Of a stretch of 64,000 nt of DNA, positions 1 to 64,000 are shown one piece after another (within the stretch, counting starts at the first letter, position 1; each line of letters opens with the position of its first letter). The translations under genes were made by a program, and so were the position numbers. The stretch covers positions 24,730 through 88,729 of the forward strand of contig DUPT01000056.1 in assembly GCA_012838225.1 (NCBI GenBank), written 5' to 3'. The notes below the pieces were generated by a model. That model saw only the letters and a program-made list of their open reading frames with translations. It was not told where the DNA came from and made no database searches. Source of the stretch: Tissierellia bacterium (lineage in GTDB: Bacteria > Bacillota > Clostridia > Peptostreptococcales > Acidaminobacteraceae).

Positions 1-962
1 TCACCCGGCCGCATCACCTGATTCGTATAGTGGACACTGGCCGGGATCAGGGGCGCATAGCATAGCGCCTGGGTCAAAAAGACCAGATAGAGCAGTGGAA
101 TGGTCGGAGCCAACATGATCCCCAAGGCCTTGATGACCCAAAAGAAGGCCGCAAAGATCAAAAGTTTATTGGCGCCGAAGCGCTTGATCAATTGATTGCT
201 GAAGATCAAGACCGGGATCTCGACGATCGCCATGACAGCCGCCGCTGTCCCCATGGTGGACGCATCGCCCCCGATCCGCTCCACGATCTGGATCAAGTAG
301 GTGGTGGCAAAGGTATGGAAGGTGAACAGCAGGATGATGCCGATCAAAAACAACACAAAGAAACGCTGCTCCCGCCAAAAGCCAACTCTTTTTTCAACAT
401 ACTTATACGGATCAACCGTATCCGCCGTATGCTCCATCACAAACAGGCTGAAGGTGAGTCCGATCAGACCGCTCATGACCAGGCCCGCAATCGGAATGAC
501 CGACACGCCGTGGCGGATGATGAGATAGCCTACGATAAATGACATCAGGGCATAAAAGCCGCTACCGGCGGCCCGGGCGGTACCAAAGTTCAGCCGATCG
601 CCTCGGTTCAAATAGTAGATGGCAACCGAGTTCACGATCGGTTGCAATGCCCAGATCAAGACCGTCGCCAGTAGAAAGCCTACGACCGAAACGGCCGGAA
701 CCGATAGACTCAGCGCCAAGAGAAGGCCAATGCCGAGTGCCATCGCCAAACCGATGTCCTTTAGCCGAAACCGGCTGGTCCGATCGATCCAGCCGGCCAA
801 GAGCGGTTGGATGAGCGCCGCCACGGTATTGCTTGCGGCAATGAGCAGCCCGATGATCGATTCGTCAAGCCCCTGCCCCAGCAGGTAGACGGTGACAAAG
901 CCATTGATGGCCCCAAACAGCATCCAATAGAGCGCCTGAAGGGCTCCGTAATGGAAACTCAT
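1..962 (-). CDS. MFS transporter (3' end off window)
   Basis: The frame is open from an ATG at 962-960 to the left edge, giving 320 codons of a protein with repeated hydrophobic segments and few charges. It looks like a major facilitator permease of the LacY/nucleoside-symporter-like branch, with the N-terminal half, the charged central loop (around residues 190-205) and part of the C-terminal half visible. The start codon overlaps the stop of the upstream metallo-hydrolase by one base (TGATG), so translation is probably coupled. Substrate cannot be read from the sequence. The last helices lie outside the window. Confidence 0.85.
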   Translation of the reverse strand, partial: MSFHYGALQALYWMLFGAINGFVTVYLLGQGLDESIIGLLIAASNTVAALIQPLLAGWIDRTSRFRLKDIGLAMALGIGLLLALSLSVPAVSVVGFLLATVLIWALQPIVNSVAIYYLNRGDRLNFGTARAAGSGFYALMSFIVGYLIIRHGVSVIPIAGLVMSGLIGLTFSLFVMEHTADTVDPYKYVEKRVGFWREQRFFVLFLIGIILLFTFHTFATTYLIQIVERIGGDASTMGTAAAVMAIVEIPVLIFSNQLIKRFGANKLLIFAAFFWVIKALGIMLAPTIPLLYLVFLTQALCYAPLIPASVHYTNQVMRPG

Positions 963-1597
963 CACTTGTCTGTCTCCTTTTCCAGTTTTTTAATGATCCG
1001 TTCTAAGTCACGCCGATCCATCGGACCGATATGACCCGGCACCAGATACCTAAACGGTAGCGCACGGTATTTGTACAGGCTCTCCAGATGCTCGTTCGTC
1101 AACGCTTCATTGCGATAGACGGTAAACAAGGTGTCCCCGACAAAAATCACTTGATCGATCGGATCCCAGACCGAGATGGAGCACCGGGTATGCCCCGGCG
1201 TATAAAACAGCGTCAGATCCTCCACCTGCATCGTATCATCGACCAGGATATTGGGGGTGACAAGCTCGGTCACGCCGCGCTTATAGCGTTTGAATTTCTT
1301 CAGCATCCGCTCACTCATCTCGTCTTCGAATAACCGATGGCCATAGATGTCACCGGTGATCGCTTGGGCGCCCCAGATATGATCCCAGTGAGAATGGGTC
1401 AAGATGAGATGGACCGGTTTGGTGATCTGCTTTAGCACCGGCTCTAATTGATCCGGCCCCAGGCCGCTGTCGATCAGGTAGACGGCCCGGTCGGTTTCGA
1501 TCAGTCCCACGATCAGACTGACATCCAACAGATCCTTGAGGTCCTCAAACTCGAGCAATTTGATCCTGGGCGTCAATTGATGGATCGTCATGGGCAT
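962..1597 (-). CDS. MBL-fold metallo-hydrolase
   Basis: A 211-residue protein of the metallo-beta-lactamase superfamily. The metal motif THSHWDH is at about residues 87-93, and later ligands are visible as the GHTRCS motif and the GHIGP stretch near the C terminus. The family hydrolyses thioesters, lactones or phosphoesters using two metal ions; the substrate here is unknown. It overlaps the upstream AlkP-family gene by about 10 bases and the downstream transporter by one base, so the three form one operon. A second in-frame ATG two codons in could be the true start. Confidence 0.9.
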   Translation of the reverse strand: MPMTIHQLTPRIKLLEFEDLKDLLDVSLIVGLIETDRAVYLIDSGLGPDQLEPVLKQITKPVHLILTHSHWDHIWGAQAITGDIYGHRLFEDEMSERMLKKFKRYKRGVTELVTPNILVDDTMQVEDLTLFYTPGHTRCSISVWDPIDQVIFVGDTLFTVYRNEALTNEHLESLYKYRALPFRYLVPGHIGPMDRRDLERIIKKLEKETDK

Positions 1598-2673
1598 TCA
1601 AAGATAATGAGCGGTACCATCATCTCCTCCCGCGTCAAGCCGGCATGGACGCCGATGAAATCGACCGCCTTGGCCCGGTCATGATGCAGTCGTCTTGTGC
1701 CTCTGGCGACGGCCACAAAATCGCCGATCGAGTGCTCGGTCGAGGGATGCGGTGTGCCGGGGCCATACATCCCACTGGCCAGCACTTGCTCATGCGTATA
1801 GAGATCAAAATCCGGCAGTAATTCCCTAAACTTATCAGAAAACTTTTCCCGCTGGCCGTCTTTAATGAAAAACGACGGATTGCGCGGCTCAAACGAGATC
1901 TCTCGCCGGAGCAGATCATACAGCTCCGGATAGTCCGACAGATAGACAGGGGTCGAATCGATCATGCCGTGATCACTCATCACGATCAACAGAGTATCTG
2001 ATAGGAGCTCTCGCCAGATCTTTAGGCTCTCTTCAAGATCACGCACGACTTTTAAGGCCTGAGGCGACATCGCCCCGTGCTGATGCTGGGTATAATCGGG
2101 CTCGGTCCAATAGCCAAACCCGAAATTTCGGCCCGGTCTTTGAGCATGCTCATACAGATGGTTCAGCAGATGATCGACCGAGCGGGCTCCGGTGTCAGTA
2201 AACGGGCTGGTATGGAGCACATGGGTGCCGGTCTGAGAGATCCGATCGAATATCGACCGATAGCCCAGCAGCTCATGTCCGACATGATAATCAGCCGCCG
2301 GCTGATCACTGTTCATGACCGTGTTTAGAAGCAGTGTCACCCCGTCATAGGGCAGCTCCGGCAGATAGACATTCCAGCCCATCCAGCCGTGCTCGATCGG
2401 GCTTAGTCCCGAATACAGGGTCGTCAGAGACGCCGTCGTGGTCGAGGGAAAGACCGAATAGATCTCATCTGCCAGGTGACGGCTGAGAAACTCCGAGGTC
2501 CTGACCAGCTTGACGCTCAGACCGTCCATCAGCAGGATAAAGACATTGCGATAGTTTTTAGTCAGATAGTGGTCGATCACCGGCAGCGGCTCGCCTCCCG
2601 CCAGGCCATAGTGGCGGAGGATGGAGCCGATCAGATTGTAGGTGCCGTGACGATAGATATCCTTAAAATCCAC
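1588..2673 (-). CDS. Alkaline phosphatase superfamily / nucleotide pyrophosphatase-type phosphodiesterase
   Basis: A 361-residue AlkP-superfamily enzyme. The metal-binding LLMDG motif is near residue 48, the nucleophile region FPSTTTAS near residue 77, MSDHG near residue 235, and a final histidine in GVHAG near the C terminus. This arrangement fits type I phosphodiesterase/nucleotide pyrophosphatase proteins that cleave phosphodiester or phosphonate bonds. No signal peptide is visible, so it is probably cytoplasmic. It heads a three-gene minus-strand operon. Confidence 0.88.
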   Translation of the reverse strand: MDFKDIYRHGTYNLIGSILRHYGLAGGEPLPVIDHYLTKNYRNVFILLMDGLSVKLVRTSEFLSRHLADEIYSVFPSTTTASLTTLYSGLSPIEHGWMGWNVYLPELPYDGVTLLLNTVMNSDQPAADYHVGHELLGYRSIFDRISQTGTHVLHTSPFTDTGARSVDHLLNHLYEHAQRPGRNFGFGYWTEPDYTQHQHGAMSPQALKVVRDLEESLKIWRELLSDTLLIVMSDHGMIDSTPVYLSDYPELYDLLRREISFEPRNPSFFIKDGQREKFSDKFRELLPDFDLYTHEQVLASGMYGPGTPHPSTEHSIGDFVAVARGTRRLHHDRAKAVDFIGVHAGLTREEMMVPLIIFECP

Positions 2674-2740
2674 AGATCACTCCTTTGGTTCTTGCTGGCT
2701 TATTCATACCCGACAAAACCGATCGAGTGACAATCATAAA

Positions 2741-2769
2741 AAAAGGCCTGACCCTGTCAGGTCAGACCG
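2741..2769 (-). terminator. Intrinsic terminator after nfnB
   Basis: Read on the minus strand, GGTCTGACC pairs with GGTCAGGCC (one G-U pair) around a short loop, followed by a run of seven T. It lies directly downstream of the nfnB stop. Confidence 0.85.
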
Positions 2770-2782
2770 GAGGTAAAAATGC

Positions 2783-4183
2783 CTAGGCATTCTTTTGCTT
2801 GATATAGTTGTCGATCGCCGTGGCGGCTACCTTGCCGGCCCCGGCGGCCGAGATGACAGTGGCTGCCCCGGTGACGGCATCGCCCCCGGCAAAGATCCCG
2901 GGCCGAGAGGTGGCGCCTTGCTCATCAGTGATGATGCCGCCCCAATCGGTCACATCCAGTCCCTTTGTGGTCGATTTGATCAACGGGTTCGGGTTGGTCC
3001 CGACGGCGATGACGATGGTATCGACCTCGAGATCGAATTCCGAGCCCTCGATCGGCACCGGTCGCCGGCGACCGGACGCATCCGGCTCACCCAGCTCCAT
3101 CGACTGACATCTCAGTGCGATCACTTCACCGCGATCGTCCGACTTGACTGCCACCGGGCTCGTCAGGTTTTTAAAGATGATGCCTTCTTCTTTGGCGTGA
3201 TGGACTTCTTCACTTCGAGCCGGCATCTCATCAAAGGATCGGCGATAGACAATATAGACCTCCTCGGCTCCGAGGCGCATCGCCGTCCGGGCGGAGTCCA
3301 TGGCGACATTACCGCCGCCGACCACGGCCACCTTCTTACTGATCCGGATCGGTGTATCGTAGCGATCATCATAGGCCCGCATCAGATTGGAGCGAGTCAG
3401 GTACTCATTGGCCGAGAAGACTCCGACGCTGTTTTCACCCGGGATGCCTAGGAAAACCGGCAGACCGGCGCCCGATCCGACAAAGACGGCTTCGAATCCG
3501 TGCTCATCAAACAGCTCATCGATCGTGATCGATCGGCCGACGACCATATTTCGTTCAAGGGTCACACCGTCGGCTCGCAGCTGTCTGACTTCATGGCGAA
3601 CGATATGGTTGGGCAGACGAAATTCCGGGATCCCATAGACCAAGACCCCACCGCCCTCCGGCAGTGATTCAAACATCGTGACATCGTAGCCCATCCGGGT
3701 CAGGTCGCCCGCACAGCTCAGTCCGGCCGGGCCTGAGCCGACCACGGCCACCTTGATGCCGTTTTTCTCATAGTTATGGGACTTGATTTCCGAGTGATCG
3801 CGGAAATAGTCCGCCACGAATCGCTCCAGACGACCGATGGCGACCGGTTCACCTTTGATGCCCCGGACGCACAGCGCCTCGCACTGGTTCTCTTGGGGGC
3901 AGACCCGACCGCAGACGGCCGGCAAGACATTGGTCTCCAGGATTTTTTGGTTGGCAGCTATGTAGTCCTTTTCCAGGATCAGTTTGATGAAATCCGGAAT
4001 CTGCACATTGACGGGACAGCCATTCATACACGGCTTATGTTTGCACTGCAGACAACGGGCGGCCTCTTCAAGGGCCATCTCCTCGGTATAGCCATGAGCG
4101 ACCTCTTTAAAGTTTCTGGCCCGGACCAAGGGATCTTGGGCCGGCATCTCGACTTTAACGGGGCTCATATTCCGTTTCGACAT
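2783..4183 (-). CDS. nfnB: NfnB/NfnL: large subunit of NADH-dependent ferredoxin:NADP+ oxidoreductase (GltA-like)
   Basis: A 466-residue flavoprotein of the glutamate synthase small-subunit family. The N-terminal region has the cysteine sets expected for two [4Fe-4S] clusters (CLQCKHKPCMNGCP near residue 43, then CGRVCPQ and CEALC near 90-105). Two Rossmann motifs follow, VVGSGPAGLSC near 147 and VVGGGNVAMD near 287. On its own it would be called GltA, but the adjacent FAD/[2Fe-2S] subunit 15 bases upstream makes the electron-bifurcating NfnAB complex the better reading. NfnAB couples NADPH, NADH and ferredoxin pools in anaerobes. The start has AAAAAGGAG ahead of it. Confidence 0.9.
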   Translation of the reverse strand: MSKRNMSPVKVEMPAQDPLVRARNFKEVAHGYTEEMALEEAARCLQCKHKPCMNGCPVNVQIPDFIKLILEKDYIAANQKILETNVLPAVCGRVCPQENQCEALCVRGIKGEPVAIGRLERFVADYFRDHSEIKSHNYEKNGIKVAVVGSGPAGLSCAGDLTRMGYDVTMFESLPEGGGVLVYGIPEFRLPNHIVRHEVRQLRADGVTLERNMVVGRSITIDELFDEHGFEAVFVGSGAGLPVFLGIPGENSVGVFSANEYLTRSNLMRAYDDRYDTPIRISKKVAVVGGGNVAMDSARTAMRLGAEEVYIVYRRSFDEMPARSEEVHHAKEEGIIFKNLTSPVAVKSDDRGEVIALRCQSMELGEPDASGRRRPVPIEGSEFDLEVDTIVIAVGTNPNPLIKSTTKGLDVTDWGGIITDEQGATSRPGIFAGGDAVTGAATVISAAGAGKVAATAIDNYIKQKNA

Positions 4184-4198
4184 GATTTGAACTCCTTT

Positions 4199-5065
4199 TT
4201 ATTGATGAGCCGGGCTGGTCTCAGCCACAGCATCAGCCGCTAATTGCAGACGGCAGTCGTGATCGCGCTCTTCTTCTTCGGACAGATAGGATCGGTTACG
4301 CCGGGCTAAGTCATCAAAGTCGACCAGGTGGCCATCAAACTCCGGACCATCGACACAGGCGAATTTGGTTTCGCCACCGATCTGGACGCGGCAGCCGCCG
4401 CACATCCCGGTGCCATCGACCATGATGGGATTGAGCGAAACGAGGGTTTTGATATTGTGTTCTTTGGTCATGGCCACCACCGCCTTCATCATCGGGATCG
4501 GACCGATCGCAACCACCAGGTCATAGGTCTTACCGGCCGCCAACAGCTCTTCGAGCTTGGTGGTGACAAAGCCGCCCTCGCCATACGAGCCGTCATCGGT
4601 CATGACATAGAGATTGTCTGAGGCTTGTCGGAACTCATCCTCTAAGAAGACGATGTCTTTATTCCTGAATCCGGCAATCACGTCGACCTTGGTACCAAGT
4701 CTATGTAGTTTGACTGCCGAAGGAAAGGCGATGGCGGTCCCGACGCCTCCGCCGATGACCAGTGCCGTATCATAGCCTTCAAGATCGGACGGTTTTCCCA
4801 GCGGACCGACAAAGCCGTAGATCGTATCGCCGGCTTCTTTTTCGGCTAACAGACGAGTGCTCTTTCCAATAGTTTGGAAAATGATATCAACGGTGCCCTC
4901 TTCGCGATCGACCCCGGCGATGGTCAGCGGGACCCTTTCGCCGAATTCGTGGACGCGAAACATAATGAACTGACCAACATTGGCGTGAACGGCCACATGC
5001 GGCGCATCGATCGCCATGCGCGTGACATTGTCGTTCAGCTTCTCTTTCCTTACGATTCTGTACAT
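4199..5065 (-). CDS. nfnA: NfnA/NfnS: small subunit (sulfide dehydrogenase/DHOD-B-like FAD/NAD-binding protein)
   Basis: A 288-residue member of the dihydroorotate dehydrogenase electron-transfer/sulfide dehydrogenase beta family. The N-terminal FAD-binding barrel is followed by an NAD-binding domain with VIGGGVGTA near residue 108, then a C-terminal segment VDGTGMCGGCRV...FACVDGPEF carrying the Asp and Cys residues typical of the [2Fe-2S] site in NfnS. It is the first gene of the nfn operon, with AGGAGG just before the ATG. Known role of the pair: flavin-based electron bifurcation between ferredoxin, NADH and NADP+. Confidence 0.9.
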   Translation of the reverse strand: MYRIVRKEKLNDNVTRMAIDAPHVAVHANVGQFIMFRVHEFGERVPLTIAGVDREEGTVDIIFQTIGKSTRLLAEKEAGDTIYGFVGPLGKPSDLEGYDTALVIGGGVGTAIAFPSAVKLHRLGTKVDVIAGFRNKDIVFLEDEFRQASDNLYVMTDDGSYGEGGFVTTKLEELLAAGKTYDLVVAIGPIPMMKAVVAMTKEHNIKTLVSLNPIMVDGTGMCGGCRVQIGGETKFACVDGPEFDGHLVDFDDLARRNRSYLSEEEERDHDCRLQLAADAVAETSPAHQ

Positions 5066-5116
5066 TTTTACCTCCTCAGTACACGTTCGCGAATCGATAT
5101 TTTTTTATCTAATGCC

Positions 5117-5145
5117 AGTGTACCATATTGTTAATTAAAAAACAA
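5117..5145 (-). promoter_or_regulatory. Candidate promoter for nfnAB
   Basis: On the minus strand TTGTTT (5145-5140) and TACACT (5122-5117) are separated by 17 bases, about 50 bases upstream of the nfnA start. The -35 element lies inside the Rex-like palindrome. Confidence 0.65.
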
Positions 5146-5148
5146 TAT
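5125..5148. promoter_or_regulatory. Rex-like operator overlapping the nfn -35 box
   Basis: A 24-base near-palindrome with arms ATATTGTT and AACAATAT. Its core (5128-5145) reads TTGTTAATTAAAAAACAA, against the Rex consensus TTGTTAANNNNTTAACAA known from Bacillota; only one half-site base departs clearly. Rex senses NADH/NAD+, and nfnAB handles exactly those cofactors, so the position over the -35 box fits repression. Confidence 0.6.
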
Positions 5149-5158
5149 CCATTTTGAC

Positions 5159-5180
5159 TTGAAATTTGTACATATTTCAA
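5159..5180. promoter_or_regulatory. Second 22-bp palindromic operator candidate
   Basis: Arms TTGAAAT and ATTTCAA flank a TGTACA centre; 20 of 22 positions are symmetric. It lies about 60 bases upstream of the predicted nfn transcription start and 45 bases upstream of the -35 box of the diverging SDR gene. The cognate regulator is unknown. Confidence 0.5.
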
Positions 5181-5224
5181 AGACAGACTGATTGTATATT
5201 CGTTTGGTGAAGAATATCTCATCT

Positions 5225-5253
5225 TTGACAATCGAGCCGGCTTATGCTACGAT
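5225..5253 (+). promoter_or_regulatory. Strong sigma-A promoter for the SDR gene
   Basis: TTGACA (5225-5230), 17-base spacer, TACGAT (5248-5253). The -35 box is a perfect consensus match. The ATG follows about 50 bases downstream, with AGGAAAGGAG as its ribosome binding site. Confidence 0.8.
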
Positions 5254-5306
5254 TTTCATGTTAAGTGATTCACAAATACTGATTCTAACCAGGAAAGGAG
5301 ATTTAG

Positions 5307-6050
5307 ATGGGCAGACTACAAGACAAAGTAGCCATTATCACCGGTGGCACTTCCGGTATGGGCCGCGACACCGCTTATGTGTTTGCAGAAGAGGGTGCCA
5401 AGGTCGTCATCACCGGACGAAACGAAGACCGCGCCAAAGCGGTGGTGGAGGAAATCGAAAAGAACGGCGGTGAAGCGCTCTATGTTATCGCCGATATGAC
5501 CAATCGCGACAACCTGCAACAGATCGTGGACAAAACGATCGAAAAATTCGGCACCGTTGACATCCTGTTCAACAATGCCGGCCTCCTCAGTGTCACCCCG
5601 ACACTCGATATCGGTCTGGAGGAATGGGACAATGCCCTACAGGTCAATGTGACCTCAGCGCTGATGTTGGCACAGATGGTCGCCCCGATCATGAAGGAAA
5701 AAGGCAAGGGTGTGATCATCAATACCGGTTCTGTCGCCGGTACCTCCGCTCGTTGGGGCCCGGTCGCCTATGCCACCTCAAAGCATGCCATGAACGGCTT
5801 GACCAAGGCGCTGGCTCGTGAGCTCGGCCCCGAGATCCGGGTCAATGCTATCCTGCCGGGCGCCATTTTGACCGCCATGCTCGATAGTGCCGGCGGAGAA
5901 GAAGCGATGGAGCCGATGAAACAGATGTCACCGCTCAAACGCATCGGACAAGGCCGAGAGATCGGCACCGTGGCCCTATTCTTTGCCACCGACGACTCCT
6001 CCTTTATCACCGGACAACTTCTCCGAGTCGATGGCGGCGTCGACGCCTAA
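5307..6050 (+). CDS. SDR-family oxidoreductase (FabG-like)
   Basis: A 247-residue classical short-chain dehydrogenase. The nucleotide-binding motif TGGTSGMG is near residues 13-20, NNAG near 90, catalytic Ser in NTGSVAG near 141 and YATSK near 155-159. Such enzymes reduce carbonyl or oxidise alcohol groups with NAD(P)H; sequence alone does not separate 3-oxoacyl-ACP reductase from sugar or steroid dehydrogenases. It is a single-gene unit with its own consensus promoter and terminator, diverging from nfnAB. Confidence 0.92.
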   Translation: MGRLQDKVAIITGGTSGMGRDTAYVFAEEGAKVVITGRNEDRAKAVVEEIEKNGGEALYVIADMTNRDNLQQIVDKTIEKFGTVDILFNNAGLLSVTPTLDIGLEEWDNALQVNVTSALMLAQMVAPIMKEKGKGVIINTGSVAGTSARWGPVAYATSKHAMNGLTKALARELGPEIRVNAILPGAILTAMLDSAGGEEAMEPMKQMSPLKRIGQGREIGTVALFFATDDSSFITGQLLRVDGGVDA

Positions 6051-6063
6051 GTCTTCTCACCTA

Positions 6064-6090
6064 AAACGAGACCCGAGGGTCTCGTTTTTT
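6064..6090 (+). terminator. Intrinsic terminator after SDR gene
   Basis: ACGAGACCC and GGGTCTCGT pair with a tight loop and run into TTTTTT, 14 bases after the SDR stop. Confidence 0.9.
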
Positions 6091-6104
6091 GTTGGTGATT
6101 GTCT

Positions 6105-7034
6105 CTAGAAGCGGCCCAAGCCTCTCAGATACAGGGCATTTTCTGTCGTCAGGGCACTTCGCCAATCGTGGAGCACCTCCGGTGGCAACTCCTCTTTTCC
6201 CCAGCTCCAGTTGGGCTCCCAATAGCCGCCCTCCGTTAGGGTGTCTTCGAGAAAGTCAGCGTAGTCCTCGGCGACGGCCTGATTGGCCTCATAGTACGGA
6301 TTGTCCCGACTCATAAAAAAGAGCGAGGGGTTATTGCCGTACTCTCCGGCCCGATAGTCCGCCAGATCCTCACTTAGGGCCTGCTTGACTCTATCCTGCA
6401 GGAAGCGACCAAAGTCCTCCGGCAACAGATCCAACCGGCCGGCGATCAGCAGATCCTTATACATCGTGGTGACATTGGACAGCTCATGACCGCTCAGGTG
6501 ATAGTCCTCTGACATGATCTGTGGGACCATATCCCGGACCACCTCCTCGGCCATGGTATAGAGATTCGAGGTCGATGGCTTAAAGCGCAGGATAAAGCCA
6601 GCCAACTCGGCGCTGGGGTTATAGCCCCAGGTCTTGGCCTCGGTGGCTTCATCGAAGGTCCACCACGGAGCGTGGGGATAGTCATTGATCTTGGGTGTGG
6701 TGGCTCGCCAGCGGCCGTCGACAAAGTGCTCTGTGTCTTTGAGATAGTCGAACAACAATTTGACCTGGGTCTCGGTGACGGGATTCTCGATGACCTTTCG
6801 CAGGATCCGAGTGGCCGCCCAAGTGGCGATCGGACTCGACTTCGGGCTGCGAATATCGGGCTCGAGTCCGTGAGCATAGCCACCGTCTTCGTTTTGATAG
6901 GCGTTGAGGTATTGCAGGACATGGCGATTGGCGGCTTCTCCGCCGACCTGTTGACGAAAACGGACGATATCGATCGGTCTGCCTCGGCGCAACAGATAAT
7001 TGGCGATGCGATCGCGAGTCTGTTTATCTAACAT
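6105..7034 (-). CDS. Uncharacterised alpha/alpha-toroid-like protein
   Basis: I chose the ATG at 7034 because AAGGAGGAG lies just before it; an upstream ATG at 7076 lacks a ribosome binding site. The 309-residue product starts MLDKQTRDRIANYLLRRGRP and contains an NEDGGYAHGLEPD segment near residue 50, reminiscent of the QDGG/GGY repeats of prenyltransferase/terpene-cyclase toroid folds. No catalytic motif is recognisable. It is rich in aromatic residues and has no signal peptide. A soluble helical toroid is a guess from these motifs. Confidence 0.75.
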   Translation of the reverse strand: MLDKQTRDRIANYLLRRGRPIDIVRFRQQVGGEAANRHVLQYLNAYQNEDGGYAHGLEPDIRSPKSSPIATWAATRILRKVIENPVTETQVKLLFDYLKDTEHFVDGRWRATTPKINDYPHAPWWTFDEATEAKTWGYNPSAELAGFILRFKPSTSNLYTMAEEVVRDMVPQIMSEDYHLSGHELSNVTTMYKDLLIAGRLDLLPEDFGRFLQDRVKQALSEDLADYRAGEYGNNPSLFFMSRDNPYYEANQAVAEDYADFLEDTLTEGGYWEPNWSWGKEELPPEVLHDWRSALTTENALYLRGLGRF

Positions 7035-7080
7035 GGCATCTCCTCCTTGATTTTGGGTGATCCTTGTTTTTACCATTATA

Positions 7081-7108
7081 TCAAAAAAAGCACCCTGCGG
7101 TGCTTAGA
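7081..7108 (-). terminator. Intrinsic terminator at end of DegV operon
   Basis: On the minus strand AAGCACC pairs with GGTGCTT around a GCAG loop, followed by seven T. It overlaps the stop codon of the 111-residue gene. Confidence 0.85.
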
Positions 7109-7439
7109 GTCCGGTCGTCGAAAACTGCAGTCGGTCTTCTTGAAAGCCCAGGCTCGTGCCATAGGCGATCGCTTCCACCCAGGAGGCCTTATCCTCCGGG
7201 TCTAAAAAGAACTGCTTGCCCTCGCCAAAGATGACCAGGATGTGATCGTCTCGCCAAAAATGAAGGAACCAGTCGTCCTTCAACTGCCGGGCGACGCCGC
7301 CGATGGCATCCATCGTCAGCTTCACCTGATACAGATGATAGTGTTCATTCGGAGTGATCCTCACCTTCTCGACCATCAGCTCATTGATCAGCGTCGGATC
7401 GCTGAGGGATTCCGCTACGATTACGCCGGTGTATATCAT
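7104..7439 (-). CDS. Conserved hypothetical protein (111 aa)
   Basis: A small soluble protein beginning MIYTGVIVAESLSDP, with mixed alpha/beta character and a WFLHFWRDDHILVIFGEGKQ segment. I do not recognise a characterised family. Its ATG overlaps the DegV stop (TGATG), so it is translationally coupled to DegV and probably cotranscribed. Confidence 0.75.
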   Translation of the reverse strand: MIYTGVIVAESLSDPTLINELMVEKVRITPNEHYHLYQVKLTMDAIGGVARQLKDDWFLHFWRDDHILVIFGEGKQFFLDPEDKASWVEAIAYGTSLGFQEDRLQFSTTGL

Positions 7440-8320
7440 CAGTCCACCCTTTCATCGCCTAAGAAGAACAGTGCGACCGTCCCGGGACCGGTATGAGAAC
7501 CGATCACCGTCCCGACCGATTCGATTCTGATCGGCTTGATGAAATTAGGAAAACGTTCCTCGATCAGCTCGGCCACCTTCTTGGCATCGTCCAAACAATC
7601 CGAATGCGACAGAAACACCTTGCCAGCATAATGCGTGCCGCCCTCGGCATGCTCCTGCATCTTCTTGACCATCTCTTCGATGACCTTTTTCTTGCCTCGC
7701 ACCTTTTCTCTGGGGGTGAGCTTGCCTTCATGCGATACATTCATCAGCGGACAGATATTCAGCAGTCCGCCGATAGCCGCTGCCGCCGGTGATACTCGGC
7801 CGCCGCGCTTGAAATGGGTCAGGTCGGTAGTAAAGAACCAGTGATGGACCTTGAGCTTGTCTTTTTCCAGAGCTAAGAAGGCCTCTTCGATCGATACCCC
7901 CTTATCGCGCAGGTCGGCTGCCATATCCAGCACCATCCCATGGCCGCTGCTGGCCGCCAGGGAATCGATCAGCAATAGCTGAGATTCGGGATACTTCTCC
8001 AGCAGCTCATTTCTTGCCACCACCGAGGCGCTGTGCGAACCGGACAGCCCCGACGAAAAGCCGATATGGAGCACCTCTTCACCGCGTTGGAGCATCGGCT
8101 CAAAGAAATCGATATACTGCTGCACATTGACCTGAGAGGTCGTGGGCATGGCACCGTCTCGGATCTTTTGATAGAAGTCGGCGTAGGCCATCGATTGGCC
8201 CATATCATCATCATACGTCTCGTCGTTTAATATAAATTGCAATGAAATAAATTCGATATCACGCTCGTCGAGATAGCTTTTGGACAGGTCGACGGTCGAA
8301 TCGCAGGTTAGCTTAAACAT
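7439..8320 (-). CDS. DegV family fatty-acid-binding protein
   Basis: A 293-residue DegV protein. Family hallmarks are the N-terminal KLTCDSTVDLS, PTTSQV near residue 58, the SSGLSGS segment near 88 and GPGTVALFF at the C terminus. DegV proteins bind a fatty acid; in Firmicutes paralogues such as FakB act with FakA kinase, but no fakA is visible here. The ATG has AGGAGG nine bases upstream. Confidence 0.93.
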   Translation of the reverse strand: MFKLTCDSTVDLSKSYLDERDIEFISLQFILNDETYDDDMGQSMAYADFYQKIRDGAMPTTSQVNVQQYIDFFEPMLQRGEEVLHIGFSSGLSGSHSASVVARNELLEKYPESQLLLIDSLAASSGHGMVLDMAADLRDKGVSIEEAFLALEKDKLKVHHWFFTTDLTHFKRGGRVSPAAAAIGGLLNICPLMNVSHEGKLTPREKVRGKKKVIEEMVKKMQEHAEGGTHYAGKVFLSHSDCLDDAKKVAELIEERFPNFIKPIRIESVGTVIGSHTGPGTVALFFLGDERVD

Positions 8321-8470
8321 TTTATCAATCCTCCTGTCTAATCATACCCTAAGCCGGTCGGCTTTACAGTCGAAAACCAAAAAAACTGATCGCCGTGACG
8401 AGAAAAAAAGATCGCCGGTTCGGCTTGATTCCGGGTATTTGGTAGTTAACAGTCTGTGAAGGAGTTCAAA

Positions 8471-10078
8471 ATGACCAAACCCAATGTGATCCTTATCTTT
8501 GCCGATGATCTGGGCTACGGCGATGTATCGGCCTTCAACCCCCGATCCAAGATCAACACCGAGCATATCGATCGACTGGCCGCCGGCGGTATGCGCTTTA
8601 CCGACTCCCATGCCACCTCGGCTCTGTGCACGCCCTCACGCTATGGTCTGTTGACCGGCCGCTATAACTGGCGCTCTCGGCTCAAGAGCTTCGTCTTGCC
8701 GGGGGATTCTCAGAGCCTGATCGAACCGGACCGTCAGACACTGGCTCAATTGCTAAAGGACGAGGGCTATCAGACCGCCGCCGTCGGCAAATGGCACCTG
8801 GGCCTGGAGTGGACGCTGCTCGATCATAAGGACTTCAAGCGCTATCAGGTCGATCCGGCCAGTCTGCCACCCGAGAAGGAGCCTCGTCAGGGTCGAGCCG
8901 GCAACTTCGACTACGAAGACTTCTGGTCGGGCATCGAAGGGCTCGATATCGACTATGACCAGCCGATCACCTTCGGACCAAACGACTACGGCTTCGACTA
9001 TTTCTTCGGAACGGCCGCCTCACTCGATCAGCCGCCCTATGTCTATATCGAAAATGACCGGGTGGTCGAAAAGCCGACCCTGATCACCGGGCTTCTGAGC
9101 TTAGACCGGGTGGGTGATCAGGCCCAGCGAGCCTGGCAGATCGGTCCGGCCGCCCCGGAGTACGCTCATATCCGAGTGCCCGATGATATGCAGGCCAAGG
9201 TGATGGAGCTGATCGATCACTATGGCCAACAAGACGATCCCTTCTTCATCTACTATCCGGTCCATCTGGTCCACGGCCCCCTCCTACCGAATAAGGAGCA
9301 TAAGGACAAGTCCGGCATCGGCTACTACGGTGATTTCGTCCTGCAGCTCGACAGCTATGTCGGTCAGATCACCCACCGACTGAAGGAATTGGATCTATTC
9401 GACGATACCATCATCATCTTCACCAGCGACAACGGTGTTTCCGGCGTCGCCAGTCTGGCCGATCTGTCGGCCCAGGGCCATCATCCGAGCTATCATTTCA
9501 GGGGCAAGAAGTCGGACATCTGGGAGGGAGGTCACCGCGAACCCACCATCATCAGTTATCCACCGCTGATCGAAGCCGGCAGTGTGTCGGATCAAATGAT
9601 CTGTCACTCCGATATTTACCGCACCATCAGTGATCTGCTAGGGATCGATCTCTCAGACGATGCGGCCGAAGACTCGGTCTCCAATCTGCCACTCTGGCAG
9701 GGTGAGGACAGGGCCGTTCGGCTCGATATCGTCCACAGCTCCGGCATCGGCGGCTTCTCGATCCGGCGAGGCGATTGGAAGCTTAGCTTTGTCCGAGACG
9801 GCGGCGGTATGCAGATGGCACCGGATCTGATCGGCTATACGCCCGAGGGTGATCTGTTCCGACCGAGCGAGCTCTACGATCTGGCAAACGATGTCTCCGA
9901 AACCACCAACCTGATCGATCAGTATCCCGAGATCGTCCAGCAGCTGACGGAGCTTCTGAGAGGCTATATCCTTTCGGGCCGCTCCACCCCGGGTGAGGAT
10001 CAGCCCTATGCCACCGGTCGCTTCGATGGCCGCTGGCCTCAGCTTCAGTGGATGATAGACGATAACGACGAGTCATGA
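8471..10078 (+). CDS. Anaerobic-type sulfatase (Cys-type)
   Basis: The start is the ATG at 8471, with AAGGAG six bases upstream; a GTG at 8456 lacks one. The 535-residue product has the sulfatase N-terminal metal site IFADDLGYGD, the activation motif CTPSR near residue 58 whose Cys is converted to formylglycine, and FTSDNG further on. No signal peptide is visible, so it probably acts inside the cell. Its stop overlaps the start of the maturase gene (ATGA), a pairing typical of anaerobes. The sulfated substrate is unknown. Confidence 0.93.
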   Translation: MTKPNVILIFADDLGYGDVSAFNPRSKINTEHIDRLAAGGMRFTDSHATSALCTPSRYGLLTGRYNWRSRLKSFVLPGDSQSLIEPDRQTLAQLLKDEGYQTAAVGKWHLGLEWTLLDHKDFKRYQVDPASLPPEKEPRQGRAGNFDYEDFWSGIEGLDIDYDQPITFGPNDYGFDYFFGTAASLDQPPYVYIENDRVVEKPTLITGLLSLDRVGDQAQRAWQIGPAAPEYAHIRVPDDMQAKVMELIDHYGQQDDPFFIYYPVHLVHGPLLPNKEHKDKSGIGYYGDFVLQLDSYVGQITHRLKELDLFDDTIIIFTSDNGVSGVASLADLSAQGHHPSYHFRGKKSDIWEGGHREPTIISYPPLIEAGSVSDQMICHSDIYRTISDLLGIDLSDDAAEDSVSNLPLWQGEDRAVRLDIVHSSGIGGFSIRRGDWKLSFVRDGGGMQMAPDLIGYTPEGDLFRPSELYDLANDVSETTNLIDQYPEIVQQLTELLRGYILSGRSTPGEDQPYATGRFDGRWPQLQWMIDDNDES

Positions 10079-11166
10079 AGACGCTCTCGCTCCTGATAAA
10101 GCCGGCCTCATCCGGGTGCAATATGCAGTGTGGCTACTGCTTCTATCAGGCTATCGCCGAGCACCGACTAAAAGCGGATCACGGCTTGATGACGCCTGAG
10201 ACTGTCCGACAGCTCCTAAAGCGCGTTCAGGCCCATCTTACGAGCGGTGATCGGCTTGAGATCGCTTTCCAGGGAGGCGAGCCGACCTTGGCCGGTCTCT
10301 CATTTTTTCAAGACTTCACCCGGCAGGCCGATGATCTCCTGCCGGGGATACGGGTCGACTACTCGCTCCAAACCAATGGCCTCCGGCTCGATGAGGACTG
10401 GGCCTTGTTTTTTAAAGAGCGCGACTGGCTGATCGGTCTATCCCTCGATGGTCCAATGACCCATGATCGCTATCGACCGGACCGATCCGGCAACAATACC
10501 TTCGAGCGGGTGATGGCGGCTAAGCAGTTGTTGGATGAATACCACATCGACTACAATGTCCTCAGTGTGTTGACGCCGGAGCTATCCAATCAGGCGGATG
10601 AATGGTTTGATTGGCTGATCGCTCAGGGCATCGAGCACGCCCAGCTCATCCCGCTGATCTCCCCGCTGGGTAGTCCTGAGGTTGGCCTTAGACCCGAGCA
10701 GTTCTACCGCTTCTATCACCGATTGATCGAGCGCTGGCTGGAACGTCTTAGGAGCGGAGAATGGCTCCATATCCAGCTGATCGATCATTTGATCGAGCAG
10801 ATCGGGACGGGTCGGGTCAGGCTGTGCGGTCTTGATGGTCGGTGTCGCCTCCAATACGTCATCGAAGCCGATGGCACACTGTATCCGTGCGATTTCTATG
10901 CTACCGATGAGTACCGGCTAGGCAGCATACTTGAGCACTCCTTCCTAGACTTAGCCCGGACGCCAAAGGCTAAGCAGTTTCTAGCGGAACGATCGGAGCT
11001 GACGGAGGTTTGTCAGGGCTGCGCCTATGTCAGCTTGTGTGCCGGTGGCTGTCGGCGGCTCCAAGGCGCGATGTATCTGGGCCGTGATAAGACATACTGC
11101 GGCTATCAGCGGCTGCTGACGGTTTATTATCCGACCCTTCGCCAGATCGCTCAGAAGCTGCTCTAG
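10075..11166 (+). CDS. Anaerobic sulfatase-maturating radical SAM enzyme (anSME)
   Basis: A 363-residue radical SAM protein with CNMQCGYC near residues 15-22 for the SAM-binding [4Fe-4S] cluster and a C-terminal SPASM-type cysteine set (CGLDGRC, CDFY, CQGCAYVSLCAGGC). anSME oxidises the active-site Cys or Ser of sulfatases to formylglycine without oxygen. Its ATG overlaps the sulfatase stop by four bases, which strongly suggests that the neighbour is its substrate. Confidence 0.93.
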   Translation: MKTLSLLIKPASSGCNMQCGYCFYQAIAEHRLKADHGLMTPETVRQLLKRVQAHLTSGDRLEIAFQGGEPTLAGLSFFQDFTRQADDLLPGIRVDYSLQTNGLRLDEDWALFFKERDWLIGLSLDGPMTHDRYRPDRSGNNTFERVMAAKQLLDEYHIDYNVLSVLTPELSNQADEWFDWLIAQGIEHAQLIPLISPLGSPEVGLRPEQFYRFYHRLIERWLERLRSGEWLHIQLIDHLIEQIGTGRVRLCGLDGRCRLQYVIEADGTLYPCDFYATDEYRLGSILEHSFLDLARTPKAKQFLAERSELTEVCQGCAYVSLCAGGCRRLQGAMYLGRDKTYCGYQRLLTVYYPTLRQIAQKLL

Positions 11167-11175
11167 GCGCCAGAT

Positions 11176-11217
11176 GAAAAGGCCGCGACGGGTTCAAAGC
11201 GTCGCGGCTTTTAGATT
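11176..11217 (+). terminator. Intrinsic terminator after anSME
   Basis: GCCGCGACG and CGTCGCGGC form a nine-base GC-rich stem followed by TTTT. It sits between converging genes and could serve both strands. Confidence 0.75.
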
Positions 11218-11223
11218 TCTCAT

Positions 11224-12333
11224 TTAAACGATCGGAAGCTCGATGGTAAAGCGGGTGCCATCGCCTTCTTCGCTCTGGACGGTGATGCTGCCGCCGTGGA
11301 GCTCGATGATGCGTTTGGCGATCGCCAGCCCTAGTCCGGAGCCTCCGGTATTTCTGGTCCGGGAATCATCGGCTCGGTAGAACGAATCGAACAGCCTCGC
11401 CAGATGCCGGGGAGCGATCCCGCAGCCGGTGTCCTGGATGATGATCAGGCCCGTACCGGGCCGCTCAAAGGCCTTCAGGCTGATCACTCCCTCGATGGGC
11501 GTATACTTGATGGCATTATCGACTAAGATGCGAAGCACTTCCTTGATCAGCAGCCGATCAGCCGATAGGTTGAGCGCTTCGGCATTGCCGATAAAGGTCG
11601 GTGTCTCATCATTCATCACCATCGTCTCCTCGATCACCTCTCGGATGAGTGCCTGAACATCGACCGTCGATCGCTCCACTGTCCGAGTCGCCGCGTCCAT
11701 GCGTGAGATGGTGAGCAGCTTTTCGATCAGGTTTTTCATCGATGTCGTTTCGTTCTTGATGGCCGAGATGGCTTCATCTCGGACGGCCGGGTCTTCTTTG
11801 CCCCACCGGTCGAGCAGATTGGAGTAGCCATCGATCACCGCCAGAGGCGTCCGAAGCTCATGCGAGGCGTGAGAGATGAAGGCCTTTTGCTCTTCGACCG
11901 AGGTCTCGATCCGATCGAGCATCTGATTGAAGATGATCGCCATGTCCTGTAGCTCATCCTGGGCCTCGCCGACATCGATCCGCCGCTCCAGCTTTGAGCC
12001 GGATATCTCGCGGGCGGTCTCGGTCATGTCCTTGATGGGAAGCAGCAGGTAGTCGACGGCCCGTCGGCCAAAGATGGCAATCAGGGGCAGGCCGATGATG
12101 GTAAAAAAGAAACCGGAGGCCTCGGGTCCAAAGCCCCGAAAGACATTGACCAAAAACCAGGTCAGGATGACAAAGGTGAAGGTGATCTTCAGGCTGATCG
12201 ACAGACGCCACTTGCGAGCCAGCTGTTCAAACAGGCGGCCGAAGAAGTCAAAGAAGCGCTCGATCAAACGCCAGATCTTTCGCAGAAAACCCGGCAGGCG
12301 TCGTTTTTTTGGTTTAGCGCGCATCTTCTTCAT
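11224..12333 (-). CDS. Sensor histidine kinase
   Basis: A 369-residue membrane kinase. An arginine/lysine-rich N-terminal tail of about 50 residues precedes two closely spaced membrane helices, then a HAMP segment, the H box SHASHELRTPL near residue 157, N box VDNAIKY, and G boxes DTGCGI and GGSGLGLAI. The loop between the helices is very short, so it probably senses membrane or cytoplasmic cues. It overlaps the response-regulator gene by 20 bases. The stimulus is unknown. Confidence 0.93.
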   Translation of the reverse strand: MKKMRAKPKKRRLPGFLRKIWRLIERFFDFFGRLFEQLARKWRLSISLKITFTFVILTWFLVNVFRGFGPEASGFFFTIIGLPLIAIFGRRAVDYLLLPIKDMTETAREISGSKLERRIDVGEAQDELQDMAIIFNQMLDRIETSVEEQKAFISHASHELRTPLAVIDGYSNLLDRWGKEDPAVRDEAISAIKNETTSMKNLIEKLLTISRMDAATRTVERSTVDVQALIREVIEETMVMNDETPTFIGNAEALNLSADRLLIKEVLRILVDNAIKYTPIEGVISLKAFERPGTGLIIIQDTGCGIAPRHLARLFDSFYRADDSRTRNTGGSGLGLAIAKRIIELHGGSITVQSEEGDGTRFTIELPIV

Positions 12334-12991
12334 AGAAACGATACCCCACTCCCCGGACCGTCTGGATCAGCTTCACGCCAAAGCGCTCATCGATCTTGCT
12401 TCTGAGGTAGCGGACATAGACATCGACGATATTGGTGTCACCGATAAAGTCATAGCCCCAGACGGCGTTCATGATCTCATCACGGGTCAATACTCTTCCC
12501 GGACTCATTAAAAAATAATGCAGCAGATCGAATTCTGTCTTGGTCAGTTCAATCTCGGTATCGCCAAACGATACCTCACGCCGGCTCGGGCTCAGGCTCA
12601 GCTGGCCAAAGGTGATGACCTCAGAGCTTTTCATCGAGCGCAGGCTCCGCCGGATGCGGGCCAAGAGCTCCTCGATGGCAAAGGGTTTGGTCAGATAATC
12701 ATCGGCACCGCTGTCGAGCCCGGCCACCCGGTCAGAAATATCGTCCTTGGCCGTCAGCATAATGATCGGCACACTCGACTTGGCTTGACGCAGGCGACGC
12801 AGGATCTCCAGACCGCTCAGTCCCGGCAGCATGATATCAAGCAGGATCAAGTCGAACTCTGAGCGGAGGGCCGTGTCCAGCCCGGTGCGGCCGTCATAGC
12901 AGACGGTGACCTCGTGCTGTTCATGCATCAGCTCCAGTTCGACAAACCGGGCTATATTCTTTTCGTCTTCCACGATCAATATTTTCGCCAT
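12314..12991 (-). CDS. OmpR/PhoB-family response regulator
   Basis: A 225-residue regulator with receiver acidic pocket EDEK, phospho-acceptor Asp in LILLDIMLPG near residue 52, Lys in LTKPF near 102, and a C-terminal winged-helix DNA-binding domain ending VRGVGYRF. It is the first gene of the two-gene operon with the histidine kinase. Its targets are unknown. Confidence 0.95.
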   Translation of the reverse strand: MAKILIVEDEKNIARFVELELMHEQHEVTVCYDGRTGLDTALRSEFDLILLDIMLPGLSGLEILRRLRQAKSSVPIIMLTAKDDISDRVAGLDSGADDYLTKPFAIEELLARIRRSLRSMKSSEVITFGQLSLSPSRREVSFGDTEIELTKTEFDLLHYFLMSPGRVLTRDEIMNAVWGYDFIGDTNIVDVYVRYLRSKIDERFGVKLIQTVRGVGYRFYEEDAR

Positions 12992-13012
12992 GGGACCCTC
13001 CAGCCTGATTAT

Positions 13013-13039
13013 AACAAAAATCCCGCCCCGCGGGATTGT
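13013..13039 (-). terminator. Intrinsic terminator after DUF4342 gene
   Basis: On the minus strand AATCCCGC and GCGGGATT pair around a short G loop and run into TTTTTG. Confidence 0.8.
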
Positions 13040-13043
13040 TTGC

Positions 13044-13436
13044 TTAGTGGACGTCGTCTCTTAAGTCGAGTGCCGGGATCTTGACCATCTCATTGCCGCT
13101 CTTATCGATCTGGAGATTGTAGCCGAGTAGCAGCAGCAGGATGCTGAGTCCGATCACGACCGGGAAGAAAAAGAAGGCCAGTACCAGGACGATCGTAATG
13201 GGCAGCCCGATCAGTCGAGACCCTTCTTTTTCAAACGACAGTTTTATCTTACTTAATTTTTCAATCATTTGTCTCACCGAACTCCAAAATCCATTCTTCT
13301 TGACAGTTGTTTGATCCAGACTGGCCAGTGCTTCGAGGATGTCGCCGTTGTTGTCTTCGAGTGCTTGCTTGGCGGCTTGGTAGGATACCTTTTTTCGGCG
13401 GATGATCTCATCCACTTTCTCCAATGTGATTTCCAT
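13044..13436 (-). CDS. DUF4342-like membrane protein with UBA-like N terminus
   Basis: The ATG at 13436 is preceded by AAGGAGAG; an ATG nine codons upstream has no ribosome binding site. The 130-residue product has an N-terminal three-helix UBA-like segment (residues 1-42, VDEIIRRKKVSYQAAKQAL), then one long or two short hydrophobic helices (about 75-110) and a charged C terminus. This layout matches DUF4342 proteins of Firmicutes, whose function is unknown. Confidence 0.8.
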   Translation of the reverse strand: MEITLEKVDEIIRRKKVSYQAAKQALEDNNGDILEALASLDQTTVKKNGFWSSVRQMIEKLSKIKLSFEKEGSRLIGLPITIVLVLAFFFFPVVIGLSILLLLLGYNLQIDKSGNEMVKIPALDLRDDVH

Positions 13437-13540
13437 ATCGTTTCTCTCCTTTTTTTGCTCCATGTGATTGGCTCACCTGTAATATACCAAGCTTGGTTTA
13501 GACTGGTCTGAGAGAAAGATTAGAAGACGATTAAAAAGAA

Positions 13541-13568
13541 AAAATATCCGAAAAACTCGGATATTGGC
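13541..13568 (-). terminator. Intrinsic terminator after lipoprotein gene
   Basis: On the minus strand AATATCCGAG and CGGATATT form a stem around a T-rich loop, followed by TTTTTTCTTTTT. Confidence 0.85.
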
Positions 13569-13572
13569 TTGG

Positions 13573-14103
13573 CTAGTCCAATAGATCACTCAACTCGGCC
13601 GCCGGAAAGTGAAGGGACCCGCTTTCGATCAGCTCCGCCATGACCGGCATCAAGACGAGCTTCTCCCCCTTGACCCCGATCACACCGACATAGGGCACCA
13701 GGATCGACGGCGGTCCGGCATCATCGAAGTGCTTCACGAACACGATCACTTGATCCTGTTTTTGGAGCATATCGATGGCGTCTTCGGCTTGGTGCTCATT
13801 CATGACTTTGAACCGAAACGTTCCCGGATCGAACACTTGATTTCGGCTTTTGATCACTTCGGCCTGCCAGATGAGATAGTCATGCTCATAGCTTTCAACG
13901 CCTTGAAATACTGCATCCTCTAGCAGTAGCACATCATCCGATGACTCCAGCATTTCCTCGAGGCTCTCAAAAAATACCCAGGACACCTCGATATCCATCG
14001 GCTCGATTTCCGTTATATCCGGCGGTGTCGCATCGGGCGATGGCGGGTTGGTGCAACCAACCATCAACAGACAGATGATGATCAGACTCCTAAAGACCCT
14101 CAT
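13573..14103 (-). CDS. Predicted lipoprotein
   Basis: A 176-residue secreted protein. The signal peptide RVFRSLIIICLLMVGC ends in a lipobox with Cys at residue 16, followed by a Pro/acidic linker. The remainder is acidic and alpha/beta-like, with no family I recognise. It is likely anchored on the outer face of the membrane. It stands alone between two convergent or divergent genes. Confidence 0.8.
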   Translation of the reverse strand: MRVFRSLIIICLLMVGCTNPPSPDATPPDITEIEPMDIEVSWVFFESLEEMLESSDDVLLLEDAVFQGVESYEHDYLIWQAEVIKSRNQVFDPGTFRFKVMNEHQAEDAIDMLQKQDQVIVFVKHFDDAGPPSILVPYVGVIGVKGEKLVLMPVMAELIESGSLHFPAAELSDLLD

Positions 14104-14194
14104 AGACCCTCCTCGCTTTTTCCTCTTCTATTGGGTATACAACCATCGGACCGGTTTTGTCCAAACTACCACTTTTCTAGAAAGAGAGATTCGA

Positions 14195-14620
14195 ATGGAT
14201 ATCATCATGCGACCGATCGGCCTGATCCGATCCCCGTTTAAGCACCGTGAGGAGCTGAGGCTTCCGCCCTGTCATCCCGATGCCCCCTATCATGATCCAA
14301 AGGTCACGGCTACGATCGAGCTCGAGCCTGAGTTTTGTGACGGGATCAAGGATATCGAGCCCGGCAGCTACGGCCTGCTGGTGTTCTATTTCGATCAATC
14401 AAGCGGCTATCAAATGATCACCCGCTCCCACGGCCAAGACCGAGACCATGTCGGGGTGTTTTCTACCAGAAGCCCCCATCGTCCCAATGGGATCGGCACC
14501 ACGATCGTGAAGTTTGTAGCGATCGAGGGTTGCCGCCTGACTTTTCAAGGCGTCGACATGCTCGATGGCACGCCACTACTCGACATCAAACCTCACTCCG
14601 GAGAAAAAATATTTGATTGA
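14195..14620 (+). CDS. trmO: TrmO-like tRNA (t6A37-N6) methyltransferase
   Basis: I place the start at 14195 (MDIIMRPIGLIRSPF), after AGAGAGAT; an in-frame ATG at 14048 lies inside the divergent gene's promoter. The 141-residue product is the single-domain YaeB/TrmO barrel, with the conserved IRSPF, FSTRSPHRPNGIG and VDMLDGTPLLDIKP motifs. TrmO methylates N6-threonylcarbamoyladenosine at position 37 of certain tRNAs using SAM. Length is typical for the short bacterial form. Confidence 0.88.
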   Translation: MDIIMRPIGLIRSPFKHREELRLPPCHPDAPYHDPKVTATIELEPEFCDGIKDIEPGSYGLLVFYFDQSSGYQMITRSHGQDRDHVGVFSTRSPHRPNGIGTTIVKFVAIEGCRLTFQGVDMLDGTPLLDIKPHSGEKIFD

Positions 14621-14623
14621 CGA

Positions 14624-14652
14624 AACCGCCCGGATCAGTCCAGGCGGTTTGA
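14624..14652. terminator. Bidirectional terminator between trmO and glycerate kinase
   Basis: AAACCGCC and GGCGGTTT pair around a 12-base loop. The hairpin covers the last codons of the converging glycerate kinase gene. Confidence 0.65.
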
Positions 14653-15771
14653 GTTTCTAAGCTTTATCAGTCGCAGCACATCATCGAGGGCCGCCCGATA
14701 GTCATCACCCGCTTCACGCTGTGTTATCTCCTCAAAGCTCAGCCCATAGCGGTTGGTCACAAAGACGGCCGACACACCCGGCGGGTAGTCCGCTGCCACA
14801 TCAGCGCCCAGCTGGCCGACCAGAGCAATCACCGGGACTGCTTGGTCTTTGGCGCGCCGAGCGACACCTGAGACGACCTTGCCGCGGAGGCTTTGTCCAT
14901 CGAGCTTGCCCTCGCCGGTCAGGATCAGATCGGCGTCTCTGATCAGCTCATCAAAGTCGATCAGATCCAGGATCAGATCGATCCCGGGGCGAAGACGGCC
15001 GCCTAAGAATGCGACCATCCCGGCTCCCATGCCGCCGGCGGCGCCGGCACCTGGGAGCGCTGAGACATCGATCGACAGTTGTCGCCTGATCACACCATGA
15101 AGCGATCTCAGCCCCTGATCGAGCAGCTCGACCATTTCAGGGTCGGCTCCTTTTTGAGGCGCGAAGACATAGGCTGCTCCCTCAGGACCATATAAGGGAT
15201 GATCGATATCACACATCACCAGAAGCTCAGCCCCTCGAAGGTCGATAGCTGATACATCAAAGCGCTCGATCTCAAAAAGCGTGTTACCGGTCGGGAGGAA
15301 GGCTTCTCCCCGGGCATTATAGAAGCTTCCGCCCAAGGCACTGACACAACCACACCCGGCGTCATTGGTGGCACTGCCGCCTAAGCCGAGGATGATTTTC
15401 TTGGCACCTCGTTCGATCGAATCAAGGATCAGTTGACCGACGCCATAGGTCGTCGTGATATCAGGCCTGGCTTGGCTCACCAGGGGTAGGCCGGCCGCGG
15501 CTGCCATCTCGATGACGGCGGTGTCTTGAAACAAGGCATACGAGGCCTCGATCTGTCGGTGGTCAGGACCGGTGACCGACCGGGTGATCTTTTCTCCCGA
15601 GAGGACCTCTAAAAAGGTATCGACCGTTCCCTCTCCGCCATCAGCGATCGGGATGGCGATCACCTCGGCCTCGGGAAAGAAGCTTCGAAGCCTTTCCTTT
15701 GCGATCTTCGCGATGTCTCGAGAGCTGAGTGTTCCTTTGAATGAATCCGACAGGACCAGGATCTTTTTCAT
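14635..15771 (-). CDS. Glycerate kinase (GarK/GlxK type)
   Basis: A 378-residue type II glycerate kinase, with N-terminal VLSDSFKGTLSS, the GLGGSATNDAGCG motif near residue 130 and GAGAAGGMGAG near 240. It phosphorylates D-glycerate, usually to 2-phosphoglycerate. The gene lies eight bases after a D-2-hydroxyacid dehydrogenase that could supply D-glycerate from hydroxypyruvate, so the pair suggests a serine/glyoxylate-to-glycolysis route. Confidence 0.93.
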   Translation of the reverse strand: MKKILVLSDSFKGTLSSRDIAKIAKERLRSFFPEAEVIAIPIADGGEGTVDTFLEVLSGEKITRSVTGPDHRQIEASYALFQDTAVIEMAAAAGLPLVSQARPDITTTYGVGQLILDSIERGAKKIILGLGGSATNDAGCGCVSALGGSFYNARGEAFLPTGNTLFEIERFDVSAIDLRGAELLVMCDIDHPLYGPEGAAYVFAPQKGADPEMVELLDQGLRSLHGVIRRQLSIDVSALPGAGAAGGMGAGMVAFLGGRLRPGIDLILDLIDFDELIRDADLILTGEGKLDGQSLRGKVVSGVARRAKDQAVPVIALVGQLGADVAADYPPGVSAVFVTNRYGLSFEEITQREAGDDYRAALDDVLRLIKLRNSNRLD

Positions 15772-15779
15772 CGCATCCT

Positions 15780-16745
15780 CTAGGGATTGACCACGTGGAT
15801 GGGCTGACCGGCCAGGAAGGCGCTCAGGTTGGCCTCGGCCGCTTCAATGATCCGCTGGCGGCTCTCTTTTGGTGCCCAGGCGATATGAGGGGTGATGATC
15901 GTGTTCCTGGCCTGAAGCAGCGGATTATCCGCTTGGATCGGTTCGACCGCTACGACATCGAGCCCGGCGGCGTAGACCTTGCCGGAATTCAGCGCATCGG
16001 CCAGATCCTGCTCCTGAATGAGAGGACCTCGGCTGGTGTTTAGGATGATCACGCCATCCTTCATCTTGGCGATGCTGTCACGGTTGATGATCTGGTTGGT
16101 CTCCGGAGTCAAGGGCGAGTGGAGCGATATGACATCACTTTCTGTTAGCAGGCTGTCGAGATCGACATAGTCGGCGATCGCTCGACCGGCGTCACTTTGG
16201 GAGCGATTAAAGGCCAGGACCCTCATGCCCAGGGCTTGAGCGATCTGTCCGGTACGCTGCCCGATACGACCAAAGCCAATGATGCCCATCGTTTTACCGG
16301 CCAATTCGATCATAGGATAGTCCATAAAGGTCCAGTCGGGACTTTTGGCCCAGCGGCCCTGCTTGACCTCCCTGTCGTGATGACCGATCCGGTGACAGAT
16401 CTCAAGCAGCATCGCGATCGTAAACTGCCCCACCGAATCCGTTCCATAGGTCGGGACATTGGTCACGACGATCCCTCTCTTTTTTGCATAATCGATATCG
16501 ACCACATTGTAGCCGGTCGCCAAAAGAGAGATCATTTTGAGCTTGGGTGAAGCATCGATGATCTTTTGAGTGATCGGTGTTTTATTGATAAACACCACCT
16601 CGGCCTCCCCGATGCGTTCGATCGCTTCCTGCTCATCGATCAGTGACGTCCGGTCATAGACTGTCACATCCCCCAGCTGCTCGAGCCTCTCCCAGCTCAG
16701 GTCCCCGGGGTTTACAGCGTAGCCCTCCAAAATGACGATTTTCAT
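15780..16745 (-). CDS. D-2-hydroxyacid dehydrogenase (hydroxypyruvate/glyoxylate reductase candidate)
   Basis: A 321-residue NAD-dependent D-isomer-specific dehydrogenase. The Rossmann motif GIIGFGRIGQ is near residue 147, the substrate Arg lies in NTSRGPLI near 233, the catalytic Glu in VEPIQ near 263 and His in TPHIAW near 285. The kinase partner immediately downstream points to glycerate as substrate, giving hydroxypyruvate reductase as the likeliest role; that is inference from context. Confidence 0.92.
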   Translation of the reverse strand: MKIVILEGYAVNPGDLSWERLEQLGDVTVYDRTSLIDEQEAIERIGEAEVVFINKTPITQKIIDASPKLKMISLLATGYNVVDIDYAKKRGIVVTNVPTYGTDSVGQFTIAMLLEICHRIGHHDREVKQGRWAKSPDWTFMDYPMIELAGKTMGIIGFGRIGQRTGQIAQALGMRVLAFNRSQSDAGRAIADYVDLDSLLTESDVISLHSPLTPETNQIINRDSIAKMKDGVIILNTSRGPLIQEQDLADALNSGKVYAAGLDVVAVEPIQADNPLLQARNTIITPHIAWAPKESRQRIIEAAEANLSAFLAGQPIHVVNP

Positions 16746-16791
16746 ATTATCCCTTTCATTCCGTAATTAGATAAGCCCTTACCTAATATGT

Positions 16792-18033
16792 CTAGGCCGT
16801 CTTATCCGACTCATCCATCAGACGCCTCAGGGTCTCTAGGGCCAGCGTGATGTCCTCATCACTGTGCAGGCTGTTGACACAAAACCTCAGGCGGCCTTTG
16901 TTCTTAGGTACCGCCGGATAGAGGGCCGGTGGCACGGCGATGCCGGCTTCAAGCATCCTCAGACTGAGCTCGAGCGTCAGATCATCTCGTCCGGTCAGGA
17001 TCGGCAGGATGGCCGTGCCTTTGGCCAGCTTCATATCAAAGCCCAGCCGCTTCGCCTCTGAAGAGAAAAACTCGATATTATGGTGCAGCCTTTGCACTCG
17101 CTCCGGCTCGGCCCGTAGCAGCTCGATCGCTTTCATAGAAGCGGCTGCCAAGGGTGGACTTAGGCCGACCGAGAACATAAAGCCGGGCAGGTTGTAGCGA
17201 AGGTAGTGGATCAGCTTAGCGGAGCCGGCCAGATAGCCGCCACAGGTGCCAAGCGCTTTCGATAGGGTTCCCATTTTGATATCGATATCGCCGGGCGCCA
17301 GTCCGAAGTAGTCATCAACGCCGCCGCCCTTATCACCGATCACGCCGGCCGAGTGAGCCTCATCGACCATCAGCAGACAGCCATAGTCTTTTTTCAATCG
17401 GACAAACTCCGGTACCGGTGCAATGTCGCCATCCATCGAATAGACGCCCTCGATGATGATCAGGACCTTTTCGTATTTGTGACGATTGTTCTTCAGGATA
17501 TTCTCCAGCCCCTTGAAGTTGTTGTGTCCAAACGGTCGGGCATCGGAGCGTGAGAGGCGAATGCCCTCGGCGATCGAGTTGTGACTAAGAAGATCATAGA
17601 CGATCAGGTCATTCGGTCCGCAGAAATTGCCGACAAAGGTGACATTGGTGGCATGGCCGCTGACCAAGACGATGGCATCTTCGGTCTGCTTCCAGTCGGC
17701 GATCATCTGCTCAAGCTCGCGGTGGATGGTCTTTTCTCCTGCCAGGAGTCTGGAGCCGGAGGCTGAGGTGCCGTATTGTTCGACGGCCTCGATGGCCGCT
17801 TGATTGACCTGGGGATCGCCGCTCATGGCGATATAGTTATACGAGCCGAAGTTAAGCACCGCCTGTCCGGCATACATCGAGGTAGCTCTTAGGGCCGAAT
17901 CATGCGGTATAAAGTAGGGATTGACAAAATCGGGATCACCGGCCAATTCCTTTTCCCGGGCAGCAAATGCTTGATATTCGTGACTATCTTCAAAGCTTGT
18001 GATGGGTTTGAAGGTTTCTTTTTCCGAACTCAT
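16792..18033 (-). CDS. Alpha-oxoamine synthase family PLP enzyme (KBL/serine palmitoyltransferase-like)
   Basis: The ATG at 18033 follows GGGAGGAAAAA, so I discard 27 upstream in-frame codons. The 413-residue fold-type I PLP enzyme has VDEAHSAGV and the PLP-lysine motif TLSKALGTCGGY near residue 250. Members condense an acyl-CoA with glycine, serine or alanine; 2-amino-3-ketobutyrate CoA ligase, AONS and serine palmitoyltransferase cannot be told apart by eye. No threonine dehydrogenase or biotin genes are nearby, whereas an SDR diverges from the same promoter region, which leaves a sphingoid-base role open. Confidence 0.88.
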   Translation of the reverse strand: MSSEKETFKPITSFEDSHEYQAFAAREKELAGDPDFVNPYFIPHDSALRATSMYAGQAVLNFGSYNYIAMSGDPQVNQAAIEAVEQYGTSASGSRLLAGEKTIHRELEQMIADWKQTEDAIVLVSGHATNVTFVGNFCGPNDLIVYDLLSHNSIAEGIRLSRSDARPFGHNNFKGLENILKNNRHKYEKVLIIIEGVYSMDGDIAPVPEFVRLKKDYGCLLMVDEAHSAGVIGDKGGGVDDYFGLAPGDIDIKMGTLSKALGTCGGYLAGSAKLIHYLRYNLPGFMFSVGLSPPLAAASMKAIELLRAEPERVQRLHHNIEFFSSEAKRLGFDMKLAKGTAILPILTGRDDLTLELSLRMLEAGIAVPPALYPAVPKNKGRLRFCVNSLHSDEDITLALETLRRLMDESDKTA

Positions 18034-18125
18034 TTTTTCCTCCCGTCCGTCTGTGCGACATCGGTATAAATGGAGTATACTATAGATTAACAAATTATAA
18101 CATCTATCATGCAAAGGATTCGTTT

Positions 18126-18914
18126 ATGAGATATGCCTTGGTCACCGGTGCCAGCTCCGGTCTGGGAAAGAGTTTGGCTGAGCTGATGGCTCAGTCGGGT
18201 TATCATGTCTTTGCGCTGTCGCGAAGCATCGAACCATTTGGCGGAGAGCATATCACCACCATCCGGTGTGATATCACCGATGAAGACAGCCTCACTCAAG
18301 CGATGGCGATCATCCGACAAACCACCTCGGAGCTTGATGTCCTGGCCAATTGTGCCGGCTTTGGCATCAGCGGCCCGATCGAAACGACACCGCTGGCATT
18401 GGCCAAAAGTCAATTTGAGGTCAATTTTTTCGGGACCTTCAATATCACAAAAGCCGCTCTGGATTTCCTGCGACCAAGAAAAGGTCGGATCTTTACCATC
18501 AGCTCCGTGGCCGCCACCATCCCGATCCCGTTTCAGAGCTTCTATTCGGCGACTAAAAGCGCGCTGACGAGTTGGAGTCTGTGTCTTGATAATGAGCTTA
18601 GGCCCTTTGGGATTCGGGCCATCGTGGTCGAGCCGGGTGATCTGAGCACCGGCTTCACCGATCACCGGATCCATTCTGAGACGAATGATCTCTACTTGGA
18701 GCGCGTCACCGGGTCGGTCTCTCGGATGGAGGCCGATGAAAGAAAGGGACGGCCTTCGAATGAAGCGGTCAGGTATTTTCTTCGACTGATCGAAAAACAA
18801 AACCCCTCCCCCTACTATGTCATGGGGCTCGATTACCGGCTGTTTACGCTGCTCTATCGCTGGCTGCCCCGCCGATTGGCCAACCGGATCATCGGACGGA
18901 TGTACGCCCGCTAG
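18126..18914 (+). CDS. SDR-family oxidoreductase
   Basis: A 262-residue classical SDR with VTGASSGLG at residues 6-14, NCAGFGISG near 78, Ser in ISSVAAT near 124 and YSATKSA near 137. The C-terminal 60 residues are basic and aromatic, as in membrane-associated SDRs acting on lipids. It is separated from the alpha-oxoamine synthase by 92 AT-rich bases containing TATAAT-like boxes on both strands. A 3-ketosphinganine-reductase-like role is conceivable but unproven. Confidence 0.88.
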   Translation: MRYALVTGASSGLGKSLAELMAQSGYHVFALSRSIEPFGGEHITTIRCDITDEDSLTQAMAIIRQTTSELDVLANCAGFGISGPIETTPLALAKSQFEVNFFGTFNITKAALDFLRPRKGRIFTISSVAATIPIPFQSFYSATKSALTSWSLCLDNELRPFGIRAIVVEPGDLSTGFTDHRIHSETNDLYLERVTGSVSRMEADERKGRPSNEAVRYFLRLIEKQNPSPYYVMGLDYRLFTLLYRWLPRRLANRIIGRMYAR

Positions 18915-18922
18915 GAGGTATG

Positions 18923-19504
18923 ATGTTTCCCTGGCCCGCCTTTATCAGCTATATCATTATCACGACCAGCACCCCGGGACCCAATACTATCTCCAGTATG
19001 TCAAACGGTTCCAAGGTCGGTTTTATCAAGACCATCCCCTATACCCTGGGGATCTTTACCGCCTTCAGTCTGATCATGATGGCCTGTGCCGTCTTTACGG
19101 CCGGTTTGTTTCGCCTTATGCCGACCATCAAAACGCCGATGCTGTTTATCGGGGCGGCCTATATCTTTTGGCTGGCCTATAAGCTCCTGCGCTCAGACGC
19201 TGCGATCGATACGGGTTCGAGCTCCTCGGCTTCGTTTGGATCGGGCTTTTTGTTGCAGCTGGTAAACCCCAAGATCTATATCTATGGCATCACTGCCCTG
19301 AGCGGTTTTATCCTGCCGCATTATGACAGTCTCCCGATCATTTTGGGGTTTTGTGTTCTGCTGGCCTTTACCGGCTTTGTGTTCTGTCTGCTCTGGGCCG
19401 GTTTTGGTTCGTTGTTTCGAACGGTGTTTGCCAAGCATGCCCGGATCCTCAATGCGGTCATGGCCGGGCTTCTCGTCTATAGCGGGATCGCGCTTTTCTT
19501 CTAA
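18923..19504 (+). CDS. LysE/RhtB-family amino acid exporter
   Basis: About 193 residues with five to six hydrophobic helices. The N-terminal STPGPNTISS motif is the LysE/RhtB signature, and LVNPKIYIYGI is present mid-protein. Two ATGs lie after AGGAGG; the second (18923) has the better spacing. The gene follows the SDR by a few bases and is probably cotranscribed with it. The exported amino acid is unknown. Confidence 0.9.
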   Translation: MFPWPAFISYIIITTSTPGPNTISSMSNGSKVGFIKTIPYTLGIFTAFSLIMMACAVFTAGLFRLMPTIKTPMLFIGAAYIFWLAYKLLRSDAAIDTGSSSSASFGSGFLLQLVNPKIYIYGITALSGFILPHYDSLPIILGFCVLLAFTGFVFCLLWAGFGSLFRTVFAKHARILNAVMAGLLVYSGIALFF

Positions 19505-19542
19505 AGCCGCCCTTGAATCGGTGGATTCAAGCAGGGCTTGAT
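19503..19542 (+). terminator. Hairpin after LysE gene
   Basis: CTTGAATC and GATTCAAG pair, with a flanking GCC/GGC extension. The following T-run is weak, so this is a possible terminator only. Confidence 0.45.
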
Positions 19543-19587
19543 AGCTAATCCTCCGCCGAGCGGCTATGCTGGCATCAGGAGGTAAGC

Positions 19588-19779
19588 ATGAAACTACACC
19601 ACAGCCTAAGCCGTTTGGCTCACCATCGTGAGACCGATTTCCTAAGTCGGCATCACCGTCGTCAACACGTTTATCGTGACAGACTGAGGCGAGCCATTAA
19701 TCCGACGGAGCTCGAAAAGGAGCTCCCCGAGATCCGGACCGCCTTTCGCCAAAGCCTGAGTGGAGGAAGCTATGTTTGA
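19588..19779 (+). CDS. Small basic protein upstream of XRE regulator
   Basis: A 63-residue, Arg/His-rich protein beginning MKLHHSLSRLAHHRETDF, with AGGAGGTAAGC just before the ATG. Its stop overlaps the first codons of the XRE gene (ATGTTTGA), so the two are translationally coupled. No known family. The charge would suit nucleic acid binding, but that is only a guess. Confidence 0.65.
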   Translation: MKLHHSLSRLAHHRETDFLSRHHRRQHVYRDRLRRAINPTELEKELPEIRTAFRQSLSGGSYV

Positions 19780-20632
19780 TATGACAGACATCGGCAAAAA
19801 GATTGCCAAACGAAGAAAAGAACTCAATCTGACCCAGGTCGAACTGGCGGATCAGCTGCTCGTGAGCTATCAGGCCGTCTCCCAGTGGGAGCTCGGTAAG
19901 AGCATGCCCGAGCTCTCCAATCTGACCCGTTTAGCCGATATCCTCGACATCCCGCTGGATGAGCTCCTGGGACAAAAGTCCTCCCGGGTGGTCGATCAGG
20001 TGATCAAGGAGGAGCCGCTGCCCGAAGACGACCTGATCGAGGCTGCTCCCTTTATCAAGCCCCAAGCCATGGAGGGTCAACTCCGAGACCGGATCATCAA
20101 CAGCGCCTCACTCATTTCGTTGGCACCATTTCTTGACTCGAGCACGCTCATGCGACAGATCGAGCGAGGACCGGTCGATTCAACCACCCTGATCGCTCTG
20201 GCGCCTTTTTTGGATGAGGAGCATCTCAGTCGGTTATTGGACGAATTGATCCAAGGGGAGGTCTCGACCGGCCAACTGATCGCCTTGGCTCCGTTTGCCT
20301 CAAGCAGCTCCTTGGCCCGTCTGATCGAGCGATCGGCCGCTCGGATCAGCGGCACTCAACTGATCGCTCTGGCTCCTTTTCTAGAGTCGGAGGATCTCGG
20401 CCGGATCGTGCAGCAGGGAAAAATCAAGGATCTTCAGAACCGCTGGATCCTGACCGCCCTGGCACCCTTTATCGATCAGGCCGATCTGACCCGCTTGGTC
20501 GAACAGGATGTCACTGAGCCCGTGACCGACGATGTCGAATTCATTTCAGACGAAGCCGACGATCCCAGATCAGACGACAGCCTCGAGGGCCTGCTCGAAA
20601 AACTGAAGCACTTTCTCAAGTCGGACTCCTAG
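19772..20632 (+). CDS. XRE-family HTH protein with LIALAPFL tandem repeats
   Basis: The ATG at 19772 follows GGAGGAAG. The 286-residue product starts with an XRE helix-turn-helix (residues 5-60, LTQVELADQLLVSYQAVSQW). Residues about 90-240 hold roughly six repeats of 25-30 residues, each with a core like LIALAPFLDEEHLSRLL. The C terminus is acidic and ends in a short amphipathic helix. A few similar repeat-bearing XRE proteins are known from Clostridia without assigned function. It sits directly upstream of ExbB/ExbD-like genes, so a regulatory or coupling role there is plausible. Confidence 0.85.
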   Translation: MFDMTDIGKKIAKRRKELNLTQVELADQLLVSYQAVSQWELGKSMPELSNLTRLADILDIPLDELLGQKSSRVVDQVIKEEPLPEDDLIEAAPFIKPQAMEGQLRDRIINSASLISLAPFLDSSTLMRQIERGPVDSTTLIALAPFLDEEHLSRLLDELIQGEVSTGQLIALAPFASSSSLARLIERSAARISGTQLIALAPFLESEDLGRIVQQGKIKDLQNRWILTALAPFIDQADLTRLVEQDVTEPVTDDVEFISDEADDPRSDDSLEGLLEKLKHFLKSDS

Positions 20633-20649
20633 AGTCCGGCTTTTTTCCT
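20626..20649 (+). terminator. Intrinsic terminator between XRE and ExbB-like genes
   Basis: CGGACTC and GAGTCCG pair over a CTA loop that contains the stop codon, and run into TTTTTT. It may partly uncouple the motor genes from the regulator gene; a TATAAG box at 20678 could restart transcription. Confidence 0.75.
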
Positions 20650-20704
20650 GATGCTATTATTTCGCAAGCCTTTGTGGTATAAGTTAAGGTACAGGAGGCC
20701 AGCG

Positions 20705-21229
20705 GTGAACGAATCGATCCTAAGTGTCTATTGGAACAACTTTTTAAGCTTTGATTTTTTGATCTTCCTTTTGGCGGCAGTCAATGTCTATTTTTTAGTA
20801 CAGAGCCTTCGTCAGTCCCAGGCCATCGCCTCGATCCTCTACCCCAAGGGCTACCTGCCCGGCGGCTGGGAATCCTATGGGGATATGAAGAGCCATTATG
20901 ATGAGGTGATGAATATCAAAGGTGAACAGACCCTGATCGAGCATCGCCGGCGGATGAATTTAAGCTACACTGTTTTCGAGAATATTACCACGATCTTTCC
21001 CCTGATGGGCCTGCTTGGCACCGTCATCTCATTGATCCCGATGGTCAAATCCATCGGCACGATCGAACAGGGCTTGTTCTTTTCTGCCCTGACCTCTACC
21101 TTTTGGGGGATCGTATTTGCTATAATATTTAAAGGCATCAATGGCTATCTCGAAGCCGGCATCACCGAAGCCGAAAAGAATATCCAGATCTTCTTGGATC
21201 GCTACTCGACCATGGTCAAAGCCCCATGA
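20705..21229 (+). CDS. MotA/TolQ/ExbB-like proton-channel protein
   Basis: The start is a GTG at 20705, six bases after AGGAGG. The 174-residue product has a hydrophobic helix at about residues 13-31, a cytoplasmic loop of about 65 residues, then two helices holding FPLMGLLGTVISLIPM and ALTSTFWGIVFAIIFKGI. This three-helix plan and the glycine-rich third helix pattern match the MotA/TolQ/ExbB superfamily of ion-driven stators. It is shorter than E. coli ExbB. Its stop overlaps the next start (ATGA). Confidence 0.82.
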   Translation: MNESILSVYWNNFLSFDFLIFLLAAVNVYFLVQSLRQSQAIASILYPKGYLPGGWESYGDMKSHYDEVMNIKGEQTLIEHRRRMNLSYTVFENITTIFPLMGLLGTVISLIPMVKSIGTIEQGLFFSALTSTFWGIVFAIIFKGINGYLEAGITEAEKNIQIFLDRYSTMVKAP

Positions 21230-21750
21230 AACGAAAAGGTCTCCTGATCGACCTGACATCACTGCTCGATGTCATCCTGATCGTCTTGTTTTTGGTCCTG
21301 ACGACCTCAGCCGCCCAGGCCGCCACCGCCACCGAGGATATCGAAGCCATCAATCAAGAGCTCAGCCAGGCCAATCAGGCGCTGAGTGAGCAGGTGGAGG
21401 CGCTTGAGAGGCGACAGTTCGAGGGCACACCGACCGAGCAGAACTGGTATCAGGTCTACCGAGAACAGATCGGCCGGATCGAGGTCTACTTTCCGGATGA
21501 TCTTCAGACCGAAGCGATGCGTCTGATCGAGCCGGACGGGACTGACAAAAAGAAGCCTGAGACAGACAACCTGGCCGACTGGCTCCAAGAAGCCATCGAC
21601 GATATCGATCAAGAGGTGATCATCATTACCTTCAGCTATCGCAACGACGCCATCTTCTGGCGTGACTATACCGGCCTGCGGGATATCTTACTTCATATCT
21701 CCGGCTCCAGTAATAAAACGATCTTCTATGAAGAAGTTCCGAGAAAGTAG
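21226..21750 (+). CDS. ExbD/TolR-like stator partner
   Basis: A 174-residue protein with one N-terminal membrane helix containing IDLTSLLDVILIVLFLVL. The Asp of LLDV aligns with the proton-carrying aspartate of ExbD/TolR/MotB. A coiled-coil-like stretch (residues 40-65) and an acidic external domain follow. Translation is coupled to the ExbB-like gene by a four-base overlap, which is strong support for a complex. Unlike classical ExbD, the external domain is diverged and includes a Lys/Glu-rich insert around residue 110. Confidence 0.82.
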   Translation: MKRKGLLIDLTSLLDVILIVLFLVLTTSAAQAATATEDIEAINQELSQANQALSEQVEALERRQFEGTPTEQNWYQVYREQIGRIEVYFPDDLQTEAMRLIEPDGTDKKKPETDNLADWLQEAIDDIDQEVIIITFSYRNDAIFWRDYTGLRDILLHISGSSNKTIFYEEVPRK

Positions 21751-21755
21751 GCAAC

Positions 21756-22151
21756 ATGAGTTATAAAGTCCGACAAGACAAAAAAAGACGCCGTTTCCCC
21801 TGGCGGTTTTTGCTTGTGCTGATCTTGCTTCTGGCCATCTTTGGCGGCGGCATGAAGCTGGGGGTCATCCCGGGCGGACAGCACCTCTTTGGCAGCGATG
21901 GCATCATCATGCAAGAGGCCGAACCGCCGCAACAACTGCCCGATCCGATCGACTACCTGATCGTCGTTTCAGGCAATGAGGTATTGGTCGATGGTCAACC
22001 GATCGAATGGAATGATCTCGAAGCCATGATCGAACAGGCCGAAACGCACGACCGTTTCTCCCTGCAAGATGATCAAGCCATCAAGGAGACGTATGAGCGC
22101 GTCACGGGTCTTCTGCGAAAGCATAACCACGACTACACCGAAACCGAATAA
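21756..22151 (+). CDS. Membrane protein with ExbD-like external domain, no channel Asp
   Basis: A 131-residue protein with a basic N terminus, one membrane helix (about 16-33) and an external domain. In that domain, YLIVVSGNEVLVDGQPIEWN followed by DLEAMI strongly resembles the ExbD periplasmic domain pattern of a strand, VDGQPI and then a helix. Its membrane helix lacks the LLD aspartate. It starts five bases after the ExbD-like stop, so the three genes form an operon. It may be a second, non-proton-carrying arm of the same stator. Confidence 0.72.
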   Translation: MSYKVRQDKKRRRFPWRFLLVLILLLAIFGGGMKLGVIPGGQHLFGSDGIIMQEAEPPQQLPDPIDYLIVVSGNEVLVDGQPIEWNDLEAMIEQAETHDRFSLQDDQAIKETYERVTGLLRKHNHDYTETE

Positions 22152-22260
22152 ACAGGCTAAAAACATCCGTCTTCGATCAGTGAAGGCGGGTGTTTCTCGA
22201 ATCATGTAGTGAAAGCCAAACGGTCGATTGATAGGAAAAAAGAAATATCCCCAACGCTTT

Positions 22261-22293
22261 ATAAAACCGCCATGGTTCCGTGGCGGTTTTTTC
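22261..22293. terminator. Bidirectional terminator after the stator operon
   Basis: AAAACCGCCA and TGGCGGTTTT pair around a short loop and are flanked by A and T runs, so it can end transcription from both sides. Confidence 0.88.
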
Positions 22294-22355
22294 ATCGATT
22301 CCCAACTCCCGGTACATCCTAGAGATTCATTTTAAACGAAAACCATCCTTCAGAG

Positions 22356-22610
22356 TTAGGCTGCCAGCACACTGTAGCCGGCAGCAATCAGTCCCAGGAT
22401 CGTTAGGATGATAAAGAGCATCGTCTCAAATCGATGTCCCTTGCGATAAAAGTAGCCGGCATTTAGGCCAAACAGCAGTCCCAGAGCCAGCGGTCTTAGC
22501 CAGCCTCTTAGTAAAAAGATGACCAGGACGCCCACCAGCGGATTGAGCCAGCGGCGGTTTCGATCCATCCACCGGACAAACGGATCGTCAGGCTCGGGCG
22601 GCTTAGTCAT
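22356..22610 (-). CDS. Small membrane protein (84 aa)
   Basis: The ATG at 22610 follows GGGAGAAG and overlaps the glycosylase stop by eight bases; an earlier in-frame ATG at 22658 is less likely. The product has a charged N terminus (MTKPPEPDDPFVRWMDRNRR) and about three hydrophobic segments. No family recognised. Confidence 0.68.
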   Translation of the reverse strand: MTKPPEPDDPFVRWMDRNRRWLNPLVGVLVIFLLRGWLRPLALGLLFGLNAGYFYRKGHRFETMLFIILTILGLIAAGYSVLAA

Positions 22611-23100
22611 GGTCTTCTCCCAGCACCGCTTTTGTCCACTGCTTAAGCTTTGTGTCATACGTCATGGCGGCATTAGCCGGTGATGACGAGGGCACATAGT
22701 AGGCTTTCAGCTTTGGATGGTACTGATGAAAGATTTTTTCCGCCAATCGGCCATTGACGATGATCCGCTCGATGCCATGGGCTTGGACCAGTGATTCGAT
22801 ATCCGTCGGGACGATATTCCTAATCGAGGAATCACTGCTGCCGATGATCTCACATGACTCGATCACATCATAGACGGCGACCCCGTGCTTCGCCAAAAAG
22901 GCCTTCTTTTGAGCCAGACTCTCTGGCCGATCGTCTTGAAAGATATCAGCTAACAGTCGCCAAAAAATGTTCTGGGGATGTCCATAGTAGAACTGCTGCT
23001 CTCGGCTCTTGACCGAAGGGAAGGTGCCGAGAAACAGGTATTTCGGATGCTCTGGGATAAACGGTCCAAAGCCGTGATCGAGTTTTTCATGGTCTGTCAT
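22603..23100 (-). CDS. DNA-deoxyinosine glycosylase (UDG superfamily)
   Basis: A 165-residue uracil-DNA-glycosylase-fold enzyme. LGTFPSVKSREQQFYYGHPQN (positions 27-47) covers the active-site motif I, and VPSSSPANAAM near residue 142 is motif II. This matches the family annotated as DNA-deoxyinosine glycosylase or TDG/Mug-like, which removes deaminated bases. It is part of a minus-strand operon downstream of a D-aminoacylase gene. Confidence 0.88.
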   Translation of the reverse strand: MTDHEKLDHGFGPFIPEHPKYLFLGTFPSVKSREQQFYYGHPQNIFWRLLADIFQDDRPESLAQKKAFLAKHGVAVYDVIESCEIIGSSDSSIRNIVPTDIESLVQAHGIERIIVNGRLAEKIFHQYHPKLKAYYVPSSSPANAAMTYDTKLKQWTKAVLGEDHD

Positions 23101-23108
23101 TTTGTCTC

Positions 23109-24662
23109 CTAACGATAGCTGATGGCTTGAGAGACGTGGTGGCGCTCCTCTAAGAGTCCACCGCTTGCTCTATCATACACCCGGATCCCGTTACAAAAGA
23201 CCATATCCAGTGACAGATCCTCGTTTAGGATGCTCAGGTCGGCTTTATAGTCCGGTTTGAGCAGGCCCCGATCACCGAGCTGATAGCGCTTGGCCGTTTG
23301 ACCGCTCATTTTGTGGATCACCTGCTCGAGTGGCATCTGATGCTTCCTTCCAAGCTCTAAGAACTTTAAGAAGGCTTGATCGAGTGAAGCGTTTTGTATA
23401 CCGGCTTCTTCATACCAGGCGTCTGTCATATAGACACTTAAAGGATGCTTCATCAGTCGTTCAACGATCTCATCGTTTTGATAGCTGCCCATCAAGACCC
23501 TGGCTTTAAAGTCACTGTCTTCACAAATCTTCAGATAGGCTTCAAACGGTGACTGATCGATCAGGCGGGCGATCTCCACTACCGTCTTTCCGACATACTC
23601 CGGATGATCCTGACCGGCATAGGCGATCGTCATATCTGAAAAACCAAAGCCCAAAAGCTTCGTGGTCACGGCCACCATGGCCCGAAGCTTCAGTCTGACG
23701 GCCGGCTTTTGACGCTCCTCTGCCGAGAGCTTCATATACCAATCCGGCAAAACGACCGTGATGACTGAGGCGCCAAAATGAAACGGATACATATCAAAGC
23801 CGATCTCGTAGCCGTCTTCAGCCAATCGTTCGAGTCGTTTGAGAGCCGGCTCGAGATCCTTCCAGCTGCGTCGTCCGACAAAGATCAGATGACTATAGAC
23901 CGTTCGACAGCCGGTCGATCGGACCAGCTGTTCGATCTCTTCCAGGGCTTGGATGAGATGACTTTTAGACAATAAAGGATAGCTCATACTGATGGCTGAT
24001 TCGGCTCGAGGGTGGATCGTCAGGATCCGGTCGTACTTGGCACAAAGCCGGGCCACCTCGATCAGCTCCTCGGTCGGAGCAAACAGTCCCGGGGCATACA
24101 TCAGTCCCAGAGAGATCCCGGCGGCGCCATCGATCAATCCCTGCTCCAAAATGGCCATCATATCAGCCAGCTGTTGCTCTGAGAGCTCGGTCGTCTGAAG
24201 ACCCGCCACCGCTGTCCGGGCGGTACCGTGACCGATCAGGCTGGCGACATTCAGGCTGGTTTGACCATCGATCTCACGCAGCCAGTCGCGACAGCGTTCG
24301 TAGCGCTCACTCGGCGAGAGATGAAACAAACCGCCGCCCACCTCCGAGATATAGGGTGAGTCGGCCGAACAGCCAAAGGCTGAGAAGCCGCAATTACCGG
24401 TGATCAGTGTTGTGATCCCCTGGGATAAGAAGGGATCGAAAAAGGGCCGCTTATCCGGTTTAAGACAAAACCAGTCGTTGTGCGAATGAGCATCGATAAA
24501 CCCGGGTGTGATGATCCTGCCTGTCAGGTCGATGACTTGGGCCTCACCGGGATCGATGTCCTGACCGATCTGACAAATATGTTCATCCTCAATTAGAATG
24601 TCGCCTGGAAACGGCTGATCGCCGCTGCCATCAATGATCGTGCCTCCCTTGAAAAGGATCAT
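23109..24662 (-). CDS. N-acyl-D-amino-acid deacylase (D-aminoacylase family)
   Basis: The ATG at 24662 has GGAGGAGAG upstream, so nine earlier codons are dropped. The 517-residue amidohydrolase has the metal motif DAHSHND near residue 60, TGNCGFS near 94 and an internal HPRAES. It would hydrolyse N-acyl-D-amino acids or related amides with one or two metal ions in the cytoplasm. The neighbouring glycosylase is functionally unrelated. Confidence 0.9.
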   Translation of the reverse strand: MILFKGGTIIDGSGDQPFPGDILIEDEHICQIGQDIDPGEAQVIDLTGRIITPGFIDAHSHNDWFCLKPDKRPFFDPFLSQGITTLITGNCGFSAFGCSADSPYISEVGGGLFHLSPSERYERCRDWLREIDGQTSLNVASLIGHGTARTAVAGLQTTELSEQQLADMMAILEQGLIDGAAGISLGLMYAPGLFAPTEELIEVARLCAKYDRILTIHPRAESAISMSYPLLSKSHLIQALEEIEQLVRSTGCRTVYSHLIFVGRRSWKDLEPALKRLERLAEDGYEIGFDMYPFHFGASVITVVLPDWYMKLSAEERQKPAVRLKLRAMVAVTTKLLGFGFSDMTIAYAGQDHPEYVGKTVVEIARLIDQSPFEAYLKICEDSDFKARVLMGSYQNDEIVERLMKHPLSVYMTDAWYEEAGIQNASLDQAFLKFLELGRKHQMPLEQVIHKMSGQTAKRYQLGDRGLLKPDYKADLSILNEDLSLDMVFCNGIRVYDRASGGLLEERHHVSQAISYR

Positions 24663-24753
24663 ACGCTCTCCTCCAATGATGTAGTTCATACCTCTATTTT
24701 ATCACTTCTGGCTTTTTGATGCCTAACGGATTGGTCCAGCTACCGAGCAGCCT

Positions 24754-24787
24754 AAAAAAAGGATAGGCTCATGTGCCTATCCGGTGC
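24754..24787 (-). terminator. Intrinsic terminator after yqeB
   Basis: On the minus strand GGATAGGC and GCCTATCC pair around six bases and run into seven T. The hairpin overlaps the last codons of yqeB. Confidence 0.85.
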
Positions 24788-25577
24788 TTTCATCCAGTTT
24801 CATGAGGATGGCTTCAAGTACTCCGCCGGCCAGTCCCCGACCCTTGTCACTGATGGTCTGACAGTAGACCGGCTTCATCCTCGGGTCGATATCGCCGATC
24901 TTCATGCCGCGCGTTAGCTCGACCGTCGGATGGATCCAACCTCTTAGGACCCCATTGATCTGAGCCACCACCGGTTCACCGGCCACATGGCCCAGTACCT
25001 GTCCGGCCGATACCAACTCCCCGATCTCAAGCGTTGTCTCGAGCTTGCCATGGGCGGGGGATCGTAGGACCCGCTCGGTGGTATAGCCCAGGCTGCTGCC
25101 GGGCACATGGGTGTTCTCAGCCGCTTTTCCGTGAAAGATCAAGCGGGACAGATCATGACCGCGATTGGTCTCGATGACTACATCAGCCTGCTCTCCGGCG
25201 ATGATCTCCGGTCCCAGACCGATGCTGAGCGGAGCGATGTCTTTGGTATAGTCCGGTGTCTTTTTTGACAGGGTGGCATCGATAAAGACCGCCGGTGAAA
25301 AGGCTTCTAGGATCGCCGCCTCCTGCTCGACAACGACCGGGATCTTGTCTTGTTGCCACAGCTCGACCACCTCATCGAGTGAGGCTCTGACAGCGGTGAT
25401 CCCCTCAACGCTATACTCACCCTCATAGACGGCATTGCCGTAGCTGACCGTCCGACGGACCATCCTGGGCCGCTCGATCTCACTGACGATCACCCGGTAG
25501 CGGGCATTGTGCAGCTTTTGGATGATGGCCGAGGCCAGATCACCGCCGCCTCGAACGAGTACGATCTGGCGCTTCAT
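24777..25577 (-). CDS. yqeB: YqeB/EF2563-family selenium-dependent molybdenum hydroxylase accessory protein
   Basis: A 266-residue protein beginning MKRQIVLVRGGGDLASAIIQ, a hallmark of the EF2563/YqeB family. These genes co-occur with selenium-dependent molybdenum hydroxylases (SDMH) such as xanthine dehydrogenases of Clostridia. Its start overlaps the upstream xdhC-like stop by four bases. No hydroxylase structural gene is visible in the window. Confidence 0.92.
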   Translation of the reverse strand: MKRQIVLVRGGGDLASAIIQKLHNARYRVIVSEIERPRMVRRTVSYGNAVYEGEYSVEGITAVRASLDEVVELWQQDKIPVVVEQEAAILEAFSPAVFIDATLSKKTPDYTKDIAPLSIGLGPEIIAGEQADVVIETNRGHDLSRLIFHGKAAENTHVPGSSLGYTTERVLRSPAHGKLETTLEIGELVSAGQVLGHVAGEPVVAQINGVLRGWIHPTVELTRGMKIGDIDPRMKPVYCQTISDKGRGLAGGVLEAILMKLDESTG

Positions 25578-26386
25578 GGCGTTTGGCGGGTCAGCGGCCG
25601 ACCGTCCCGCTCGTATTTAACCATCAGCATCTCAGCCAGGATCGAGACCGCGATCTCTCCCGGTGTCTCGCCGCCGATATTGAGGCCAACGGGCGAATGG
25701 ACCTGATCGAGCAGGGCCTGATCGACTCCGCGCTTGATCAGCTCATCCAGACAGTACTTGACCTTGGTGCGTGAGCCGATCATCCCGATATAGCGGACCT
25801 GCTTTGTCAGAGCCGCCTCAAGCACATCGATATCGTGGAGGTGGCCGTGGGTCATAATGACGATGCTGGCATCTTTGGTAGGATCCATATCGCTTAGGAT
25901 CTTTGCCATATCGCCGGCATGGACGGCCTTGGCTCTGGGGAAGTTTTCCCGATTAGCAAACTCCTCCCGGTCATCGATGATGATCGTATCAAACGGCAGA
26001 TAGTCGGCGATGCCATACAGGGCCTGACCGACATGACCGGCCCCGCAGATGATCAGCGGGTCATTGTTAAAAAAAACCTTCACCACCACATCGGCGACGC
26101 CGCCACAGGCCATACCGAGCGCATCGGGCCGATCGGCCATCGTGAGCTCATAATGAAAGGTCTTGTTCTGGCGACGCTTGAGACACTCGGCCGCATCCCG
26201 GCGAGCGGTATGCTCGATCGCTCCGCCGCCGACGGTGCCGATCAGCACCTTGGCGTCGCGGTCGACCAGCATCATCGAGCCCTCGTCTCTTGGCGCGGAG
26301 CCGGAAGTGGAGCTGACCATGACGAGCGCGACCTCTTGGCCCTGCTCGATCAGTTGATTCAGTTTTTGCATGATCTGTCGGTCCAT
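25574..26386 (-). CDS. XdhC/CoxI-family molybdenum hydroxylase maturation protein
   Basis: A 270-residue XdhC-family protein. An N-terminal XdhC/CoxI domain with MVSSTSGSAPRDEGSMML is followed by a Rossmann domain with IICGAGHVGQAL near residue 122. XdhC proteins help insert or sulfurate the molybdenum cofactor in xanthine-dehydrogenase-like enzymes. It is translationally coupled to yqeB, giving a two-gene SDMH accessory unit. Confidence 0.92.
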   Translation of the reverse strand: MDRQIMQKLNQLIEQGQEVALVMVSSTSGSAPRDEGSMMLVDRDAKVLIGTVGGGAIEHTARRDAAECLKRRQNKTFHYELTMADRPDALGMACGGVADVVVKVFFNNDPLIICGAGHVGQALYGIADYLPFDTIIIDDREEFANRENFPRAKAVHAGDMAKILSDMDPTKDASIVIMTHGHLHDIDVLEAALTKQVRYIGMIGSRTKVKYCLDELIKRGVDQALLDQVHSPVGLNIGGETPGEIAVSILAEMLMVKYERDGRPLTRQTP

Positions 26387-26396
26387 CGTTTCCTCC

Positions 26397-27100
26397 CTAG
26401 ATGACCTTGTCTTCTTTTAACCGGGCGATATCCTCAGGCGATAGTCCCAGAAAACGGCCATAGATCGCTTCATTGTCCTCGCCCAGTACCGGAGCCGCCT
26501 TTTGGATCGAGCCCGGTGTCTCGGAGAGCTTAATCGGGATGCCCGGTATCAGGAGCGGTCCGGCCACCGGATGATCGACTTCCACGATCATCTCGCGGTG
26601 CTTCACCTGCTCATCATCGATCACCTGATCGATGGTATTGATCGGGCCATTGGGCACGCCGTGTTGATTGAGCAGCTCCTGCCAGTCGCGCCGGGTCCAT
26701 TGTTTGAGTATATCACACACGATCGGGATCAGCTCATCATAATGTTCGCGGCGAAGCGATACCGTCTTGAAATGCTCGACCGCCAGCAGATCCTCTCGCC
26801 CGACGACTCGGCAAAACGTCACCCAGATCTCATCATTTCCGATCGCCAGCATCAGCGGCTCATCGGCCGTATCAAACACTTCAAACGGAGCGATCGAGGG
26901 ATGACGACTGCCCTCGGGCTTGGGCGTCTCGCCACTGACCGAGTAGCGGGCAATGGCATTTTCCAGCATCGACACCTGACAATCAAGCATCGACACATCG
27001 ACCATCTGGCCCTGACCGGTTTGATTGCGGTGGATCAAGGCACTTAAGATGCCGACAGCCGAAAAGATCCCGGCGGCGATATCACCGATCGAGGTACCGA
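26397..27100 (-). pseudogene. CaiB/BaiF CoA-transferase family gene, N-terminal half missing
   Basis: The frame encodes the C-terminal part of a type III (formyl-CoA transferase family) enzyme, with GTSIGDIAAGIFSAVGIL followed by HRNQTGQGQMVDVSMLD. Intact members are about 390-400 residues and begin about 150 residues earlier, including the catalytic Asp region. Upstream of about 27100 the sequence stops resembling the family and instead reads on the plus strand as fragments of two other genes. The gene is therefore a truncated remnant ending at a rearrangement joint. Confidence 0.85.
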
Positions 27101-27140
27101 GCCGCTCCAGGTCAAGTTCTTTAAGCGACTGGCCCCCAAT
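27099..27140 (+). pseudogene. 42-base fragment of a cyclase-family gene
   Basis: Read on the plus strand this encodes EPLQVKFFKRLAPN, identical to a stretch of the cyclase gene near 50286-50330. The two DNA copies differ at five of 42 bases, all synonymous. It is sandwiched between the broken CoA-transferase gene and the fragment upstream of moxR. This is a relic of a second, related cyclase gene rather than a recent copy of the first. Confidence 0.7.
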
Positions 27141-27625
27141 GCCTTGGCGATCGATCGAATCTTTTTAGAATCACATGTCCTGCGGGCGACGCTGGCCGGG
27201 GCTCAGCCGATCTATGCTGATTTTAAGACCCTGAGTCAGGATGTGTTTTTTGCCCCGTATAAGATCTATCCGGTGACCGATCCGTCGGCCGCCAGCGACA
27301 CCCATCAGCGGATGCTGGATCCGCTGCTTCAAAGCACCGTCCTGCCCAAGCTTCGCCGCCGCAGTGCCGGCTCACTGCCCGATAGCTATGTTGCGCTCAA
27401 GCGACTGCTCGACTTCTTCCTAGAGAAGACCCGGGGCCGTGATATCATCGCCCGAACCAAAAGGACAAGTATCACTTCAAGCTCTTTACCGTCATCATGC
27501 ACTCGATGACCTATGAGGACTACGGCGATGTCGGTGAGATCTCGGATGAGATCCTGACCATCGAAGAACAAGACCTCGGACAGACGCATGACCGCAGCTA
27601 TCAGCGGATCTATCAGGCCATCTAA
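27141..27625 (+). pseudogene. C-terminal remnant of an unidentified gene upstream of moxR (truncated, frameshifted)
   Basis: The first frame reads ALAIDRIFLESHVLRATLAG and on to about 27465. A single-base shift near CCAAAAGGACAAG is needed to continue into DKYHFKLFTVIMHSMTYEDY and the stop at 27623-27625. No start codon with a ribosome binding site exists, because the 5' part is missing at the joint near 27.14 kb. Its position just before a MoxR ATPase suggests it was the partner protein of that ATPase, but I do not recognise the family. Confidence 0.65.
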
Positions 27626-27634
27626 GGAGATACC

Positions 27635-28825
27635 ATGGACCTTGTGACCACCCTGCAACAAGCCAGAGCCTTCCTCAATCAGAAATACTATGAGCTGGAG
27701 GACTTTATCGACTGCCTTTTGCTCTCACTGATCTCTCGCAGCCATATGATCGCCCTGGGCCAGCCCGGGATCGCCAAGACGGCGGTGCTGCGTGAGCTGG
27801 TGTCGATGATGGACTTTAGCGGCGTCTCCGGGACACCCTATTTCCACATCCAGATGGGGGCCGACATCTCGCCGAACAATATCTTCGGGGCGCCCGATAT
27901 CGAGTACTTCAAGACCCACGGCATCATCAAGCGCCATGTCGAGGGCTTTTTGCCCGATGCCATCATTGCCTTTTGCAGTGAGTTCTACCGGGTGAGCGAT
28001 CAGGTGGCAAACTCCGGGCTATTGACCATCCTAAACGAAGGCGAGTATAAGAACGGGACCGACCTCATCCGGACCCCGCTGCGCTTTTTTATGGCCGACA
28101 CCAACTTCTTTCCTAAGCAGATGGATGAGCTCGATGCCGAGGACGAAGACCTCCGGCTTCAGGCCCTGCACGATCGCTTCCTGGCCAGGGTCTTGGTCCG
28201 ACCGCTACAGGACCCCGACAATCAGGTCAAGATGTTTTTGATGGACGATGATCAGCGCTTTGAGCATCGGATCAATGTCCGTGATCTGATCACGCTCCAA
28301 GATGATCTGGCCTCGATCACCATCCCGATCGAAATCGCCTACCATGTCATCCAGCTGGCCGATAGGCTGCGCGATAAGCACCGCATCTTCCTATCGCCTC
28401 GCCGCGTCAAGCTCTCCCGCGGTCTCCTGCGGGCCAGTGCCTGGCTCGATCAGCGTGACACCGTCAGCCTGGCCGATCTTCGGGCCCTGCGCTTTAGCTT
28501 CTGGCAACGTGAAGACGATATCCTAAAGGTAGCCGATGCCATCGATGCCCAGCTCAATAAGCCGGCCCTCGATGCCAAGATCTTCCGCCAGATGCATCAG
28601 TCGGTCCTCGAGGACATGAAGCGCACCCGGGACAATCAGTCCCACCTGCCGGGCTTTGAAGAGAGTGCCTTGATCAAGCAGGCTCAAAAAGATATCCTCC
28701 GGATCATGGAGCATATTCAAAGCAATTATCCCGCCTATCAGACCTATTCCGAGATCGATCAGGTCTATCGGGAGCTGCAAGCTGACTATCAGAAATTCTT
28801 TGATCAAGAAGTTGCGGACGAATAA
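27635..28825 (+). CDS. MoxR/RavA-type AAA+ ATPase
   Basis: A 396-residue AAA+ ATPase. Walker A is GQPGIAKTA near residue 45, Walker B-like residues lie in DAIIAFCSEFYR and sensor 1 is near MADTNFF. MoxR proteins act as chaperone-like ATPases, usually with a von Willebrand A partner. The ribosome binding site AAGGAG precedes the ATG. The only neighbour in the same direction is a broken gene, so this ATPase has probably lost its partner. Confidence 0.9.
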   Translation: MDLVTTLQQARAFLNQKYYELEDFIDCLLLSLISRSHMIALGQPGIAKTAVLRELVSMMDFSGVSGTPYFHIQMGADISPNNIFGAPDIEYFKTHGIIKRHVEGFLPDAIIAFCSEFYRVSDQVANSGLLTILNEGEYKNGTDLIRTPLRFFMADTNFFPKQMDELDAEDEDLRLQALHDRFLARVLVRPLQDPDNQVKMFLMDDDQRFEHRINVRDLITLQDDLASITIPIEIAYHVIQLADRLRDKHRIFLSPRRVKLSRGLLRASAWLDQRDTVSLADLRALRFSFWQREDDILKVADAIDAQLNKPALDAKIFRQMHQSVLEDMKRTRDNQSHLPGFEESALIKQAQKDILRIMEHIQSNYPAYQTYSEIDQVYRELQADYQKFFDQEVADE

Positions 28826-28857
28826 GCCCCACCAAAAAAGGTCGAACAAAGAAAAAA

Positions 28858-28904
28858 TGCTATAAAGGATCGCCCGGAAAGCCCGAGCGATCCTTTATTC
28901 TCCA
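28858..28904. terminator. Bidirectional terminator between moxR and lipoprotein gene
   Basis: AAAGGATCGC and GCGATCCTTT pair around a GC-rich loop, with flanking A and T residues on either side. It lies between converging genes. Confidence 0.75.
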
Positions 28905-29797
28905 AAGAAGTCATGGGCGATCCGGTTGATCTCACCGACCAGTGTCAGCCCGATCTCACCGGCCTGACTCATCACCACGATCGAATAGGGTGAATCATCC
29001 AGCACCAAGCCGGCCGCCCCATACATCTGTTCATAGTGACCGATCTTTTGATACGTCGCTACCGTCTGAGAGGCATTTAAATAATTGGTCGGCTCGGCCT
29101 GAGCCATCAGGTCGAACAGCTCGGCATAATGGGCGGGATGATCGTACAGATAGCCTAAGACATCGCTCAGATAATCGGCCGTCAGATAATTATCGCCCGA
29201 GTAGTAGTTGGGATAGGCCTCATCGTCGGTGTATTTCAAAGCGGCCTGTCGCATCGGCTCCCAGCCGCCGAGGTGACTGTAGAGCATATGACCGGATATA
29301 TTGTCCGACACGGTGATCAGGTAGTAGAGCAGATCCTCGATCGGGATATAGTCGCCGTCCTCGACCGAAGTCTCAAGCGGTCCTTCTTCAAACATCCACT
29401 CATCATATCTGATGGCATCCTGGGGACTGATCCGGCCGGCACTGATCTCATCATAATAGAGCATGGCCAGAGGCAGCTTATACAGCGACGCCCCCACAAA
29501 CTCCACCTGATCGTTTCGCCGAAAGCTCTCCCCCGTCCGAAGATCGGTGATGACAAAGCTGATCGCCTCGGCTTCGACTCCGTATTCGCTAAGCAGCTCC
29601 TCGATCCGCTCCTCCAGGCCCTGACGGTCTTGTTCCACCGTTTCGGCGGCCACTTCTTCGGTCGTCGGCTCGACCGGCTGCCAGGCCACTGGCTCGGCCG
29701 GCCGACTCGTCTTCGGCGGCGGGGGCGATATCACCTCGGGCTTGTCGCAGCCGATCAACAGGCTGACTACCAAAAGAATGAGCAGGAGTTTTCTCAA
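28895..29797 (-). CDS. Class A beta-lactamase-fold lipoprotein
   Basis: A 300-residue lipoprotein, with signal peptide LLLILLVVSLLIGC and lipobox Cys at residue 17, then a long Pro/Glu linker. The serine-hydrolase domain shows SLYK near residue 104 (SxxK) and SDN near 168. The third motif KTG of true class A beta-lactamases is not evident where expected; QMYGAAG stands there instead. It is more likely a penicillin-binding or esterase-like relative than a proven beta-lactamase. Confidence 0.82.
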   Translation of the reverse strand: MRKLLLILLVVSLLIGCDKPEVISPPPPKTSRPAEPVAWQPVEPTTEEVAAETVEQDRQGLEERIEELLSEYGVEAEAISFVITDLRTGESFRRNDQVEFVGASLYKLPLAMLYYDEISAGRISPQDAIRYDEWMFEEGPLETSVEDGDYIPIEDLLYYLITVSDNISGHMLYSHLGGWEPMRQAALKYTDDEAYPNYYSGDNYLTADYLSDVLGYLYDHPAHYAELFDLMAQAEPTNYLNASQTVATYQKIGHYEQMYGAAGLVLDDSPYSIVVMSQAGEIGLTLVGEINRIAHDFFGE

Positions 29798-29876
29798 AAG
29801 GGGGTCTCACCTCACTTCCATCGACAGTTTTGGTTTGGGTTAACCCTACAAAAAAGACATAGCTTATGTCAAGCCA

Positions 29877-29912
29877 ACAAAAACAGCGTCTCAAAAAGAG
29901 GCGCTTGATGCT
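29877..29912 (-). terminator. Intrinsic terminator after the uracil/xanthine permease
   Basis: On the minus strand AGCGCCTC and GAGACGCT pair with one mismatch around five T, followed by GTTTTTGTT. Confidence 0.7.
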
Positions 29913-29922
29913 TTGACGTCTA

Positions 29923-31182
29923 CTACTTGCCTTCAGGCAGTAGCTTGTTGAGGATGATACCGACGATGGCGGCCAGCGCCATACCTTCGATATTGAGAGC
30001 AAACTGTCCGATCTCGACCGGGAACATCGCGCCACCCAGGCCTAGGACCAGGATCGAGGCGGCAATGATCAGATTGCGGGTGCTGGTGAAGTCGACTCGG
30101 TTTTCAACCAGTGTCCTGGCACCGATGGCCGCGATCATACCAAAGAGGATGATCGAGATGCCGCCGATGACCGCTGTCGGAATGGTCGAAATGACCGCCC
30201 CGAGCTTATTGAACAGACCGAGGACGATGGCAAAGATGGCTGCGATCCGCATGACCAGCGGATCCCAGACTCTGGTCAGAGCCAGTACGCCGGTATTTTC
30301 CGAATACGTCGTATTGGCCGGGCCGCCAAACAGGGCCGACAAGGAGGTGGCTAGACCATCCCCCAGCAGCGTCCGGATCAGACCGGGGTCACGGATATAG
30401 TCACGGTTAGTCGTCGCACCGATCGCGATGACGTCTCCGATATGCTCGACCATCGTAGCCAGTGCCAGCGGAGCGATCGTCAGGACCGCACCGAGGTCAA
30501 ATTTAGCCATTCGAAACGGCGGCAGGGCAAACCACGGCGCCTCGGCGATCGGGGTGAAGTCGACTCGGCTGATGATAGCCGAGATGATATAGGCTGCGAT
30601 CAGACCCAGGATGACCGGGATGACCTTGATAAAGCCTCGACTGAAGATACTGATGGCCGTGACCAAAGCAAAGGCAATGATGGCCAGCAGCCAATCCGAG
30701 GCCGCCATCTCGATGGCCGTCGGTGCCAGCTTCAGACCGATGACCATAATGATCGGACCGGTCACGACCGGCGGGAACCAACCGATGATCGTCTCGGTAC
30801 CGAAGATCGCGATCAAGCCGGCCAGGATCAGGTAGACGATACCGGCGACGACGATCCCCCCTTGGGCATACTCCATGCCATACATTTCAGACACAGCCAG
30901 CGTAGGAGCAATAAAAGCAAATGATGATCCCAAAAATGCCGGCATTTTGCCTTTCGTGATCAAGTGGAAGAGCAGTGTGCCGATACCTGCCATAAACAGG
31001 GCAACGGAGATGTCAAAGCCGGTGATAATGGGGACCAGGACCGTTGCACCAAACATCGTGAAGGTGTGCTGGAGGCCCAAGGTGATCGTCTTCGACATGC
31101 CAAGGGCTCTGGCATCTCGAATGGCACCGGTTTCGTCAAACTCATGCTCGGGAACAACGTTGGGATTGTTTTCGTTATTCAT
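29923..31182 (-). CDS. NCS2-family uracil/xanthine permease
   Basis: A 419-residue permease with 12-14 hydrophobic segments. NCS2 hallmarks include LGLQHTFTMFGATVLVP at the N terminus, ATMVEHIGDV near residue 237 with the substrate-binding Glu, and FGGPANTTYSENTGV near 283. The AEN motif region points to uracil permease (UraA/PyrP) rather than a purine carrier, but this is not certain. It is a single-gene unit with a roughly 100-base leader. Confidence 0.9.
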   Translation of the reverse strand: MNNENNPNVVPEHEFDETGAIRDARALGMSKTITLGLQHTFTMFGATVLVPIITGFDISVALFMAGIGTLLFHLITKGKMPAFLGSSFAFIAPTLAVSEMYGMEYAQGGIVVAGIVYLILAGLIAIFGTETIIGWFPPVVTGPIIMVIGLKLAPTAIEMAASDWLLAIIAFALVTAISIFSRGFIKVIPVILGLIAAYIISAIISRVDFTPIAEAPWFALPPFRMAKFDLGAVLTIAPLALATMVEHIGDVIAIGATTNRDYIRDPGLIRTLLGDGLATSLSALFGGPANTTYSENTGVLALTRVWDPLVMRIAAIFAIVLGLFNKLGAVISTIPTAVIGGISIILFGMIAAIGARTLVENRVDFTSTRNLIIAASILVLGLGGAMFPVEIGQFALNIEGMALAAIVGIILNKLLPEGK

Positions 31183-31287
31183 GGATCCTCCTATGGTTTA
31201 AAGATAGAATTGTCTGACACGTTCCTTTGTCTACCGCTACCACCTCCTTCGTCTTTTAAAAGCCGTCCGGTTGGATAATGCCTAATG

Positions 31288-31317
31288 ATTATAACCATCT
31301 TTTCATATTTGTGCCCA
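31288..31317 (-). promoter_or_regulatory. Candidate promoter for the permease gene
   Basis: On the minus strand TGGGCA (31317-31312), 18-base spacer, TATAAT (31293-31288). The transcript would carry about 100 bases of leader; I looked for purine-riboswitch and PyrR-site signatures there and did not find them. Confidence 0.55.
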
Positions 31318-31380
31318 TTTGTAAATAAGTCACATTTTTCGATTAAGACGCTGAGGATGGTGTTTGTTTGTGAAAACGAC

Positions 31381-31701
31381 CTAATCGGTCTCGCCAAAAA
31401 GCTGACGAAGGACGAGCATCGATTCCATCATATTGGGAAAACCGACCGTCGGCGCCGTCAACAACAGGACATGCTCGATCTCCTCCCGACTGCAGCCGGC
31501 ATCGATCGCCTTTTTGATATGGGTCGCCAGCGCATAGTCGAATTTGGCCGAGGCCGAAATCGCTACCTTAATGAGGGCAGCCGTTTTCCGATCGAGCGGT
31601 CCGGCCTGATGGACCGCCCGGCCGTACTTGGTATAGGCCTCATAGACCTCACCGTACTTTTCTGTCAGGTAGGCCAGGTTTTGTCGGATGGTTTCATTCA
31701 T
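31381..31701 (-). CDS. Carboxymuconolactone decarboxylase family protein (AhpD-like)
   Basis: A 106-residue all-helical CMD-family protein. KVAISASAKFDYALATHIKKAIDAGCSREEI fits the AhpD fold (positions about 44-74), but the usual CxxC is reduced: only one Cys is visible and the EXXXCXXC-H pattern is altered. Two adjacent ATGs follow AAAGGAG; I prefer the second. It overlaps the end of the amidase gene and closes a long minus-strand operon. Confidence 0.85.
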   Translation of the reverse strand: MNETIRQNLAYLTEKYGEVYEAYTKYGRAVHQAGPLDRKTAALIKVAISASAKFDYALATHIKKAIDAGCSREEIEHVLLLTAPTVGFPNMMESMLVLRQLFGETD

Positions 31702-33065
31702 CATTATCTCCTTTCGCCATCAAGGGTGCTTGAAAGCTCGTTTTATCAGACACCGTCTCAGCCAGTGCCAATAGTAGTCGCTCCTGATCGGGTCGGCCCA
31801 GGAGCTCATAGCCGATCGGCACCCCCAGCGGTGCCTCGGCCGTCGGTTTGGAAAAGCCGCCCGGCAGTGCCAGGGAGCAAAAGCCCGTGATCGAAGCCAA
31901 TACGCCGTTACGTCCCAGCTGAGAGCCGCCGATCGGACAGACCAGTTGCTGCTGATGAGGATAGATCAGTGCACTCAGATCATATTTATCATACAGCTCC
32001 AGAAGCTGAGAGCGCCACTGCCTAGCCGCTTCTCGCCGGGCCTGATAGGCCTCATCGTTGGTGGAGAGCGTTTGGGCGGTCCTTAGATTCTGCTCGATCC
32101 CGGGAGAAAATCGACCGGAGGCCAGGATATCAGCCAGGCTCTTGATGGGTGATCCTTCAAGCTTGGCCAGATACTGTGATTCAGATGATCCTTTAGATCA
32201 TACAGATGGACACTCACCTGATCGATCAGGTATTGATTATCAAAGCTCACCGGAAGCTCGATCAGCTCGACCTTGGATGAGAGCTTCGAGAGCACCTGCT
32301 CCATCACGGCTAAAACCTCCGGATCTGACCCAAAAAAGCTTCGCACTACGCCGACCTTAAGTCTTGGCGGCAGGCTGATCTCCCCCCACTCATCGGCCAT
32401 TACCCGGTAGAGCAGTTCGACATCGGCCAAATATCTGCCCATCGGACCGGCCGTATCTTGGGTCAGTGAATACGGAATGATCCCCTCAGACGACAATTTC
32501 CCCAACGTCGGTCTCAGGCCTATCAAATGATTGGCTGAGGCCGGCGAGCGGACGCTGTTGATGGTATCGGTCCCCAGACCCACCAACCCATAATCCATCG
32601 CCAGGGCTGCCCCCGTGCCGCCGGAGGAGCCCCCCGGGGTGCGACTCAGATCATAGGGGTTTTTGGTTTGACCCAGTACCGAGCTGATGGTTTCGCCCCA
32701 GATGGCAAACTCATGCAGGTTGGTCTTGGCCAAGATCAAGCCGCCGGCCTGACGGATCCGCCGAATGATCTCGGCGTCTTGCTTCGCCACATTATGGCTA
32801 AGGGATAAGGAGCCGGCCGTCGTGACCATCCCCAAGACATCGATATTGTCCTTGACGAGCACCGGCACACAATACAGCGGCGCCTGCGGATCGATGGTGC
32901 GAATGATTTCGCTTAGATCCGACGGCCAATTCGGATTGATCGTGATGATCGCCTTGATCGTTTGATCGAATCGCTCGATCCGGTCGATATGATACCGGAT
33001 CATTTTCTCGGGTGTGCCCCCTGTCTGATGGCCTCATGAAAGCCGGCAATACTTAGGTATTCCAT
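31694..33065 (-). pseudogene. Amidase-signature family gene with two frameshifts
   Basis: Three reading-frame pieces together make a complete amidase. The N terminus MEYLSIAGFHEAIRQG begins at an ATG at 33065 with AGGAG before it. It is out of frame with MIRYHIDRIERFDQ onward, and one extra G in the GGGGG run near 33025 would restore it. A second shift near 32175-32185 separates the middle from YLAKLEGSPIKSLADIL and the C terminus ending GDNDE. The Ser-Ser-Lys amidase residues are represented (LVKDN, GGSSGGTGAAL). Sequencing error and true decay are both possible. Confidence 0.85.
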
Positions 33066-33075
33066 CGTTATTCTC

Positions 33076-33822
33076 CTAGTCGCTTCGGTAATAGACAGCC
33101 TCTAGCTTGGCCGCTGTGAGCTGAGTAAAAAGGACAGCCGCCACTCGCTCATCCTGAAACAGCTCCGGGATGAGAGAGTGAAGAAAGGTCGTATCCTCGA
33201 GGCGATCGATCCGGTTGAATAAGACGATCACCTCCTTTGTCGGGACATTCTTCAGTGCCCCGCCGGGACACTTAAAATGATCCAGAAAGATCTCCGGAGT
33301 CATGGCTTGATCAGGTGATAGACCCAGCTGCTCGATCAGGATCTGAGGCCGATGGACCACCTGCTCGATCGGCTCAAAGAAGCCGTCGGCTCCGATGACA
33401 AGAGCGATCAGATCACTTGATTGCGGGATCGGCGGCTCATACGAAGCATAGCTCTTAAACGGCCGGCCGTTTGAACCGTCGGCCTCGACGATGATCGAAT
33501 TAAACAGCCTCTCCTTCTTTAGCCGATCGATAGCCTCAGGCGGGATGCCTTTAAGCTTCGCCTCACTTAGACGGTGCGAGAAAAGGGCTATCGGATTGGC
33601 TTTGCTGGTGACCTCCCCAAAATCGATCGGCAAAAAGCTTGGTCGAAGCATGGCAGTCGTCGATGTCAACAGCGTCCGGCCTGTCTTGGCCCGCTCCTTT
33701 GTCAGCCAATGGACCAGGGTCGTCTTACCGCCGCCACCGATCACACTGATGAGCCGGGCCGGCGAGAAATGAGCCATCACCTCGGAGAGTGATTGTGTGG
33801 TCGCTTCGGTCGTTCGCTTCAT
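33076..33822 (-). CDS. yqeC: YqeC-type selenium-dependent hydroxylase accessory protein
   Basis: A 248-residue P-loop protein with ISVIGGGGKTTLVHWL near residue 25, STTAML near 55 and IVEADGSNGRPFKSY near 111, the characteristic YqeC pattern. YqeC accompanies selenium-dependent molybdenum hydroxylases together with YqeB. It lies about 7 kb from yqeB/xdhC in the same orientation, and the intervening DNA includes the 27.1 kb rearrangement joint. Confidence 0.9.
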   Translation of the reverse strand: MKRTTEATTQSLSEVMAHFSPARLISVIGGGGKTTLVHWLTKERAKTGRTLLTSTTAMLRPSFLPIDFGEVTSKANPIALFSHRLSEAKLKGIPPEAIDRLKKERLFNSIIVEADGSNGRPFKSYASYEPPIPQSSDLIALVIGADGFFEPIEQVVHRPQILIEQLGLSPDQAMTPEIFLDHFKCPGGALKNVPTKEVIVLFNRIDRLEDTTFLHSLIPELFQDERVAAVLFTQLTAAKLEAVYYRSD

Positions 33823-33837
33823 CCTACTTCCTCTTTC

Positions 33838-33872
33838 AAGAAATGGCCTGTCCTATCACAGAACAAGCCATC
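33838..33872 (-). terminator. Weak hairpin after the NTPase gene
   Basis: On the minus strand TGGCTTGT and ACAGGCCA pair with one G-U pair and are followed by TTTCTT. It may give partial termination within the operon. Confidence 0.4.
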
Positions 33873-34348
33873 TAGTCCGCCATCAGATCGAACAGATCGA
33901 AATCACCCAGCTCAGACAACCGATCGGCCAAGGCGTGATCGTCTCGCCGCAAAACGATCAGCATCCGGTAGCGGCCGGCCAGGGCGATGATCTCATCGAC
34001 AAACTCCGAAACGCTACGCTCCATAAAGCCGACCTCATCGAGGATGATCAGCTCATGCTCTCTGTCCCGGAGCGATCTTAACAGATCGGTCGCCCGCGAG
34101 AAGCCGTCGACATCCGGAGTCATTTTCTCATCGATCAGATGGCCGATGGCAAATGACGTCCCGCCTAAGCGATCGGCCAGATAGGTCGCATCACCGGCTC
34201 GAAACGAGCGATAGCCGGCAAAGGGGCCATACAGCTCATCGAGCCAATTGACCAAGGTGGTCTTCCCGATCTGTCTCGGACCGGTCAGCAGTAAATGATC
34301 CTCCGATTGCAGAAACCATTCGACGATCCGCCGCTGTCTAGTCGTCAT
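33872..34348 (-). CDS. Small P-loop NTPase (THEP1-like)
   Basis: The ATG at 34348 follows AAGGAG and overlaps the upstream stop by 11 bases. The 158-residue protein has Walker A GPRQIGKTT near residue 23, Walker B ELIILDEVGFME near 97 and an RRDD segment near the C terminus. The layout resembles the nucleoside-triphosphatase family of small NTPases. It lies between a NifX-like gene and yqeC, so it may belong to cofactor handling; that link is inference. Confidence 0.78.
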   Translation of the reverse strand: MTTRQRRIVEWFLQSEDHLLLTGPRQIGKTTLVNWLDELYGPFAGYRSFRAGDATYLADRLGGTSFAIGHLIDEKMTPDVDGFSRATDLLRSLRDREHELIILDEVGFMERSVSEFVDEIIALAGRYRMLIVLRRDDHALADRLSELGDFDLFDLMAD

Positions 34349-34646
34349 CTTCAAATGCTCCTTCCAGGAAACGCTCGACGATCTCGTCCGTCTCCCCACG
34401 CACACCACTGACATAGCCCATCTGATAGTAGTCGAGCTCAAACTTGATATCATCATTCAGGCTCGGCAGGATGACTTGATTGACCCGGGCCCGGTAGAGG
34501 TATTCGATCAATCCCTCTCCGGTCGTATCGGGCTGGACCAACTGCCGGCCAATCACCTGATTGTTCTCGATATGATACAGCGCAACGATCTCACTGTGAT
34601 CGATCTCTTGTAGGATGCCCTGTTTATAGGGCAGAGCGATGATCAT
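34338..34646 (-). CDS. NifX/NifB-like dinitrogenase iron-molybdenum cofactor domain protein
   Basis: The ATG at 34646 follows GGGGGAAG, and the preceding in-frame region belongs to the upstream phosphoesterase. The 102-residue product begins MIIALPYKQGILQEIDHSE and has the strand-helix plan of the NifX/NafY-like cluster-binding domain (EGLIEYLYRARVNQVILPSL, then GYVSGVRGET). Such orphan domains bind iron-molybdenum or iron-sulfur species in many anaerobes. The neighbouring yqeC makes a molybdenum/selenium role attractive. Confidence 0.78.
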   Translation of the reverse strand: MIIALPYKQGILQEIDHSEIVALYHIENNQVIGRQLVQPDTTGEGLIEYLYRARVNQVILPSLNDDIKFELDYYQMGYVSGVRGETDEIVERFLEGAFEDDD

Positions 34647-35443
34647 GCTTCCCCCTTGATGTCGATAAATACCACAGTTGGCCGGTTGAAAAATCGGGGC
34701 AGATGGTTTTTCATCAGTCCCGGACTCACCACCAGCGTCGTTTCGCCCAAGCGATAGCTCCCCTTGGAGTATTCCGGAAACAGCCCCTGTCCCGGAGCGA
34801 TCAGTCCTCGGCCAAACAGCTGCCACTGACCGCCGTGGGCATGACCCGATACGATCAGGTCGGCGCCGGAGTCCTCATAGGCTTCGATCAAATGCGGCCG
34901 ATGACTCAGTAGGATATGATAGTCTCCGACCTTTGGCAAGCGATCGAACTGGCGCCTGGTCCGCTGGTAGCTTCGCTCCGGATCGGATATACCTGAGAGG
35001 ACGATGGTCTGTCCTTTGATTTTTAGCTGACGGGTCTGACCATCGATCCAGCAGACGCCGTGCTGCTTGACGCGATCAGGCAGCTGTTCATAGCCGCTAA
35101 ATCTCATCTCATGATTGCCGCTCGAATAAAAGGTCGGTGCCACCGGTGGCAGCTGCGCCAGCAGTTCATCCGTCGCCCGGTTATCCGATCGCTCATCATC
35201 ATAGATATCGCCCGGCATCACGATCAGATCAGGCCGGGCCTGCTTGATCCGTGACATCAATCGGCTTTGGTGTCTGCCATAGCGTGAGCTGTGCAGGTCA
35301 CTGATCAGACAGACCCGGAGGTCTTGTCTGAGCTTTTTCGATGATAGACATACCCGGAGACTCGCCAGTCGCCTTGAGCCGATCCACCACAGGGCCGCTG
35401 CGCCGACTAGTCCGACAGATAGTTGTCCAGCAGTTCTTTTAAT
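34643..35443 (-). CDS. YkuE-like metallophosphoesterase, probable ATT start
   Basis: The calcineurin-like motifs are CLISDLHSSRYG, MPGDIYDD, YSSGNHEMR, LSHRPHL and SGHAHGGQ. The first conventional start (35260) would delete the DLH metal motif, so translation must begin further up. The frame stays open to an ATT at 35443, eight bases after GAGGAG, giving MKRTAGQLSVGLVGAAALWW: a basic tip and membrane anchor as in YkuE relatives, 266 residues in all. No ATG, GTG or TTG exists between. It overlaps the ydbC gene by 37 bases. Confidence 0.8.
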   Translation of the reverse strand: MKRTAGQLSVGLVGAAALWWIGSRRLASLRVCLSSKKLRQDLRVCLISDLHSSRYGRHQSRLMSRIKQARPDLIVMPGDIYDDERSDNRATDELLAQLPPVAPTFYSSGNHEMRFSGYEQLPDRVKQHGVCWIDGQTRQLKIKGQTIVLSGISDPERSYQRTRRQFDRLPKVGDYHILLSHRPHLIEAYEDSGADLIVSGHAHGGQWQLFGRGLIAPGQGLFPEYSKGSYRLGETTLVVSPGLMKNHLPRFFNRPTVVFIDIKGEA

Positions 35444-35631
35444 GCGATCAGCTCCTCTCTGGTCAGGGTGATCCCCTTGCCCATTTTGTTGTGGTCGGGA
35501 TCCCAGTCCCGGATATCGTACTTGGCCGCACGCTCATTCCAACTGATCAGGTTTAGCTCCTTCGACCAGCCCGAGGGCGACTCCGAGAGTACACCGACAA
35601 ATTTCTCAATCTGATAGTTCAATGGACTCAT
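35407..35631 (-). CDS. YdbC-like (PC4-fold) ssDNA-binding protein
   Basis: A 74-residue protein matching the YdbC family, with the features KELNLISWNERAAKYDIRDW, KMGKGITLTREEL and LKELLDNYL. YdbC of Lactococcus has a PC4-like fold and binds single-stranded DNA. It overlaps the EamA gene upstream and the phosphoesterase downstream, so it is embedded in the operon. Confidence 0.9.
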   Translation of the reverse strand: MSPLNYQIEKFVGVLSESPSGWSKELNLISWNERAAKYDIRDWDPDHNKMGKGITLTREELIALKELLDNYLSD

Positions 35632-36502
35632 CCTCGGCTCCTTGTTGACTTAAGATAATCGCTCCAAACATGATAGCACAGCCGATCAGCTCCCGGGTGC
35701 TCATCGTTTCATTGAGCAGAAGCATCCCGGCAATCACCGCCACCACCGCCTCAAAGCTCATGATGAGTGAAGCCGTCGCCGGATTTACGGTCCGTTGGCC
35801 CAGGATCTGGAAGGTATAGGCCACCCCGACCACGACCACCCCGGAGAACAGGATCGGCCAGATCGAGGCGATATAGTTCGAGCCCCAAACGTCTTCGACA
35901 AACAAAGCGACGATTAGATTCAAGAGACCGGCCACAAAAAACTGAATGGCCGACAGTCGAACACCATCGAGCCGCTTGGCAAAATGATCGATCAATAGGA
36001 TATGGATCGACCAAAACAGGGAAGACACCACCGTGATCAGATCCCCAAACTGCATATGAAAGCCCGACTGGATCGACAATAGATACAGACCGATCGTACC
36101 GATGATGGCCCCGATCCATTGGAGTGAACCGACCGGCTTATTGAACATCCGACCGATCAGCGGCACAAACAGAATGTAGAGGGCCGTGATAAAGGCCGAC
36201 TTACCGGCCGTCGTATACTGCAGACCGTATTGCTGGGTGCTGATGGCAAAAAACAAGACCGTCCCAAACAAAAGCCCCAGCGGCAGGATATGCTTATTAT
36301 CATAGTCCTCGGGCATCAGTCGATCGAGCACCAGAAACACCGGCACCAAGACGATCGAACCCAGCAGCAACCTGGTTGCACTGAAAGTGAACGGGCCGAG
36401 ATGATTCATGCCGAGCTTTTGTGAAATGAAGGATAATCCCCAAATGATAGCGGTAATGCTTAAAAATATTTCCCCACGAACTCTTGACTTCTCCATGGTC
36501 AT
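35606..36502 (-). CDS. EamA/DMT-family transporter
   Basis: A 298-residue protein with ten hydrophobic helices in two EamA repeats, including IIWGLSFISQKLGM at the start and a second IWGSNY repeat mid-protein. DMT transporters move metabolites or amino acids across the membrane; the substrate is unknown. Start choice between 36502 and 36496 is uncertain because no clear ribosome binding site is present. It is the first gene of a long minus-strand operon. Confidence 0.88.
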   Translation of the reverse strand: MTMEKSRVRGEIFLSITAIIWGLSFISQKLGMNHLGPFTFSATRLLLGSIVLVPVFLVLDRLMPEDYDNKHILPLGLLFGTVLFFAISTQQYGLQYTTAGKSAFITALYILFVPLIGRMFNKPVGSLQWIGAIIGTIGLYLLSIQSGFHMQFGDLITVVSSLFWSIHILLIDHFAKRLDGVRLSAIQFFVAGLLNLIVALFVEDVWGSNYIASIWPILFSGVVVVGVAYTFQILGQRTVNPATASLIMSFEAVVAVIAGMLLLNETMSTRELIGCAIMFGAIILSQQGAEDESIELSD

Positions 36503-36537
36503 ATTCTATCACGATTCGGCCGGATTTCGCTTGAGTG

Positions 36538-36546
36538 TGCTACAAT
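36538..36546 (+). promoter_or_regulatory. Extended -10 promoter for small membrane protein
   Basis: TGCTACAAT is an extended -10 element 19 bases upstream of the ATG; the -35 region is poor. Confidence 0.45.
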
Positions 36547-36564
36547 AATTTTTAGGAGGCCGCG

Positions 36565-36750
36565 ATGAAAAAACTCGATCGAAATCTCAGCTTTACCATC
36601 ATGGGTCTGGTGGCCCTTGTCATGTATATGATCCTATCGAATGATCCCAATACACCCATGAGCCTGAAGCTCTCCCTGGGCACACTGGCCGTCTTCTTAT
36701 TTTTGATGGCCATCATGGGTTATCTCAGGAAACGTCGCCCACCCAAATAA
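36565..36750 (+). CDS. Small two-helix membrane protein (61 aa)
   Basis: Begins MKKLDRNLSFTIMGLVALVM after an AGGAGG ribosome binding site and ends in the basic tail YLRKRRPPK. Two hydrophobic helices (about 9-25 and 37-52) are joined by a short polar loop. It is a monocistronic unit between a promoter and a strong terminator, which argues that it is a real gene. Function unknown. Confidence 0.75.
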   Translation: MKKLDRNLSFTIMGLVALVMYMILSNDPNTPMSLKLSLGTLAVFLFLMAIMGYLRKRRPPK

Positions 36751-36752
36751 AT

Positions 36753-36781
36753 GAAAAAAGTCTGCTTCGGCAGACTTTTTT
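36753..36781. terminator. Bidirectional terminator
   Basis: AAAAAAGTCTGC, loop TTCG, GCAGACTTTTTT: a perfect stem with a stable tetraloop between converging genes. Confidence 0.92.
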
Positions 36782-37868
36782 AGAGATACAATACGTGAGG
36801 CCGCTTTTGATGCTCACTGAGCTCCGGGTTCCAATACAAGGACCAGTGATTATAGATTTCATGGTCGGGATGCTTCGGGTCCCGACAGATCGCCAGGTAG
36901 TCATCATAGGAGATCGAGCCTCCGATATCCTCGGGCGGGGCATTGCCGATCGCCTCGAGCACATACGGAGTTTCTTGATGATAGTGGTCGATCTCTCGAA
37001 CCAGCTCGATCAAATGATCCCAGTATACGCCAAAGTCATAGGCATAGTTCATTTGCCGATACGCCGGGAAAAAGTCGGACAGACGCTGATCAGTGATCAA
37101 GACAGCTGACTCATCCCACTCGACATCCTCGGGATAAGGGACCAGCCGCAGCAGCTCACCCTCATCATTTGTCAACTGAAAATCATGCAGGTGGGCATCC
37201 TTCCAGCCAAACAGACGCTGGAGGACTTTATGGAAGCGGCTGAGCTTCATATCAGCCGGGACAATGATCCGTCGCCGAATCGGGTAATCGTCGTAGTCAA
37301 GCGTGATCGTAAGCTCCAGTGCCGGGAAGTCATAGACCGGCTGATCGAACATCCGCTCTAATTCCTGGGCCATGACTTCACAGGGATAGATATGGTCATT
37401 GGTCTCAGGATGTTTGGTGCCAAAACGGGCATTGACATGGGCAAAATAGTCATTGAAGACCGACTGCCTGCCCTCAAACCGATGAATGGCGTGGACGGCG
37501 CATTGCATCCCGGCCCGATTGACCCAGGAGACATGGGTTCGATCACGTAATCGGACAAATTCGATCTCGCCGCAATGCTCCAGGTATCGATCGATCAGCT
37601 CCGGATTAAAGGACAACTCCCGCATCGTGTTTTTGATGGCGGTCGGTATGAGCTGTCGAATGTTTTTCAGTTCCTTCTTTTTCACCTGATAGATCGCCAC
37701 CGGAAATTTGGTCTTCTGGTGGACCAGGATGAGCATATTGTTGGTCTTTCAGTTGGCCCAAATATTGGTCCAATTGGCGATCCAGCCACACATCGGATCG
37801 ATCTGTTTGGCCTCCGGGACATCCAAGCCGAGTGCATCGGCTATTTTCTTGGTAATCGCAATCTGCAT
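36780..37868 (-). pseudogene. DUF6933 + pRiA4b ORF-3-like protein gene with in-frame TGA
   Basis: An ATG at 37868 follows AAAGGAG and starts MQIAITKKIADALGLD, the normal beginning of a DUF6933 domain. The frame continues to 36780 with one interruption, TGA at 37749-37751 (codon 40, context WAN-stop-KTNN). A fragment of 318 codons from an internal ATG at 37736 has no ribosome binding site. The C-terminal half (after residue about 190) is the plasmid pRiA4b ORF-3 domain. Homologues as I recall them have a hydrophobic residue at the TGA, so a nonsense mutation is likelier than selenocysteine. Confidence 0.8.
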
Positions 37869-37888
37869 CGTTTCTCCTTTAACTGCCC

Positions 37889-38359
37889 TCAGTCGCTTGA
37901 GTTCGCATTGGCGGCATCAATCCCTAATACGACGGCCAACACCGGGATCTCATCGATTTCATTATAGATCTCGACCTCATAGCTGTCACCCCAGCTCATC
38001 CATGACTTTTGGATCGAAGCGATCAATTCCTCACCGGAAGAGATCGTATAGTCGAGGCCTAAGAGATTGCCCTCGACCAGCCAGCCCGGACCCTCGATCT
38101 CAAAGCGAGGTTTCAGACTGAGTTTCCCTCGAATGATAGCAAACTGTCTTCCCTTATAGTAGACGGCGTAGGTCGGCAGCCAGTTCCAGATCTCCTGTTT
38201 TATCGTGATGACCTCTTCACCGGCTTCATCCGATACGTGTAGACGCTTGGCCCAGGTGAAAAGTGCCCCCTCAGCCCAGTACTTGGGATTGCCCGATGCG
38301 TCATAGACACTAAAGCGATCGGCAAAAGAAAAAACTTTTTGCTTAATGTATAGTTTCAT
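37889..38359 (-). CDS. LURP-one-related (YxjI/DUF567) family protein
   Basis: A 156-residue Tubby-like beta-barrel protein. It begins MKLYIKQKVFSFADRFSVYD and contains VEGNLLGLDYTI, both typical of the LURP-one-related family. Function in bacteria is unknown; the fold is related to phospholipid scramblases and Tubby. It precedes the DUF6933 gene by 20 bases in the same operon. Confidence 0.88.
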   Translation of the reverse strand: MKLYIKQKVFSFADRFSVYDASGNPKYWAEGALFTWAKRLHVSDEAGEEVITIKQEIWNWLPTYAVYYKGRQFAIIRGKLSLKPRFEIEGPGWLVEGNLLGLDYTISSGEELIASIQKSWMSWGDSYEVEIYNEIDEIPVLAVVLGIDAANANSSD

Positions 38360-38426
38360 AGAGCCCCCACGGGTTATTTTTGCCCATTCAAGGTATAATT
38401 AAACTGTACATACGAAAGGGGAAGCT

Positions 38427-40100
38427 ATGAAACAACAAATCAATCTGGAAGAAATCATCAAAAATATGTTATCCAGAAAAAAGCCCGGTTTCCAAAAGGT
38501 CGATGAGACGGGGGAGCCGGAGGAAAAGACGAGCTGGGGGATCAGCAGCTGGTGGATCGGACTGATCACCGCCGTGATCATGCTGATCTATTTCTTTTTC
38601 GCCCTGCCGGCGATCAATCCCATGAGCATGGAATTCTATACCTTCTTTATTTTAGCACTCGTCATCTTCAACTTCTTGAACCTGGTTATCGGAAAACACC
38701 ACAAGAAGTTCTTTGCCGGCGTCAGCGGCATCCTGCTGATTGGATTGATCGTGCTGCCGATCCTGCTGAGTTTTTTCAGCGGACCGTTCTTTCACGCCAA
38801 ACGCTACGCCGGCCTGATCGACGTCGAGCCGGGCACCTTCTCGGAGGATGTCAGCCGCATCCGAATGGATCAGATTCCGATCGTCGACAGAGAAGCTGCC
38901 GTTGTGATCGGCGAAAAACAGATGGGACAGGTGGGCGAGCTGGTGTCACAGTTCGATATCGCCACCGATTACGCTCAGATCAACCTGGCCGGTAAGCCCA
39001 TTCGGATCTCGCCGCTCAAATACTATGACTTTATCAAATACCTCGGCAACTTCCGTAACGGCATCCAGCACTATATCAGTGTCGATATGACCTCTCAAGA
39101 GGGCAAGCTCAACCGCCTCGATCGACCGATCTTCTACTCCAACAGCGACCTGCTGATGCGAAATATCCGCCGCCACGTCCGGTTCCAATACCCGTTCGAT
39201 ATGTTCGGTGAGATGAGCTTTGAGCTCGATGACAATGGCGATGCCTACTATATCACGCCGGTCATGACCAAACGGATCTTTTTGTTCGGCGGACTCGATG
39301 TCAAAGGGGCCATCATCACCGATGCCAATACGGGTGAGAGTCAAAAATACGACATCGGTCAGATCCCCGACTGGGTCGACCGGGTCTATCCGGCGGAGCT
39401 GATGATCCGCCAGCTCGATTGGCGCGGCCTCTACTCGGGTGGCTTTATCAACTCGATCTTCGGTCAGCGCAATGTCACCTCGACGACCGAAGGCTATAAC
39501 TATAATTCGCTCGGGACCGATATCCATATGGTGACCGGTGTCACCTCGGTTCGAAGCGATACCTCGAATCTCGGCTTCTACTACGTCAATCTGCGGACCA
39601 AGGAGGCTAAGATGTACTCGGTGCCATCGGCCACCGAATACGCCGCCATGGAGTCGGCCCAAGGCAAGGTCCAGGAAAAGGACTATCACGCCGCCTTCCC
39701 GGTCGTGCTAAACCTCAACAACCGGCCGGTCTATTTCGTCGGACTAAAAGACGATGCGAGGATCGCCAAGATGTTTGCCATCGTCGATGCCCAGCGCTTT
39801 GAGACCGTCTATACCGGAAATACACCGCAAGAAGCCGTCAACAATTATCTGTTGGCCAATGCCGCCGAGACGACTCCGGATGAGGACTCCCTCGAGATCT
39901 CGATCACGATCGAGGCGATCGAACCGGTCGTGATCGACGGCAATACGATCTATTTCATCCAAGCCGAGGGTGATGATCAGATTTATGTCGCCACCGCCAA
40001 AAACCTGGGTGCCAAGGTCGTCTTCCTCGAAGTCGGTGATACTATCGAGGTCCTGGGCAATCCCGCCGAGGGTCAGTTTGATATCCTCGACATCAAATAG
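38427..40100 (+). CDS. Large membrane-anchored protein of unknown function
   Basis: A 557-residue protein with a charged N terminus, three to four hydrophobic helices within residues 40-135, and a long extracytoplasmic region of about 400 residues rich in beta-strand-like sequence. I recognise no catalytic motif. The start follows AAAGGGGAAGC, and a TATAAT box lies about 35 bases upstream. Similar membrane proteins of this layout exist in Firmicutes without assigned function. Confidence 0.82.
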   Translation: MKQQINLEEIIKNMLSRKKPGFQKVDETGEPEEKTSWGISSWWIGLITAVIMLIYFFFALPAINPMSMEFYTFFILALVIFNFLNLVIGKHHKKFFAGVSGILLIGLIVLPILLSFFSGPFFHAKRYAGLIDVEPGTFSEDVSRIRMDQIPIVDREAAVVIGEKQMGQVGELVSQFDIATDYAQINLAGKPIRISPLKYYDFIKYLGNFRNGIQHYISVDMTSQEGKLNRLDRPIFYSNSDLLMRNIRRHVRFQYPFDMFGEMSFELDDNGDAYYITPVMTKRIFLFGGLDVKGAIITDANTGESQKYDIGQIPDWVDRVYPAELMIRQLDWRGLYSGGFINSIFGQRNVTSTTEGYNYNSLGTDIHMVTGVTSVRSDTSNLGFYYVNLRTKEAKMYSVPSATEYAAMESAQGKVQEKDYHAAFPVVLNLNNRPVYFVGLKDDARIAKMFAIVDAQRFETVYTGNTPQEAVNNYLLANAAETTPDEDSLEISITIEAIEPVVIDGNTIYFIQAEGDDQIYVATAKNLGAKVVFLEVGDTIEVLGNPAEGQFDILDIK

Positions 40101-40103
40101 CTG

Positions 40104-40135
40104 TCTACCCCCTCATAGCGAGGGGGTTTTCTCGT
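40104..40135 (+). terminator. Intrinsic terminator after the membrane protein gene
   Basis: ACCCCCTC and GAGGGGGT pair around ATAGC and run into TTTTC. Confidence 0.85.
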
Positions 40136-40147
40136 GAGGAGATCACC

Positions 40148-40930
40148 ATGACACATCCGATCACACCCGATCTAACCGATCTGCCCCAAGATATCCGCAG
40201 CTTCATCGGTGAGGCCGGTGTCTATGACCATACCTATTCCGGTGACACGAGCGTCTGGCTGATCCAAAAGCCGACCGAATTCTTTATCAAGCGGGGTCAT
40301 AAGAATCAGCTTCAGCGCGAGGCCATCCTGACCTATTATTTTCATGAGAAGCAGCTTGGGCCTGAGGTCATCCTCTACCTATCCGAGGCCGAGGATTGGC
40401 TCGTGACCAAGCGCCTCACCGGTCGGGACTGCACCGATCCGATGTATCTGTCTCAGCCGGAGCGCCTGTGCGATCGCCTATCCTCTGAACTGCGCCGTCT
40501 TCATGAGATCGATCCAAGGGATTGTCCCCTCAAGAATCAATCCGGCTATCTCCTAGACAAAGCTGAAAAACACTTCCGGGAGGGCTATTTCGATCACCGT
40601 CCCTTCCCGAGTGATTGGGGCTTTCTAACGCCCGAGTCGGCCTATCAGGTGATCCAACATAACAAGCATCAGCTCCAAAACAACAGCCTGCTCCACGGTG
40701 ACTATTGTCTGCCGAATATCATTCTCGATGACTGGCGCCTCAGCGGCTATATCGATCTCGATACCGGCGGCATCGGGGATCGGATGTATGATGTGTTTTG
40801 GGGCGCCTGGACGCTTCGCCACAACCTGAAAACCGATCAGTATCGCGAGCGCTTCTTTGATGGCTATGGCCGCGACCACATAGAGCTTGAAAAAATCGAG
40901 CTGATCCGGGCGATCGTGTCCCTGGGTTGA
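40148..40930 (+). CDS. APH(3')-like aminoglycoside phosphotransferase family kinase
   Basis: A 260-residue kinase-fold protein. The Brenner motif LLHGDYCLPNIIL near residue 183 holds the catalytic Asp and Asn, and the metal-binding GYIDLDTGGIGDR follows near 202. The family includes aminoglycoside 3'-phosphotransferases, but many chromosomal members phosphorylate other small molecules, so resistance is not implied. The start follows GAGGAG. Confidence 0.88.
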   Translation: MTHPITPDLTDLPQDIRSFIGEAGVYDHTYSGDTSVWLIQKPTEFFIKRGHKNQLQREAILTYYFHEKQLGPEVILYLSEAEDWLVTKRLTGRDCTDPMYLSQPERLCDRLSSELRRLHEIDPRDCPLKNQSGYLLDKAEKHFREGYFDHRPFPSDWGFLTPESAYQVIQHNKHQLQNNSLLHGDYCLPNIILDDWRLSGYIDLDTGGIGDRMYDVFWGAWTLRHNLKTDQYRERFFDGYGRDHIELEKIELIRAIVSLG

Positions 40931-40949
40931 GCTATAGGAGGGAATTTCC

Positions 40950-42359
40950 ATGAAGCGATTGAAGGCGGGCGGTCTGGGCCTGATCCTATCGATCGGTCTT
41001 ATCATCGGGCTGAGCCGGCCGTTTCAGCCGATGCTCGGAGCCACCGGCCACTACAGCTTGATGATGCTCATCATCACGGTGGGCCTATGGATCTTTAAAC
41101 CGTTCGGCTTGTCGTTTGGGGCTGCCAGCGGTCTGCTGATGGCCGCACTACTGGCCGTTGGCGTGCCGGCCGAGGCGGTCTTTTCAGGCTTTTCCGGCAG
41201 CGCCATCTGGACGCTGATCCCGGCTCTGTTTTTCGGCTTTGCGCTGGCTAAGACCGGTCTCGGAAGACGGATCGCTGCCTTTGGCATGAAGATCGTCCCT
41301 CTCACCTACCCGGGGCTGGTCATGATGTGGGCTCTCATCGGTATCGTTTTATCACTTCTCACCCCGTCGATCACGGTTCGGGTGGTCATCGTCACACCGA
41401 TCGCTCTGCAGTCGGTCGAGCTTCTCGGTCTGGCCAAGGGCTCACGCGGTCGTTCACTGATTCTTCTGATCGCTTGGGCTATGGCCATGATCCCCGGGAT
41501 CGGTTGGCAGACCGGCTCCTTGGCCGGACCGGTCATTTCAGGTTTCTATGCCGCCAATCCGGCGCTTGGGATGATCGATTTTTCGAGCTGGGCCAGGGTC
41601 AGTCTGTTGCCGGTGGCGATCGTGACCCTACTGACACTTCTGGGCGGCTATCTGCTTCTAAGACCGGATAGCCCGCTTCGTGTCCCGCGCGATGTCTTTG
41701 AACAGGCATATCAAAAGATCGGTCCGCTGTCTCGTCATGAGCTGATCACAGCGATTGTCTTGACCTTCAGTTTCCTGATGTTTACCACCTCCGGGCTTCA
41801 CGGCTTACCGGATGTGGCGACGGTGTTGTTTGCCTGGTTTGTCTTAAATCTCACCGGGATCATCGAGCCCAAGGACATCAGCTCCGGCATCAGCTGGGAC
41901 CTGGTGGTCTTTATCGGTACGGCCATGGGCTTTGGCAGCGTCATGAACCGGACCGGCATCTCTGATTGGTTGGCGGATCACTTAGTCGGCCTGATCGCTC
42001 CGATCACTACCAGCCCCTGGATCTTCGTCTATGTCGTATTGATCGTCTTTTTCCTGTGGCGCTTTGTCGATATCGCCACCTTCATTCCGACCTTTGCCAT
42101 CATCACAGCCATCGTACCTGAGGTCAGTCGCCAATACGGCATCGATCCGTTGGTCTGGGTGCCGCTGATGGCACTGGCCCAGAATGCATTCTTTCTAAGC
42201 TACACCAATATGTTCGCCTTGGTAGCTGAGGCGAGTCTGGGCGACAAGGGCTGGCGATCATCCGAGCTCTCCCTATTCGGCATCATCTATTTTCTCGCCA
42301 TCCTGCTTGCCATGACCATTGCCATTCCCTACTGGCAGTCCCTTGGCTTGTTTAGCTAG
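40950..42359 (+). CDS. SLC13/DASS-family anion permease
   Basis: A 469-residue permease with about 12 hydrophobic helices. The family-type repeats LLTPSITVRVVIVTPIA near residue 137 and TAMGFGSVMNRTGI near 331 are visible. DASS carriers take up dicarboxylates, citrate or sulfate, often with sodium. It follows the kinase gene by 19 bases and shares its transcript. Confidence 0.88.
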   Translation: MKRLKAGGLGLILSIGLIIGLSRPFQPMLGATGHYSLMMLIITVGLWIFKPFGLSFGAASGLLMAALLAVGVPAEAVFSGFSGSAIWTLIPALFFGFALAKTGLGRRIAAFGMKIVPLTYPGLVMMWALIGIVLSLLTPSITVRVVIVTPIALQSVELLGLAKGSRGRSLILLIAWAMAMIPGIGWQTGSLAGPVISGFYAANPALGMIDFSSWARVSLLPVAIVTLLTLLGGYLLLRPDSPLRVPRDVFEQAYQKIGPLSRHELITAIVLTFSFLMFTTSGLHGLPDVATVLFAWFVLNLTGIIEPKDISSGISWDLVVFIGTAMGFGSVMNRTGISDWLADHLVGLIAPITTSPWIFVYVVLIVFFLWRFVDIATFIPTFAIITAIVPEVSRQYGIDPLVWVPLMALAQNAFFLSYTNMFALVAEASLGDKGWRSSELSLFGIIYFLAILLAMTIAIPYWQSLGLFS

Positions 42360-42364
42360 ACGAC

Positions 42365-42392
42365 AAAAACAGCCCCGGAGGGCTGTTTTAGG
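42365..42392. terminator. Bidirectional terminator between DASS and selenoprotein genes
   Basis: AACAGCCC and GGGCTGTT pair around CGGA, with AAAA before and TTTT after. Confidence 0.85.
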
Positions 42393-42410
42393 TTTGGGCA
42401 TTGATAGATC

Positions 42411-42701
42411 CTATATCAGCTTCAGCTCACCCGCCACCAACTGATGACCGGCAAACAGTTGTCGCACCAGATCGATCCGAAGGATATCGCCGCGAAATTC
42501 GAGCGGCTGATAGACATACACCGTGATATCGTCTAGCCGATAGCTATCAAACAGCTCCGGCTTATCTGCCGGCGGTGCTTCCAGCACCGTAGCCACTGAG
42601 ACCGGCAGTCATTTGCCATAGCTTGTCAGATCGATCGTGATCGACTTCAAGCCTCTACGACTCAAGTAGTCTCTCGCTTTATCAGTTATTATAATGCGCA
42701 T
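42411..42701 (-). CDS. Candidate HesB-like (CC/Se motif) selenoprotein with in-frame UGA
   Basis: From the ATG at 42701 the frame runs 96 codons to 42411 with a single TGA at codon 31 (42609-42611). The product, MRIIITDKARDYLSRRGLKS then DLTSYGK-U-LPVSV, aligns throughout with the 96-residue paralogue 600 bases upstream, where Ser sits at this position. It also fits the HesB-like/CC-Se motif family, which carries Sec or Cys there and has the downstream IDVxVY...LxIDL...LVxGxL pattern. A strong hairpin follows the UGA. Reading through gives a normal-length protein; stopping gives a useless 30-mer. Confidence 0.78.
42566..42608 (-). promoter_or_regulatory. Bacterial SECIS-like hairpin
   Basis: Immediately 3' of the UGA, an outer stem CTGCCGG/CCGGCAG encloses an inner perfect stem CGGTGCT/AGCACCG with loop GGA. 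The loop G lies 27 bases after the UGA, inside the 16-37 base range described for bacterial SECIS elements. Both stems are in coding sequence. Confidence 0.65.
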
Positions 42702-42751
42702 CGTTTCTTCCCTTTTCTCAATCATCCAGGATACATAAGTCCTTCTCCCTA

Positions 42752-42783
42752 AGAACAGACCCGGGTGGTTGGCCCGGGTCTGT
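42752..42783. terminator. GC-rich hairpin between ferritin-like and selenoprotein genes
   Basis: ACAGACCCGGG and CCCGGGTCTGT form an 11-base perfect stem with a seven-base loop. The T-run is weak, so it may attenuate, or stabilise the upstream mRNA, instead of fully terminating. Confidence 0.6.
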
Positions 42784-42787
42784 GTCA

Positions 42788-43273
42788 CTATAAGCCGATA
42801 TAGCCGACAGTGGCTTCTTTCTTGCGATCGAGCACCATCTGCAGGTGCTTTTGTTCTTCTTGGAGTAGGATCGCCACCTGGTCTTTCGCAAAGTCCGGAA
42901 ACAACCGTGCCAGTTCGTAGACGTACTGGATGGCTTCCCGCTCGACCTTTTCAGCCATATCGAGCACTTGGTGCTTGCTCTTGACCTTCTTTGCGTTTGC
43001 CAGGAAATTGCCCTCTTTATCAAAGGTAGTGCCTTCGATCAGACTTTGGACATAGGCGACCTCTCCCGGATCACTCAGCGTGATGTCTTCGTTTTGAGCT
43101 CGCTCACCCAGGGCCTGATAGATCTTGGCATGGCGATACTCATCCTGAGCCATATTCTCAAAGAATACCCCGAACTGCTTGCGGACATCCTCCGAGATGG
43201 AGTCATACAGTTGTCCGACATTCTTTTCAAATACGACAATGGCATCAAATAACTCTTTGACAGAAGTTACCAT
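42788..43273 (-). CDS. Ferritin-like/rubrerythrin-family protein
   Basis: A 161-residue four-helix protein with iron-ligand-like motifs FEKNVGQLYDSI, ENMAQDEYRHAKIY near residue 40 and LLQEEQKHLQMV near 138. It lacks the C-terminal rubredoxin CxxC domain of classical rubrerythrin. These proteins detoxify peroxide or bind iron in anaerobes. It lies between the two HesB-like genes of the cstA operon. Confidence 0.87.
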   Translation of the reverse strand: MVTSVKELFDAIVVFEKNVGQLYDSISEDVRKQFGVFFENMAQDEYRHAKIYQALGERAQNEDITLSDPGEVAYVQSLIEGTTFDKEGNFLANAKKVKSKHQVLDMAEKVEREAIQYVYELARLFPDFAKDQVAILLQEEQKHLQMVLDRKKEATVGYIGL

Positions 43274-43312
43274 AAAAACCTCCTTTTGGTCGGATCGTCT
43301 TGATCGATGATC

Positions 43313-43603
43313 CTACGTTAGTTTTAGATCACCCGCCACCAGGTGGGCTTGGCCGAACAGCTTCTTTTTTCGGTCGATCACGACCAGATTTCCCCGAAAC
43401 TCCATCGGCTCGAACACATAGATGGTGATATTGTCCACCAGGTGTTTTTCGTATTGCTCGGGCTTTTGAGGCACCGCCTCATGGACGACAGCCACCGACA
43501 CCGGCAGACTGGCGCCATAGCTTTCTAGGTCGACGGTGATGACTTGGACCTGTTTGTCTTTTAGATAGTCTAGCGCCCTATGGGTTAGCCGGAGTCTTTT
43601 CAC
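43313..43603 (-). CDS. HesB-like small protein, Ser paralogue of the selenoprotein
   Basis: A 96-residue protein starting MKRLRLTHRALDYLKDKQ. It aligns end to end with the candidate selenoprotein downstream, carrying SYGASLPVSV where the latter has SYGK-U-LPVSV. It has neither Cys nor Sec at the motif, so any redox function is lost or altered. Its start overlaps the end of cstA by 26 bases, and it is followed by the ferritin-like gene. Confidence 0.82.
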   Translation of the reverse strand: MKRLRLTHRALDYLKDKQVQVITVDLESYGASLPVSVAVVHEAVPQKPEQYEKHLVDNITIYVFEPMEFRGNLVVIDRKKKLFGQAHLVAGDLKLT

Positions 43604-45212
43604 TGGTCAAATGCTTCCAGGTCCGATAGACCAACACAATGGCCAAGATGATCAGCGCGATCGCGATCAAGAGCAGCGGAATACTGCCACCCTCACCGCT
43701 CATCAACAGGGTGGTGTGATTATAGATCAGAAGCACCAGGGCTGCCAAGGTAGCCGCAAACATGAAGATCATCGGCAAAATGATCATCTTATTGTTTCTG
43801 CCTTGACCTTTAAGCCACATCGCGACCGCCAAGAGCGCCATCGCCGCTAGGAGCTGGTTCGCCGAACCAAAGATCGGCCAAACCACTGCATAACCGCTCC
43901 ATCCGAGAAGTCCGCCCAGGATGACTGTGATCGTGGTCGCCACATACATATTCGATAGCAGCGGTGTCTGTCCCTTCTCCACCTGCTCATCAGTCGTCCA
44001 GAATTCCTGGAAGATATAGCGGCCGATCCGAGTCGCCGTATCAAGCGATGTCAAAGCAAAGGCACTGATGGCCAGCGCCACAAAGGTCTTACCAAACTCA
44101 AACGGGATCCCGATGGTGCCCATAAAGGTCGCCAGACCCGTCGAGAAGACATTGTTGGGCGTCCCCTTCATCAGCTCGAGGTATTCAGGCTGTGTCAGGT
44201 AGGCGGCTGAGATCAAGCTGACGACTGCCAGCAGACCCTCGATCAGCATCGCACCATAGCCGACGAGCTTGAGATCCTTCTCACTATCGACCTGCTTCGA
44301 GGTCGTGCCCGAGGATACGAGGGAGTGGAAGCCCGACACCGCCCCGCAGGCGATCGTGATAAAGAGCATCGGGAACAAGAAGTTATTCTTGGAGGGCATA
44401 AACGAGGTGAAGGCTTCGAGCTGGATGGTGGGTCGATACAAGAAGATCCCGATCACAGCAAAAGCGATCATGGCATAGAGTAAGTAAGAGTTGAGATAGT
44501 CACGCGGCTGCAGCAGGATCCAGACCGGCACGGTCGAGGCGATCCAGATATAGGCCATGATGACCAGGTACCAGACCTCACGAGGCGCCGAGATCGGCCA
44601 CCATTGCCCGGCCATGATGCACAGGAACAGCAGCGCCACCCCAACGATCGTCGTCAGCCACAAGGGCAGCTTGGTCTGGGTATTGACGATACCAAAGGAA
44701 ACGGCCAGCACAATGAATAAGAGTGAAGTCGTAGCCACCTGTGGGATCGTTACAAAGCTGGTCACGATGATATTAGCAAAAGCAGCCACGACCAGTAATA
44801 AGGTCAGCCAGCTGAAAATGTCGAATAATTTCTTTTCGGTCGTACCAACCGCCTTGTTGATCACAAAGCCAATCGACTTCCCTCGTTCTCTGACCGAGGC
44901 AAGCAGCGAACCAAAGTCATGGACGCCACCGACGAAAATACTTCCGATGACGACCCATAAGAAGACCGGCACCCAGCCAAAAACAGCCGCGGTGATCGGA
45001 CCGACGATCGGTCCGGCTCCGGCGATCGAAGCAAAGTGATGACCCAGCAGCACCGCCGGCCTGGCCGGCACATAGTCGATGCCGTCACTCAGTTCGTGGG
45101 CCGGAGTCGTTCGACTCGGATCAACGCCCCACTCCTTTGCCAGCCAGGAGCCATAAGTAATGTATGCAATAACAAATAGTACAAGGGCACCCAAGACAAG
45201 AATAATTGCCAT
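43578..45212 (-). CDS. cstA: CstA-family carbon starvation/pyruvate-peptide transporter
   Basis: A 544-residue membrane protein with about 14 helices. CstA landmarks include LLGHHFASIAGAGPIVGP near residue 54, VWVVIGSIFVGGVHDFGS-like sequence near 90 and a conserved AFALTSLDTATRIGRY near 390. CstA proteins import pyruvate or peptides during carbon limitation. Unlike enterobacterial cstA, it is followed by a HesB-like gene instead of ybdD. The AT-rich region upstream of the operon likely carries control sites. Confidence 0.93.
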   Translation of the reverse strand: MAIILVLGALVLFVIAYITYGSWLAKEWGVDPSRTTPAHELSDGIDYVPARPAVLLGHHFASIAGAGPIVGPITAAVFGWVPVFLWVVIGSIFVGGVHDFGSLLASVRERGKSIGFVINKAVGTTEKKLFDIFSWLTLLLVVAAFANIIVTSFVTIPQVATTSLLFIVLAVSFGIVNTQTKLPLWLTTIVGVALLFLCIMAGQWWPISAPREVWYLVIMAYIWIASTVPVWILLQPRDYLNSYLLYAMIAFAVIGIFLYRPTIQLEAFTSFMPSKNNFLFPMLFITIACGAVSGFHSLVSSGTTSKQVDSEKDLKLVGYGAMLIEGLLAVVSLISAAYLTQPEYLELMKGTPNNVFSTGLATFMGTIGIPFEFGKTFVALAISAFALTSLDTATRIGRYIFQEFWTTDEQVEKGQTPLLSNMYVATTITVILGGLLGWSGYAVVWPIFGSANQLLAAMALLAVAMWLKGQGRNNKMIILPMIFMFAATLAALVLLIYNHTTLLMSGEGGSIPLLLIAIALIILAIVLVYRTWKHLTSEKTPANP

Positions 45213-45221
45213 AAACTCCTC

Positions 45222-45719
45222 CTATGATTTGATATCCAGGAACCGATATGGTTGCTGTTTTCGGTGCCTGGAATATATGATCTGTCCGGTTGTATCCACC
45301 ATGACTAGCCCGATATGTATCCATCCCTTGAAGCCGAGTTTGAACATTTTCTGATATATGAATCGACGAACATAATCGGCGGTCTCCGGCTGAATCGAAT
45401 CGACATGACAGATGATCGTATGATCACTCGACATATGATCCTGATCGGGCAGCGTCCGCTCCACGATTGTCTCCGTTAATTCCGTCATCAAGCGCTCGAT
45501 CTGCTCCCGAGAGGGTGCGCTGAGTCGAATCAGATAGAAGTATTCATACGTATCATAGCGATACTGGACATTCTTCTTTAACAACACATAGCGCTCGGTG
45601 GTGCGCTTGAACGAGGCCTTAGTATCGACCATGGTACTGCCCACCATCACATTATCTTCAAAATCAAAATTGGAAAACAGCCTCGCCTTGAGACGTTCTC
45701 TATACTCCTCAAACTGCAC
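45222..45719 (-). CDS. Conserved hypothetical protein, first gene of cstA operon
   Basis: A 165-residue soluble alpha/beta protein (MQFEEYRERLKARLFSNFDF). I recognise no family. It ends nine bases before cstA, so it is cotranscribed. The sequence has one Cys-His pair (IICHVDS) and no membrane segment. A regulatory or accessory role for CstA is a guess from position. Confidence 0.75.
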   Translation of the reverse strand: MQFEEYRERLKARLFSNFDFEDNVMVGSTMVDTKASFKRTTERYVLLKKNVQYRYDTYEYFYLIRLSAPSREQIERLMTELTETIVERTLPDQDHMSSDHTIICHVDSIQPETADYVRRFIYQKMFKLGFKGWIHIGLVMVDTTGQIIYSRHRKQQPYRFLDIKS

Positions 45720-45887
45720 GATCAGCCTCTGTTCTACACTTTGTTTAAATTATAACTATTAATAATATTTATAATATCATCTGTAACCATTGAAATGTTA
45801 AATTATTATTGTAATTATATCTTACGCCTCTTGGTCTATGAATACAAGGCCTAAGCAGTTATTACTCGGAATTTAACCTTTTTTTAT
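45720..45887. promoter_or_regulatory. AT-rich upstream region of the cstA operon
   Basis: About 150 bases of strongly AT-rich DNA, in contrast to its GC-rich surroundings. It contains several TATAAT-like boxes on the minus strand (for example around 45747-45752, 45769-45774 and 45816-45821). Promoter choice cannot be fixed by eye. Confidence 0.5.
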
Positions 45888-45918
45888 CAAAAAAAGAGAC
45901 CCATCACAGGTCTCTTCG
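45888..45918 (-). terminator. Intrinsic terminator after mutM
   Basis: On the minus strand AAGAGACC and GGTCTCTT pair around seven bases and run into TTTTT. It begins right after the restored mutM end (45921), not after the in-frame TAG at 45981. Confidence 0.85.
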
Positions 45919-45920
45919 GT

Positions 45921-46745
45921 TTATAACGGTTGGCATCTCGGGCAGGTATGCGTGCCTCGTTGGGCTACCCGGCTCTTTTCCTACCGGCTGTCGCAGACTC
46001 GACACGGCTGGCCCTGGCGGCCATAGACATAGGGCTCATCGAGGTAGTCACCCTTCGAGCCATCGACCATCAGATAGTTCTGGCGGCTCGAGCCGCCCAG
46101 ATCGATCGAATGCTGAAGGACTTGACGGATCGATTGATGGATGCGGCGAAACTCCGCCTCACTCAGACTGCCGGTAAGCCGGGCCGGATGGACCTTGGCC
46201 AAAAAGAGGGCCTCATCGGTATAGATATTGCCCATACCGGCCAGGACCGTCTGATTGAGCAAGGTGGCCTTGATACTGCTTCTGGCATGGCGCACCGCCC
46301 GCTCTCGCAGCACCTCCCAGGTGAAACGATCACTCAGCGGCTCAGGTCCTAAGCGCTGGATGCCATCAAAAGAGCTTATCAGCGCCTGATCGATCAGTCT
46401 CATCCAACCAAACTTTCTTTGATCATTGAAATAGAGCTTTGTCTGATCATCAAAGGTCAGTATCACCCGGGTGGTCGAATCAGGGAACCGATCGAGATCA
46501 TAGACCAATTGACCGGTCATCTTCAGATGGACCAATAGCGCCCAACCACTATCGAGATCGATCCGGATGATCTTTCCTCGCCGGCTGATCCGCTCGATCG
46601 TCGCGCCGATCAGATAGTCGGCCACCGACTGATCGGAATTGGGGAAGCTATTGTCCCAATCGGAGCTCACCCGGGCAATAGTTTGTCCGATGATGGTATC
46701 TCTTAGACCCCGTACCACCGTTTCTACTTCCGGTAGCTCAGGCAT
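45921..46745 (-). pseudogene. mutM: Formamidopyrimidine-DNA glycosylase with in-frame TAG in the zinc finger
   Basis: The N terminus MPELPEVETVVRGL, with catalytic Pro2 and Glu3, LVHLKMTGQL and MGNIYTDEALF are intact. At codon 255 a TAG (45981-45983) interrupts the C-terminal zinc finger just after CRVCDSR. The same frame continues EKSRVAQRGTHTCPRCQPL to a TAA at 45921, restoring a normal 274-residue Fpg. The TAG replaces a position that is hydrophobic (usually Ile) in the family. Loss of the second CxxC would abolish normal DNA binding. Confidence 0.88.
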
Positions 46746-46754
46746 TTGAACTCC

Positions 46755-47825
46755 TTAGTAGCGAAGCGTGGCCGCTAATCGGTCGTCCAGCTTGTCCTCT
46801 GTCAAGATCACGACCTGTCCGCCCGAGGTCAGGACGCGGTTGATGATGTCGTTAAGCTGGCCTTGATCCTCCGGCTGATAATCGCTATCGATAAACAGCG
46901 TCTGGATGCGGTGCTGCTGGGCCTGTGCCAACACGTCGTCCGTGCCGGCGACGGTTTTGTCCTGAGACTTCAAGAAGCCGTAGTCCTCGAGCTGCTTACC
47001 GATCCGTTCGCGATATCTCGGGCGCAGGATGGCTCTCAGTCTTTCAGGCTGCTGGTCATGCTCGATCGAATCAAACGGCTGATCGATCGATTGCTCGGTA
47101 TAGAAATCTCCCTTGGCCAGACTCCGAAACTCGGCCACATTCTCCGAGGTGCCGGCCACGATCACCGGGGTATCCTTCCCGATATACTTTCTGAGCTGCC
47201 CATCGATATAGCGGAAGTATTTGATCCGATCCTTCTCCACCTGCTCGGGTTTGGCCTTGACGCCGTGCATGACCGACATGTCGGTCCGGGTACCGCCGGC
47301 ATGCATCCTGGCCTCGGAATCGAGATCGTCATAGAGCTCGGGGAAGTTTTTGATGATATCCTCTTCTTTGACTTTTTCGGCGCCGTTTTGGTTGACCCGG
47401 TAGAGCTGGACGCGATCGCGCCCGATATCGACCAGGTAGCCCGAGTAGATCGTATCGTAGTAGCGAAGCAGCGGCACCAGATCGAAATGCTCGCCGACCA
47501 CCAGCTTCTGTGGGATCGTCTGTTCGAGCCTGAAGGTCTCCACCTCCGTCTCATCCGCCAGGATCGCCAGCGACTCAGTGGCATAGGTCCAAAAATCAGG
47601 ATTATCGTGCAGCTCCTCCAGCAGAGCGATCAGTGGCTCCCACTGTCGGCGATTGAATTTATTTTCCAGTTCACGCTGGGCTTGTTGGATCAGGTTCTTA
47701 AACAAGATCGGATCCTGCTTGGCATCGGGCATACTGCGATGGGTCGGCATATAGATCGACACCTTAGGTGATCCATCGACCATGTGCTCACTCAGATATT
47801 CGTGGAGTTTAAAGGTTTGCTTCAT
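46755..47825 (-). CDS. baeRF-family protein (release-factor-like fold)
   Basis: A 356-residue protein with N-terminal LSEHMVDGSPKVSIYMPTHR, mid-region VEKDRIKYFRYIDGQL and a C-terminal VLTSGGQVVILTED, fitting the bacterial archaeo-eukaryotic release-factor-1-like (baeRF) families. Such proteins are thought to act at ribosomes or in RNA surveillance, without firm data. It lies nine bases upstream of mutM in one operon. Confidence 0.82.
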   Translation of the reverse strand: MKQTFKLHEYLSEHMVDGSPKVSIYMPTHRSMPDAKQDPILFKNLIQQAQRELENKFNRRQWEPLIALLEELHDNPDFWTYATESLAILADETEVETFRLEQTIPQKLVVGEHFDLVPLLRYYDTIYSGYLVDIGRDRVQLYRVNQNGAEKVKEEDIIKNFPELYDDLDSEARMHAGGTRTDMSVMHGVKAKPEQVEKDRIKYFRYIDGQLRKYIGKDTPVIVAGTSENVAEFRSLAKGDFYTEQSIDQPFDSIEHDQQPERLRAILRPRYRERIGKQLEDYGFLKSQDKTVAGTDDVLAQAQQHRIQTLFIDSDYQPEDQGQLNDIINRVLTSGGQVVILTEDKLDDRLAATLRY

Positions 47826-47871
47826 ACTTACCTCCGATTCAAAAAAAAGACTTTAGTACCGGTTGTCTATA

Positions 47872-48960
47872 TCATCCCTGCGAAATTGTCAGGACCTCGC
47901 GCAGGGCAGCGAGCATATTGAGATAGGTAGATCTATCATAGATATTATTTCCCATATGACCGATTCGAAACGCCTTGCCCGCCAAGTCGGTCATGGCACC
48001 GGACAGCATATAGCCTCTTTGGGCCATCGCATCCAGCACTCCTTGGGTCGTCTGATGATCTTTTAGCAGCACCGTCGTCACCGTATTCGACTGCGAATCC
48101 AAGGCATAGATCTCATAGCCGAGCTCCGTGATAAAATCACGCGTCAACTGAGAAAACTCCTGATGGCGAGCCAACAGGTCCTGCTCCAAGGCCATATCGA
48201 GCGCTTGATCGAGGGCATTGACCAAGGTATCGCTTTGCGTATAGGGATAATCGAAACCATCATGCTCCGATAGATAGTTTTCAAAATTGGCATACCAGCC
48301 GGCCACCGGGACCTGTCTCGCCTTGATCGCTTGAATCGCCCGATCAGACAAGGTGATGGTCGTCAGACCCGTCAGCGCCGACAGACATTTCTGAGTCCCG
48401 CCGATGGCGACATCGACCTTCGACTCATCAAAATCAAACCGCTCACCGCCGATCCCCGACACCGAATCGACCACCGTGAGGATGCCGTAGGAATGCAACA
48501 GCCGCCCGATCTCATGGACATCATTTGTCACACCGGTCGGTGTCTCGCAGTGGACCAGCGTGGCGACTTTAAAGTTGGCATCCTTTTTCAGAAACTCATC
48601 CAACTCAGCCGGCTTGATGCCACGGCGAGGATCGCCATCAAAGGCCACCGTCTCGGCGCCATAACGCTGAGCCATGTCGTGAAAGCCGCCGCCAAAGGGG
48701 CCGTTGGAGATGACCAGGACACGATCGCCCGGCTCCACCAGCGAGGCCATCGAGCCATCCAGCCCGAGCATCGCTTCGCCCAGCATGATAAATGAGATCG
48801 CTTCGGTATGTAGCAGCCGGGACAGCTTACGCTCGGTCTGACGCTGAAACGCGACATAGCTTTGATCGAGATCGGTGTTTTTGAGCGGTCGGCGTGATGC
48901 CTCCAACACGCTGGGATGGACCGAGGTCGGCCCGGCACTCATGATGATAAGGTCTTTCAT
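47872..48960 (-). CDS. Class V aminotransferase (alanine/serine-glyoxylate aminotransferase family)
   Basis: A 362-residue PLP enzyme. It begins with the AgxT-like MSAGPTSVHPSVLEASRRPL, has VDSVSGIGGE near residue 165, and the PLP lysine lies in GGTQKCLSALTG near 194. The family transaminates serine, alanine or 2-aminoethylphosphonate with glyoxylate or pyruvate. Together with the distant hydroxyacid dehydrogenase and glycerate kinase it could feed serine carbon into glycolysis. First gene of the operon with baeRF and mutM. Confidence 0.9.
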   Translation of the reverse strand: MKDLIIMSAGPTSVHPSVLEASRRPLKNTDLDQSYVAFQRQTERKLSRLLHTEAISFIMLGEAMLGLDGSMASLVEPGDRVLVISNGPFGGGFHDMAQRYGAETVAFDGDPRRGIKPAELDEFLKKDANFKVATLVHCETPTGVTNDVHEIGRLLHSYGILTVVDSVSGIGGERFDFDESKVDVAIGGTQKCLSALTGLTTITLSDRAIQAIKARQVPVAGWYANFENYLSEHDGFDYPYTQSDTLVNALDQALDMALEQDLLARHQEFSQLTRDFITELGYEIYALDSQSNTVTTVLLKDHQTTQGVLDAMAQRGYMLSGAMTDLAGKAFRIGHMGNNIYDRSTYLNMLAALREVLTISQG

Positions 48961-49045
48961 GTCTTCTTTTTCCTTTCTATGTTCTGTAGGCTATCGGCCC
49001 GTTGAAGGCTGATAGCTGTAGTTCAATCATATCAGAAAGCTCTGA

Positions 49046-49462
49046 TCATACGTCCAATCGATATCGGACAAAACAGACTCCGCCCGTTTCCTCGATCGGG
49101 CTCATACCGACCGATTGGTAGAAGGCTTTGGTCGCGGGATCATTATCGGTCACCAAGACGGTCTGTCTGATATGAGAATATCGATCCAATGCCCGCCGAA
49201 CGAGCTCCGTTCCGATCCCTTGGCGCTGGTATGCCGGATCGACACAGATGTCTTGGATATAGACGATCGAACAATCATCTCCAACCACCCGCAGCATCCC
49301 CACCAGCTTCTCATCATCGAGCGCCGCCAGATACCACAGAGAGCCTGGCAAGAGCTGAGCCATCTTATCAGGATAGTCGGTATAGGCCGTCCATAACACG
49401 CTATTATACAGGGTCGTCAGATCCAAAACATCGACCGGATAGTTCGAGTGATAAGTGATCAT
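49046..49462 (-). CDS. GNAT-family N-acetyltransferase
   Basis: A 138-residue GCN5-related acetyltransferase with the acetyl-CoA loop VDPAYQRQGIGTELV near residue 75 and the C-terminal NDPATKAFYQSVGM. The acceptor is unknown. The gene is monocistronic. Confidence 0.87.
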   Translation of the reverse strand: MITYHSNYPVDVLDLTTLYNSVLWTAYTDYPDKMAQLLPGSLWYLAALDDEKLVGMLRVVGDDCSIVYIQDICVDPAYQRQGIGTELVRRALDRYSHIRQTVLVTDNDPATKAFYQSVGMSPIEETGGVCFVRYRLDV

Positions 49463-49550
49463 ACATCCTCCAGAGAAAGCTTCTTATAACCTATCGATAC
49501 CCTATAAGCGATCACCCTGAACGAAGAAATAAGCGTTGATCAATCTTTGC

Positions 49551-49580
49551 ACCAAAAAAGGACCGTGTGTTAACGGCCCT
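49551..49580 (-). terminator. Intrinsic terminator after the cyclase gene
   Basis: On the minus strand GGCCGT and ACGGTCC pair around a short loop, followed by TTTTTT. Confidence 0.75.
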
Positions 49581-49595
49581 CTTCATATTGATTGT

Positions 49596-50392
49596 TTATT
49601 CGTCGTCTTGCTCTTCGAAGGCTACCACTCGGGCAAATGCTGCCTCACCGTCTTGGAATTTCCAGGGGAAGCATCCGATGATCATACGTTTGTTCGAAAG
49701 CTGATCGATCTCACCACCCATACATTCGACGTGGATGATCTCTCCGTATTTTTTAGGGAACATCTGGATATGCATGGCCTGATAGTCCTCGGGCCACTTG
49801 TAGATATCGTTGAGGCCTTTGCCATACTTTTCTTGGAACAGCGCATCACACGCTTCGGCTTCAGCCGGCTCCCAGTCACGGATCTTGGTGTTCATCGGAT
49901 GGTCGGCGCTGCCACAGTCGACCCCGATCCACTTGAGCTTCATGTCCTGAGCCCATTTGATAAAGTCCATGCTCGGTCCCGGATGGCGCAGCATATAACG
50001 CCGCTCATCCGCCTCGGGCTGATCCCAGCCATACTTGTGATAGCCGGTATTGATAATCAGGATATCGCCTTCTTTGACCTCGACGCGCGAGGTGATATCC
50101 TCCGGGGTATAGATCCCAAAGTCCTCGGCCATATCACTCAGATCGACGATGACACCCGGTCCGACCAACTTATCCATCTCGAGGCTGACAATGTCACGTC
50201 CGGCGGTATCAAAGTGTACCGGGCCATCGAGGTGAGTCCCGACGTGGTTTGAGGTCGTAATCAGCTGGCCATTGGCTCCATTAGGCGCCAAACGCTTAAA
50301 GAACTTGACCTGGAGCGGTTCATAAGTCGGCCAGGGCGGTGTTAAGATAGAGGTCGGAATCGACAGATCATAGATTTTTATTTCATATACAT
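49596..50392 (-). pseudogene. Cyclase/kynurenine-formamidase family gene with start-proximal frameshift
   Basis: The body encodes a metal-dependent cyclase (pfam Cyclase), with SNHVGTHLDGPVHF near the HxGTHxDxPxH motif and VDCGSADHP later. The homologous N terminus IYDLSIPTSILTPPWP is present, but the only start codons after AAGGAG (50392 or 50386) are one base out of frame and stop at once. Adding one A to the AAA run near 50380 gives MYMKIKIYDLSIPTS. The break is therefore a single homopolymer change. Without it the protein is about 265 residues. Confidence 0.82.
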
Positions 50393-50523
50393 TCTCCTTA
50401 TTGGCAGGTGCTAATAAACTTCTTACCCAACCGATCCCTTGATTACACGCTGTGACACTGTTTGACTCGATTTGTCAAAAAGTTCAAATCCTAATCTGCC
50501 CTTGGTCAATTGTTCCCAAAGAA

Positions 50524-50551
50524 AATAGGGAGGTCGATCCTCCCTAGGCGT
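50524..50551 (-). terminator. Intrinsic terminator after the ADP-ribosylglycohydrolase gene
   Basis: On the minus strand AGGGAGG and CCTCCCT pair and are followed by ATTTTCTTT. Confidence 0.75.
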
Positions 50552-52022
50552 CCTTTGTGATGAATAAGCTGAGCCAGGCATCCCAGTTGGGGGGGAAGAG
50601 ATTCTCCCCTTCCCAGAAGCGCCGTCGCAGTCCCTTTTGCTTGATCGCCACCTGCCACTTGACGCCATCTCGGTCGTCCTCATCGAAATAGACCGGTCGC
50701 CAGGTGCTCAGATCGACCTGTCGGATTGCCGCTTGAAACTGATCGATCTCCTGGATCGAGAGATGCCGCTCGTCCTTGGGTTCACACCACGACTTATGCG
50801 TCATCGTGGCCGAATCACCCAAGGTGATGACATAGGTGTCGTGCTCGAACTTATAGCCGATCCGAAAATAGATCTCTTCAATCTCTCGCTCACACCGCTC
50901 AATATCCTCCAGCCGCTTGAGCCAGCCGATGAGAAGCTCGGGCGTCAGCAGCTCATATTCCATGGCTGCCCCGATCAGGGCCAGGACCATCTCACCATTT
51001 AGCTGATCGGGATCGAGGGCTGCTAGTTGGACCGGATCCATCCAGATGCCGGATTGGGCCAGATACTCGGCCCGGTCCGACGGACGATCGGCGCGGTTCT
51101 TCTCAAAATCAGTGTATTCTTGGGCGAAAAGTGCCATCAGCTCATCGCTCTTAGCCGGCTGATCCATCAGCAGCGCCCGGTACTTGGTCAACACCTTGAA
51201 GGGATGGACCAATAGATCATCTTGAAGAAAGTCCGCCCACGCCCGGTACATCTGCCTCAGCTCTTCATCGAGATAGCCGAGTGCAATCTTTCGCAGATCG
51301 TCCGGAATGCCGTAGTAGGCCTCAGCGATGGCACCGGTGATCGCTGCCAGGGTGTCTGAGTCGCCGCCGACTGAAACCGCCAGACGGATGGCATCCTCAA
51401 AGGAGCTCGACTCGAGAAAGGCCACGATGGCCGGCGGAACCGTTTTCTGACACGACTCACTAAACTGATAGGTCGGCCTGATCTGGTCGATCGTAAAATC
51501 CAGGTCATAAAAATCCTCCATCTCACGGGCGATCTCTTGTTTGGTATAGTTACGACGGGCCAGATAGATGGCGAGGGCCACGGCAACCGCTCCCTTGATG
51601 CCTTCTTCATGATTATGGGTCACCTCCGTCACGATCTGTGCCAGGGTCTCGACCTCACCTTCGGTCCGAGCCAGCCAGCCAACCGGTGCGATCCGCATAG
51701 CGGCTCCGTTGCCCCAGCTGCCATAGGGTTTGGGATCATCACTTCGCACCCAGCGGATAAAGTTGCCCCCATAGCCACACTCCGGATAGCGTCGTCCCAG
51801 ATCCTGCATGGCGCTTACCGCCAACTGACTCAGCCGATGATTGTAGTCCTCCTTATCACCGGCATACGGCTCGGCTCGCATCAGCGCCTTGGCGATGGCC
51901 AGTGTCATCACCGTATCGTCGGTGAAAAAGCAGTCCTCGGTAAACAGTTCGAAGTCGGTGCTTCGATAATTATTAAATTCAAATCTTGATCCGACGATAT
52001 CGCCGATGATCGCTCCCAGCAT
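50544..52022 (-). CDS. ADP-ribosylglycohydrolase family protein with C-terminal extension
   Basis: A 492-residue protein. Residues 1-245 are an ADP-ribosylglycohydrolase (DraG/ARH) domain, with LGAIIGDIVGSRFEF, FFTDDTVMT and VGGDSDTLAAITGA supplying the dinuclear metal-binding acidic residues. The remaining 245 residues form an additional region of unknown function, with a WRPVYFDEDDRDGVKW segment. The family removes ADP-ribose from proteins or small molecules. It follows a GNAT gene by five bases. Confidence 0.88.
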   Translation of the reverse strand: MLGAIIGDIVGSRFEFNNYRSTDFELFTEDCFFTDDTVMTLAIAKALMRAEPYAGDKEDYNHRLSQLAVSAMQDLGRRYPECGYGGNFIRWVRSDDPKPYGSWGNGAAMRIAPVGWLARTEGEVETLAQIVTEVTHNHEEGIKGAVAVALAIYLARRNYTKQEIAREMEDFYDLDFTIDQIRPTYQFSESCQKTVPPAIVAFLESSSFEDAIRLAVSVGGDSDTLAAITGAIAEAYYGIPDDLRKIALGYLDEELRQMYRAWADFLQDDLLVHPFKVLTKYRALLMDQPAKSDELMALFAQEYTDFEKNRADRPSDRAEYLAQSGIWMDPVQLAALDPDQLNGEMVLALIGAAMEYELLTPELLIGWLKRLEDIERCEREIEEIYFRIGYKFEHDTYVITLGDSATMTHKSWCEPKDERHLSIQEIDQFQAAIRQVDLSTWRPVYFDEDDRDGVKWQVAIKQKGLRRRFWEGENLFPPNWDAWLSLFITKDA

Positions 52023-52027
52023 AACGG

Positions 52028-52534
52028 TCAGCTCCTGTTCGATTCTTTTTGATATTGATACTCGACCTCGGTGACGCTGCTTCCCAAAAACTGACGGGAT
52101 TTCGTGTCGCCACTCGGCCGAAAGCGATTCTGTTCATACAGTCTTTTCGCCCGGGTGTTCTGCTCCACCACCCAGAGGTGGATATTAGAAAAGCCCAGAT
52201 CGAATAGCTTCTCGACCCCATGCCCCAAAAGCGCCTTGCCCCAGCCCTGCCCGATATACTCCGGCAGCAAATATAGGGCATAGATCTCACCCCAGCCGCT
52301 TCTATCGACCGAACGCGACGGCCCAAACACGATCACACCAAACACCTTGGTGCCATCACTCAGGACATGTGTCGTCCGAGGATCGATCTCACCTCGGGGC
52401 TCGGCGATGGCAGGGTCTAGCTCGTCCCATACATTAGCCGGCAGTATCTCGCGGTAGGCGACTTGCCAGCTCCGGTAAAAGATCTCACCCAGTGCGGAGC
52501 GATCCATTTCGATCGCTGATCGAATCGTATACAT
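52028..52534 (-). CDS. GNAT-family N-acetyltransferase
   Basis: A 168-residue acetyltransferase with the acetyl-CoA motif LLPEYIGQGWGKALL near residue 90 and WVVEQNTRAKRLYEQNRF near 122. Substrate unknown. First gene of a two-gene unit with the ADP-ribosylglycohydrolase. Confidence 0.87.
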   Translation of the reverse strand: MYTIRSAIEMDRSALGEIFYRSWQVAYREILPANVWDELDPAIAEPRGEIDPRTTHVLSDGTKVFGVIVFGPSRSVDRSGWGEIYALYLLPEYIGQGWGKALLGHGVEKLFDLGFSNIHLWVVEQNTRAKRLYEQNRFRPSGDTKSRQFLGSSVTEVEYQYQKESNRS

Positions 52535-52570
52535 GGTTTCCTCTTAATCAAAACTTCCGGTCGTGTTTTC

Positions 52571-53344
52571 CTAGTCTGCCTGAGACGGCCGTTCATTCAG
52601 ATACCTCACCCATTCTTGATAGACTTGTGCTTCATCGACCCCAAAACACCAGACGAAATCGCCGGTCTTGGCCAGCTCCACCACCATCGACCAGTCGTAG
52701 TGGTGATCCAGAAATTCGATATAGGTATATGAATATTCATAGCCGCCCATATCGGCAAACCGCAGCGGCGCTAACGGTCCTGAGACCTTGGTTTCTTCCA
52801 GGGTTGGGATAGGTATCCGCCCAAGCAGATCCTCGCCCGGGACTTGGTCGGAGAGATAGCCCGCCAGCCCATTATCCAGCCAATAGCTCATCTTCGGATT
52901 GATCCGATGATTGTAGGCATGGACCAACTCGTGAAGTACGGCATTGACGATGGTGTCGCTCTCATGTGCACTCGAGGTATCCGCCGGTGAAGTCAATAAC
53001 ACCCGATCCTTCACATTGTCGCCGATATACCAATCGAGCCCCAGCAAGGGGCCGATCCGGCCGTACTTTTTCGTCTGCATATCGGTCTGCCGATCATAGA
53101 TATAGATCTCGATCGGCAGCGTATTATCGGTATCCAGTAATTGAATGATATCAGGTGCTCTCGCTTCCGCCGTCTGAAAAACCTGTCTGGCAGCGGCCTC
53201 CTCTTGCTGGTAGAAGACGGTCGTCGTCTCACCCTCGATCCGATGCATATCGGATGTTTCCCAGAAAAAAGTCGGCCAAAAGTTCATCAGTGCCAATAGC
53301 AAAACCAAACTCAGTCCGATCAAAACGATCCTTGTCAGTCTCAT
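52571..53344 (-). CDS. Membrane-anchored gluzincin-like peptidase (MA-like)
   Basis: A 257-residue protein with an uncleaved N-terminal helix (about residues 5-25) and an outside domain. VLHELVHAYNH near residue 138 is a zincin HExxH. In peptidase-MA relatives the third ligand lies in a following W-x-x-EGLAEY; here the segment reads WLDNGLAGYLSD, with Asn in place of Glu. It may be inactive or use another ligand. The C terminus contains the FLDHHYDWSMV segment. Confidence 0.78.
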   Translation of the reverse strand: MRLTRIVLIGLSLVLLLALMNFWPTFFWETSDMHRIEGETTTVFYQQEEAAARQVFQTAEARAPDIIQLLDTDNTLPIEIYIYDRQTDMQTKKYGRIGPLLGLDWYIGDNVKDRVLLTSPADTSSAHESDTIVNAVLHELVHAYNHRINPKMSYWLDNGLAGYLSDQVPGEDLLGRIPIPTLEETKVSGPLAPLRFADMGGYEYSYTYIEFLDHHYDWSMVVELAKTGDFVWCFGVDEAQVYQEWVRYLNERPSQAD

Positions 53345-53424
53345 CTGAATCCTATATTCTAGTCCTCGGTTATACCAATTATACCGAGGCTATGTTAACA
53401 ACAGATGAACGAAAGGTTCAATAT

Positions 53425-53511
53425 ATGAGAAGGTTGGCTTGGTTGTAGCGTCCAAAAAAGGTGACCATCGTTCCAAACGAATCCACCAAGCCGTTTTCCC
53501 GACCTTCTCAT
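53425..53511. repeat. Long imperfect inverted repeat with internal terminator
   Basis: ATGAGAAGGT (53425-53434) pairs with ACCTTCTCAT (53502-53511), and GGCTTGGT (53436-53443) pairs with ACCAAGCC (53485-53492), leaving a nine-base bulge. Inside, on the minus strand, TCGTT-TGG-AACGA and flanking GGTG/CACC form a smaller stem followed by TTTTTT (53453-53490), which probably terminates the hydrolase transcript. Confidence 0.6.
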
Positions 53512-53545
53512 TTCATGAAAAAGAAAGCTTAGACTCGGGCCGTCG

Positions 53546-54256
53546 CTAAAGCGTTACGATAAGCAGGCCGTCATTTCCCGGCGTCAGCTCTGAATAGATC
53601 TGTCCGTTTCGGTAGTGATAGGCCCCACCCATACCGGTGGGATGATTGATCGAATTGATCAGCAGCACATCACCCGGCAGGTGGGCGGTCTGCTGGGCAT
53701 AGGGTCGTCTTTCTTTGGCCCAATCCTCGAGTGAATAATCGACATAGACCGGCCACAGCGTCAGGTCCTGTTCCTGCAAAAAATCATCCGGTCTATCCCA
53801 TAGATCACCGCACAGTGCCACTACCACTCGCTTATCCCGATAGCCAAAGGGCTCGACCAAGGCCCCCTCTTGATAATGCTCATCGCTCAACCGATCGTCC
53901 TTCCAGCCGCGACTGATGCGCCGGTAGTTAGACACCAGCTCCCCCTTGGCCAGGACCAGGTAGCTGGAGTAGAGTTTGTCGGCCGCCTTTTCCAGATAAC
54001 CGAAGGCCACATCGATGCCGATCATATACGACATATAGGAGATGAGCGATATCACCTCCGATGATCGATCGAGTGCCAGCTCTTTATCCGTGGCATAGTC
54101 CCAGACATAGGCATCAAAGCCCTGTAGGAACGCCTCCCCGAAGCAGACCAGGTCACAGCCGAGCTGTTTGGCTTGCTCCATCGTCTGAAGGATCTGGTTT
54201 GCATTGAAGGCGATATCCTTATTTCGAAACTCTTTTGAGGCCAATCCGATCGTCAT
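53546..54256 (-). CDS. Carbon-nitrogen hydrolase (nitrilase superfamily)
   Basis: A 236-residue nitrilase-fold protein with FGEAFLQGFDAYVW (catalytic Glu near residue 42) and VALCGDLWD (Cys near 148). The usual catalytic Lys motif YRK reads YRRISRGW here, so Arg replaces Lys unless the nearby Lys of WKDD serves. Substrate unknown. GAGGAGG precedes the start. Confidence 0.82.
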   Translation of the reverse strand: MTIGLASKEFRNKDIAFNANQILQTMEQAKQLGCDLVCFGEAFLQGFDAYVWDYATDKELALDRSSEVISLISYMSYMIGIDVAFGYLEKAADKLYSSYLVLAKGELVSNYRRISRGWKDDRLSDEHYQEGALVEPFGYRDKRVVVALCGDLWDRPDDFLQEQDLTLWPVYVDYSLEDWAKERRPYAQQTAHLPGDVLLINSINHPTGMGGAYHYRNGQIYSELTPGNDGLLIVTL

Positions 54257-54314
54257 AAAACCCTCCTCGTGATACTATTATTGTACAACAATCCACCCCA
54301 AATCAGAGGTCAAC

Positions 54315-55130
54315 ATGACAAAACTCAAACTCTATCAAAGAAGCCGCGATTATCTGTGGACCGATGAGCATATCGCTAAGCAGCTGTTGCTCCATCAACT
54401 CGATCCTACGACCGATAAAGCCTCTCGCCGACAACCGGCTAGACAAAGGGCCTGCCAGTGGATCAAGCAGCTGGCCGATGGCCGGCGGCTGATCGATCTC
54501 GGCTGCGGTCCGGGACGCTACGCCGAGGAGCTGAGCCGACTCGGCTTTGAGGTAATGGGGGTCGATATCTCACGGCCGGCGATCGAGTACGCCATCTCAT
54601 CCGCTCAACAGCTCAAGCTGCCGATCCACTATGATCGCCTCGACTATCTGACCGACCCGATCCCGGGCACATATGACACCGCCATCTGCATCTACTGTGA
54701 CTTTGGTGCCCTGACGCCCTCGGAGCAGCGGATCTTTCTTGATCGCGTCTCTCAGCTCTTGGTGCCGGGCGGCCGGTTGATCTTTGATGTCTTCTCTCAC
54801 ACCGGAACGGTCCCCGAGGTGCCGGAGGCCGGCTGGACAGAACAGGCCGACACCGGCTTTTGGGCAGACGGTCCCCACCGCCTTTGGCATGAAGCCAAGT
54901 ACTACCCCGAGGCCAGGGCACTCGGTAACCGCTACCGGCTGCACCACCTCGGTGGCACCAAAGAGTTTATTACCTGGGACACCTTCTACGACGACGCTTC
55001 GATCACCCGGCTGCTCCATGAGTGCGGCTTCACGGTGGAAATCATCCGCTCCGATTTACTGACACCCGAAGAAGCTGCCCGGCCGGTCCTGTTTATCAGC
55101 GCAAAAAAACGGGAGAACACTCCCGTTTAG
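54315..55130 (+). CDS. Class I SAM-dependent methyltransferase
   Basis: A 271-residue Rossmann methyltransferase with the SAM motif LIDLGCGPGRYAEEL near residue 59, VMGVDISRPAI near 78 and LLVPGGRLIFDVF near 150. N- and C-terminal extensions are of average length for small-molecule methyltransferases. Its last codons double as a terminator hairpin, and its stop overlaps the stop of the converging gene. Confidence 0.88.
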   Translation: MTKLKLYQRSRDYLWTDEHIAKQLLLHQLDPTTDKASRRQPARQRACQWIKQLADGRRLIDLGCGPGRYAEELSRLGFEVMGVDISRPAIEYAISSAQQLKLPIHYDRLDYLTDPIPGTYDTAICIYCDFGALTPSEQRIFLDRVSQLLVPGGRLIFDVFSHTGTVPEVPEAGWTEQADTGFWADGPHRLWHEAKYYPEARALGNRYRLHHLGGTKEFITWDTFYDDASITRLLHECGFTVEIIRSDLLTPEEAARPVLFISAKKRENTPV

Positions 55131-55132
55131 GC
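55103..55132. terminator. Bidirectional terminator embedded in two coding ends
   Basis: AACGGGAG, loop AACA, CTCCCGTT, preceded by seven A and followed by T. It encodes the end of the methyltransferase (RENTPV) and overlaps the stop of the acetyltransferase gene. Confidence 0.75.
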
Positions 55133-55396
55133 TAAGAGATCATGATACTCCGGATTGGACTCCATCTCTTTTTTCGCATACCAGCACAAGGGCATGATCT
55201 TATAGCCCTCCTGTCTGGCCCAATCCGCCACCGCCTTGACCAGCTTCTTCGCCACCCCTTGGCCCTTTAGCTCATCTGAGACAAAGGTCCGATCGATGAT
55301 GATAGTCCGGCCGCCGTGAGAATAGGTGATCTCCGCCTGATTATCATCGGGTGAATTCCCCAGATAGAATTTATTGTCTGCGTGCTTGAATTCCAT
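55127..55396 (-). CDS. GNAT-type N-acetyltransferase (YjdJ-like, short)
   Basis: An 89-residue protein of the short GCN5-related Acetyltransf_CG family. The core is ITYSHGGRTIIIDRTFVSD then LKGQGVAKKLVKAVADWARQ, the acetyl-CoA-binding region, with a C-terminal PLCWYAKKEMESNPEY. Function unknown. It follows the pirin gene in the same direction. Confidence 0.88.
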   Translation of the reverse strand: MEFKHADNKFYLGNSPDDNQAEITYSHGGRTIIIDRTFVSDELKGQGVAKKLVKAVADWARQEGYKIMPLCWYAKKEMESNPEYHDLLA

Positions 55397-55409
55397 GACT
55401 GCTCCTTAT

Positions 55410-56105
55410 CTAGACTTTCAGCTCCACCAACAATTGGTGAGAGTCTTGTTTGGCTTCGATGGTGATCGATTCCTCAATGATCTCGAGCGCATCACGCGTC
55501 TTTAGCGGAACTCCGTTAACGACCGATTCCCCCTCGATCTGCACCAGGTAGGCTTGGCGTCCCGGCTTGATCTCAAAATCAAGCGTCTTGCCCTGAGACA
55601 GATAGTTGACGAAAATATTGGCGTCCTGATTGAGCTTGATCACGGCATCGCCGTCTTGACTCGATACGATCTGGAGCCACTGATCGATGCGCTCCTCCCA
55701 GGGGAAGCGGTGATCACCGTAGTTGGGCTGATGCATCATTTTATCCGGCAGGATCCAAAGCTGTAAAAAACGCAGCGTCTCATCGCCGAAGTTATGCTCA
55801 CTGTGAGTGATCCCGGTGCCGGCACTCAGATACTGGACATCGCCTCGGCCCAGGGTCCGTTTGTTGTTCATGCTGTCGGCATGGGTCAGTTGGCCGTCTA
55901 CCACATAGGAGATGATCTCCATATCGCGGTGAGGATGCGTATCAAAGCCCGTATTCGGAAGCACCAGGTCATCGTTTAACACCCGCAGCTTCCCAAAGCG
56001 GACATTATCCGGATTATAGTAGTTGGCAAAGGAGAAATGGAACCGGCTCCTAAGCCAGCCCAGATCCGAGCTTCCCATCTTGGTGTGATCGATATAGTTT
56101 AGCAT
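55410..56105 (-). CDS. Pirin family protein (YhhW-like)
   Basis: A 231-residue bicupin. FDTHPHRDMEIISYVVDGQL near residue 55 and HSEHNFGDETLRFLQLWILP near 100 carry the His/Glu metal ligands of the N-terminal cupin. Some pirins oxidise quercetin, and others regulate enzymes. The C-terminal cupin is shorter and less conserved. Confidence 0.92.
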   Translation of the reverse strand: MLNYIDHTKMGSSDLGWLRSRFHFSFANYYNPDNVRFGKLRVLNDDLVLPNTGFDTHPHRDMEIISYVVDGQLTHADSMNNKRTLGRGDVQYLSAGTGITHSEHNFGDETLRFLQLWILPDKMMHQPNYGDHRFPWEERIDQWLQIVSSQDGDAVIKLNQDANIFVNYLSQGKTLDFEIKPGRQAYLVQIEGESVVNGVPLKTRDALEIIEESITIEAKQDSHQLLVELKV

Positions 56106-56301
56106 GCCTGTCCTCTATTCTAAGGCTAACGAAAAACAAAGTCCCTCGTAAGCGAGAAACCTGTCTCGTGGGTGATTTATGACTGTTTATATTTATCCAA
56201 AATCCAGCCGGCTTAATCAGCCCCCGGCGAGGACCGCCTTTCATCACCGCCTGATTATTTGGTATGATAGGCATGACCCATCATTAGAAAGGAGCTTCAA
56301 G

Positions 56302-57276
56302 ATGAAGATGAAACAAGCTGACTCGGCTCGCCTCTACGGTCAGATCAAAGCCGGTCAGAATACATACATCGCTCAAGGCACGGTGATCCGCTCGATCGAT
56401 GACTCCGTCAGCCTCGGAGACAATACCTGGGTCCTGGAAAACTCCGTCGTCATCGGCTCGCCCGAGCAGCCGGTAACGATCGGTCAAAAGACCGTCTTCG
56501 GTCATCGCTGCCTCGTTGTGGGAAGCACCATCGGCGATCTATGCGAGATCGGAAACTCCACCATCTTCCTGCCGGGATCGGTGGTAGGGGATCGCTGCAT
56601 CTTTGGCGAGGGGACGATCATTGGATCCGATCAGGTGATCCCGGATGAGAGTGTCGTAGTCGGTCGACCCGGACGCATCATCCGCCGGCTGAGCGACGAC
56701 GACCGGGCGATGATCCGCCGGATGCGTGGCGGTGATATCAGCCTATCAGACGACCAAAGACACCTCGTAAATGAACAAGGAGACAAGAAAATGGGAACGC
56801 TATATCCATATCAAGACAAAATGCCTCGGGTGGCAGACAGCGTCGTGCTGTTTGATTGCGCCGAGATCACCGGTGATGTCGAGATCGGAGACAACACCAT
56901 CATCGCCTCAGGCGTTCGCATCATCGGCAACTCCCACGGACCGGTCGTCATCGGGCGAAATGTCCAGATCCTCGAGAACTCCGTGCTGCACCTTTTGCCC
57001 GACAATCGGCTGATCATTGAAGACAATGTCACGATCGGCCCGGGCTGTATGATCCACGGCACCACCATCGGCCAGGGCAGTGTCATCGAAGCCGGCGCCA
57101 TCGTCTGCGATTATAGTCAACTGGGAAAAAATGTCCTGGTGAAGGCCGGCAGCCTGATCAAGCAGCGCAGCCGGTTTGACGACGATCAGATCGTCGAGGG
57201 CTTTCCGGCCAAAGTGACCGGTCAAAACGACGGACCGCTGGAGCGACCCGCCTGGGCCATCCGCCAATACCGCTAA
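56302..57276 (+). CDS. Tandem left-handed beta-helix protein (two gamma-carbonic-anhydrase-like units)
   Basis: The ATG at 56302 follows AAAGGAG. The 324-residue product is two hexapeptide-repeat units in one frame: residues about 10-160 and 165-310, the second starting MGTLYPYQDKMPRVADSV. The second unit keeps the QILENSVLH and GCMIHG histidines of gamma carbonic anhydrases but has Pro where a third zinc His (vGH) is expected; the first unit keeps only one His. An AAGGAG nine bases before the internal ATG (56791) suggests that the second unit can also be made alone. Confidence 0.85.
   Translation: MKMKQADSARLYGQIKAGQNTYIAQGTVIRSIDDSVSLGDNTWVLENSVVIGSPEQPVTIGQKTVFGHRCLVVGSTIGDLCEIGNSTIFLPGSVVGDRCIFGEGTIIGSDQVIPDESVVVGRPGRIIRRLSDDDRAMIRRMRGGDISLSDDQRHLVNEQGDKKMGTLYPYQDKMPRVADSVVLFDCAEITGDVEIGDNTIIASGVRIIGNSHGPVVIGRNVQILENSVLHLLPDNRLIIEDNVTIGPGCMIHGTTIGQGSVIEAGAIVCDYSQLGKNVLVKAGSLIKQRSRFDDDQIVEGFPAKVTGQNDGPLERPAWAIRQYR
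56775..56793 (+). promoter_or_regulatory. Internal ribosome binding site and start in the beta-helix gene
   Basis: AAGGAG, nine bases, then ATG at 56791, in frame with the surrounding gene and exactly at the boundary between the two repeat units. Confidence 0.6.
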
Positions 57277-57279
57277 CGC

Positions 57280-57306
57280 AAAATAGCCGCTGGGACGGCT
57301 ATTTTT
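57280..57306 (+). terminator. Intrinsic terminator after the beta-helix gene
   Basis: AAATAGCCG and CGGCTATTT pair around six bases and run into TTTTTT. Confidence 0.88.
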
Positions 57307-57349
57307 TGTGGCAATCATGGCTTGCCCGTGGAGGGTAGAGATGAAGCGA

Positions 57350-57430
57350 TCAATGGTTTAGCCATTGACCCTTTTTGAGAAGTTGGTCTGCCTGACAATT
57401 CAAGTATAGGCGAGAAAGATTAAGCCTATA
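57350..57430. terminator. Two hairpins between the beta-helix gene and ligD
   Basis: CAATGG/CCATTG followed by ACCCTTTTT (57353-57376) can terminate plus-strand reading. TATAGGC/GCCTATA (57405-57411 with 57424-57430) lies downstream of ligD on the other strand. Apart from these the 158 bases hold nothing I can identify. Confidence 0.5.
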
Positions 57431-57464
57431 TTCGCTTTATGTTAAGAGCGAGTTTAGTCTTGGG

Positions 57465-59834
57465 CTATTTCAGCTTTTGTTTGGTTTTGAAAAAGGCCTG
57501 CCACGGATCGGCCTTTCGGCTGCGAAGGGCCTTTTTTATGGTCATATCGCCCGGTGCCACCCGGCTCAGCTCCGACCAGGCGATCGGCCAAGAGATCGGC
57601 GCCCCCTCCCGAGCTCGCACCGAATAGGGAGCCACACTGGTGGCACCGCGGCCATTTCTCACCCAATCGACATAGATCTTGCCCTTACGCTTCTCCTTAC
57701 GCATATTCGAGGTATAGCGATCCGACCACTTCTGCTCCATCGCCAGAGCGACGTTTCGACTGAAGTCTCTCACCTCATCCCAGCCGGCCTGCGGCGTCAG
57801 CGGAACGACCACGTGGTAGCCCTTCCCGCCACTGGTTTTTAGGAAGGCCTCGAGCCCGAGCTCATCCAGGATGGCTTTTAGATCACGCACGCCTTGACGC
57901 ACCTGCTTTAGCTCCATCCCCTCATCCGGATCGAGATCGAAAACGATCAAATCGGGTTTTTCCAGCTCATCGACCCGGCTGCCCCAGCCGTGAAACTCGA
58001 TCGTACTCAGCTGAACAGCCTGCCTTAGACCCGCCGCATCCTCAAGATAGATATAGTCGGCTTCATCCCCATCGCTTTGGGTGATCCGTTTCGAGGCCAG
58101 CCCGGCCATCGAGTCCTGGTAGTTCTTCTGATAGAAACACTCACCGTGGATTCCATCAGGACACCGGACCAATGACAGCAATCGGTTTTGAATAAATGGC
58201 AGCATCCGTTCGGCCATTTTTTCATAGTAGTCGGCCAGATCCTGTTTGGTATAGTCTTCAAACATGATCTTATCCGGACTGGTCAGCTTGATGGTTTCAT
58301 TCGCTTCAGTGGACTTTTTCTTGGACTTAGTCGGCGTCTTTTGCTCCCGGACGACCTCTGTTGAGGCTTTATCACTGCGCAGTCCCTGATAGCTGGCTTG
58401 TCGGACGAGTCCATCCTCGGTCCATTCGGTAAAATCGACCTCGGCGATAAGCGATGGCCTGACCCAGGTGATGGTCTCTCCTCGGCGCTCGCTTGGCGCT
58501 TCTTTTAGGGGTGAGGTCTTCCTGATCAGACCCGTTAGCTTCTGATGGAGCTCTTTGGCGGACGCTTCGCTAAAGCCTGTCCCGACCCGCCCGGCATAGC
58601 GCAGCTCCCCACCTTCTTGGACGCCCAGGAGAAGCGCCGATAGGGCTCGGGTCCTTTTTTCGGTCTGGGTAAAGCCGACGATCACCAGCTCCTGGGAGGC
58701 CCGGCATTTGATTTTAAGCCAGTCGCGATTTCGGCCGGCGATATAGGGCCGATCGAGCCGCTTACTGATAATGCCCTCCATCCCCTGTGAGCAGACCTGA
58801 TCGAGTAGATCCGTCGGATCCCCCTGATAGGCTCGACTGAATTGGATTGCTTTCGCCTGTTGCCTCTTAAGCATTGTCTCCAGTCGGTCTCGTCTGTCTT
58901 TGAGGGGGAGATCACGAAGATCCTCGCCATCGAATAACAGGTCGAAGGCCATGAAGCTGGGGGAGACTTTTTTCTTCTGTTTGATTGCTTGCTGCAGGGC
59001 CTGAAAGCTCGAGCGTCCATCGACCTGCACGATGACCTCGCCGTCGATCACAGCCGAGATATCCCACTGCTTGAGCTCATCCGCGATGGCGGGAAACTTC
59101 GAGGTATAGTCTTGTTTATTGCGGGTCAATAGCTTAACGTCACCGTGATCGACATAGGCTCCGATCCGATAGCCGTCGTACTTTAGCTCGTGGATCCATT
59201 GATCGCCTTGTGGGACGTCGTCTCTTAGCGTTGCCTTTTGGACCTCATAAAACTCAAGCTCCCTCGCTTCCCCCTGAGCGATCTGATCCATCGTCCGGCG
59301 GGTCCGGATGCTGGTAGTAAAGCCGGTGGTCCCGACCTTTCCTTGAGCCAACTCATCTCGCTCCTTGATCAGCAGCCAGTTCTTATCGTCTTCGCCGGGC
59401 TTTGGCTTCATTCGGACCAGCGTCCACTTGCCCTGGAGTCTCTGACCGTGGAGGATGAACTTTAGGCTGCCTTCCTTTAGGCCCCGGGCAATGTCTTCGT
59501 TTGGTTGCGGCTCCCAGGTGCCTTCATCCCACAGCATGACGGTCCCGCCGCCGTATTCTCCCTTGGGGATGGTGCCTTCAAAGTCCTTATAGTCATAGGG
59601 ATGATCCTCGACCCTGACAGCCAGTCTTCGGTCCTTGGGATTGAACGAGGGACCCTTGGGCACGGCCCAGCTCAGCAGCACCCCCTCCCACTCCAAGCGA
59701 AAATCAAAATGAAGCCTCGAGGCGGCGTGTTTTTGCACGACAAAGATCAGGCCCTCATCGGAGGATTTCTTTTTCCCCTTCGGCTCGTCGGTTTTCGTGA
59801 AATCCCGTTTTTCATCATAGGTCTCTAGGCTCAT
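57465..59834 (-). CDS. ligD: DNA ligase D (PE-ligase-polymerase)
   Basis: A 789-residue multifunctional NHEJ enzyme. Residues about 20-150 are the 3'-phosphoesterase domain (HFDFRLEW, GTIPKGEYGGGTV). Residues about 210-500 are an ATP-dependent ligase with the nucleotidyl-lysine in HELKYDGYRIG. Residues about 520-789 are the primase-polymerase, with IVFDLDPDEG and GKGYHVVVPL. The order matches the full-length Pseudomonas type, not the Bacillus LigD lacking PE. Its start overlaps the Ku stop by four bases. Confidence 0.95.
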   Translation of the reverse strand: MSLETYDEKRDFTKTDEPKGKKKSSDEGLIFVVQKHAASRLHFDFRLEWEGVLLSWAVPKGPSFNPKDRRLAVRVEDHPYDYKDFEGTIPKGEYGGGTVMLWDEGTWEPQPNEDIARGLKEGSLKFILHGQRLQGKWTLVRMKPKPGEDDKNWLLIKERDELAQGKVGTTGFTTSIRTRRTMDQIAQGEARELEFYEVQKATLRDDVPQGDQWIHELKYDGYRIGAYVDHGDVKLLTRNKQDYTSKFPAIADELKQWDISAVIDGEVIVQVDGRSSFQALQQAIKQKKKVSPSFMAFDLLFDGEDLRDLPLKDRRDRLETMLKRQQAKAIQFSRAYQGDPTDLLDQVCSQGMEGIISKRLDRPYIAGRNRDWLKIKCRASQELVIVGFTQTEKRTRALSALLLGVQEGGELRYAGRVGTGFSEASAKELHQKLTGLIRKTSPLKEAPSERRGETITWVRPSLIAEVDFTEWTEDGLVRQASYQGLRSDKASTEVVREQKTPTKSKKKSTEANETIKLTSPDKIMFEDYTKQDLADYYEKMAERMLPFIQNRLLSLVRCPDGIHGECFYQKNYQDSMAGLASKRITQSDGDEADYIYLEDAAGLRQAVQLSTIEFHGWGSRVDELEKPDLIVFDLDPDEGMELKQVRQGVRDLKAILDELGLEAFLKTSGGKGYHVVVPLTPQAGWDEVRDFSRNVALAMEQKWSDRYTSNMRKEKRKGKIYVDWVRNGRGATSVAPYSVRAREGAPISWPIAWSELSRVAPGDMTIKKALRSRKADPWQAFFKTKQKLK

Positions 59835-60646
59835 GACGACTTCTTCCGAGTGGACTTGGCCTTCGTCTTTTTGGCCGGCTTCTTATCGATGCTCTTTTGG
59901 AGCAGGTCCATGATATCGACGACATTGTCGGTCGGTTCGACCTCTTCGACCACCTCTTCTTTGATCCCCTTGCCCTTGGCTTTTTCCTTGATCCGCTTCA
60001 TCAGCGCTTCGCGGTACTCATCATGATAGGCTGAGGGATCCCAGGCCTCACTCATATCATTGATCAATTTGATCGCCAGATCCATTTCTTTTTTAGTCGA
60101 TTTGACATCCGTCGGCACCCTTAGGTCCTCCACGGCCCGAAGCTCCTGATGAAACCGGATCAGATTCAGGATCAACACCGTATCCTCGGGGTAGATGGCC
60201 GCTAAGTAAGCTCGAGTCCGGATGACCACCCGAGCAATCGCAATTTTATCTGTCTTGATCAGTCCATCACGCAGCAGGGCGTAGGCCTTCTCGCCACCTT
60301 TTTGTGACTGAACATAATACGGCCGATCAAGATATTTCAGTGCCAGCTCAGACCGCTCAATAAAGGTCTCGATGTCGATTGTCTTGGTGGCTTTGACATC
60401 GGCCTGAGCGAAATCCTCATCCGTCACCACGACATAATTGTCATCGGAAAACTCAAAGGCCTTCACGATCTGATCCCACGGCACCTCCTCACCGGTCTCT
60501 TCATTGACTCGCTCATACCGGATCCGATTCTCATCGCGTGAATCGATCAGGTTGAATTTTAGATCGTTCTTTTGTTCGGCGGTGATCAGATCGACCGGGA
60601 TGTTGACAAGTCCAAAGCTGATCGCACCTTTCCATACGGGTCGCAT
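59831..60646 (-). CDS. ku: Ku protein for non-homologous end joining
   Basis: A 271-residue bacterial Ku. It begins MRPVWKGAISFGLVNIPVDL and has the core EFSDDNYVVVTDEDF and the LRVPTDV segment, then a Lys-rich C-terminal tail that in other bacterial Ku proteins binds DNA and the ligase. Operon with ligD. Together they repair double-strand breaks, typically in spores or stationary phase. Confidence 0.95.
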   Translation of the reverse strand: MRPVWKGAISFGLVNIPVDLITAEQKNDLKFNLIDSRDENRIRYERVNEETGEEVPWDQIVKAFEFSDDNYVVVTDEDFAQADVKATKTIDIETFIERSELALKYLDRPYYVQSQKGGEKAYALLRDGLIKTDKIAIARVVIRTRAYLAAIYPEDTVLILNLIRFHQELRAVEDLRVPTDVKSTKKEMDLAIKLINDMSEAWDPSAYHDEYREALMKRIKEKAKGKGIKEEVVEEVEPTDNVVDIMDLLQKSIDKKPAKKTKAKSTRKKSS

Positions 60647-60689
60647 ATTCTCCTCCTTCCGTCCATTACCTAGTTCATACCCACTGCAG

Positions 60690-60724
60690 TAAAAAAACCT
60701 TCCACTGTTCGTAGAAGGTTTGCG
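60690..60724 (-). terminator. Intrinsic terminator after the flavodoxin gene
   Basis: On the minus strand AACCTTC and GAAGGTT pair across a bulged loop and are followed by seven T. Confidence 0.75.
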
Positions 60725-60726
60725 TC

Positions 60727-61152
60727 TTATTGAGCCAGCAGCTGTCCCAGCTGATGACAGTTTTCTAAGTCATCATCATGCGGCGTCAGGTGGACGATCA
60801 GTCCGTCATCAATCATGATGGCGCCGATCTTTTCACACTCATCCTGCCAGGTCTCCATCCATTCCCCGGTGCCCCAATCATACGAGCCAAACAGGGCCAA
60901 TCGTTTATCCTTGAGCTTGTCCTTGATGCTTTCGAAGAAGGGTTCGAATTCCGAGTCCTCCAGCTCCTCGGCCCCCATCGACGGACAGCCTAGGGCGATC
61001 CCATAGAGCTCGTCGATATCGACATCGTGAGCCTCTTCGACCGTGTAGACGGAGGTATCGGTTTGTTCGAGCGAGGCTCCCTCAGCAACCGCTTGAGCCA
61101 TCAGCTCCGTATTGCCCGTGCCACTCCAATATATGACAGCAATTTTCTTCAT
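60727..61152 (-). CDS. Flavodoxin
   Basis: A 141-residue short-chain flavodoxin with the FMN phosphate loop YWSGTGNTELMA at residues 9-20 and FGSYDWGTGEWM near 88. It carries electrons at low potential, replacing ferredoxin under iron limitation. Its start and AAAGGAG ribosome binding site lie within the 3' end of the DUF3793 gene, a common pairing in Clostridia. Confidence 0.93.
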   Translation of the reverse strand: MKKIAVIYWSGTGNTELMAQAVAEGASLEQTDTSVYTVEEAHDVDIDELYGIALGCPSMGAEELEDSEFEPFFESIKDKLKDKRLALFGSYDWGTGEWMETWQDECEKIGAIMIDDGLIVHLTPHDDDLENCHQLGQLLAQ

Positions 61153-61696
61153 TGCGCACTCCTTTTACCAATTCTTCCAGGGGAATGCCCTGATCGTAGC
61201 GTTGTTTGTACTGTGTGTAGCACTGACTCAGTTCCGAGAAGGTCTGTCTGGCGCCTTCGGCATCATGATAGACCTGCCAGTAACCGGTCAGTACCGGATT
61301 CCTACCCAAATCACTCAAGAAGGTCAACACATCGGGGATCGGATAGCCCAACAGAAAACCGATCTCATGGGGAAAGTCGGTCCGGCTGATCCGATCGCGA
61401 AAGCCCTCGAGCACCGCCTCAAGCGATGACAATTGATAGCCTCGATCGCGCAGGCACCGGCGACACTCCGGCTTCGCCAACACTTCCGCCAGCCGCTGCG
61501 GCCGATAGACATAGATCAACCGACCAGATTTCACCTCGAACTGTGTCATCGCCACACCAAACGGACAAAGTCGCTTGGCGCAATGAGTGAATTCTTCCTG
61601 AAAGTTTTCCGTGATAGGAAATAGAAACAGATTGCCGACCTTTCGGTCCGCCAAGACAGCCGCGGAATAATCAACAATATACCGTTCTAATACCAT
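61082..61696 (-). CDS. DUF3793 family protein
   Basis: A 204-residue protein, with an N-terminal segment on CAKRLCPFG, a central PECRRCLRDRGY and FPHEIGFLLGYPIPDV, all DUF3793 features. The family is Cys-containing and often sits beside flavodoxin, hinting at a redox or metal role, but nothing is proven. The last 24 codons overlap flavodoxin by 71 bases; the tail is not family-like and may reflect a lost stop. Confidence 0.87.
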   Translation of the reverse strand: MVLERYIVDYSAAVLADRKVGNLFLFPITENFQEEFTHCAKRLCPFGVAMTQFEVKSGRLIYVYRPQRLAEVLAKPECRRCLRDRGYQLSSLEAVLEGFRDRISRTDFPHEIGFLLGYPIPDVLTFLSDLGRNPVLTGYWQVYHDAEGARQTFSELSQCYTQYKQRYDQGIPLEELVKGVRNEENCCHILEWHGQYGADGSSGC

Positions 61697-61886
61697 GCTT
61701 CTCCTCTAGTCAAAGTATCACGCCGGGACCGATTCCCGGCTATGTATGATCGAATCATCAGTACTTTACTAGGGATTCAATAGTACCAAGAATCATCAGC
61801 CTTGTAAACCCGAAAACCACAAAAAACAAACGAAAGATTGAATCGGTCCATCCGGCGTGATAGGCTCATATCAAGGAGGTGGCGAC

Positions 61887-63065
61887 ATGATTCGTAGAAT
61901 TCTGTTGCTGGGAGAAGACTCCCTGTATGAAAAATCCCTACCGGTCACCGAAGACGACCTGCCAAAGCTGGCGCAATGGATCGGTGATCTCCATGATACG
62001 CTGATAGACTTTCGTCGGACCTACGGCGCCGGCCGGGCCATCGCCGCTCCGCAGATCGGGCTTCAAAAGCGACTGCTCTATATGTATATCGATCGGCCGA
62101 CCGTCTTCATCAATCCCCGCCTGGTGCCGCTGAGTGACGAGCTGTTTGAGGTCTGGGATGACTGCATGAGCTTTCCCAATATCCGCGTCCTGGTCGATCG
62201 CTATCGGCACTGTCGGATCGACTACCTGGACGAGCATTTCCAACCGCAGTCTCTGGAATTAACGGGTGATCTATCCGAGCTCCTCCAGCACGAGTATGAT
62301 CATCTCGATGGCATCCTGGCGACAATGCGAGCCAAGGACCGACAGTCCATCCGGCTAGAACCGGCTCGCCCCAAACGCGACGGCCTACGGATCGGCCTCC
62401 TGGGTGGGATCAGCTATACCTCTACCCTGGTCTATTATCGCCGCCTGCTCGAGCTCTACTATGACCGATTCCACGACTACTACTATCCGGAGATCGTCAT
62501 CCACAGCCTCGACTTTCAGAAGTTCACCGACTTCGAAAATCACGATCCCAAAAACTACCTCGACTATATCGCCCGGTCTCTCACCCTCCTGAAAGAAGCC
62601 GATGTCGATATCGCCTTGATGGCGGCCAACTCACCTCATTCCGTCTTCGCTCAGCTGGAGGCGATGGGCATCGTACCCCTGATCAGCTTAGTCGAGGCTG
62701 TAGCGAAAGAAGCAAAGCGTCTTCGGCTAAAAAAACTGCTCCTGCTCGGGATCAAATACACCATGGACCACACCTTCTATCCCGAGACCTTCGAAAAATA
62801 TGGCCTGACGATCCTTACGCCGACCGAAGCAGACAAGATCGAAGTCGATCGGATCATCTTTGGTGAATTGGCCAGAGAAATCATCGAACCCGAATCAAAA
62901 GACCGGCTGAAGGATCTGATCGAGTGCTCCGACGTCGACGGTGTTATCCTCGGCTGTACGGAGCTGCCGCTCATCCTATCTCAGTCCGATCTATCGATAC
63001 CGGTCCTGGATTCGATGGATCTCCACTGCCGGGAAGTGATCGATGCGATCTATCGTGTGGTATAA
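61887..63065 (+). CDS. Peptide deformylase-Asp/Glu racemase fusion
   Basis: The ATG at 61887 follows AAGGAGGT. Residues 1-165 are a peptide-deformylase-like domain: GAGRAIAAPQIG (motif I), DDCMSFP (motif II, normally EGCLS) and QHEYDHLDG (motif III), with the metal Cys and both His retained. Residues about 172-392 are an aspartate/glutamate racemase fold, GLLGGISYTSTLVYY to GVILGCTELPL. The first racemase Cys is absent (AANSPH), the second present. A fusion of these two is unusual. The role is unclear. Confidence 0.88.
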   Translation: MIRRILLLGEDSLYEKSLPVTEDDLPKLAQWIGDLHDTLIDFRRTYGAGRAIAAPQIGLQKRLLYMYIDRPTVFINPRLVPLSDELFEVWDDCMSFPNIRVLVDRYRHCRIDYLDEHFQPQSLELTGDLSELLQHEYDHLDGILATMRAKDRQSIRLEPARPKRDGLRIGLLGGISYTSTLVYYRRLLELYYDRFHDYYYPEIVIHSLDFQKFTDFENHDPKNYLDYIARSLTLLKEADVDIALMAANSPHSVFAQLEAMGIVPLISLVEAVAKEAKRLRLKKLLLLGIKYTMDHTFYPETFEKYGLTILTPTEADKIEVDRIIFGELAREIIEPESKDRLKDLIECSDVDGVILGCTELPLILSQSDLSIPVLDSMDLHCREVIDAIYRVV

Positions 63066-63066
63066 T
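63058..63066 (+). promoter_or_regulatory. Extended -10 promoter for the erm leader
   Basis: TGGTATAAT, an extended -10 with perfect TATAAT, overlaps the stop codon of the deformylase-racemase gene and lies 24 bases before the leader ATG. There is no good -35. Confidence 0.65.
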
Positions 63067-63090
63067 GAGCTCAAAAACGAGGAGAAAGGT

Positions 63091-63141
63091 ATGACAGCAT
63101 CCATGAGACTACGTCATTTAGTTGTTTTAAGGAGCAACTAA
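63091..63141 (+). CDS. ErmD-type leader peptide (macrolide-sensing)
   Basis: A 16-residue ORF, MTASMRLRHLVVLRSN, behind GAGGAGAAAGGT. It matches the ErmD leader type (MTHSMRLRFPTLNQ), including the RLR arrest motif at residues 6-8 at the same distance from the start. In ErmD leaders macrolide-bound ribosomes stall at this motif. It lies 185 bases upstream of the erm gene, and its second half forms a nine-base hairpin (63116-63143). Confidence 0.88.
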   Translation: MTASMRLRHLVVLRSN

Positions 63142-63218
63142 ATAACACCATCAAGTCGCCAACAGGCCAATCGGCCTGGAATTTCGGTTGCTTGATGTCG
63201 ATCCTCGGGACGATTGAC
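63116..63218 (+). promoter_or_regulatory. erm leader hairpin series
   Basis: Three consecutive hairpins follow the leader start. ATTTAGTTG/CAACTAAAT (63116-63143) overlaps the leader codons. CATCAAG/CTTGATG (63149-63197) encloses CAGGCC/GGCCTG. GTCGATC/GATTGAC (63197-63218) is third. Their refolding upon ribosome stalling would be the regulatory switch. Confidence 0.65.
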
Positions 63219-63247
63219 TGATGCCTAGCCTCATAACCATATGACAT

Positions 63248-63278
63248 AACGCTCACGATATTCGCTGAGCGTTTTTTT
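63248..63278 (+). terminator. Attenuator terminator upstream of erm
   Basis: AACGCTCA and TGAGCGTT pair around ten bases and run into TTTTTTT, between the leader peptide and erm. This is the layout of transcriptional attenuation known for ermK. Confidence 0.85.
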
Positions 63279-63287
63279 GACGCGAGA

Positions 63288-63326
63288 AAAAGCCTTCCGG
63301 GGATCGATAGACCTCAGGAGGCTTTT
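63288..63326 (+). promoter_or_regulatory. Ribosome-binding-site-masking hairpin of erm
   Basis: AAAAGCCT (63288-63295) pairs with AGGCTTTT (63319-63326), which includes the end of the AGGAGG ribosome binding site (63316-63321) right before the erm ATG. This would add translational control. Confidence 0.6.
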
Positions 63327-64000
63327 ATGAAGCATAAGCATTCAAAACCGATCAATCAGAACTTTCTCCATAACAAACAGTTGGTGGAGCAGTTATTAGA
63401 CTACAGCAATATCTCATCAAGCGATCTCGTGATCGAGATCGGCGGGGGTTCGGGTATGCTCACCGATGGACTGATCAAGCGATGTGGTGAGATCATTGTG
63501 TTCGAAAACGACCCTCGATGGTACCGCCATTTGGTCAATAAATATCGCAACTGCCCGAATGTCCAGGTACTGCCGACTGACTTTCTCACCTACCCGTTGC
63601 CGAAACAGCCCCTTAAAGTCTTGGCCAGTATCCCATATGATCAAACCGCTGCCATCATCCAAAAACTGACGGACGGATCATCCCTCCAAGACGCCTATCT
63701 CATAATGCAAAAGGAAGCCGCGTTAAAATATACCGGTTTGCCTCATCGCTCCGAGACACTGCGCTCCTTGCTGCTAAAAGCAGAGTACCACCCGGAGATC
63801 CTTTATTCTCTCGATCGAACGGATTTCAGACCGGTACCGGCGGTAGATTCGGTGCTTTGGCATATCCGTCATCGACCGCAGCCGATCGATCAGAGCTTGT
63901 ATCGGGACTTTATCACCAGTGTCTTTTTAGCCCGGGGACAATCGATCAAAACGCGGCTGAGCCATGTGCTGAGCTTTGCTCAAATCAAACGGCTGGGCCA
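63327..64000 (+). CDS. Erm-family 23S rRNA (adenine-N6) methyltransferase (3' end off window)
   Basis: The ATG follows AGGAGG by five bases, and 224 codons are visible. It has the Erm N-terminal INQNFLHNKQLVEQLL, SAM motif VIEIGGGSGMLTDGL near residue 35 and VFENDPRW near 58. Catalytic motif IV reads ASIPYDQTA where Erm and KsgA proteins have N-I/L-P-Y/F, so Asn is Ser. Erm enzymes methylate A2058 of 23S rRNA, giving macrolide-lincosamide-streptogramin B resistance. The ErmD-type leader upstream supports Erm over KsgA. Confidence 0.9.
   Translation, partial: MKHKHSKPINQNFLHNKQLVEQLLDYSNISSSDLVIEIGGGSGMLTDGLIKRCGEIIVFENDPRWYRHLVNKYRNCPNVQVLPTDFLTYPLPKQPLKVLASIPYDQTAAIIQKLTDGSSLQDAYLIMQKEAALKYTGLPHRSETLRSLLLKAEYHPEILYSLDRTDFRPVPAVDSVLWHIRHRPQPIDQSLYRDFITSVFLARGQSIKTRLSHVLSFAQIKRLG

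What the first reader, a model, noticed from the sequence alone, without database searches (positions are those of the whole stretch)
42411..42701. New candidate selenoprotein of the HesB-like (CC/Se) family in a cstA operon
A single in-frame UGA interrupts an otherwise full-length 96-codon gene at the family's Sec/Cys site. A paralogue of equal length has Ser there, and a strong hairpin starts directly after the UGA with its loop G at +27. yqeB and yqeC in the same window show selenium-linked metabolism. Automatic annotation would miss the gene or call a 61-residue fragment.
Basis: partly seen in the sequence, partly recalled or inferred. Interest (0 to 1): 0.85.

Follow-up and report, generated by a model that had tools for sequence, protein, structure and literature searches.

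The report
Selenoprotein gene beside a cstA transporter
A small bacterial gene that looks broken by a stop codon is predicted instead to make a complete 96-residue protein carrying the rare amino acid selenocysteine; it lies near a nutrient-transporter gene (cstA), its relatives have a selenocysteine-type codon or cysteine at the same spot, and what it does can only be guessed so far.

Summary
On the minus strand (42701-42411) a 96-codon gene has one in-frame UGA (codon 31) and no other interruption. Its genome has selD, selA, selB and tRNA-Sec on one contig, and that selD itself contains a UGA. UGA31 falls in the column where, of 39 aligned relatives, 15 have UGA and 18 Cys. Of 56 family places found in 393 genomes of the order (own gene included), 30 have exactly one UGA inside and none has TAA or TAG. 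The 43 nt after the UGA fit the published bacterial SECIS model (loop G at +27). Selenocysteine is by far the best reading, but unproven at protein level.

The label needs correcting. The protein is a sub-threshold relative (35.7 bits, cut-off 40) of the recognised CC/Se motif family NF041239. It is not the separate HesB-like family TIGR01911, though its predicted fold is IscA/SufA-like. It has no Cys, so the predicted selenol is its only thiol-type residue.

The new part is context. A member of this family directly follows cstA in 10 of 30 cstA loci examined: Cys in six, UGA in three, Ser in one (here, where a UGA paralogue lies two genes on). A CstA-linked redox or metal-binding role is inferred only.

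The parts
42411..42701 (-). candidate selenoprotein gene, 96 codons plus TAG, UGA at codon 31
   Evidence: relatives over the whole length, E 1.6e-32 with the same-genus genome G001
42609..42611 (-). UGA codon 31, in the family Cys/Sec column
   Evidence: aligned to Cys35 of E. coli IscA by hhalign
42566..42608 (-). predicted bacterial SECIS hairpin, starting at +1 after the UGA
   Evidence: MFE -22.2 kcal/mol; fits the constraints in PMC13188914 Fig. 2 legend
42573..42589 (-). apical part of the hairpin: 7-bp stem, GGA triloop closed by U-A, G at +27
43313..43603 (-). paralogue of equal length with Ser at the site; GTG start overlapping the end of cstA by 26 nt; no Cys
43578..45212 (-). cstA-family transporter gene
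   Evidence: PF02554, E 9.6e-160; best NCBIfam model is pyruvate/proton symporter CstA, below its cut-off
42788..43273 (-). rubrerythrin-like gene between the two paralogues
   Evidence: PF02915, 28.7 bits, cut-off 22.8; same place in G001
42755..42783 (-). 11-bp hairpin between the rubrerythrin-like gene and the UGA gene, followed by UUCUU: possible attenuator or weak terminator
   Evidence: not listed by the terminator scan
42366..42389 (-). intrinsic-terminator-like hairpin with a T run after the UGA gene
45222..45719 (-). 165-aa gene just upstream of cstA, no family over a cut-off
24777..25577 (-). yqeB, selenium-dependent molybdenum cofactor gene (context only)
   Evidence: TIGR03309, 316.6 bits, cut-off 220
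33076..33822 (-). yqeC, selenium cofactor gene (context only)
   Evidence: TIGR03172, 124.2 bits, cut-off 73.05

Best explanation
The single in-frame UGA at codon 31 of the minus-strand gene 42701-42411 is predicted to be read as selenocysteine by the genome's own SelA, SelB and tRNA-Sec, helped by the hairpin that follows it, which would give a complete 96-residue protein related to the CC/Se motif family with a predicted IscA-like fold. Shown by sequence: the UGA, its place in the family Cys/Sec column, the hairpin's fit to the bSECIS model, the sel genes, and the link of family members to cstA. Inferred: decoding as Sec; the fold; the lone selenol (there is no Cys) acting at the position of IscA Cys35, a cluster-ligand position by recalled knowledge of IscA. 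Inferred more weakly: it works as a one-selenol redox or metal-binding partner of the CstA-family transporter, perhaps in a mixed oligomer with its Ser paralogue, which directly follows cstA. I put the Sec reading at about 0.9 and the CstA-partner role at about 0.35.
Against: No protein, 75Se or ribosome data. Hairpin statistics alone are modest (140 of 5000 recodings, 48 of 2846 TGA triplets; 136 of 2846 TGA pass the simple bSECIS test), and 8 of 16 UGA relatives fail that test. The same-genus genome G001 has selA yet Cys at the site and no second copy, so Sec is not needed throughout the genus. The gene scores below the NF041239 cut-off and lacks the family's Cys partner. For the CstA role: the UGA copy is not itself next to cstA, a strong hairpin lies before it, 20 of 30 cstA loci lack a family member in the fetched flanks, and family members also occur away from cstA. 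The sel genes are on another contig of a MAG (77 contigs, contamination 0.49), so they rest on the binning.
Confidence: 0.85

Rival explanations
1. The gene is a recent pseudogene: a Cys codon became UGA and the Ser paralogue does the work.
For: Cys to UGA is a one-base change; a full-length paralogue sits nearby; G001 does without a second copy.
Against: No second lesion; both halves conserved; the stop is in the one column where relatives carry UGA; a bSECIS-like hairpin follows; full Sec machinery; the downstream piece is one identical sequence on 15 contigs.
Confidence: 0.06
2. UGA is a true stop and the 61-residue downstream ORF (GTG at 42596) is made as a separate short protein.
For: Mechanical ORF calling gives it, and public protein sets hold it.
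Against: It would drop the first helix and three strands' worth of a conserved fold; full-length relatives are the rule; conserved coding lies upstream of the UGA.
Confidence: 0.03
3. Sequencing or assembly error at a Cys codon (TGT/TGC).
For: MAG assembly; the closest relative has TGT there.
Against: The 61-aa piece, which is only called if the stop is there, is recorded on 15 contigs; the hairpin matches the bSECIS model while in G001, with the same amino acids over 13 residues, it folds to only -8.2 kcal/mol.
Confidence: 0.03
4. UGA is read as Trp or another amino acid genome-wide.
For: None found.
Against: 14 of 47 long ORFs in the window end in TGA; tRNA-Sec with anticodon UCA is present; no relative has Trp in the column.
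Confidence: 0.005

Closest known systems
CC/Se motif family (seleno)protein, NCBIfam NF041239 (first predicted in Moorella thermoacetica according to PMC13188914, passages seen)
   Same: Whole-length similarity; UGA/Cys in the same column; about 95 residues; all 44 sequences of my alignment match the model at E <= 0.01
   Different: 35.7 bits against a cut-off of 40; no Cys beside or two before the Sec, and none in the protein; cstA-linked paralogue; Ser twin
HesB-like selenoprotein, TIGR01911 (motif UxGP in PMC13188914)
   Same: Predicted IscA/HesB-type fold; Sec aligned to the IscA Cys35 position
   Different: No match to the model in this genome; motif here is ULPV
IscA/SufA A-type iron-sulphur carriers
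   Different: Only one of the three IscA cysteines has a counterpart; the C-terminal Cys pair is absent (from the sequence; IscA Cys positions recalled)
YbdD, small partner of the E. coli CstA pyruvate transporter (PMC5847655, passages seen)
   Same: Small protein encoded directly after cstA (for the paralogue and relatives)
   Different: No sequence match to any Pfam family; partner role untested here
E. coli-type bacterial SECIS and SelD selenoproteins
   Same: Hairpin right after UGA with G in the first loop positions; SelD of this genome has the same layout
   Different: Stem sequence differs, as is usual between bSECIS elements (PMC13188914)

Membership tests
bacterial selenoprotein (general kind) | in-frame UGA at a position where homologues have Cys or UGA | tested here: met
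   of 39 aligned relatives 15 have UGA and 18 Cys in that column
bacterial selenoprotein (general kind) | bSECIS: loop 3-9 nt, upper stem 4-16 bp, G in first two loop positions, spacing 16-37 nt, MFE <= -7.5 | tested here: met
   7 bp, 3-nt loop GGA at +27, hairpin alone -9.6, whole -22.2 kcal/mol; constraints from PMC13188914; bSECISearch itself was not available
bacterial selenoprotein (general kind) | selA, selB, selC, selD in the genome | tested here: met
bacterial selenoprotein (general kind) | selenium in the protein | not testable with these tools
   needs mass spectrometry or 75Se
CC/Se motif family NF041239 | score at or over the curated cut-off (40 bits) | tested here: not met
   35.7 bits with C for U; closest relative L021 37.5, more distant L025 51.1 and L029 48.7
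CC/Se motif family NF041239 | Sec/Cys in the motif column | tested here: met
CC/Se motif family NF041239 | CC, CU or CxxU motif with a partner Cys | tested here: not met
   no Cys in the protein
HesB-like selenoprotein TIGR01911 | match to the model | tested here: not met
   no match at E <= 0.001 in the own genome, none listed by hmmscan up to E 10
HesB-like selenoprotein TIGR01911 | UxGP motif | tested here: not met
   ULPV
IscA/SufA/HesB fold | overall fold | tested here: met
   predicted model only
IscA-type Fe-S carrier | three conserved Cys ligands | tested here: not met
   one position only
CstA accessory protein | gene directly after cstA | tested here: inconclusive
   true for the Ser paralogue and 9 further of 30 loci; the UGA copy is two genes on
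CstA accessory protein | needed for CstA transport | not testable with these tools
   needs genetics

The most novel reading that the evidence does not exclude
A split selenium switch on a carbon-starvation transporter: in this lineage the small IscA-fold partner encoded next to cstA has been divided into two proteins, a thiol-free Ser copy that holds the structural place beside CstA and a Sec copy that supplies one selenol, so the mixed complex makes CstA-type uptake depend on selenium supply or redox state. Sister species do the same job with one Cys protein, and another genus of the family with one cstA-adjacent Sec protein.
Probability: 0.15. Interest if true: 0.75.

Novelty: new variant of a known kind. 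Interest (0 to 1): 0.48.

Why it matters
It adds a selenoprotein gene that ordinary annotation truncates, and a branch of an uncharacterised selenoprotein family in which the chalcogen position flips between Cys, Sec and Ser beside one transporter gene. The cstA link gives the CC/Se family a first concrete functional lead. The Sec/Ser pair in one species against a single Cys gene in its sister species is a natural comparison for what the selenol adds.

Tried and rejected
HesB-like (TIGR01911) membership: rejected. Rfam scan of the whole window: 0 matches over gathering score, so no Rfam family supports the SECIS. Sequence search of solved structures with the 44-sequence profile: 0 matches up to E 1. 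Pfam: no family for the gene or for its closest relatives scanned, except PF01521 Fe-S_biosyn for 3 of 44 family members and one PF23084 match. The precomputed label PF28096 on relatives could not be looked up. hhalign of the family profile against E. coli IscA gave E 7.9e-4 but probability only 24.7, so the Cys35 equivalence is a lead. The tree of 11 sequences has 4 of 8 inner branches open; the UGA copy branches outside the Cys/Ser copies with 84/83 support, so whether the Ser and UGA copies are a recent duplication is unresolved. The fragments P0004 and P0013 start after the UGA site and might be further UGA genes, but their DNA could not be fetched. Hairpins after the three cstA-adjacent UGA genes (G006-G008) are weak in my simple test (best -1.9 kcal/mol), though their 48-nt MFEs are -8.2 to -11.3. 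A near-identity search of the plasmid collection with 41900-43620 found nothing. Literature: no paper found that links cstA with this selenoprotein family, by searches. One search listed 10 of 12 papers holding both 'selenoprotein' and 'CstA'; by title most are eukaryotic, and PMC3510511 (C. difficile CcpA) holds both words and was not read. Subscription papers are not in that library.

The first two extraction scripts misread strands or missed places and were replaced.

Full report
What is there. The gene lies on the minus strand, ATG 42701 to TAG 42411, 96 codons, with one UGA at codon 31. Standard ORF calling breaks it into 61-aa and 59-aa pieces. Upstream on the same strand are a 165-aa gene, cstA (43578-45212), the Ser paralogue (43313-43603, overlapping the end of cstA by 26 nt) and a rubrerythrin-like gene (42788-43273). 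The paralogue is 50% identical over 94 columns and has Ser where the UGA is. Neither protein has a Cys.

Can this organism make selenoproteins? Yes by gene content. The window is part of contig C37 of a 1.85-Mb MAG in 77 contigs (96.78 complete, 0.49 contamination). Contig C45 of the same MAG holds selD, selA and selB in a row (357.7, 540.4 and 310 bits, all over cut-off) and tRNA-Sec with anticodon UCA about 3 kb further on (76.9 bits). That selD has its own UGA at codon 18, followed by a 6-bp hairpin with a GGU loop at +23. TGA is otherwise a normal stop: 14 of 47 non-overlapping ORFs of 200 aa or more in the window end in it. The other genome held for this genus is a Tissierellia MAG from GenBank.

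Is the UGA in the right place? P0001 (the read-through) was searched in 393 genomes of the order: 45 genomes match, with 56 match rows, own gene included. By my count of the listing 30 rows have exactly one TGA inside, 26 have none, and none has TAA or TAG. I aligned 40 places for which loci were given. In the column of UGA31 there are 16 UGA (own included), 18 Cys, 1 Ser (the paralogue), 2 Gly, 2 Ala and 1 Asn; the two Ala rows carry a UGA one column earlier. In most UGA relatives the motif is CU or GU; here it is KU. Of the 27 genomes with a UGA-interrupted match, 26 have selA over cut-off (the exception, G117, is 79% complete), against 219 of the other 366; Fisher p 4e-5 without correction for relatedness.

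The hairpin. After the UGA the RNA can form a 7-bp lower stem from +1, a 12-nt side loop and a 7-bp upper stem with a GGA triloop, G at +27, -22.2 kcal/mol. The published constraints as given in the Fig. 2 legend of PMC13188914 (passages seen) are met, including the N1-G-G-N-N2 loop pattern with N1-N2 paired (U-A). Controls: 3 of 200 and 1 of 200 shuffles fold as well; 140 of 5000 synonymous recodings fold as well; 48 of 2846 TGA triplets in the window have an apical hairpin as stable; 136 of 2846 pass the simple bSECIS test and 52 also have the G[G/U] pattern; among relatives 8 of 16 UGA places and 1 of 24 others pass. So the hairpin supports but does not carry the case. In G001, which has Cys and the same amino acids over 13 residues (LPVSVATVLEAPP), the stretch folds to only -8.2 kcal/mol and a 5-bp remnant of the apical stem is left.

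The cstA link. In the GTDB family 34 of 41 genomes have a cstA match, 37 rows; 30 came with loci. Ten of these 30 have a CC/Se-family gene directly after cstA: Cys in G001, G002, G003, G009, G010 and G033, UGA in G006, G007 and G008 (one genus), and Ser in the window genome. G011 shows the same arrangement at the end of a cstA fragment outside those 30. In G006 and G007 the motif is CNSU, the CxxU of the family. In 14 of the other 20 loci a different conserved small protein of about 91-103 aa follows cstA; two of the 14 were scanned and match cory-CC-star NF041419 below its cut-off. E. coli CstA works with a small adjacent protein, YbdD (PMC5847655, passages). So the slot after cstA holds a small partner protein in several lineages, and here the partner family is of the Cys/Sec type. 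That makes a CstA partner role plausible, not shown. The rubrerythrin-like neighbour, shared with G001, hints at a redox setting.

Two copies. G001, same genus, has one copy with Cys right after cstA, then the rubrerythrin-like gene and no UGA copy, although it has selA. The Ser copy of the window genome is its positional counterpart. The tree does not settle when the copies parted. The public set also holds another Ser copy (P0010) and two more fragments lacking the N-terminal part (P0004, which starts three codons after the UGA site, and P0013), which suggests, but does not show, that the Sec/Ser pair exists in further species.

Verdict. Observation confirmed. A selenoprotein is very likely (about 0.9). 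The family is recognised, so this is not a new kind; the branch (no Cys, cstA-linked, Sec/Ser pair) is an unusual variant. Interest 0.48.

Noticed in passing
L075, L076, L072 (genomes G006, G007, G008), directly after cstA: Three cstA-adjacent CC/Se-family genes with one in-frame UGA, motif CNSU (G006, G007) or GNSU (G008); missed by the search with the window protein and found only by scanning downstream of cstA.
   Followed up: partly
L077-L096, downstream of cstA: 14 of 20 cstA loci without a CC/Se gene have another conserved small protein of about 91-103 aa ending near KKSxWEE..LDMDP; two scanned match cory-CC-star NF041419 below its cut-off.
   Followed up: partly
L017 1480-2994 (contig C45): selD of the same genome has an in-frame UGA at codon 18 with a bSECIS-like hairpin, so it is a likely selenoprotein too.
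   Followed up: partly
window 42783-42755 (-): An 11-bp GC-rich hairpin just upstream of the UGA gene, followed by UUCUU; a possible attenuator between the rubrerythrin-like gene and the UGA gene.
   Followed up: partly
window 32083-33003 (-): Amidase-like ORF of 306 aa whose best NCBIfam matches cover only the first half or so of much longer models; perhaps truncated or frameshifted.
   Followed up: no
window 26397-27038 (-): CoA-transferase-like ORF of 213 aa matching only the C-terminal half of its best model; perhaps a remnant.
   Followed up: no
window 57465-60646 (-): Adjacent ligD-type ATP-dependent DNA ligase and Ku genes, a bacterial end-joining pair.
   Followed up: no
window 40148-42359 (+): An APH-fold kinase gene and a sodium:anion symporter gene sit between the UGA gene and a 557-aa gene; G001 lacks both there and goes straight from the rubrerythrin-like gene to the 557-aa gene.
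   Followed up: partly
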